Positions 1 through 23,776 of a stretch of DNA of 23,776 bases are shown one piece after another. The translations under genes and the position numbers were made by a program. Below the pieces are notes generated by a model, which was given only the letters and a program-made list of their open reading frames with translations, was not told the origin of the DNA and ran no database searches. The stretch is from Candidatus Hodarchaeota archaeon (lineage in GTDB: Archaea; Asgardarchaeota; Heimdallarchaeia; Hodarchaeales; YT1-039), in assembly GCA_016840025.1 (NCBI GenBank), contig JAEOTF010000501.1, positions 1-23,776 of the forward strand. The letters are read 5' to 3'. The stretch's first letter is position 1; the number at the start of each line of letters is the position of its first letter.

Positions 1-1
1 A

Positions 2-1015
2 GATCTTGGAGTAGAAATTCCGACCGAACAAGTACCTATTGTTCAAAAAGATTTGATTAACCGAACCCATCGAGCAGGAAAGCCGGTGATTGTAGCAACT
101 CAAATGCTTGAAAGCATGACATCCTCTCCACGCCCGACTAGAGCCGAAGCAAGCGATGTCGCCAACGCTATCCTTGATGGAACAGATGCAGTGATGTTAA
201 GTGGCGAAACAGCTATGGGAAAATATCCCGTTTTAACAGTTCAAACGATGGCGAAAATTGCAGAAGCTACAGAAGAATCCATGGCAGAAAATAGGAGACA
301 ATATGAGGATGATACCCTTTTTCCTTTAACAGAAGAAATTCTTGGCCATGCAGCGCGATACATAGCTGATCAATCGAATGCAAGAGCAATCATTGCTACA
401 TCAACCCGTACTGGTAATACAGCGCGGATGATCTCGAAGTTCCGTCCCGATTGTCTAATCATTGCAACAACTCCCTATCTTCCAATTGCTCGACAACTTC
501 AGTTGGTTTGGGGTGTCACGCCTATAACAATGCAATTATGCCAAAATACAGATGATATAATGCTTGAGTCAATCTCAAGAGCTTACGAGGAGAAACTTAT
601 CAAGGCCACCGAGAGAATTGTAGCGATCGGAGGGTCTAATGTAGGTTTTCCAGGGAGAGCTAATTTAATTCAAGTACTCGAGGTCGGCAAAATCCTCGCT
701 TACCAATCAATAAGCGATTTCCGGCAAACAAGAGAATTTACTTTTGATACCTTTGAAGAACGCACTAAAAAACATGAACCAGAGCTTACAGGAGTTACAG
801 ACATAGAACTGAAGATTGTTGGTCTTTTTGGAACAAAGATCCGTGGAAAAAGACGTAAAATCACATGGAAAACAGCAGAAATCGCGCGAATATTAGGACA
901 AAAAGAGGATTTCATAAAAACCATCTTACTTAGCCTTGCTGAGCGAAAAGTTGTCCGTTATGAGAGAAAAGAGGCAGATTTAGTGTGGAGGCTCATCCGT
1001 CAGCGATCATTATGA
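2..1015 (+). CDS. pyk: Pyruvate kinase, 3' part, with C-terminal winged-helix-like extension
   Basis: Pyruvate kinase transfers phosphate from PEP to ADP, the last step of glycolysis. The reading frame is open from base 2, so the gene starts before the window; the 337 visible codons begin inside the active-site strand DLGVEIP. Next come the family signatures ATQMLESM and the TDAVMLSGETA region. The usual C-terminal alpha/beta domain follows (from EEILGHAARYIADQ to VLEVGKILAYQ). Most pyruvate kinases end there, but this one continues for about 100 residues. The last 55 (from ITWKTAEIARILG to VWRLIRQRSL) read like a winged helix: helix, helix-turn-helix, then a basic hairpin. The Bacillus-type C-terminal extension is a PEP-utiliser-like domain and does not resemble this. 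The product is probably cytosolic. The enzyme assignment is firm; the nature of the extension is inferred from its pattern only. Confidence 0.95.
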   Translation, partial: DLGVEIPTEQVPIVQKDLINRTHRAGKPVIVATQMLESMTSSPRPTRAEASDVANAILDGTDAVMLSGETAMGKYPVLTVQTMAKIAEATEESMAENRRQYEDDTLFPLTEEILGHAARYIADQSNARAIIATSTRTGNTARMISKFRPDCLIIATTPYLPIARQLQLVWGVTPITMQLCQNTDDIMLESISRAYEEKLIKATERIVAIGGSNVGFPGRANLIQVLEVGKILAYQSISDFRQTREFTFDTFEERTKKHEPELTGVTDIELKIVGLFGTKIRGKRRKITWKTAEIARILGQKEDFIKTILLSLAERKVVRYERKEADLVWRLIRQRSL

Positions 1016-1083
1016 AATTTAGGAGTCAATTTCAATAAGAGTCTTTAAGAAATAAAGAGAATAAAAACAAGATAAGTGCTCAA

Positions 1084-1088
1084 TGAGG
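1084..1088 (+). promoter_or_regulatory. Shine-Dalgarno of the NifU-like gene
   Basis: TGAGG lies 7 bases before the ATG at 1096 and supports that start. Confidence 0.55.
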
Positions 1089-1095
1089 CTAAAAA

Positions 1096-1323
1096 ATGAA
1101 AGATAAAGTTAGTGAAGTTCTTGATAGTCAGATTCGACCTATCCTTCAACGTGATGGCGGCGATGTGGAACTTATAGGAATTGATGAGGAAACAGGAACG
1201 GTGCAGGTGCGACTACAAGGTCGCTGCGCTGGTTGCCCAATGTCACAGATGACAACGAAGGCTGTAGTTGAAAGAATACTAAAACAACACATCCCTAGTT
1301 TAAAAGAAATAGTTAGTGTGTAG
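1096..1323 (+). CDS. NifU C-terminal-domain Fe-S scaffold protein
   Basis: This 75-residue protein consists only of the NifU C-terminal domain, which holds a labile [4Fe-4S] cluster and passes it to apo-proteins. Family hallmarks are visible: the DGGDVELIGID segment (residues 20-30), the strand VQVRLQGRC, and the cluster ligands Cys44 and Cys47 in CAGCPMS. The length matches stand-alone NifU-like/Nfu proteins of archaea. It sits about 80 bases after pyruvate kinase on the same strand and may be co-transcribed with it. A T-rich stretch shortly after the stop (ending near 1391) could terminate transcription. The window also encodes Fe-S clients (a 16-Cys ferredoxin and AOR), but they are far away, so a dedicated link is speculation. 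Confidence 0.92.
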   Translation: MKDKVSEVLDSQIRPILQRDGGDVELIGIDEETGTVQVRLQGRCAGCPMSQMTTKAVVERILKQHIPSLKEIVSV

Positions 1324-1531
1324 CAGCAGTACCTTCCTAATACTAAAGCTACTCCACACTAATTTCTCTTTTATTAGAAACCCCTCTTTTTGTATACATC
1401 AATTTTTTAAATTGTTATTAGGAAAAAAGGTTTTCTTTTAGAAAAAATTTGATTCTCACCCGCTGAGAACAGCACAAATTCTTACTAGGAAATAATTATG
1501 TCCAAAAATCCTGTTAATGGTTTCAAGATCA
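1324..1531. other. Convergent intergenic spacer with T-rich tract and 17-bp palindrome
   Basis: No gene is seen. The segment CCCCTCTTTTTG (about 1380-1391) is a plausible archaeal T-rich terminator for the NifU-like gene. At 1453-1469 there is a perfect inverted repeat with arms TTCTCA and TGAGAA around CCCGC. It lies near the 3' end of the minus-strand gene 1532-1861 and could be part of its terminator. Arms of 6 bp can occur by chance. Confidence 0.4.
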
Positions 1532-1861
1532 CTATTCGGTTCCTTCTTGGAATATAGGAATTCTTTTTTCAACATCTATCTCCGTTAGTAGACCTAAATG
1601 CAGGAAAACCTCAATAACATTGGACTCTTCCGCCCCATTGAGAATTTCTAGCTTTTTTTCCCATGTATGAATTTGTAATCCTTTTTCCAGACTCAAATCG
1701 ATACCGCTAATCCGACAGCAGAATTTTAGGTTTTCAGTTGTTAGGATAAGCAGTGGATTAACTAAGAAATAACTCTGTAGACAAGTGGTCTCCAATAAAG
1801 AACAAATATGTCCATCTGGGCGATAAAAAGGGCAGACTACCTTGGTCCAGGGATCAAACAT
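1532..1861 (-). CDS. Cys-rich small protein, paralog B of a tandem pair
   Basis: This is a 109-residue protein of no family I recognise. Its N-terminus carries conserved cysteines in the order C-P-F-Y...C-S-L...T-T-C-L-Q (Cys10, Cys20, Cys27), followed by a Cys-Cys pair in the KFCCRISG segment. Such spacing suggests a zinc or Fe-S site. The rest is a mix of strands and helices, with the conserved phrases SYFLxNPLLI, LEKGLxIH, KLE and HLGL. It is about half identical by eye to the upstream gene. Its ATG overlaps the TGA of that gene by 8 bases, which suggests translational coupling. A GGGAG motif sits 9 bases before the ATG. No signal peptide or membrane segment is seen. A cytosolic metal-binding or regulatory role is a guess. 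Confidence 0.8.
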   Translation of the reverse strand: MFDPWTKVVCPFYRPDGHICSLLETTCLQSYFLVNPLLILTTENLKFCCRISGIDLSLEKGLQIHTWEKKLEILNGAEESNVIEVFLHLGLLTEIDVEKRIPIFQEGTE

Positions 1862-2198
1862 GCAAAGATACTCCCGGAGAAAGACCGTAGAAAGACTTCA
1901 TGTTTAACTCTGACATCAAGCCAAGATGTGTAAAAATGTCCATTATATCAAGATCTAGATTCATTTGGTTATCGGCGATTACTTCTAACTTAGTTTCAAG
2001 TGAGTGGATTTTTAAGCCTTTTTCGAGGTCAAGAGTAACCCCACTAAGTTGACAACAGAAACTTTGATCCTTAGTGTTGAAAATAAGCAGAGGATTGGCC
2101 AGAAAATAACTTTGAAGGCAGGTTGTTCTCATTAAAGAACATTGGTGCTCTTTTTTCTTATAAAAAGGACAAACAATCTTCGTCCAAGGATCAAAAAT
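1854..2198 (-). CDS. Cys-rich small protein, paralog A, probable ATT start
   Basis: This is the upstream member of the tandem pair, followed by its paralog with an 8-base overlap. The first ATG (2132) gives only 92 residues and cuts off the conserved N-terminus. The same frame continues upstream with FDPWTKIVCPFY..., the counterpart of the paralog's FDPWTKVVCPFY. At the exact position of the paralog's ATG this copy has ATT (2196-2198), with GGAG 10 bases before it, matching the paralog's GGGAG at 9 bases. No ATG, GTG or TTG lies between this ATT and the in-frame TAG upstream. I therefore extend the gene to 2198 (114 residues). All five Cys of the paralog are kept. The alternatives are a true start at 2132 with loss of the metal site, or a point mutation or sequencing error in an ATG. 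Confidence 0.65.
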   Translation of the reverse strand: MFDPWTKIVCPFYKKKEHQCSLMRTTCLQSYFLANPLLIFNTKDQSFCCQLSGVTLDLEKGLKIHSLETKLEVIADNQMNLDLDIMDIFTHLGLMSELNMKSFYGLSPGVSLHV

Positions 2199-2363
2199 GG
2201 TTTTACAACTCCTGCAAAAAAGCTGCTACACTACCTTTTCAAGGTTGAAATAATTAAAGTAATGTACTATCATTCGAATATAAATGACTGAACAAGTCAA
2301 ACATTTTTAACTATATCTTCTTTTTATACTTATGAATTGTATCTAAATTGGGATTTGAAGGCA
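2199..2363. promoter_or_regulatory. Divergent promoter region
   Basis: This spacer separates the minus-strand Cys-rich pair from the plus-strand phosphohexomutase. A TATA-like stretch TTTTTATACTTA (2321-2332) is placed for initiation close to the ATG at 2364, which fits a short-leader or leaderless mRNA. A weak 5-bp inverted repeat, TGACT/AGTCA (2285-2299), is within chance expectation. Confidence 0.35.
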
Positions 2364-3794
2364 ATGAACTTTTCTCTACCTCAGAAAAAACTATTTTCTA
2401 ACACTGCTATACGTGGACGGGTGTTTCAAACCGTAAGTGCTAACGATAATGTTTCATTCACCCCTAGCACCGTGCAGCGGATTGCACAGATCTGGAGCGG
2501 ATTTTGTAAAGAAGAAACGGAAGCAGGGCAGATGCTTCTTGGAGGGGATACACGCATTACTACCCCTATGCTCAAGGCATCTGCAGCCAGTGGAATAATG
2601 AGTCGAGGCATAACTTGTGTAGATACTGGAATTGTCCCCACTCCAGCGGTTAATTGGGGGTGTAAAACTACAAAACGTCCGGGTACTGTAATTACAGGCT
2701 CTCACACTCCAGCAAATATGAATGGTATGAAATTAATTCAATCAAATGGGTTTGAAATAGATTGGTGGTCAGGAGAACAAGTTGTTGAGGAAAGATTTTT
2801 TTCTAAAAAGGATCCACCTGCAATAGCACCACTAGATTGTGGACAAATAGCCCAAGAAGATGTCATGGAATTATACTTATCATATCTGAGTAGTCATCTA
2901 AAAGCTGGTTTGAAAGGGATAAAAATCGTCGTTGATGTTGGAAATGGAGCTATGACGGAATATATTCCTAACTTCATGACCGAGCATGGCGGTGGCGTAA
3001 TAGCACTAAATAACGTCCGTGACGGACGCTTCCCAGGACGAGGACCAGAACCACTTCTACCAGAAAGTATTAAAGCACTAACAACGGCCGTAAATTCTAA
3101 CAAGGCCGATTTTGGGGTTGCTTTTGATGGAGATGGAGATAGAGCAATTTTTGTTGATGAACACGGCGATCTTTTATGGGGGGACAAATCATTGGTCCTT
3201 CTAGCCAGTCGTAACCTTTCTCAAGGACAACAGCTTGTTACCCCGGTTAGTACAGCTTCTTCCCTCGTTACAGTCGCTGGTGAACGATACGGATTTAAAA
3301 TCCTCTGGACAGCTGTTGGTGCTGCCTACGTTGCACGACAACAAGCTGAATCAGAAGCACTAGTTGGAGGTGAGCAAAACGGAGGAATCATCTGGCTGGA
3401 CGGTGCACCTGCCCGTGATGGAGGCCGTACCTTCGTTGAAATGTTGAACCTCATCGCATCTGAAGGACAGTTCTCTTCAATCATAGAGGAAGCACTTCCT
3501 CCCTGTTTCATCGAAAAAAAGAAAATTTTCCTTGATCCACCTCTGATTTCCCAAAAAGCAGCAATTGAACATGCTGTACGGGAACAATTCGCCGATTACA
3601 AGCAGGTTATCCTTGATGGCACTCGTATTTTCGGTGGAGAAGGCATACAACAGTGGAGCAGTCTTATTCGTTTTTCAACAACTGAAAATAACGTCCTACG
3701 TGTGTTCACAGATGGAACAGATGAACAACTAGTCACTAAAATGCACGAGAAAATAACCACTAAAGCTAAAGAAATTTTAAAAGCATTAAAATGA
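2364..3794 (+). CDS. Phosphohexomutase (phosphomannomutase/phosphoglucosamine mutase family)
   Basis: Alpha-D-phosphohexomutases move phosphate between C1 and C6 of hexoses through a phosphoserine. They supply sugar-1-phosphates for nucleotide sugars and surface glycans. The 476-residue protein shows all four domains: the phosphoserine loop TGSHTP (Ser113), the Mg-binding loop DGDGDR (255-260), the sugar-binding loop GGEQNG (335-340), and the C-terminal phosphate loop RFSTTEN (436-442). Several loops are off-consensus. The family usually has SHNP rather than SHTP, GGE(E/Q)SG rather than GGEQNG, and SGTEP in the phosphate loop where this has STTEN. The substrate therefore cannot be read from the sequence. 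I chose ATG 2364 because the frame upstream (TTG at 2337) adds nine residues unlike the family. No clear Shine-Dalgarno is present. It is cytosolic and probably monocistronic. Confidence 0.9.
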   Translation: MNFSLPQKKLFSNTAIRGRVFQTVSANDNVSFTPSTVQRIAQIWSGFCKEETEAGQMLLGGDTRITTPMLKASAASGIMSRGITCVDTGIVPTPAVNWGCKTTKRPGTVITGSHTPANMNGMKLIQSNGFEIDWWSGEQVVEERFFSKKDPPAIAPLDCGQIAQEDVMELYLSYLSSHLKAGLKGIKIVVDVGNGAMTEYIPNFMTEHGGGVIALNNVRDGRFPGRGPEPLLPESIKALTTAVNSNKADFGVAFDGDGDRAIFVDEHGDLLWGDKSLVLLASRNLSQGQQLVTPVSTASSLVTVAGERYGFKILWTAVGAAYVARQQAESEALVGGEQNGGIIWLDGAPARDGGRTFVEMLNLIASEGQFSSIIEEALPPCFIEKKKIFLDPPLISQKAAIEHAVREQFADYKQVILDGTRIFGGEGIQQWSSLIRFSTTENNVLRVFTDGTDEQLVTKMHEKITTKAKEILKALK

Positions 3795-3832
3795 TAATTG
3801 AAGATATATTCAGCTAAATTTTCGGATAAAAT

Positions 3833-4411
3833 TTAACGAGATGATGGTTCTAAAACTCCATTTTGAAAACTTTGAATTAGATGAATAGATCGATTGAGCT
3901 GTTCCCGTATTGCAGTGCCAATTGTCTTCTGCCTCACTTCCCCCAAGAGACCTGATCCATGTTTAGGGGTGAAAACGGGCTGGATCATATTTGGAATTTC
4001 AAAATTTGTGTTTGTAATTGCTTGTTCTAATGCTTCCTCGAAGAGACGATCTATGCGAAAGATTTCGGTGTCTTTCTCTGGATTTAAAAGGTTTTCTGAG
4101 TTTAAAAGTCCTGCTGTAGACAAACTTGACCCTAAACTATAGACGAATTGATCGACCTGTATATTGGTAGTGTTTTTACACGAGAGAATAACTAGAAACG
4201 GGCCTAAGCTGCGAATATGGAGTGATGTATCCGTTAACGCGATTGTTTGTACTGTTTGTCCTGTTATTTCATGAAGAAGACGAAGAAACCCTACAAGGAC
4301 AGTAGTATTTGTACTTGTCTCAGTCTTGAATGGAGTGGAGAAGCACCTTGACAAAAATGAATCCGACATTTCGCCCTTTCCAACCAACCAGATTCCTTCA
4401 AAAATTGCCAT
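3833..4411 (-). CDS. Longin-like domain protein
   Basis: This is a predicted cytosolic protein of 192 residues. Residues 1-100 have the pattern of a longin/roadblock-like fold: an opening strand AIFEGIWLVGKG, a second strand with SRCFS, a helix GFLRLLHEITG (41-51), then paired strands TIALTD and LHIRSLGPFLVILSC, and a helix VDQFVYSLGSSL. The C-terminal part is helical (DRLFEEALEQAI) and has no recognised motif. Longin domains in eukaryotes and Asgard archaea partner small GTPases in membrane trafficking; a GTPase gene lies about 6.7 kb away. The frame allows a TTG start at 4465. I prefer ATG 4411 because it begins just at the first strand and has TGGGGT about 9 bases upstream. The fold is assigned from pattern recognition only. 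Confidence 0.6.
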   Translation of the reverse strand: MAIFEGIWLVGKGEMSDSFLSRCFSTPFKTETSTNTTVLVGFLRLLHEITGQTVQTIALTDTSLHIRSLGPFLVILSCKNTTNIQVDQFVYSLGSSLSTAGLLNSENLLNPEKDTEIFRIDRLFEEALEQAITNTNFEIPNMIQPVFTPKHGSGLLGEVRQKTIGTAIREQLNRSIHLIQSFQNGVLEPSSR

Positions 4412-4506
4412 GTCGATTATACCCCAGAAATCATTGATAAACCTTAGCACATACCTTTTGCCCAATTTTACACAAGAAAGATTAGGAGAGATAAAATTGG
4501 AATGAG

Positions 4507-4522
4507 AGGATAAAAATATCCT
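4507..4522. repeat. Inverted repeat 1 of a cluster, 6-bp arms
   Basis: AGGATA, spacer AAAA, TATCCT. It is a perfect 16-bp palindrome upstream of the longin-like gene and could be an operator or a hairpin. Confidence 0.6.
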
Positions 4523-4530
4523 TGGAATAC

Positions 4531-4544
4531 GTTACCAATGTAAC
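4531..4544. repeat. Inverted repeat 2 of a cluster, 5-bp arms
   Basis: GTTAC, spacer CAAT, GTAAC. It is perfect but short, and notable only because it sits between two other palindromes. Confidence 0.5.
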
Positions 4545-4555
4545 TGAAAAGCTTT

Positions 4556-4576
4556 GTGATAAAAAGACTTTATCAC
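4556..4576. repeat. Inverted repeat 3 of a cluster, 8-bp arms
   Basis: GTGATAAA, spacer AAGAC, TTTATCAC. The size and symmetry fit an operator for a dimeric winged-helix repressor about 145 bases upstream of the longin-like start. As RNA it would form an 8-bp hairpin. Confidence 0.65.
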
Positions 4577-4747
4577 GAGAGTGTGTTGATTTGAATTAAT
4601 TTAATAAAACATAAGCCGACATTATTTTAGAAGACCTTGACGTATTACTTTCTACTTGTTGTTTAGGAAAAAAAATAAAAAATAGCGACAAGATTATTCA
4701 AACAAATCCTTCATATTTTTAAAAGCCTTTTACAGACTATTGTGAGA

Positions 4748-4942
4748 CTAACGAGCAAGTGGACAGGGAACAGAACATTGAACAGAGGATGCTAAGGAAC
4801 AACTAAGACCTTCGGGCTGTGAAGAGTCAGTAATAGCATAATTACAGACATAGAGCTGTTTTCGCTTTTTTGGGGGGGCAACAGAAAAGAAAAACGTCAC
4901 AGGAAGAGCGTTTTCTTTTTCTAGGTTTATATCATTCTCCAT
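4748..4942 (-). CDS. Small Cys-rich protein, function unknown
   Basis: This is a 64-residue ORF starting at ATG 4942. The N-terminal half is acidic then basic (PPKKRKQ). The C-terminal half carries four cysteines in the order C-N-Y-x11-C-S-L-x5-C-x3-C-P, which suggests a metal knot. The Y...CSL...C part resembles the CPFY...CSL...C motif of the tandem proteins at 1532-2198. GAGG lies only 3-4 bases before the ATG, which is close for a Shine-Dalgarno, and a TATA-like ATATAC is at about 4956-4965. A T-rich tract follows on this strand. It could be a genuine Asgard small zinc protein; a chance ORF is the alternative. Confidence 0.5.
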   Translation of the reverse strand: MENDINLEKENALPVTFFFSVAPPKKRKQLYVCNYAITDSSQPEGLSCSLASSVQCSVPCPLAR

Positions 4943-5021
4943 AGTCCTCAGATATCAATATACTTAATCCCAAAAAATGTGACCTAACATCTAGAAAATA
5001 TCTCCCCTTTGAGATTAAAAC

Positions 5022-5062
5022 AAAGAAAAAAAAGAGAAAATGGTTCAAAAAAAGAAAAGAAA
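5022..5062 (-). terminator. T-rich terminator of the giant surface protein gene
   Basis: On the minus strand this stretch is a series of T-runs broken by single C or G, starting about 20 bases past the stop of the gene at 5085. Such oligo-T tracts terminate archaeal RNA polymerase without a hairpin. Confidence 0.45.
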
Positions 5063-5084
5063 GTAGTGTTGCTAAGTTTTCTGT

Positions 5085-8000
5085 TTAGTCACCAGGAGTC
5101 TTACGTTTGTAGTAATAGAAGTAGTACGCACCACCACCTGCAGCAGCACCAACGAGTCCAAGAACCCCTAAACCACCAATAACAGGAACGATATCAAAGC
5201 CGCCATCCTCAGGTTCTTTCAAAAGAGTTCCTTTGCCAATGTTAAACCCTGCAAGAAGATAAGTGCCGGTACCACCATCGGTATCCGTCGTAGTTGCAGC
5301 AATAATGTAACTACCATCCTTGAAATCTGTAGTATCAACAAGAAACATACCAAAGCCAGTGCCTGAGAAGACCATTGAGACTACAATCTCTGATTCTTCT
5401 ATATTCTTGTAATAGATTAAGCTAACATTACAATCCACTGCAACTCCATCTTCATGGTCCTCAAAGTAAACAGGTAACGAGAGAAAGTCTCCTTTATCAA
5501 CGTCCTCAAGGATATAGAATTCATAGACCTCATACTCCGGGGCATTTTCGATGTATGTCATCCATGCCACAGGTTTAATATTTAATCGTGGGATTAAATG
5601 CGATTTACAGTAATCTAAGGCCCAACTAACGCGATAAAAATCATCAAAAACAAGAATATTCCAATTATGAATCTGAGTAATATCTATCACGCGGAAAGAG
5701 CCTACATATTCACTGGTATTACTGTCATAAGACAGCTGTTGATAGAGAGCATTACTCTCAATATTTTCAGGACATAAGACTGTAAGTTCGGATGACTGAT
5801 CATCGGTTACATTGACTCGTACAGTGACCTTTTCACCAGGCGCTACATGCTCAGGGGTTACTTCTATTGAGTTAATGGTTGGTGCTTTGTTGGCAGCGGC
5901 ATGTAAGATATTTTCAATAAATTGGCGGTTATCAAGGTCAATATCGAAAGTCTGTGGGATGAACTTGTTCTGAGCAGCATATTGAAGGCTGAAGTAGCCC
6001 CAGACATCAATTTGTTCTAAGAACCAGCTTTGAGCAATGATATCGGTTCCTACAATGATTTTAGTGCCGTTATAGGTTTGTTGAAGAACGTTAGGTTCAT
6101 ATTTACCAGAATCATAACAGAATTGATAGGGATAAATTGGATCATGATAAATAAGAGCTATTTCCTGCCTAGTATTTCCAGTTTCCCAATTTAAACCTGA
6201 AATAACGTCGTAAGTAAGCTGGTCAAGGTAGTCCTGTTGATCCACTATCAAATAGCCACCACCAGTATAGAGTAAGTGATCTACATCTGAAAGAAGTGGA
6301 TGATCAGACTCGGTGCCATCAATAAGAGTCAACATCTCATTACCAGAGTCTGCATAAGTAACAGCACTGTTGATCTCTGGACCCAAATGAAAATCAGCGG
6401 TAAATTGGACTAAACTGCCCCCGAGTTCAAGAAAATCGGTAATAGTGGCATCTGTTGAGGACGTATCCAAACCAATGCCCAGTATACCAGCATATGCTAA
6501 TTCCTCGCCACAGGGTACATAAACATGGTAATCCAAGAAATTGGTGGTTGATATTGATACATGGTTTTCTATTTCATAGAGATACGTTTCTTGGTAGATT
6601 GAGTCAATATCATATCCTGCTTCACTAGCAATCTTCCAAACCTCGAACACCTGATCCCATAACTTATCATAATTTCGCTCTTCATTAATAATATCTGTTG
6701 CTACAAGGTCATACAGCAAGAAAGACGCTTCAGGTTCTTCTACAGTTAATCGAAGACTAATAGAATAGATAAGAGACGTGTCTGTATAAATACCGAGAGT
6801 ACCGCTATACACCGTTGCAGATGCAGTCGATGGAACATAAGTTTGTAGAACAAGACCAGTTAGTGTATGATTGTAAGAATCCAAGAGTAATGTGGTCGTT
6901 GATGCCCAGGTGTTATTATAATAGAAATAATCTGGGGCAATAGGATCATTACCCCTGTAGGAACCGAGACCAACCGAAGATTCAGCAAGATTACCCAAAC
7001 CAACCACAGCAGCTATACCACCACTAAGTCGGAGATCGGGGGATTCAATTGGAGTACTACTCATGAGTGTTAACCCATCAACCCGAAGATCACCAGGGAA
7101 CTGAGCAATTTTAGTGCTTGAAGTCGAGGTGAGGGTATTGGGAGTAATATCATAGAGAAGGGGAAGATCACCACGGCGCTCACTCTTGTTAATTCCATAA
7201 AAACTCGTAAATGCATCATCATAGTAACCTGGTATATCAAGCCCATAATCTGCTTGAATATTCAAATAGAGAGTACCAACTGCAAAACCAGGTGAGACCC
7301 AAGCATGAGTGAGATTGGAAGGGCGCCATACTACTACAGGTTCGAAGGTTTCTGTATTATTGATATCAGGAGTAAAACTCATAGTTATGGAGGTTTGTTC
7401 ATAGGAGTCTATAGTAGAGGCTTCAACCTGCTGAGTTTGCCCAAGGTTAGATGACAGATAAAGACCCAAAATTTGGAAATTGCTTACTGTTAGGTTTATG
7501 GTATCAGGAACAGAAATAGCGATTTTGTTATTGTATTGCTCTAGCTGATTTGGATGAATATTGTAATATAATTGAGCTGAACCGCCCACACTAATATTCG
7601 TTTCATAAAGGGGGCCAATATACTCACCATTGAGATAAAGTGTACATTCATCAGTTTGACGATCTACACCCCAGGCATCAAAATCTATATGGGGTATTAG
7701 GATCTGATCAACAGGGTAACTATCGGAAATATTATAGTAGAACTCGATTGTAGTATCCGTAACTTGTGCAGCGAAATCACCATCGGGATCGAAATCCCAA
7801 GTATCATTAGCGTTATCATGACCAGGTAAATCTAGCCTTCCATCTGCAGGCATATTATCTGCACCAGCACCAAGTACTTCAAGAGATGGGTTCCACCCCA
7901 TTCCAAAACCAACTAGGGGTTTAGTTGTAACGTTACCTATGTTTTCAAAAGTTAAATCCAATTCCCAAGTATCTCCATTAGTCATTAGCTTAGGACAACT

Positions 8001-10796
8001 GTAAGAAACTAACCAAGATCTCTCAAGTGGATTTCTAGGACCTGAGCGATAACTAACTTCTGCCAACCAGTAGAAAATGTTCATAGCAAAGTGGGAATTA
8101 TTATAGCGATGGGCTAGTTTAGGATCATAAGGATCTTTCCAGACTTCATCATTAAACACATCTTCGTCGGCAACAAAGACCGCCTGCCCACTGCCAAGTT
8201 CATCATAGACAACTGTAGGGACATTACCGTCATATACGATTGTAGGAGCGGAACCAGAGAAATATGCATAAGGAGCATCTATCAGTAATTCTGTGATAGT
8301 AAAAGGAGTAGTTAACACCGAATGACTGACGAAATTAGTGGTAGGTCCACCTACACCACCTTGGTGCCAGAACACATCAAAACCACTAGTAGCGGCGTCG
8401 TAATAACTAGCTTCAGCATCGCCGATAAAGAGGACTTTTCCGCCGTTATTTACATAAGTAGTGAGATTACCACTCAACCATTCATAATAAGAACTTGCGG
8501 AAGGAAGACTAAATGCACCATAATTTTGGGCAGCTAGCGGTTGACCAATCACATAGATGTCATAATATTCTAGAATCGTAGATGTTGGAGGAGCATTAGC
8601 GGATGCAGGATACCAGTATTCCACTATCGCCCCTAGATCATCATTCAATTTATCTGCAAGTAGGTCAAACTCAAAAGTCCCAAGGGAAGGTTTTTGTCCC
8701 TCTGCATAAAAGCGTAGTTGTACTGAGCCATATATTCCGAAAACCCCACTGCTTGCGGTTCCATCACCATCACTGTCAAATTCAAAGTAATAATAGTCAT
8801 CACCATTAACTAGACCAGCACTTCCAGTCCAATTTGTCGATTGGGTCATAACAATTGTAGGGTTGGGGTGATTGGGAGTAGAAGACCTATAGAGCGAAAA
8901 GGTATCACCACTCCCTAAAGTGATATTTGTAATGGTAAACCATACGCTATGGGTTCCTGGATAGCTTATATTATACCAATGAGAGCCACTAAGTACATCA
9001 TTGTACGGATGTTGCCATCCTGCAGCAACTCCAAGAGTTGTAAGGTTGCCATTGGTCAATCCATTCCAGTCACGGTATGAAGGGGGATCGGTTGGAGCAG
9101 TACTGGTGCTATAAGAGCCATCAAAAAGTATCCGTTTCCCTGAGAAATCTTCATAGGTTACAGGAGAAGTAGGATCAGAATAGGTCTGATAAGCCCCTAG
9201 ATAATTATCGGATTGAACTTCGGCAGTTTCCAATATGGTGTCAGAGCTGAGAAGACGGATTCTACCTTTTCCTTGAGCCATCTCATTAAAACCGAGATCT
9301 AATGCACCTTTTCTTAACGCTATTTTGATTGCAGTGGGAGATGCGCCAGGGTAGGATTCAATTAACCGAGCACTAGCACCGGCCGCAACAGCTGCAGCTA
9401 CTGCTGTGCCTGAGTAAGTACGATAATATTGTGTATCTGTCTCAGAACCTGGATCCCCTTCCCAACCGTAGTCAATTTGAGCCTCATTATCGGCAAATTC
9501 ATGATTAGCGGCTAACATATGAACTCCAGGTGCGACTACATCAGGTTTTGAAATTTCATAGCCAGGAACGGGACCACGTTCGGACTCTAACCAGAGTGCA
9601 TCAGTTTCTGTTGTAGCACCAACAGTTAATGCACTAGGAGCACTGGCAGGTGATCCTATTGTATAATAGGGAGCAATAGTGCCATCCTCATAATCAACAT
9701 CAGGATCGTAATCACCTGCAGGTACTACAACTAATGCACCAAGTTCAGTAGCTGCAGCAATAGCACTAATTACTGTAATATCTGAAGGATCCAAATTATC
9801 AGCATCAACTAGAATAACATCAGCCCCATGTGCAACTGCCCATTCTATTCCTACAATGAGACTAGTTTCAGTAAAAGATGTGCCAAGGGTAATTGTGATT
9901 TTTACATCTAAGAGAGAAACTTCAGGTGCAATGCCCATCTGAGTGCCAACATCTATCAAATCAGTTATGTTTTGAGTATCATAAGGAACATCTGAATCAT
10001 AGGGGTAAGGATACTGAAAGGTGATACTGTTTGAGAACTGTCCACCACAACAATCTGTACCTGCCACTATGGAAGCAAGAGCGGTACCCCAACCAATATA
10101 ATCAATCGTGTCATCAGTAATATCAGCATGCGCATAATCATAGGCATCAAAAGAATCTAAAATCTTGGGGTCAGCTGTATCATAATCATCATCCTGGTCA
10201 TCAAGCATAGGATGAGTTTCATTGATCCCTGTACTCAGAATTGCCACTACTACTCCTGATCCCGTCGTGGAATCACCGCTGGCTTCTATCATAGAACGGG
10301 TTTCGTTCAGAAAAAGAGGATATTCACCTATGTAGGGATCTTGTAAAGAATCAACAGCAGAAGGAGAACGACGATGGCCCGTACCCATCTCCATAACTTG
10401 GGAGACATAACGGAGCTCGGCAGCCTCGGAAACTTCTCCAAGCTTACAACTTACTTGCATCACCGGAATTAGATCAAAAGAGTGAACTACATCCACCCAT
10501 TCAGGAAAATCTGGTTGACGCTGATTCCAGTATACAAACAAATCAACAAGTGTTTCTGGATCTTCACCAGAATCAAGACGATTATTTATTTCTTTAAGGA
10601 AAGAACTGGATTCTTCCTTCAAGAAAGGCTGGTTTTGATCATAAAACTCTTCTAACCCCAATTCATCATGTGAAAAAGGGTTATTAGGAGAGTTATTTAT
10701 TGTACGAGCTAGTATAGTATCTAAAGCGGGTAAGCTCGCTAGAGAGATAATAGTAACAGTCAATAGGAGTAAGATGCTCATTCTTTTTATTTTCAA
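5085..10796 (-). CDS. Giant subtilisin-fold surface protein, catalytic residues lost
   Basis: The 1903-residue protein has an N-terminal signal peptide (basic KIKR, then a hydrophobic run to about residue 25). A peptidase S8-like fold spans about 180-500, and two flavodoxin/glutaminase-like segments embedded in beta-sandwich domains lie at about 730-950 and 1290-1600. A glycine-rich membrane anchor (IVPVIGGLGVLGLVGAAA...) ends in KRK. Subtilase landmarks are clear: GIAPEVSLLDVK, SKPDVVAPGV, GSPASAPSALTVGA. The catalytic positions are not kept. D-T-G is S-T-G (Ser188), G-H-G-T is G-W-G-T (Trp236), the oxyanion Asn in A-G-N is Asp362, and S-G-T-S is S-G-T-A (Ala465). I checked three of these codons (AGT, TGG, GCA) on the minus strand. 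It is probably displayed outside the cell and is rich in N-x-S/T sequons. The start is TTG 10796 with GGGTGA 8-9 bases upstream. Binding, adhesion or scaffolding is inferred. Confidence 0.9.
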   Translation of the reverse strand: MKIKRMSILLLLTVTIISLASLPALDTILARTINNSPNNPFSHDELGLEEFYDQNQPFLKEESSSFLKEINNRLDSGEDPETLVDLFVYWNQRQPDFPEWVDVVHSFDLIPVMQVSCKLGEVSEAAELRYVSQVMEMGTGHRRSPSAVDSLQDPYIGEYPLFLNETRSMIEASGDSTTGSGVVVAILSTGINETHPMLDDQDDDYDTADPKILDSFDAYDYAHADITDDTIDYIGWGTALASIVAGTDCCGGQFSNSITFQYPYPYDSDVPYDTQNITDLIDVGTQMGIAPEVSLLDVKITITLGTSFTETSLIVGIEWAVAHGADVILVDADNLDPSDITVISAIAAATELGALVVVPAGDYDPDVDYEDGTIAPYYTIGSPASAPSALTVGATTETDALWLESERGPVPGYEISKPDVVAPGVHMLAANHEFADNEAQIDYGWEGDPGSETDTQYYRTYSGTAVAAAVAAGASARLIESYPGASPTAIKIALRKGALDLGFNEMAQGKGRIRLLSSDTILETAEVQSDNYLGAYQTYSDPTSPVTYEDFSGKRILFDGSYSTSTAPTDPPSYRDWNGLTNGNLTTLGVAAGWQHPYNDVLSGSHWYNISYPGTHSVWFTITNITLGSGDTFSLYRSSTPNHPNPTIVMTQSTNWTGSAGLVNGDDYYYFEFDSDGDGTASSGVFGIYGSVQLRFYAEGQKPSLGTFEFDLLADKLNDDLGAIVEYWYPASANAPPTSTILEYYDIYVIGQPLAAQNYGAFSLPSASSYYEWLSGNLTTYVNNGGKVLFIGDAEASYYDAATSGFDVFWHQGGVGGPTTNFVSHSVLTTPFTITELLIDAPYAYFSGSAPTIVYDGNVPTVVYDELGSGQAVFVADEDVFNDEVWKDPYDPKLAHRYNNSHFAMNIFYWLAEVSYRSGPRNPLERSWLVSYSCPKLMTNGDTWELDLTFENIGNVTTKPLVGFGMGWNPSLEVLGAGADNMPADGRLDLPGHDNANDTWDFDPDGDFAAQVTDTTIEFYYNISDSYPVDQILIPHIDFDAWGVDRQTDECTLYLNGEYIGPLYETNISVGGSAQLYYNIHPNQLEQYNNKIAISVPDTINLTVSNFQILGLYLSSNLGQTQQVEASTIDSYEQTSITMSFTPDINNTETFEPVVVWRPSNLTHAWVSPGFAVGTLYLNIQADYGLDIPGYYDDAFTSFYGINKSERRGDLPLLYDITPNTLTSTSSTKIAQFPGDLRVDGLTLMSSTPIESPDLRLSGGIAAVVGLGNLAESSVGLGSYRGNDPIAPDYFYYNNTWASTTTLLLDSYNHTLTGLVLQTYVPSTASATVYSGTLGIYTDTSLIYSISLRLTVEEPEASFLLYDLVATDIINEERNYDKLWDQVFEVWKIASEAGYDIDSIYQETYLYEIENHVSISTTNFLDYHVYVPCGEELAYAGILGIGLDTSSTDATITDFLELGGSLVQFTADFHLGPEINSAVTYADSGNEMLTLIDGTESDHPLLSDVDHLLYTGGGYLIVDQQDYLDQLTYDVISGLNWETGNTRQEIALIYHDPIYPYQFCYDSGKYEPNVLQQTYNGTKIIVGTDIIAQSWFLEQIDVWGYFSLQYAAQNKFIPQTFDIDLDNRQFIENILHAAANKAPTINSIEVTPEHVAPGEKVTVRVNVTDDQSSELTVLCPENIESNALYQQLSYDSNTSEYVGSFRVIDITQIHNWNILVFDDFYRVSWALDYCKSHLIPRLNIKPVAWMTYIENAPEYEVYEFYILEDVDKGDFLSLPVYFEDHEDGVAVDCNVSLIYYKNIEESEIVVSMVFSGTGFGMFLVDTTDFKDGSYIIAATTTDTDGGTGTYLLAGFNIGKGTLLKEPEDGGFDIVPVIGGLGVLGLVGAAAGGGAYYFYYYKRKTPGD

Positions 10797-11148
10797 TTTC
10801 CATTCACCCTGAAAATGAGTTGTTCTTTCATTTACATTGCTTTAGATTAATAGTTTTCTTAATTCTTTAACCTTTTTACTTCTAAGAGATATCCCAAAAG
10901 CTTGGAAAGAAAGGGATATTGAATACAGTGAGCGTATTTTTGATCTTTCTATTTAAAACATGAGAAAAAAATTCAAAATTCATCAATAGACTTTATAATT
11001 TTGATTTAATAGTGATATATTTCGTCTAATAGGAATACAAAGAAAAAAGAAGAGAAAAGTCGGTGTTAAATAAAACTAATAATATATTAATGTGGTATCC
11101 TATCCTCAGTCTCTAATGTTTACCTTTCCTCTCTTATAGGTGATCTTT
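10797..11148. promoter_or_regulatory. Divergent promoter region between surface protein and GTPase
   Basis: No gene is seen in this AT-rich spacer. A TATA-like AATATATTAA (11081-11090) would place initiation near 11110 and give the GTPase mRNA a leader of about 40 bases. A second AT-rich block lies near 11010-11030. A promoter for the minus-strand gene is not obvious. Confidence 0.35.
11138..11143 (+). promoter_or_regulatory. Shine-Dalgarno deciding the GTPase start
   Basis: AGGTGA followed by TC matches the anti-Shine-Dalgarno and lies 5 bases before GTG 11149. The GTG inside this motif (11140) also opens the frame, but it is part of the binding site, so 11149 is the likely start. Confidence 0.7.
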
Positions 11149-11868
11149 GTGGCTCAGACAGAAGAGCTTATCTCACACGCAGAAGAAGTAAAGGGTATCA
11201 AAATCGTCTTTTGGGGACCATCGATGAGCGGAAAAACCACTGCTCTTTCTATTTTCCATGCCATCAAAAAACGAGAAGACCCAAATCAAGTATATGACTT
11301 CTTAAAACTCGAAGATAAGAAAACACGGCGAACAGTAGGCTTTGATCACGCGGTGTTTGGTTTTGGGAAGAAAATGGGCGCAGATGGCCACGATATGAAA
11401 TATCATCTCTTTACCGTACCTGGACAGGATCGTTTCAAGGCAATGCGAAAGGTAGTTACACAGGGACTTGATGGACTCGTTATTATGGTTAATAGTGAGA
11501 AAACTGAGTGGGAAGCAAATAAAGAAAGCCTAATAGAATTGTTTAAGATCCTGGGAGAAGAAATAAGCAATGGAACGATCGCAATCTCAACCATGCTCAA
11601 TAAAATGGACTTACCTACCGATCAACGAATTACAAGTATGGATGTTGGTAAATTAATGGTCGAGGCGGGCGTTTCTGACCGATTGAGAGATACCCATGCT
11701 AATTTGATCGAGACAAGCTGCAAAGATGCAGTGGAAGATTTGAAAGCCCACATCAAATCTGGGGTTGAAATGACTCCTGATAACAGACCTACAAGCGTTT
11801 CCAGGATTATTCAGCCAATACAAATGATAATGAGAGAAATACTCGTAAAAAAATTAGGGAAGAAATAA
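11149..11868 (+). CDS. Small Ras-like GTPase, MglA/Arf type
   Basis: This is a 239-residue GTPase. Motifs in order: P-loop GPSMSGKT (23-30), switch II TVPGQDRF (89-96), the strand DGLVIMVNSE (108-117), and the base-specificity motif NKMD (151-154). ETSCKD probably forms the G5 loop. In switch II the usual DxxGQ Asp is Thr, giving T-V-P-G-Q, a hallmark of bacterial MglA polarity GTPases and their archaeal relatives. No lipidation Cys is seen at either end. The C-terminal ~50 residues extend beyond the GTPase core and end in a basic amphipathic helix (REILVKKLGKK) that might touch the membrane. A regulatory or polarity role is likely for the family; its effector is unknown. The KaiC-like ATPase follows after 91 bases. 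Confidence 0.9.
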   Translation: MAQTEELISHAEEVKGIKIVFWGPSMSGKTTALSIFHAIKKREDPNQVYDFLKLEDKKTRRTVGFDHAVFGFGKKMGADGHDMKYHLFTVPGQDRFKAMRKVVTQGLDGLVIMVNSEKTEWEANKESLIELFKILGEEISNGTIAISTMLNKMDLPTDQRITSMDVGKLMVEAGVSDRLRDTHANLIETSCKDAVEDLKAHIKSGVEMTPDNRPTSVSRIIQPIQMIMREILVKKLGKK

Positions 11869-11908
11869 GAACAATTCAATTTAGCTATTTTTATTTATCA
11901 AATATTTT

Positions 11909-11940
11909 CAATAATTAATTACAAAATGAATTGATTATTG
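11909..11940 (+). repeat. 12-bp inverted repeat (hairpin) before the KaiC-like gene
   Basis: The arms CAATAATTAATT and AATTGATTATTG flank the 8-base loop ACAAAATG. They pair fully as RNA, with one U-G wobble. The stem ends 5 bases before the GGGG ribosome-binding site at 11946-11949. It may end transcription of the GTPase or shape the leader of the ATPase mRNA. Confidence 0.6.
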
Positions 11941-11959
11941 TAAAAGGGGAAAAAAGATT

Positions 11960-12838
11960 ATGTTGAAGTCATCTGGAGTTTCTGTGTTGGATGTGGCGCT
12001 ACCTGAGGGTGTACCTCGACGAGCATTCATAATTGTTGGTGGCGAAGCAGGAACGGGAAAAACAGTGCTATTGACAGAGCTGGCCTGGCGCGCTCTAGAG
12101 CGAGGCGAGCATGTTATTTATGCTATTCTTGAGAATGATCCGTTGGCAGTACTAACTCGCTTTAAGCGAATGAAATGGGATCTTGAGTCTTATATCAAAC
12201 AGAAAAAGTTCACCATTTTTGATGGGTTTAGTCATCTCTTAGATGAAACATTAAGAAAGCGGAGACCAATGGCATCTCCTAGGGATGATTTGCTAAGGGA
12301 CTGTGTCACCCGTTTCGATCCAACTCGTAGGACAACCATCGTAGATACCTTCTATAATATGCTTGAGTCTATCTTGGACGCGGGAGAAAAAGCATTTATC
12401 GTTTTTGATTCACTTACAGAATTATTCTCCCTTTTACCAGGTGAAACATTCTTTAATGCCCTTAAACAGTTACGAGCAATGATGTTACGGGCATCAACCC
12501 CCTTTATATGCTCTGCCCACTATGGAGTCGTTGAAAAGTTTCCATCAACTATTAGTTATCTAGCAGATGGCTTAATTGACTTAAGATTTCAGCCACAACT
12601 AATGCAACAGGGAATCTTGGTCAAACAAATTCGTATACGACGAATGAGCGGAGTGAAGAGTTTTCCGATTTGGTTAACATTCGATGTTGAACACGGGACA
12701 GGAATAATTTTGACTCTAGATTATGCTCGGAAAGTTCAGGAAGAAATGAAACAGATTCTTTATGGGCAGGGTATAACACCGGGAGATCTACGATCGCCTG
12801 AGTTGCCACCCGAATCCGAGGATAGAATAAACCAATGA
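11960..12838 (+). CDS. KaiC-like RecA-superfamily ATPase
   Basis: This is a single-domain 292-residue ATPase of the KaiC/GvpD/RadA-related group common in archaea. Walker A is GEAGTGKT (28-35) and Walker B is FIVFDS (146-151). The segment after strand 2 reads YAILENDP where classic KaiC has a double-Glu (EE) site, so one catalytic Glu is replaced by Asn. The strand IRRMSGVKSFP and the following FDVEHGTGI correspond to the KaiC C-terminal hairpin. The KaiC CII domain and the phosphorylation-site Ser/Thr pair are absent. Family members act as signalling ATPases, often with partner proteins; no partner is certain here. GGGG lies about 10 bases before the ATG. The gene is followed after 36 bases by kptA, so they may be one operon. 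Confidence 0.9.
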   Translation: MLKSSGVSVLDVALPEGVPRRAFIIVGGEAGTGKTVLLTELAWRALERGEHVIYAILENDPLAVLTRFKRMKWDLESYIKQKKFTIFDGFSHLLDETLRKRRPMASPRDDLLRDCVTRFDPTRRTTIVDTFYNMLESILDAGEKAFIVFDSLTELFSLLPGETFFNALKQLRAMMLRASTPFICSAHYGVVEKFPSTISYLADGLIDLRFQPQLMQQGILVKQIRIRRMSGVKSFPIWLTFDVEHGTGIILTLDYARKVQEEMKQILYGQGITPGDLRSPELPPESEDRINQ

Positions 12839-12874
12839 TTTAGAGACTTTTTAGCCTACCAAACAACAAGCAAA

Positions 12875-13465
12875 ATGAATTCACGGTTAATGGATAAACA
12901 TCAGAGGATACGGTTGAGTAAACTCCTCTCTGCTGCTCTACGACATCACCCTGGAATTTTAAATATAGTATTATTGCCCGATGGGTTCGCAGATCATTCG
13001 CTTAACGAAATTGTCCAACTTATTAGGGAAAGACGAGGTTATCACTGGATTACTGTGGATCATCTCCGAGAAATCGTTCAGTTTGATCCAAAAGGACGCT
13101 TTGACATTGTTAATGACCGATTACGGGCAAAATATGGACACAGTATTAACGTGATGGTACCTCTCGAAATGACTGAACTCCCACCATTGCTATATCACGG
13201 AACAACTACACAAGCCTATTCTTCCATTCGGAAAGAGGGATTACGCCCCATGCAGCGTAAATTTGTGCATCTTACTTTCTCAATTCAGGATGCACAGACG
13301 ACAGCCCTTAGAAAAGGAAAAGAGATTATTATTCTTGAAATAAATGCCAGAGAATTAAGCAAACGAGGGTATGAGGTAAAGAAAGCTGGAAAAACTGTAT
13401 ATGTAGTTCCCGTTGTGCCGTTGGAATTTCTGTCTGTAGCAAGGATTTCAAAAAAGCCAATATAA
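12875..13465 (+). CDS. kptA: tRNA 2'-phosphotransferase KptA/Tpt1
   Basis: KptA/Tpt1 removes an internal RNA 2'-phosphate by moving it to NAD+, giving ADP-ribose 1'',2''-cyclic phosphate. In eukaryotes this is the last step of tRNA splicing; in archaea the substrate is uncertain. The protein has the normal length (196) and both domains. The N-terminal winged helix carries LSKLLSAALRHHP (Arg23, His24) and DPKGRF. The ADP-ribosyltransferase-like domain carries LRAKYGHS (Arg84), LYHGTT and GLRPMQRKFVHLT (Arg128). The Arg-His-Arg-Arg catalytic set therefore seems intact. ATG 12875 is taken as start; ATG 12890 is also possible, and neither has a clear Shine-Dalgarno. Probably co-transcribed with the KaiC-like gene. 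Confidence 0.94.
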   Translation: MNSRLMDKHQRIRLSKLLSAALRHHPGILNIVLLPDGFADHSLNEIVQLIRERRGYHWITVDHLREIVQFDPKGRFDIVNDRLRAKYGHSINVMVPLEMTELPPLLYHGTTTQAYSSIRKEGLRPMQRKFVHLTFSIQDAQTTALRKGKEIIILEINARELSKRGYEVKKAGKTVYVVPVVPLEFLSVARISKKPI

Positions 13466-13507
13466 CTGGTAATAAGACGCCTTAAATACAGGGATCATTC
13501 AATAATC

Positions 13508-13530
13508 AAAAGAAAAAAAAGAAAAGTAAA
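13508..13530 (-). terminator. T-rich terminator of the aldo/keto reductase gene
   Basis: On the minus strand this is a run of T stretches (8 and 4 T) about 40-60 bases past the stop at 13572, in the convergent spacer with kptA. Confidence 0.4.
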
Positions 13531-13571
13531 GGAAATAATAGAGTACATGTTTAGTAACTATCTAAAGACCA

Positions 13572-14561
13572 TTAAGTATGACCAAGTATTGGATGAGGTT
13601 TATAGGGAGCTTCCAAGCGTTTAATGTCATCAGAAGAGAGTTGGATTTCAAGGGCTTCAACCGCTTGTTCTAAGTGCGCGATTTTTGTCGCTCCAATGAT
13701 TGGGGCAGTAACATAGTCTTTGGAAAATAACCATGCAAGAGCAATTTGTGCAGGTGTAACGTCCTTTTCTTGAGCAACAGCCACAACTTGATCAACCACA
13801 TCAAAATCTTCTGGTTGAAAATAGCGGGCTTTTAAATAGCGGTCTGAACGTACTCGAGCAGAGTCAGTTTTGCCATCACGAGCGTATTTACCGGATAAAA
13901 ATCCCCTAGCTAGTGGAGACCACGGAATGACCCCTATTCCTTGATCTTTGCAAAGAGGTAACATTTCTCGTTCTTCTTCCCGATAAACAAGGTTGTAATG
14001 ATTTTGCATAGTTTTGAAAGGTTCTAGCCCATAACGTTCTGCCATCCATAGACTTTTGGAAAATTGCCATGCAAACATACTGCTAGCACCGATATGTAAA
14101 ACGTTGCCATTATTGATGAGCAGATTTAATGAGCGTAATACCTCATCAATTGGGGTATAGGGATCAAGACGATGAATTTGGTACAGATCCACGTATTCCA
14201 TTTGTAAACGTTTTAAGGAAGCCTTGATTGAATGGGTAATATGATAACGTGAGAGTCCGCTTTTATTAGGTTTGGATGGAGTTGTAAAGCCATGTAATGG
14301 AAAAAATACCTTTGTAGCTACTACAACATCATCTCGATGCTCTTTAAGCACCGTCCCCGTAATTTCCTCTGATCTTCCACTTGAATAGACATTAGCGGTA
14401 TCAAAAAAATTAATGCCCAGATCAAGCGCTTTCATAATGAGGGGGCGAGAGTTATCCAGATCAAGAACCCATTCAGAAATTTTTGGGTCACCGTAAGACA
14501 TCATGCCTAAGCAAATTCTAGAAACATCCAACCCAGTTTTGCCTAATTTGACGTATTGCAT
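13572..14561 (-). CDS. Aldo/keto reductase, NADPH-dependent
   Basis: This 329-residue TIM-barrel oxidoreductase reduces aldehydes or ketones with NADPH. The catalytic tetrad is visible: Asp54 in FFDTANVY, Tyr59, Lys84 in VVATKVF and His130 in YQIHRLD. Family phrases include the N-terminal GKTGLDVSRICLG, the strand GVIPWSPLARGFLSGKY and the cofactor-binding IIGATKIAHLEQAVEAL near the C-terminus. Length and motifs match the YajO/Tas-like, potassium-channel-beta-related branch. The substrate is not predictable. AAGGA lies 7 bases before ATG 14561. It stands alone on the minus strand; the divergent spacer with the next plus-strand gene contains an 8-bp palindrome that may regulate either side. 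Confidence 0.95.
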   Translation of the reverse strand: MQYVKLGKTGLDVSRICLGMMSYGDPKISEWVLDLDNSRPLIMKALDLGINFFDTANVYSSGRSEEITGTVLKEHRDDVVVATKVFFPLHGFTTPSKPNKSGLSRYHITHSIKASLKRLQMEYVDLYQIHRLDPYTPIDEVLRSLNLLINNGNVLHIGASSMFAWQFSKSLWMAERYGLEPFKTMQNHYNLVYREEEREMLPLCKDQGIGVIPWSPLARGFLSGKYARDGKTDSARVRSDRYLKARYFQPEDFDVVDQVVAVAQEKDVTPAQIALAWLFSKDYVTAPIIGATKIAHLEQAVEALEIQLSSDDIKRLEAPYKPHPILGHT

Positions 14562-14623
14562 ATTCTTTTCCTTCTCGAAGCTTTACTACTGATGAAACAA
14601 CGATAATCCATTTAAGCAATTAA

Positions 14624-14642
14624 CCTAAAAAGGCTTTTTAGG
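14624..14642. repeat. 8-bp inverted repeat in a divergent promoter region
   Basis: CCTAAAAA, spacer GGC, TTTTTAGG. The perfect 19-bp palindrome lies about 60 bases from the aldo/keto reductase start and about 40 bases from the microprotein start. It is a candidate operator. Confidence 0.6.
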
Positions 14643-14683
14643 AGTGACTTCGATTATTCAAATCTTTGTTGGAGCAACACTAA

Positions 14684-14794
14684 ATGGATTACAACCTCTT
14701 TAGCATTCTCACTCTGGTTGCAGGCGTTATTTCAATAGGACTTATTATCCTTTATTCACTTTTCAGCACTGAAGAAGAAGAAGAAGAAAAATAA
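14684..14794 (+). CDS. Single-pass membrane microprotein, 36 residues
   Basis: This short gene encodes MDYNLFSI, then a hydrophobic stretch of about 20 residues (LTLVAGVISIGLIILYSLF), then an acidic tail of six Glu before a final Lys. GGAG (14671-14674) lies 9 bases before the ATG. A clean one-helix design with a strong ribosome-binding site argues for a real gene. The acidic tail probably faces the cytosol, but orientation is not certain because no basic flank is present. It may be a small subunit or regulator of a membrane complex. It heads a plus-strand run with the helical 70-residue protein and the HD hydrolase. Confidence 0.6.
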   Translation: MDYNLFSILTLVAGVISIGLIILYSLFSTEEEEEEK

Positions 14795-14866
14795 TTCTTC
14801 TCTAAATGTGGTCCCGCCTAGAAATCATGCTTCTCAAGTTGAGTATAGATTTGGAGCTGCTAAAGG

Positions 14867-15079
14867 ATGGAAAGTCCCTTATTAAAGGCTTTTGAACAAG
14901 CTGGTCCCCAGTTATGCTTTTTGCATGAAATACACGAATTAGTCAAATCTTATTCTCCTAATTCTGAAGAAACACCAATTGAGTTTATTCAACACCTGAT
15001 TAAAGAGTATAGTTCAGACGCTACGATGGTCACAGATCTAAAAGTGCTCCTTATGCACTTAGAAAAAACTCAACATTAA
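14867..15079 (+). CDS. Small helical protein, function unknown
   Basis: The 70-residue protein is mostly predicted helix (LLKAFEQAG, LHEIHELVKSY, IEFIQHLIKEY, VTDLKVLLMHLEK), slightly acidic, with no signal peptide, membrane segment or metal motif and a single Cys. GGAG at 14853-14856 lies 10 bases before ATG. It sits 72 bases after the microprotein and 100 bases before the HD hydrolase, all on the plus strand. No family is recognised. A small protein-protein adaptor is possible but unproven. Confidence 0.65.
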   Translation: MESPLLKAFEQAGPQLCFLHEIHELVKSYSPNSEETPIEFIQHLIKEYSSDATMVTDLKVLLMHLEKTQH

Positions 15080-15179
15080 TGAAATGATTAGAATTCATCG
15101 TTTTTTAAATTATTTCTCATCTATCACGCCTTCTCTTCGGAAAAGTACAAGATTCTAAATTGACAAGGGGTTTATTAGA

Positions 15180-15722
15180 TTGACTCGCGCTGTTGAAGCC
15201 ATCACTGCTCAATTTAAAGAATTAGCTTTGTCTCATAAATTCTCTAAGGCAATTGAAGATGCTTTTATCTTAGCTTTAACTTCTCACGAAGGACAGACCC
15301 GTAAATTTTCTAATGAGCCCTATATTATGCATCCACTTCGTGTAATGCAAAAGTTATTGCCATTGAATCCAAGTGATGAACTTCTCATCACAGCGCTCCT
15401 TCATGATGTGGTAGAGGATACTGCTACGACTCTTAAAGAAATTGAGACACAATTTGGCTCAAAAGTTGCAGCAATGGTAAAAGGGCTAACTAAAACAGGT
15501 AAAGAGTCACCGATTATAATTTTAGAAAGAGCAGCCCAAAAAACCCCTGAGGTATTACTAATTAAAATTAGTGATAGATTGGATAATCTTACAGACATAG
15601 ACAAATTAGCTGAAAAAACCAAACGGCGTTACGCGACAGAACAACACCAACTGCTCGAACTAATTGAAAAGTTCAAGATTGAAGGCTCTCTTATAGAAGA
15701 ACTAAAGAAATCCCACTTTTAG
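15180..15722 (+). CDS. Stand-alone HD hydrolase of the SpoT/MESH1 type
   Basis: This 180-residue protein is only the metal-dependent HD domain of Rel/SpoT proteins. Bacterial domains of this kind remove pyrophosphate from (p)ppGpp; the animal homolog MESH1 also acts on NADPH. Motifs: SHEGQTRKFSNEPYIMHP with metal ligand His51, LLHDVVEDT with His75-Asp76 and catalytic Glu79-Asp80, and KISDRLDN with Asp132. The 24-residue spacing from His51 to His75 matches RelSeq. No synthetase or TGS domain is attached and none is elsewhere in the window. TTG 15180 is taken as the start because GGGG lies 9 bases before it and the next Met is at residue 50. It is cytosolic; the substrate is uncertain. Confidence 0.9.
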   Translation: MTRAVEAITAQFKELALSHKFSKAIEDAFILALTSHEGQTRKFSNEPYIMHPLRVMQKLLPLNPSDELLITALLHDVVEDTATTLKEIETQFGSKVAAMVKGLTKTGKESPIIILERAAQKTPEVLLIKISDRLDNLTDIDKLAEKTKRRYATEQHQLLELIEKFKIEGSLIEELKKSHF

Positions 15723-15797
15723 TAATAAAGTATGATAATTTACGCTTAAAACGATGTTTAATATCAAAATTACCTCTTTTAGTAAAAGGGAAAAAAA

Positions 15798-16073
15798 ATG
15801 GCAAAAATTAAAGTCACTGTCGAACGAATAGACGGGTATTGTAACTTACCCATGCTGGTGGGAGATTATTTCTATCTAGAAGACTCAAAACTCTACACTC
15901 CAGAGAACCCCATTTGTATGTGGGCTTTACAAAGTATGATGCCCATCTTTCCTATTTTCTACGAGCAATCAAAGCTAGAAGATCACCATTGGGCAAAAAA
16001 AGTTACCCATTTTTCATGTCCTGATCCAAAGGGACAGGTATTGTATCGACTGGAGCTGATCGACGATGATTAA
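15798..16073 (+). CDS. TIGR04076-like protein of the AOR operon
   Basis: This 91-residue protein has the layout of the uncharacterised TIGR04076 family: an opening strand IKVTVERIDGYC (Cys15), a VGDYF turn, a second Cys40 in PICMWALQSMMPIFP, and a late FSCPDP motif with Cys74. The three Cys positions are the usual conserved ones and may bind metal. AGGG lies about 9 bases before the ATG. Its stop overlaps the ferredoxin start by 8 bases (16066-16073), so it is translationally coupled to the AOR electron-transfer subunit. That placement suggests a role in AOR maturation, cofactor handling or electron transfer; no function is established for the family. Confidence 0.82.
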   Translation: MAKIKVTVERIDGYCNLPMLVGDYFYLEDSKLYTPENPICMWALQSMMPIFPIFYEQSKLEDHHWAKKVTHFSCPDPKGQVLYRLELIDDD

Positions 16074-16584
16074 AGTTAATATAAGCAAATGTACTGGATG
16101 CCGGATGTGTGAAACCGCGTGCTCTTTCTATCATACGGGGAGAGTGAACAGGAACTTATCCCGTATTAAGGCTGTGAATTTATATGAAATAGGGATAGAC
16201 TATCCTGTGGTTTGTGTCCATTGTAGCGAAAGATACTGTCTCGATTGTCCTGCTGACGCAATAACAATAGGACAACAGGGACAAATAATGATATCACCTA
16301 CTTTATGCACGCTTTGTGGAAAGTGTGAGAAAAGATGTCCGATAGGGGCAATTGAACTATTCAATGATATTGTCTATGTTTGTGATCTATGTGGAGGAAC
16401 TCCTAAGTGTGTAGAGGTCTGTACAGAGAAAGCTCTTAACTACCTTCCTAAAAAAATTGAGAAAATTTCATTGGTCGAGATTAAGAAAGATATTAAGAAA
16501 CTGAACCCTAGTGAAAAGAGAGTACATTACACTAAGAAGACAGGGAGAAAACTAAGGGCAACATGGAGGAATCAGAATGCTTAA
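16066..16584 (+). CDS. Four-cluster ferredoxin, AOR electron-transfer subunit
   Basis: The 172-residue protein has 16 cysteines arranged for four [4Fe-4S] clusters: Cys9-12-15-19, 50-53-58-61, 81-84-87-91 and 106-109-115-119. This is the HycB/AorB/DmsB-like pattern, in which the protein takes electrons from a catalytic subunit and passes them on. The basic C-terminal tail (about 130-172, rich in Lys/Arg) lacks Cys and may dock to a partner. No Tat signal is present, so it is cytosolic. It overlaps both neighbours by 8 bases. Arginine codons are mostly AGA/AGG (8 of 10 by my count), unlike kptA (about 6 of 18), which hints that the operon was acquired. Confidence 0.93.
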   Translation: MIKVNISKCTGCRMCETACSFYHTGRVNRNLSRIKAVNLYEIGIDYPVVCVHCSERYCLDCPADAITIGQQGQIMISPTLCTLCGKCEKRCPIGAIELFNDIVYVCDLCGGTPKCVEVCTEKALNYLPKKIEKISLVEIKKDIKKLNPSEKRVHYTKKTGRKLRATWRNQNA

Positions 16585-18370
16585 CTTTGCTTACAGCGGC
16601 AAGATCCTCAGAGTTGACCTCACTGAAAGACGTTACAGAGTTGAAAAACTTGAGAAGTCATGGATTAGAAATGTCATTGGTGGACGAGCAGCGAATTCTA
16701 AAAGACTGTACGAGGAATTAAATCCAAACTGCGATCCATTAGGATCTAAAAATATGCTTATTTTTGGTATTGGTCCATTAACTGGCTCTTTGTTGCCTGC
16801 TTCTGCATATTTTACAGTATCCGCAAAATCACCCCTAACTGGGATACTAGGTGATTCAGCAGCAGGGGGACAGTTTGGAGCTGAGATGAAACTTACAGGA
16901 TTCGATCAGATCATCATTTCTGGCAAAGCAGACAATCTAATGTATTTAATGATTTCAGATTCAGAGGTGGAGTTCATTGATTGTCCACAATATAAAGGAA
17001 AAACTATTGTGGATGTTACACAGGATATTCGAAAAGAAAAAAGGGATTTTTCGATTCAGGTTGCAGCAATAGGAGTTGCGGGGGAGAATCAGGTGTTATT
17101 TTCAACGGTCGTCTCCAGTGGAAATAGAGTCAACGGTCGTACTGGTATGGGAGCAGTCATGGGTTCAAAAAATTTGAAGGCTGTTGCAGTACGAGGTACG
17201 AACTCCGTGGAATTAGCGGAACCCCTTGCTTTCTTAGATGAAGTGAAACAGCTCAAAAAAGATATAATTAACCATGAGGATTATTCTAGAAGATATAAGC
17301 TCGGAACCACTAGGTTAATGACCGCTTTAAACAGTATAGGAATATTACCCACCAATCATTTCCAAGAAGGGGTTTGTGATTATGTAGATAAAATATCTGG
17401 GGAACGATTGGCGGAAATTTATAAGGTAAAGAATAAAAGTTGTTTTAACTGCAGTGGACACTGTTCAAGATATTATATATGTGGAAACATAGAAGCAGAA
17501 GGGCCTGAATATGAAACCCTCTGTGCTTTTACATCTAGAATAGGAGGAGATAACATAAAATTCGCGTTAGAAATGAACTATTACCTAAATCAGATGGGGT
17601 TGGATTCTCTGTCTACTTGTGAAATAATTGGATGGTTAATGGAATGTCAGGAGAAAGGACTTATAAAACCAGAGGAAGTAGGAGGAATCAAGATTTCCTG
17701 GGGGGAGATAGAGAAAGTGAGAGAAATTGTAGAAATGATTACATACCGGAAAGGAATTGGTAATCAACTCGCTGAGGGAGCAACTAAGTTCGCCCAACAG
17801 TTTAGCGAAGAAGTAAAGAAACTTGTTATGCAAGTAAAAGGATTGGACATTATTTGTGGCGACCCTCGGGGAATTAAGGCATATGGCTTAACTTATGCTG
17901 TTGCTTCAAGGGGGGGAGATCATCTAAGGGCAGAACCCTATTTTGAACTCACAGAACGGTGGGATGTAGCTAAGGAACGTTTTGGGACAGAAAAAGCTGC
18001 TGATAGGCTTGCAGAAGAAGGAAAAGCAGCATTGGTGACCTATTCGGAAAAAATTGCATTACTAACCGACTGTCTTACAATGTGCAAAAATTTGGGGCTC
18101 TGTATGGATCTGTTAAACTTTGAAAATACTTCAAGGCTTCTCACTTATGGTACAGGAATAGAATATACTCCCGAATATCTGAAGAAAATACTGGGTGAAT
18201 GTATAGAAAGAGATTTCCAACTTAACAAAAAATTTGGTTTAAGGAGAGAAGACGATACGCTACCCGAGAGATTTCTTAAAGAATCATTACCCCGGGGACC
18301 GACAAAAGGATCTGTTGTGGATATTACAACAATGGTTAATGAATACTACCGATTGCATAATCGTAATTAG
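16577..18370 (+). CDS. aor: Tungsten-dependent aldehyde:ferredoxin oxidoreductase
   Basis: AOR-family enzymes oxidise aldehydes to carboxylic acids at a tungsten bis-pterin and pass electrons through a [4Fe-4S] cluster. The 597-residue protein has the full layout: the N-terminal domain with GGRAANSKRLYEE and FGIGPLTGSLLPASAYFTV, the pterin-binding GRTGMGAVMGSKNLKAV (187-203), and the cluster motif C-x2-C-x3-C (Cys289, 292, 296). The fourth ligand is probably in the CLTMCKNLGLC segment. The GDPRGIKAYGL and RGGDHLRAE phrases and a C-terminal RREDDTLPERF are also present. It is translated from an ATG overlapping the ferredoxin stop by 8 bases, so the two probably form one complex. The subfamily (AOR, FOR, GAPOR or other) and the substrate cannot be told. 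No pterin-synthesis gene is nearby. Confidence 0.95.
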   Translation: MLNFAYSGKILRVDLTERRYRVEKLEKSWIRNVIGGRAANSKRLYEELNPNCDPLGSKNMLIFGIGPLTGSLLPASAYFTVSAKSPLTGILGDSAAGGQFGAEMKLTGFDQIIISGKADNLMYLMISDSEVEFIDCPQYKGKTIVDVTQDIRKEKRDFSIQVAAIGVAGENQVLFSTVVSSGNRVNGRTGMGAVMGSKNLKAVAVRGTNSVELAEPLAFLDEVKQLKKDIINHEDYSRRYKLGTTRLMTALNSIGILPTNHFQEGVCDYVDKISGERLAEIYKVKNKSCFNCSGHCSRYYICGNIEAEGPEYETLCAFTSRIGGDNIKFALEMNYYLNQMGLDSLSTCEIIGWLMECQEKGLIKPEEVGGIKISWGEIEKVREIVEMITYRKGIGNQLAEGATKFAQQFSEEVKKLVMQVKGLDIICGDPRGIKAYGLTYAVASRGGDHLRAEPYFELTERWDVAKERFGTEKAADRLAEEGKAALVTYSEKIALLTDCLTMCKNLGLCMDLLNFENTSRLLTYGTGIEYTPEYLKKILGECIERDFQLNKKFGLRREDDTLPERFLKESLPRGPTKGSVVDITTMVNEYYRLHNRN

Positions 18371-18440
18371 GAAAATAAGCATGACAGAGATACAACTTGG
18401 CAAAACGGAAGATCTGTTACATTCGTTATAGGGATGGTCT

Positions 18441-18605
18441 ATGAGTATTGAAGATTTGATTTCTGAGGCCACAAATATTGTCCAAAAAGATCTTCAAGAT
18501 CTTCTAGACATGAATAAAGTTCGGTTTGGTCTAAAAAATAGTCTTGTGATTGATCTTCGCTATAGAAAACTAAATCCGAGAAACGCTTTTAAGTTGGCAA
18601 GCTGA
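18441..18605 (+). CDS. Small orphan ORF after aor, function unknown
   Basis: It encodes 54 residues with a helical N-terminus (IEDLISEATNIVQKDLQDLLD) and a strand-like C-terminus (VRFGLKNSLVIDLRYRKLN). GGGATGG lies a few bases before the ATG, a weak ribosome-binding site. It could be a small gene or the truncated front of a longer one. The abrupt end and the gene debris that follows favour truncation. No family recognised. Confidence 0.4.
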   Translation: MSIEDLISEATNIVQKDLQDLLDMNKVRFGLKNSLVIDLRYRKLNPRNAFKLAS

Positions 18606-18663
18606 CTTATTAATGTCCTCTAGAAGAGAATTTTGTTCTGGATGGTTTAATGAAGGTGGAAAT

Positions 18664-19110
18664 ATGGTAAAAAAGAGATTAATTGTCTACTTCTTTTTAA
18701 TATTTGCATTATTCATCCTAACGTCTATATTTTATCCTAATACTCCAACATCAGTCTCAGCAACAACTTTTACTTGGCCTAGTGATGGGCAATGGACTGT
18801 AGAGATCTATGATGGGGATGATGGCGGCTACACCCCTGCGGGGTATGATATATTAAGTGTTTATAGCTTCTCGGACACAAATCACATTTTTGTCCGGATC
18901 ACAATTATGAGTAGCAGCGCCCCCGCTTATTATGTGGAAGATGTCTTTGCAGTAATTTTTGATACTGACACCGATGACACCGATGGCAGAGTCTATATCA
19001 CTGAAAAAATCACTATTGTATTCTTTTTTCATCTCATTAACATTAGCCTGTGCATTGTTCGTTCATTTCCAGACGGTAGTCTTCATCAGTCTTCTATTAT
19101 TTACAACTAG
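18664..19110 (+). pseudogene. Truncated secreted beta-domain protein
   Basis: ATG 18664 has GAAGGTGG 4-12 bases before it. The product has a clear signal peptide (MVKKRL, then a hydrophobic run, cut near SVSA). A soluble domain follows with alternating strands and Asp-rich turns (EIYDGDDGG, DTDTDDTDGR). The domain stops abruptly near 19000. The frame then runs into FFFHLINISLC, which is a shadow of the membrane-protein frame, and ends at 19110. Shifting by one base at the A6 run (19004-19009) joins it directly to the membrane protein. The domain pattern (beta-rich, ending in a D-x-D turn) resembles the start of the secreted protein at 21499. It is probably a fragment of a secreted protein broken by recombination. 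Confidence 0.55.
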
Positions 19111-20226
19111 TCTTGATTTCTATATTATTAACAGAAGGATAATGGCTATATACAAGAGAGTAATAATATACTGCGTCTTTTGTGTCGTAACCTTCAGTAC
19201 ATTCTTCTCTCTCTTCTTCTATTTCCATTGGTGGGAGAAAATGACTCAAGGAACTCTGCAATGGGATCAAGTCTATTCAATTTCCTATTACACATGGGGA
19301 TACGAGGATGTCAGGCGATGGTCTCTACTAGCTGATGAACTAACCATTTCACGTATTATATCGTTTTTCAGGAAGTTTTTCACTTCCTACCTCCGAAGTG
19401 TCATTCAACGCCCTTTTTTTTATGTTCTCCAATTTTTCGGATCTGTCTTTCATACCGATCCCTTCCTATTTCTTTGGATTTTTCTTTCTGTCCCTGCAAT
19501 ACTCCTTTTTCTTGTTCCACCCCTCTTAATATTTCGATTTATCAGGAAGAAGAATAAGCGAAATATCGAGCATAGGCAATTCTGGATGCTTCTTGTAATA
19601 TGGACAGGGATGATTTCAAACATGACCTTAACATTTCTTTACGACCCAGCGACTCTTGAACGATGGGTTAGTATAACCCCCTTCCTTTCATTGACTTTGG
19701 GGTACTCTTTGAAATTGATAAAACAATTGCCATTTAATCTGAGATCTCTGCCTTCCCAAGCTCTTTTGAGAAGAGTTCAACAGCTCTCCTATCGAAGAAC
19801 TCTGGTCACAATTTTGTTAGTGGCGTTATCCTTACAAATAATTACCTTTGCTCCCTTTTATCCATTTATTATGAAGATGGGGAGATCATTACCTTATTAG
19901 ATGACTCTCCATGTCTTGTGTTAACAGGTTCTTTCAAGGACAATCCAGGTTTAGCGCTTGATAGTAATAACATTGATGTTATTTATTATCATCATAATGA
20001 GAAAATCTTTCATATTACACGAAATAAAGAGGTATACGAGATCAACTTCACTGCACTTCTAGAAGAAATTGTCAATTCAACCTCTTCAAATATACCTTGT
20101 TATATCCACACTTCATTTAGTGATATAAGTCTTCTTGACGAGAGTATTCAAGAATATGACTTATATAGACAATATTTTAAGAAATTGGACAATGGAAGAA
20201 CCTTATATATTCTAGAAAGGGAGTAG
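19004..20226 (+). pseudogene. C-terminal remnant of a polytopic membrane protein, GT-C-like, frameshifted
   Basis: From about 19004 the +2 frame encodes several hydrophobic helices (LLYSFFISLTLACALFVHF, VVFISLLLFTTSL, FLFLWIFLSVPAILLFLV) and the loop YDPATLERWVSITPF, as in the C-terminal part of GT-C/PMT-type glycosyltransferases. The N-terminal half with the catalytic acidic loop is missing. The frame ends at 19900. At the T4 run (19856-19859) a -1 shift continues it into the other frame as SIYYEDGEIITLLDDSP and on to 20226, a plausible C-terminal soluble domain. The piece is thus truncated in front and has one frameshift inside. Assembly indels in homopolymers are an alternative for the shifts. 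The GT-C assignment is tentative. Confidence 0.5.
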
Positions 20227-20272
20227 TTGAACTTAGAATATTATAAGCCTAAACTCTAAGATAATTCTGAAT

Positions 20273-20286
20273 CTTCCTATTGGAAG
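20273..20286. repeat. 5-bp hairpin between convergent genes
   Basis: CTTCC, spacer TATT, GGAAG. It lies between the membrane-protein relic and the minus-strand gene, where a terminator is expected, but it is short enough to be chance. Confidence 0.3.
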
Positions 20287-20316
20287 TAGGATAATGTGAC
20301 GAGTTTAGATGATAAA

Positions 20317-20658
20317 TCAAACTGATTGGTGCTTTGATATACGGGTTAAGAACAATTGACGAGTATATGGAGTGAGAAAGTTCATGATAATGTCTTCTAA
20401 TATTATAAGTTGTAATTCGACCTTACGTGGTAATTGTGATCCTGTTAAACTTTCCATTAATCCTTTGAAGGCTCTAATTGTTTCTTGATCCCTACTACTA
20501 AAAATCGGATCATTCTCACGTAAATCTGGGTATTCTGCTTTTTCACGTAATTCTTCAGCAGTGTATTCTTTACTTATGTTTTCTTTCATTTTTTTAATCA
20601 ATTTCTTAGGATAATGTTCGAATAATTTACTTTCATCCAATAATTCTTTTTTATCCAT
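20317..20658 (-). CDS. Small charged helical protein, function unknown
   Basis: This is a 113-residue protein, strongly charged and helical (KKLIKKMKENI, AEELREKAEYP, QETIRAFKGLMESL, VELQLIILEDIIMNFL). There is no Cys, signal peptide or membrane segment. AGGTGA (20664-20669) lies 5 bases before ATG 20658 and is the likely ribosome-binding site. The GTG inside that motif (20667) would add only three residues and is probably not the start. No family recognised. It is isolated on the minus strand in a region of debris and short ORFs; a DNA- or RNA-associated or toxin/antitoxin role cannot be shown. Confidence 0.7.
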   Translation of the reverse strand: MDKKELLDESKLFEHYPKKLIKKMKENISKEYTAEELREKAEYPDLRENDPIFSSRDQETIRAFKGLMESLTGSQLPRKVELQLIILEDIIMNFLTPYTRQLFLTRISKHQSV

Positions 20659-20781
20659 CTTTATCACCTTTTTCTTTTAATTCCAAGTGGCATGCAGAAT
20701 TAAATTGCACTTTTTGTTAATAGGATAAATACGTTCTGCTAGTTTATCCTGTTGAATACTTGGTAGGTCAACTCAACTTGT

Positions 20782-20859
20782 TCATTTAGTACACCCTGAA
20801 AATAGAAGTGTAAGGAGTACCAGATCCCAAATAATCGGATTTAAGTGCCATTTACGCAT
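20782..20859 (-). CDS. Hydrophobic microORF with a perfect Shine-Dalgarno
   Basis: It encodes 25 residues, MRKWHLNPIIWDLVLLTL then LFSGCTK, resembling a lipoprotein signal peptide with a lipobox-like F-S-G-C. AGGAGG (20868-20873) lies 8 bases before the ATG, the best match in the window. It could be a real microprotein, or the surviving signal-peptide end of a lost secreted protein. Confidence 0.45.
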   Translation of the reverse strand: MRKWHLNPIIWDLVLLTLLFSGCTK

Positions 20860-21183
20860 GTTTCAAACCTCCTCATCCGCCTATCGATGTCTCAACTGAC
20901 ATAGAATTAGCAAATATCGCTGTTAGGGGCAATGGAACTCGATCAGACCCGTATTTCGGCTTTCGGTAGAGATTAAGAATGAGGGAAGAGAGAGTGCTTT
21001 ATTAGCATTTTCTTTATATTTGAACGATATAATTTGAGGAACAAGTAGTGATTGAAGATAAGCGGTCGTTTCCATTAACAGTGTACGCGAAAAAGAGAGG
21101 GGAGATTGCTTACTCCTTGAGATCTAATTGCGGAGATATTATATCAAGCCATAAAATCAGAATAAAAGAATAGGAGCATATCA
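20860..21183. other. Sparse spacer
   Basis: I see no gene beyond the microORF's ribosome-binding site. A TATA-like TTTATATT at 21013-21020 could drive the plus-strand genes that follow, though it lies about 160 bases upstream of the first ATG. No tRNA or structured RNA is recognised. Confidence 0.3.
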
Positions 21184-21282
21184 ATGAGTATCTTTATTAG
21201 AGCCTTTATTCCCATTGTACACTCTTCTTACTACTATAAACGATTAAAAGAGAGTAAGTTGGGATCTAATATTGATAAATGA
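21184..21282 (+). CDS. 32-residue ORF heading the last operon
   Basis: The product begins MSIFIRAFIPIV and ends basic (YYYKRLKESKLG). GGAG (21173-21176) lies 7 bases before ATG. Its end overlaps the start of the next ORF. It may be a leader peptide, a small gene, or the first part of a frameshifted longer gene with the 21272 ORF. Confidence 0.35.
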   Translation: MSIFIRAFIPIVHSSYYYKRLKESKLGSNIDK

Positions 21283-21502
21283 TAATCAGTCCTACGTAAC
21301 GAATTGTGTTCGATATCCAGATGGATTTCGGGGTTTTAACACTAGTGATTGGAGACGAATACGTCTTATTCGTCAGGCTCCGTACTACTCTTATACTATT
21401 CAGTTTAAGACCAAACCATCTGGCATACCCATTCATTTCGTATTCCCTGTTGAACCTGCTGATTTAATTTTCATAAAAACGGATAGTGATGACGAATTAT
21501 GA
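21272..21502 (+). CDS. Small beta-rich protein upstream of the secreted protein
   Basis: The TTG start at 21272 is preceded by GGGA (7 bases). The 76 residues are rich in aromatic residues and strands (WRRIRLIRQAPYYSYTIQFK, IPIHFVFPVEPADLIFIK) and end acidic (DSDDEL). There is no signal peptide or membrane helix. The stop overlaps the next ATG as ATGA, so it is translationally coupled to the secreted protein. No family recognised. A real start farther upstream, through a frameshift with the 32-residue ORF, is possible. Confidence 0.5.
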   Translation: MINDNQSYVTNCVRYPDGFRGFNTSDWRRIRLIRQAPYYSYTIQFKTKPSGIPIHFVFPVEPADLIFIKTDSDDEL

Positions 21503-23776
21503 ATCATCTAAAGTTTGATAAAAAAAGTAAGTCTAGTCTGTTACTTTTGTTAACTCTTTTACCTTTAATAACTGGTTTTGTGAAGATAGCCCCTGCGTCT
21601 GGTGCTCCTACCTTCGAATGGGATTTAGATCAACATGGTTTAGGAGATGACGACGATGAAAAAATGATTGTTTTTATTCAGCATGAAGAAACAGATATAT
21701 GGTGGCAGGCATTTTATTTCGTTAATGACGCGCCTAATTCGGGATCTTTTAGTTGGGCACCTGACTATATGATTATTGTGACAACTGATTCCAATAACGA
21801 TGGGCATTTCAGCAATTGGGATCTAGAGAAGGTTTCTTGGCGTTATAGTGGTGGAATGTGGCTTGAGGAGACTTTTCCTAACCATCCCGAAGACTTTGAA
21901 TTTGGTCCTCCGGGAAGTGATACCAATCATGCGGTAGCAGTAATATGTTTGAACGATATGGTTTACGGAGTAGAGTATGAGTTTGGTTATAATGAACAAT
22001 TATCTAGATTACTTGTAAAAACTCATCGAGATGTGGGGGACTATCAATTTGATAAAAATTGTATTAATTCATATGTTAGAGAAGCGCTATGGAATTTTAT
22101 GAAAACTGGAACAGGTGGTACTGGTGAATATGATCTTGGGAGGATAAGAGATATCTTCGTTAATTATCCTAATCTTGAAATAAGTTATGACGGGCCTTAT
22201 AATTCAGGAACGGGGTGGTATAAAGGAACGGGTAAAATAAGCATAACAGCAAGTGATCCTGAAACTGATGATGTATCCACATCAATCTATGCAGGAATAT
22301 CTCAAACAGATGATAGAATCAATGGTGGTCCTTGGTACACATATAATGGACCGTTTTCTTATTCATGGCCCATAACTCTAGAAGCTAGAACTTTTGATAA
22401 ACTTAATCATAGGACTTATCTTACTAAATCATTCAATATTGATCCCTATCCGCCTACTACTTCAATAAATATCCAGGGGACAAAACATTCAGTCGGGAAT
22501 TGGTATGAGAGTGATGTTCTAGTAAGTTTATCTGGATCTGACAGTCATTCAGGAGTAGCAAAAACTGAATATAGAATTAATTCGGGGACTTGGACGCAAT
22601 ATACCGCCCCTATTCTTTTAACAGCAAATAACGTTTATAACATAGAGTATAGGTCTATTGATAGAGCTAATTGGGTAGAAGGCACAAGGACAGTACAAAT
22701 ATGGGTGAATAAAGGTGCGAAAAGTATAATGTGGGAATCACCATATGAAGGGGAAGAGGTGATTTTTGGATGTGATAGCTCGTTATTCAATTTTAGTTAT
22801 AGCTATTATGGAATTGATACTGTCAAATTATTTATTAATGGACATTCTATGGGTTCTTGGACTCCCTCTACGGATGTGATCAGTTGTGAGTTACCGTTCT
22901 ACGATACCCGTATAGATGGACCTGTAACGGCGGAGCTAAAGGGATATGTTTCCAATGTGGAAGTATCAAGTGATATGCGTAATTTTGTCTTCGCAAAATT
23001 TAGTGCGCCTCCAGTTTATGAGCACATTGAGACTAATACAGAAATTATTCCTGAGCTTCTGATGTTTATAGCCCATGATCCATCGGGAGATCACTCCTAT
23101 TCCTACATAACTGAATCCTCAACAATGTCTGTTGCAGTGAAGTGTGAAAATACGAATTATACTACGAATAGTATTGAGATGGGCTTTGATTATTCCTATT
23201 TGGGTGTTAGTGTAGTTGATACGAGTTTAGAGATTACAGAGACAACAGCAACTACAGAAGGGTATGATTATAAGTATGTGTTAGAACAAATGCAGAGCGT
23301 TACATCAGGTCAATCACAAGATCCAGAGTATTTAGGACCTGGGTTCGGAGATATATATTATGGAAATGCAGCGGTATTCGTCTGGAGCCTCTATGCTACC
23401 TATATCACTTTTGTAAATGGCACTTCAAAACATATTTGCCCAAAGATTGTGTATTATCTTAACCGGACTGCAGAAGTAATGGTTCCTCATTCTATAGCAC
23501 CAACAGACTGGCGTTCCCTTAACCCCGTCTTCAACAACTATCAGAATTGTGAGTTTTTTACATCGAAATTTTATACCGGGGGTGGTGGGGAAGAATACTT
23601 TGAACAAGTCTCCACTTCAACTACTCGAAGTCAATTGATTACTATCAACGCAAAAACGAGTGCAGGAGCGAAATTCTTTGGTATAGGGGGTAAGATGACT
23701 GTAGATGTACAATCAAAGAATTATAATGAGCAGTCCCAAGGTCATTCGATAACTGTAGGCTATTTTGTTAAAGATG
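21499..23776 (+). CDS. Large secreted protein with OmpL47-like repeats, 3' end cut by the window
   Basis: I translated this frame by hand: it is open from ATG 21499 to the window end (759 codons). A signal peptide (KFDKKSKSS, then LLLLLTLLPLITGF, ending near PASGA) is followed by an acidic beta-domain (residues 37-170) with an Asp-rich turn (TTDSNNDGHFS). Two Ig-like repeats follow at about 228-314 and 315-405. The second has the OmpL47 pattern TEYRINSGTWTQYTAPILL...YNIEYRSIDRANWVEG. A further Ig-like domain and a C-terminal region from about 515 follow, with YLGPGFGDIYYGN near 611. The last visible segment is Ser/Thr-rich, with alternating strands around a Gly-rich turn (AGAKFFGIGGK). It is probably extracellular. 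The start overlaps the preceding stop by 4 bases (ATGA). Confidence 0.8.
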   Translation, partial: MNHLKFDKKSKSSLLLLLTLLPLITGFVKIAPASGAPTFEWDLDQHGLGDDDDEKMIVFIQHEETDIWWQAFYFVNDAPNSGSFSWAPDYMIIVTTDSNNDGHFSNWDLEKVSWRYSGGMWLEETFPNHPEDFEFGPPGSDTNHAVAVICLNDMVYGVEYEFGYNEQLSRLLVKTHRDVGDYQFDKNCINSYVREALWNFMKTGTGGTGEYDLGRIRDIFVNYPNLEISYDGPYNSGTGWYKGTGKISITASDPETDDVSTSIYAGISQTDDRINGGPWYTYNGPFSYSWPITLEARTFDKLNHRTYLTKSFNIDPYPPTTSINIQGTKHSVGNWYESDVLVSLSGSDSHSGVAKTEYRINSGTWTQYTAPILLTANNVYNIEYRSIDRANWVEGTRTVQIWVNKGAKSIMWESPYEGEEVIFGCDSSLFNFSYSYYGIDTVKLFINGHSMGSWTPSTDVISCELPFYDTRIDGPVTAELKGYVSNVEVSSDMRNFVFAKFSAPPVYEHIETNTEIIPELLMFIAHDPSGDHSYSYITESSTMSVAVKCENTNYTTNSIEMGFDYSYLGVSVVDTSLEITETTATTEGYDYKYVLEQMQSVTSGQSQDPEYLGPGFGDIYYGNAAVFVWSLYATYITFVNGTSKHICPKIVYYLNRTAEVMVPHSIAPTDWRSLNPVFNNYQNCEFFTSKFYTGGGGEEYFEQVSTSTTRSQLITINAKTSAGAKFFGIGGKMTVDVQSKNYNEQSQGHSITVGYFVKD

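Follow-up and report, generated by a model that had tools for sequence, protein, structure and literature searches.

The stretch of DNA analysed here (the window, 23,776 nucleotides) encodes on its minus strand a giant protein of 1903 residues, which keeps the fold of a peptidase S8 (subtilase) domain and lacks its catalytic set, as do all S8-bearing members of its family. We propose, with a probability of about 0.58, that this is an anchored surface recognition or scaffold protein that carries out no proteolysis, its subtilase domain serving as a rigid non-catalytic module frozen in the pro-form; the data suggest a former enzyme turned into a binding or scaffold part. The features of the gene and its product are as follows.

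5085..10796, minus strand: whole ORF, 1903 aa, TTG start, TAA stop
10707..10796, minus strand: signal-peptide-like N terminus, residues 1-30 (by eye)
10377..10556, minus strand: I9-like propeptide region, residues 81-140 (model 1; pro-subtilisin alignment)
10263..10376, minus strand: linker with conserved GEYPLFLNET, residues 141-178 (family alignment)
9297..10262, minus strand: peptidase S8 domain without catalytic set, residues 179-500 (PF00082)
10233..10235, minus strand: Ser188, catalytic Asp column (HMM alignment; Ser in 19/19)
10089..10091, minus strand: Trp236, catalytic His column (R 14, W 3, M 2 of 19)
9804..9806, minus strand: Asp331, substrate-strand Ser column, SLGG strand lost (D 17, N 2 of 19)
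9711..9713, minus strand: Asp362, oxyanion Asn column (Asp in 19/19)
9402..9404, minus strand: Ala465, catalytic Ser column (A 15, S 3, V 1 of 19)
8040..9152, minus strand: GATase/GIFT-like domain, residues 549-919, with a CUB-like module inserted
8709..8987, minus strand: CUB-like seven-strand module, residues 604-696, inside the GATase/GIFT-like domain (strands in model 2)
5877..8039, minus strand: beta-rich regions and a low-confidence alpha/beta region, residues 920-1640 (model 2)
5247..5876, minus strand: conserved C-terminal part, residues 1641-1850, Ig-like by eye (conserved in family alignment A1)
5109..5195, minus strand: hydrophobic segment followed by KRKTPGD, likely membrane anchor, residues 1868-1896 (by eye)
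5014..5062, minus strand: T-rich tract past the stop, possible archaeal terminator

Translation of the minus strand from 10796 to 5085 meets no internal stop in 1903 codons; the database copy, P0002, starts at Met6 of the window ORF. The product is acidic (265 D+E against 77 K+R) and contains 24 sequons; together with the signal-peptide-like N terminus and hydrophobic C-terminal segment recognized by eye, this composition suggests that the protein is probably located at the cell surface. Other family members end similarly, with the same type of hydrophobic segment. For the terminator given in the preliminary description, the T-rich tract is a possible candidate of archaeal type; a stem-loop terminator was looked for and was not found.

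Catalytic columns of the S8 domain

The Pfam model PF00082 matches residues 179-500 with E 3.4e-28. In an HMM alignment anchored on L003, a bathyarchaeal protein that reads D-H-N-S at the catalytic Asp, catalytic His, oxyanion Asn and catalytic Ser columns, residues 188, 236, 362 and 465 of the window protein occupy these columns as S, W, D and A. The plain S8 signatures and the changes to Ser188, Trp236, Asp362 and Ala465 that had been read from the DNA alone are thus confirmed. All 19 S8-bearing family proteins, window copy included, read S-[RWM]-D-[ASV] (SRDA 11, SRDS 3, SWDA 2, SMDA 2, SWDV 1): Ser stands in the Asp column and Asp in the Asn column of 19/19, none of the 19 keeps the His, and the Ser is lost in 16/19, three members retaining it. 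The PF00082 match and the subtilisin fold place these proteins in S8 by homology, and the full set of Asp/His/Ser plus oxyanion Asn is found in 0/19. Among the remaining protein hits outside the family, 131 rows read D-H-N-S in a tally of rows with all four columns, which leaves out split rows such as P0134; the first residue of the substrate strand is Ser in 130 of these 131; 17 family members carry Asp there and 2 carry Asn. The first reading of a dead protease fold stands, and a binding, adhesion or scaffold role, as suggested with it, is possible; that the former cleft binds peptides has become less likely, given that the substrate strand has lost its Ser too.

A one-off mutation is rejected by the same replaced columns across the 19 S8-bearing members; the close homologs have no normal triad, which is found only in more distant full-length relatives. 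A relocated triad is likewise rejected: no second conserved His is present in the S8 part of A1, no intact triad was found elsewhere in the domain, and in the structural comparison the modelled domain aligns like any ordinary subtilisin. The protein might still be an enzyme with switched chemistry, using another nucleophile or a metal site built from the new Asp residues, and the Asp at the oxyanion column together with the Asp or Asn of the substrate strand (each 19/19) do provide new conserved polar or acidic positions in the cleft. We nevertheless consider this very unlikely, as the His column varies (R, W, M), the Ser column varies (A, S, V) and the S8 part offers no second conserved His. 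Sedolisins use a Glu/Asp/Ser catalytic set and carry Asp at the oxyanion column; none of the rows compared has this set or pairs the oxyanion-column Asp with Glu and Ser, and sedolisin-like catalysis is rejected.

Family, constraint and origin

A search of about 5.8 billion proteins returned, in addition to the window copy, 17 relatives (45-68% identity) that are long or nearly full-length, followed by a gap to ordinary subtilases. Their sources name them Promethearchaeota, Thorarchaeota, Heimdallarchaeota and Hodarchaeales archaea, and it is in the sense of these given names that we call the family Asgard. A profile search adds P0122 (37% identity) and P0123; P0018 is a fragment without the S8 region. 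Several family proteins are labelled 'S8 family serine peptidase' by their sources, and inferences on Asgard peptide metabolism may, because of this name, take them for secreted proteases. A scan of genome contigs gave three loci, two of them family members (titled Heimdallarchaeota and Hodarchaeota) and the third the 2254-aa Bathyarchaeota protein. Among 227 Asgard-phylum genomes, with two candidates scored per genome, full-length family matches occur only in G001 and G002 (3284 and 2810 bits; next best 118).

Conservation was measured on 16 rows of A1, without the fragments P0018 and P0019. The S8 region, residues 179-520, is the most conserved of 11 regions compared, with a mean pairwise identity of 0.652 and 105/342 positions invariant. 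It is followed by residues 701-920 of the GATase-like domain (0.613; 56/220 invariant), and the region with the CUB-like module, residues 545-700, stands at 0.442 with 8/156 invariant. The best-conserved domain is therefore one without catalytic residues, which argues that the gene is not decaying, as the preliminary description had held. A decaying or misassembled copy is refuted by this conserved family, whose members sit on many different contigs and whose loci in G001 and G002, checked as DNA, contain no internal stop; no evidence in its favour was found, and we give it almost no credence.

The large acidic ectodomain with its sequons and hydrophobic C-terminal segment would also suit a structural envelope glycoprotein, S-layer-like or a spacer, in which the S8 fold is a mere building block with no specific ligand. 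We regard this as rather improbable, since conservation is highest in the S8 region, beyond what a spacer needs, and full-length matches in 2 of the 227 genomes are too patchy for a general S-layer. A further alternative, which we judge unlikely, is that the protein regulates active subtilases: unable to cleave and with its propeptide still attached, it would partner, titrate or inhibit catalytic paralogues. Such partners would be at hand in G001, a family genome with 11 S8 matches; its other loci with all four columns aligned, L004, L007, L009, L011, L013, L015 and L017, read D-H-N-S, L019 and L023 being only partly aligned. CspC and CspA, which work with CspB, provide a precedent (PMC6636752, PMC12880746). 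However, this alternative leaves the separately conserved giant GATase-like and CUB-like parts superfluous, and no conserved gene pairing accompanies it: the neighbours of the giant gene are not shared between the window and loci L001 and L002. A blastp comparison of ORFs of these two loci with the window gave a single match besides the giant protein, an aldehyde ferredoxin oxidoreductase paralogue in L001.

The neighbouring phosphomannomutase-type gene has matches in 35/227 Asgard-phylum genomes at E 1e-60 with a best identity of 39%; the source lineage is therefore not closely sampled. Elsewhere in the window, two small minus-strand ORFs (1532-1861 and 1854-2132) look by eye like tandem paralogues. 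Divergent from the giant gene, the plus strand encodes consecutively an Arf/Ras-like GTPase, a KaiC-type ATPase and a Tpt1/KptA RNA 2'-phosphotransferase (11140-13465), and further on a stand-alone HD_4 domain protein, possibly a small alarmone hydrolase (15180-15722). A large plus-strand ORF with a signal-peptide-like start (21499-23775) runs past the window end and may encode a surface protein; it has no Pfam match at E 0.001.

The closest architectural relatives with an intact triad are themselves giants. L003 (Bathyarchaeota B26-1, 2254 aa) and, from protein searches, P0030-P0033 and P0124 read D-H-N-S and, judging from these residues, are assumed to be active. From the propeptide through the S8 domain and into the regions beyond, they align with the family over most of their extent; a profile built from four of these proteins matches A1 over columns 78-1855 (1563 columns, probability 100, E 6e-102), and the GEYPLFLNET linker has counterparts in P0033 and L003. 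They differ in having the D-H-N-S set and an SLGG/SFGG strand, and in lacking the CUB-like module of the family at that place, save for one weak P0033 match. When the four trait columns are masked, a tree built from 69 S8 domains places the family and the intact-triad giants on one branch (100/99). This near-whole-length alignment and the shared branch therefore indicate that the giant architecture was already in place when the catalytic set was lost, and the family offers a clean natural case of a transition from enzyme to non-enzyme, with a conserved fold lacking the catalytic set and intact-triad relatives that share the architecture.

Predicted structure and proposed role

Model 1 has a mean pLDDT of 72.6 (moderate confidence), with values mostly of 82-89 over the propeptide residues 81-140 and below 50 in its stretch 87-102, the expected place of the cleavage-site linker. 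Its best structural match is an unautoprocessed pro-subtilisin, propeptide included, and the model range 23-461 (model residue 23 being residue 82) aligns to whole unprocessed pro-forms. An I9-type propeptide is thus predicted to pack on the S8 domain as in pro-subtilisins.

Model 2, with a pTM of 0.45, is weaker than model 1. The GATase/GIFT-like domain (residues 549-919) resembles chains of the OST complex (OST48/Wbp1) and site-1 protease. Foldseek matches of model 2 that were long but loose, BcsB among them, had TM-scores of about 0.1 and were set aside. The inserted CUB-like module is present in one copy in 16 of 20 family proteins, in two copies in one (P0019) and in three copies in three (P0006, P0013 and P0122). 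Behind the CUB label stand two weak Pfam matches that miss the cut-off, both in relatives (E 0.0037 for L003 and 0.011 for P0033); family proteins have no Pfam CUB match.

Site-1 protease (MBTPS1) is an active protease, and differs in this from the family, which has no active S8 triad; no MBTPS1 Pfam model matched the family. Four D-H-N-S proteins of about 1250 aa (P0022, P0050, P0056 and P0060) combine an S8 domain with a GATase/GIFT-like domain downstream of it and a zinc ribbon at the C terminus, and are possible archaeal counterparts of the site-1 protease architecture; P0050, P0056 and P0060 have weak MBTPS1_4th matches (E 0.005-0.04, below the cut-off).

We propose that the giant protein is secreted and presents a C-terminally anchored ectodomain in which the subtilase domain would no longer cleave peptides. 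As autocleavage would not take place without catalysis, the propeptide would stay covalently attached and, on the predicted structure, cover the old active-site face as a frozen pro-form. The S8/propeptide unit and the GATase/GIFT-like core would then present the faster-evolving CUB-like module of variable copy number, the CUB-like/GIFT region may bind an external ligand (a glycan, a protein or a neighbouring surface), and the C-terminal segment would anchor the whole. The retained Ser in 3/19 members, the uninformative gene neighbourhood, the moderate or weak models and the weak Pfam matches behind the CUB label count against this proposal.

The frozen pro-form is consistent with the pro-subtilisin structural match and with a precedent in CspC of Clostridioides difficile, whose propeptide stays uncleaved. 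According to PMC6636752, the CspC prodomain is not autoprocessed owing to triad substitutions, and the protein acts as a sensor. CspC and CspA resemble the window family in having a subtilase fold with a degenerate catalytic set; as described there, they differ in being soluble, in having two catalytic residues changed and in carrying a jelly-roll insertion. A second source presents the CspC:CspA complex as a signalling node (PMC12880746), and in a survey of five prokaryotic serine protease families 42 of 966 homologues are given as inactive (PMC2605481). No paper on Asgard pseudo-subtilases was found among the literature matches listed, a set drawn largely from outside subscription journals and preprint servers. 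The family draws attention to a group of Asgard surface proteins that has received little study and might be relevant to contact between cells.

A second clade of Asgard S8 proteins

Other Asgard genomes hold S8 proteins that read D-H-D-A, D-H-D-T, D-R-D-G, S-E-D-A and similar. Asp occupies the oxyanion Asn column in 21/28 survey loci outside G001 and G002; the best 30 full-length hits to a second-clade family of about 1465 aa read DHDA (17), DHDT (10) and DHDS (3), and 20 further, hand-chosen regions comprise 15 with Asp in this column and 5 reading D-H-N-S. Combined, Asp is found in 66/78 loci and 60/69 Asgard genomes, a sample that is not random, having been drawn from 227 genomes through best hits and selected regions. 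The Ser column keeps its Ser in 5 of the 66 Asp-bearing loci, and we do not call these five dead.

Like the window family, the second clade has the oxyanion-column Asp, has lost the substrate strand and usually lacks the Ser. In contrast, only the propeptide and S8 domain are common to both (370 columns), the second clade is separate in the trees, and it keeps the Asp and often the His. All S8 trees are unrooted; the first holds 114 of 154 rows, 40 far (mostly bacterial) or duplicate rows having been dropped, and the masked-column tree holds 69 hand-picked rows. The dead rows fall on one side of one branch in 0/200 bootstrap trees of the 69-row tree. One common clade was put to an AU test, the group having been defined with a tree already in view: p was 0.031 for 72 of the 114 first-tree rows and 0.105 for 69 rows with more groups. 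Trees and architecture favour two separate losses, without proving them.

We tentatively extend this to a broader possibility, which we consider less likely than not. Two or more inactivations of secreted subtilases may have taken place in Asgard archaea, each starting from a different ancestor with an intact triad and all following one course: the oxyanion Asn became Asp, the SLGG strand disappeared and, usually, so did the Ser. The propeptide-clamped fold would have been kept as a platform for recognition at the surface, in proteins also equipped with GATase/GIFT-like domains like those of OST48 and site-1 protease. If so, a non-proteolytic S8-GIFT receptor class would be a widespread and unrecognised part of the Asgard cell surface.

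Asp at the oxyanion Asn column is found at loci L028-L039, L041-L048, L052, L054-L083, L084-L096, L101 and L103, many of them with a C-terminal GATase/GIFT-like domain; to the second clade we assign P0058, P0061, part of L028-L048, L054-L096, L101 and L103. One internal stop each interrupts the matched stretch of the second-clade loci L056, L076, L080 and L082. The second-clade proteins P0058 and P0061 show, by eye, a transmembrane segment and a helical tail.
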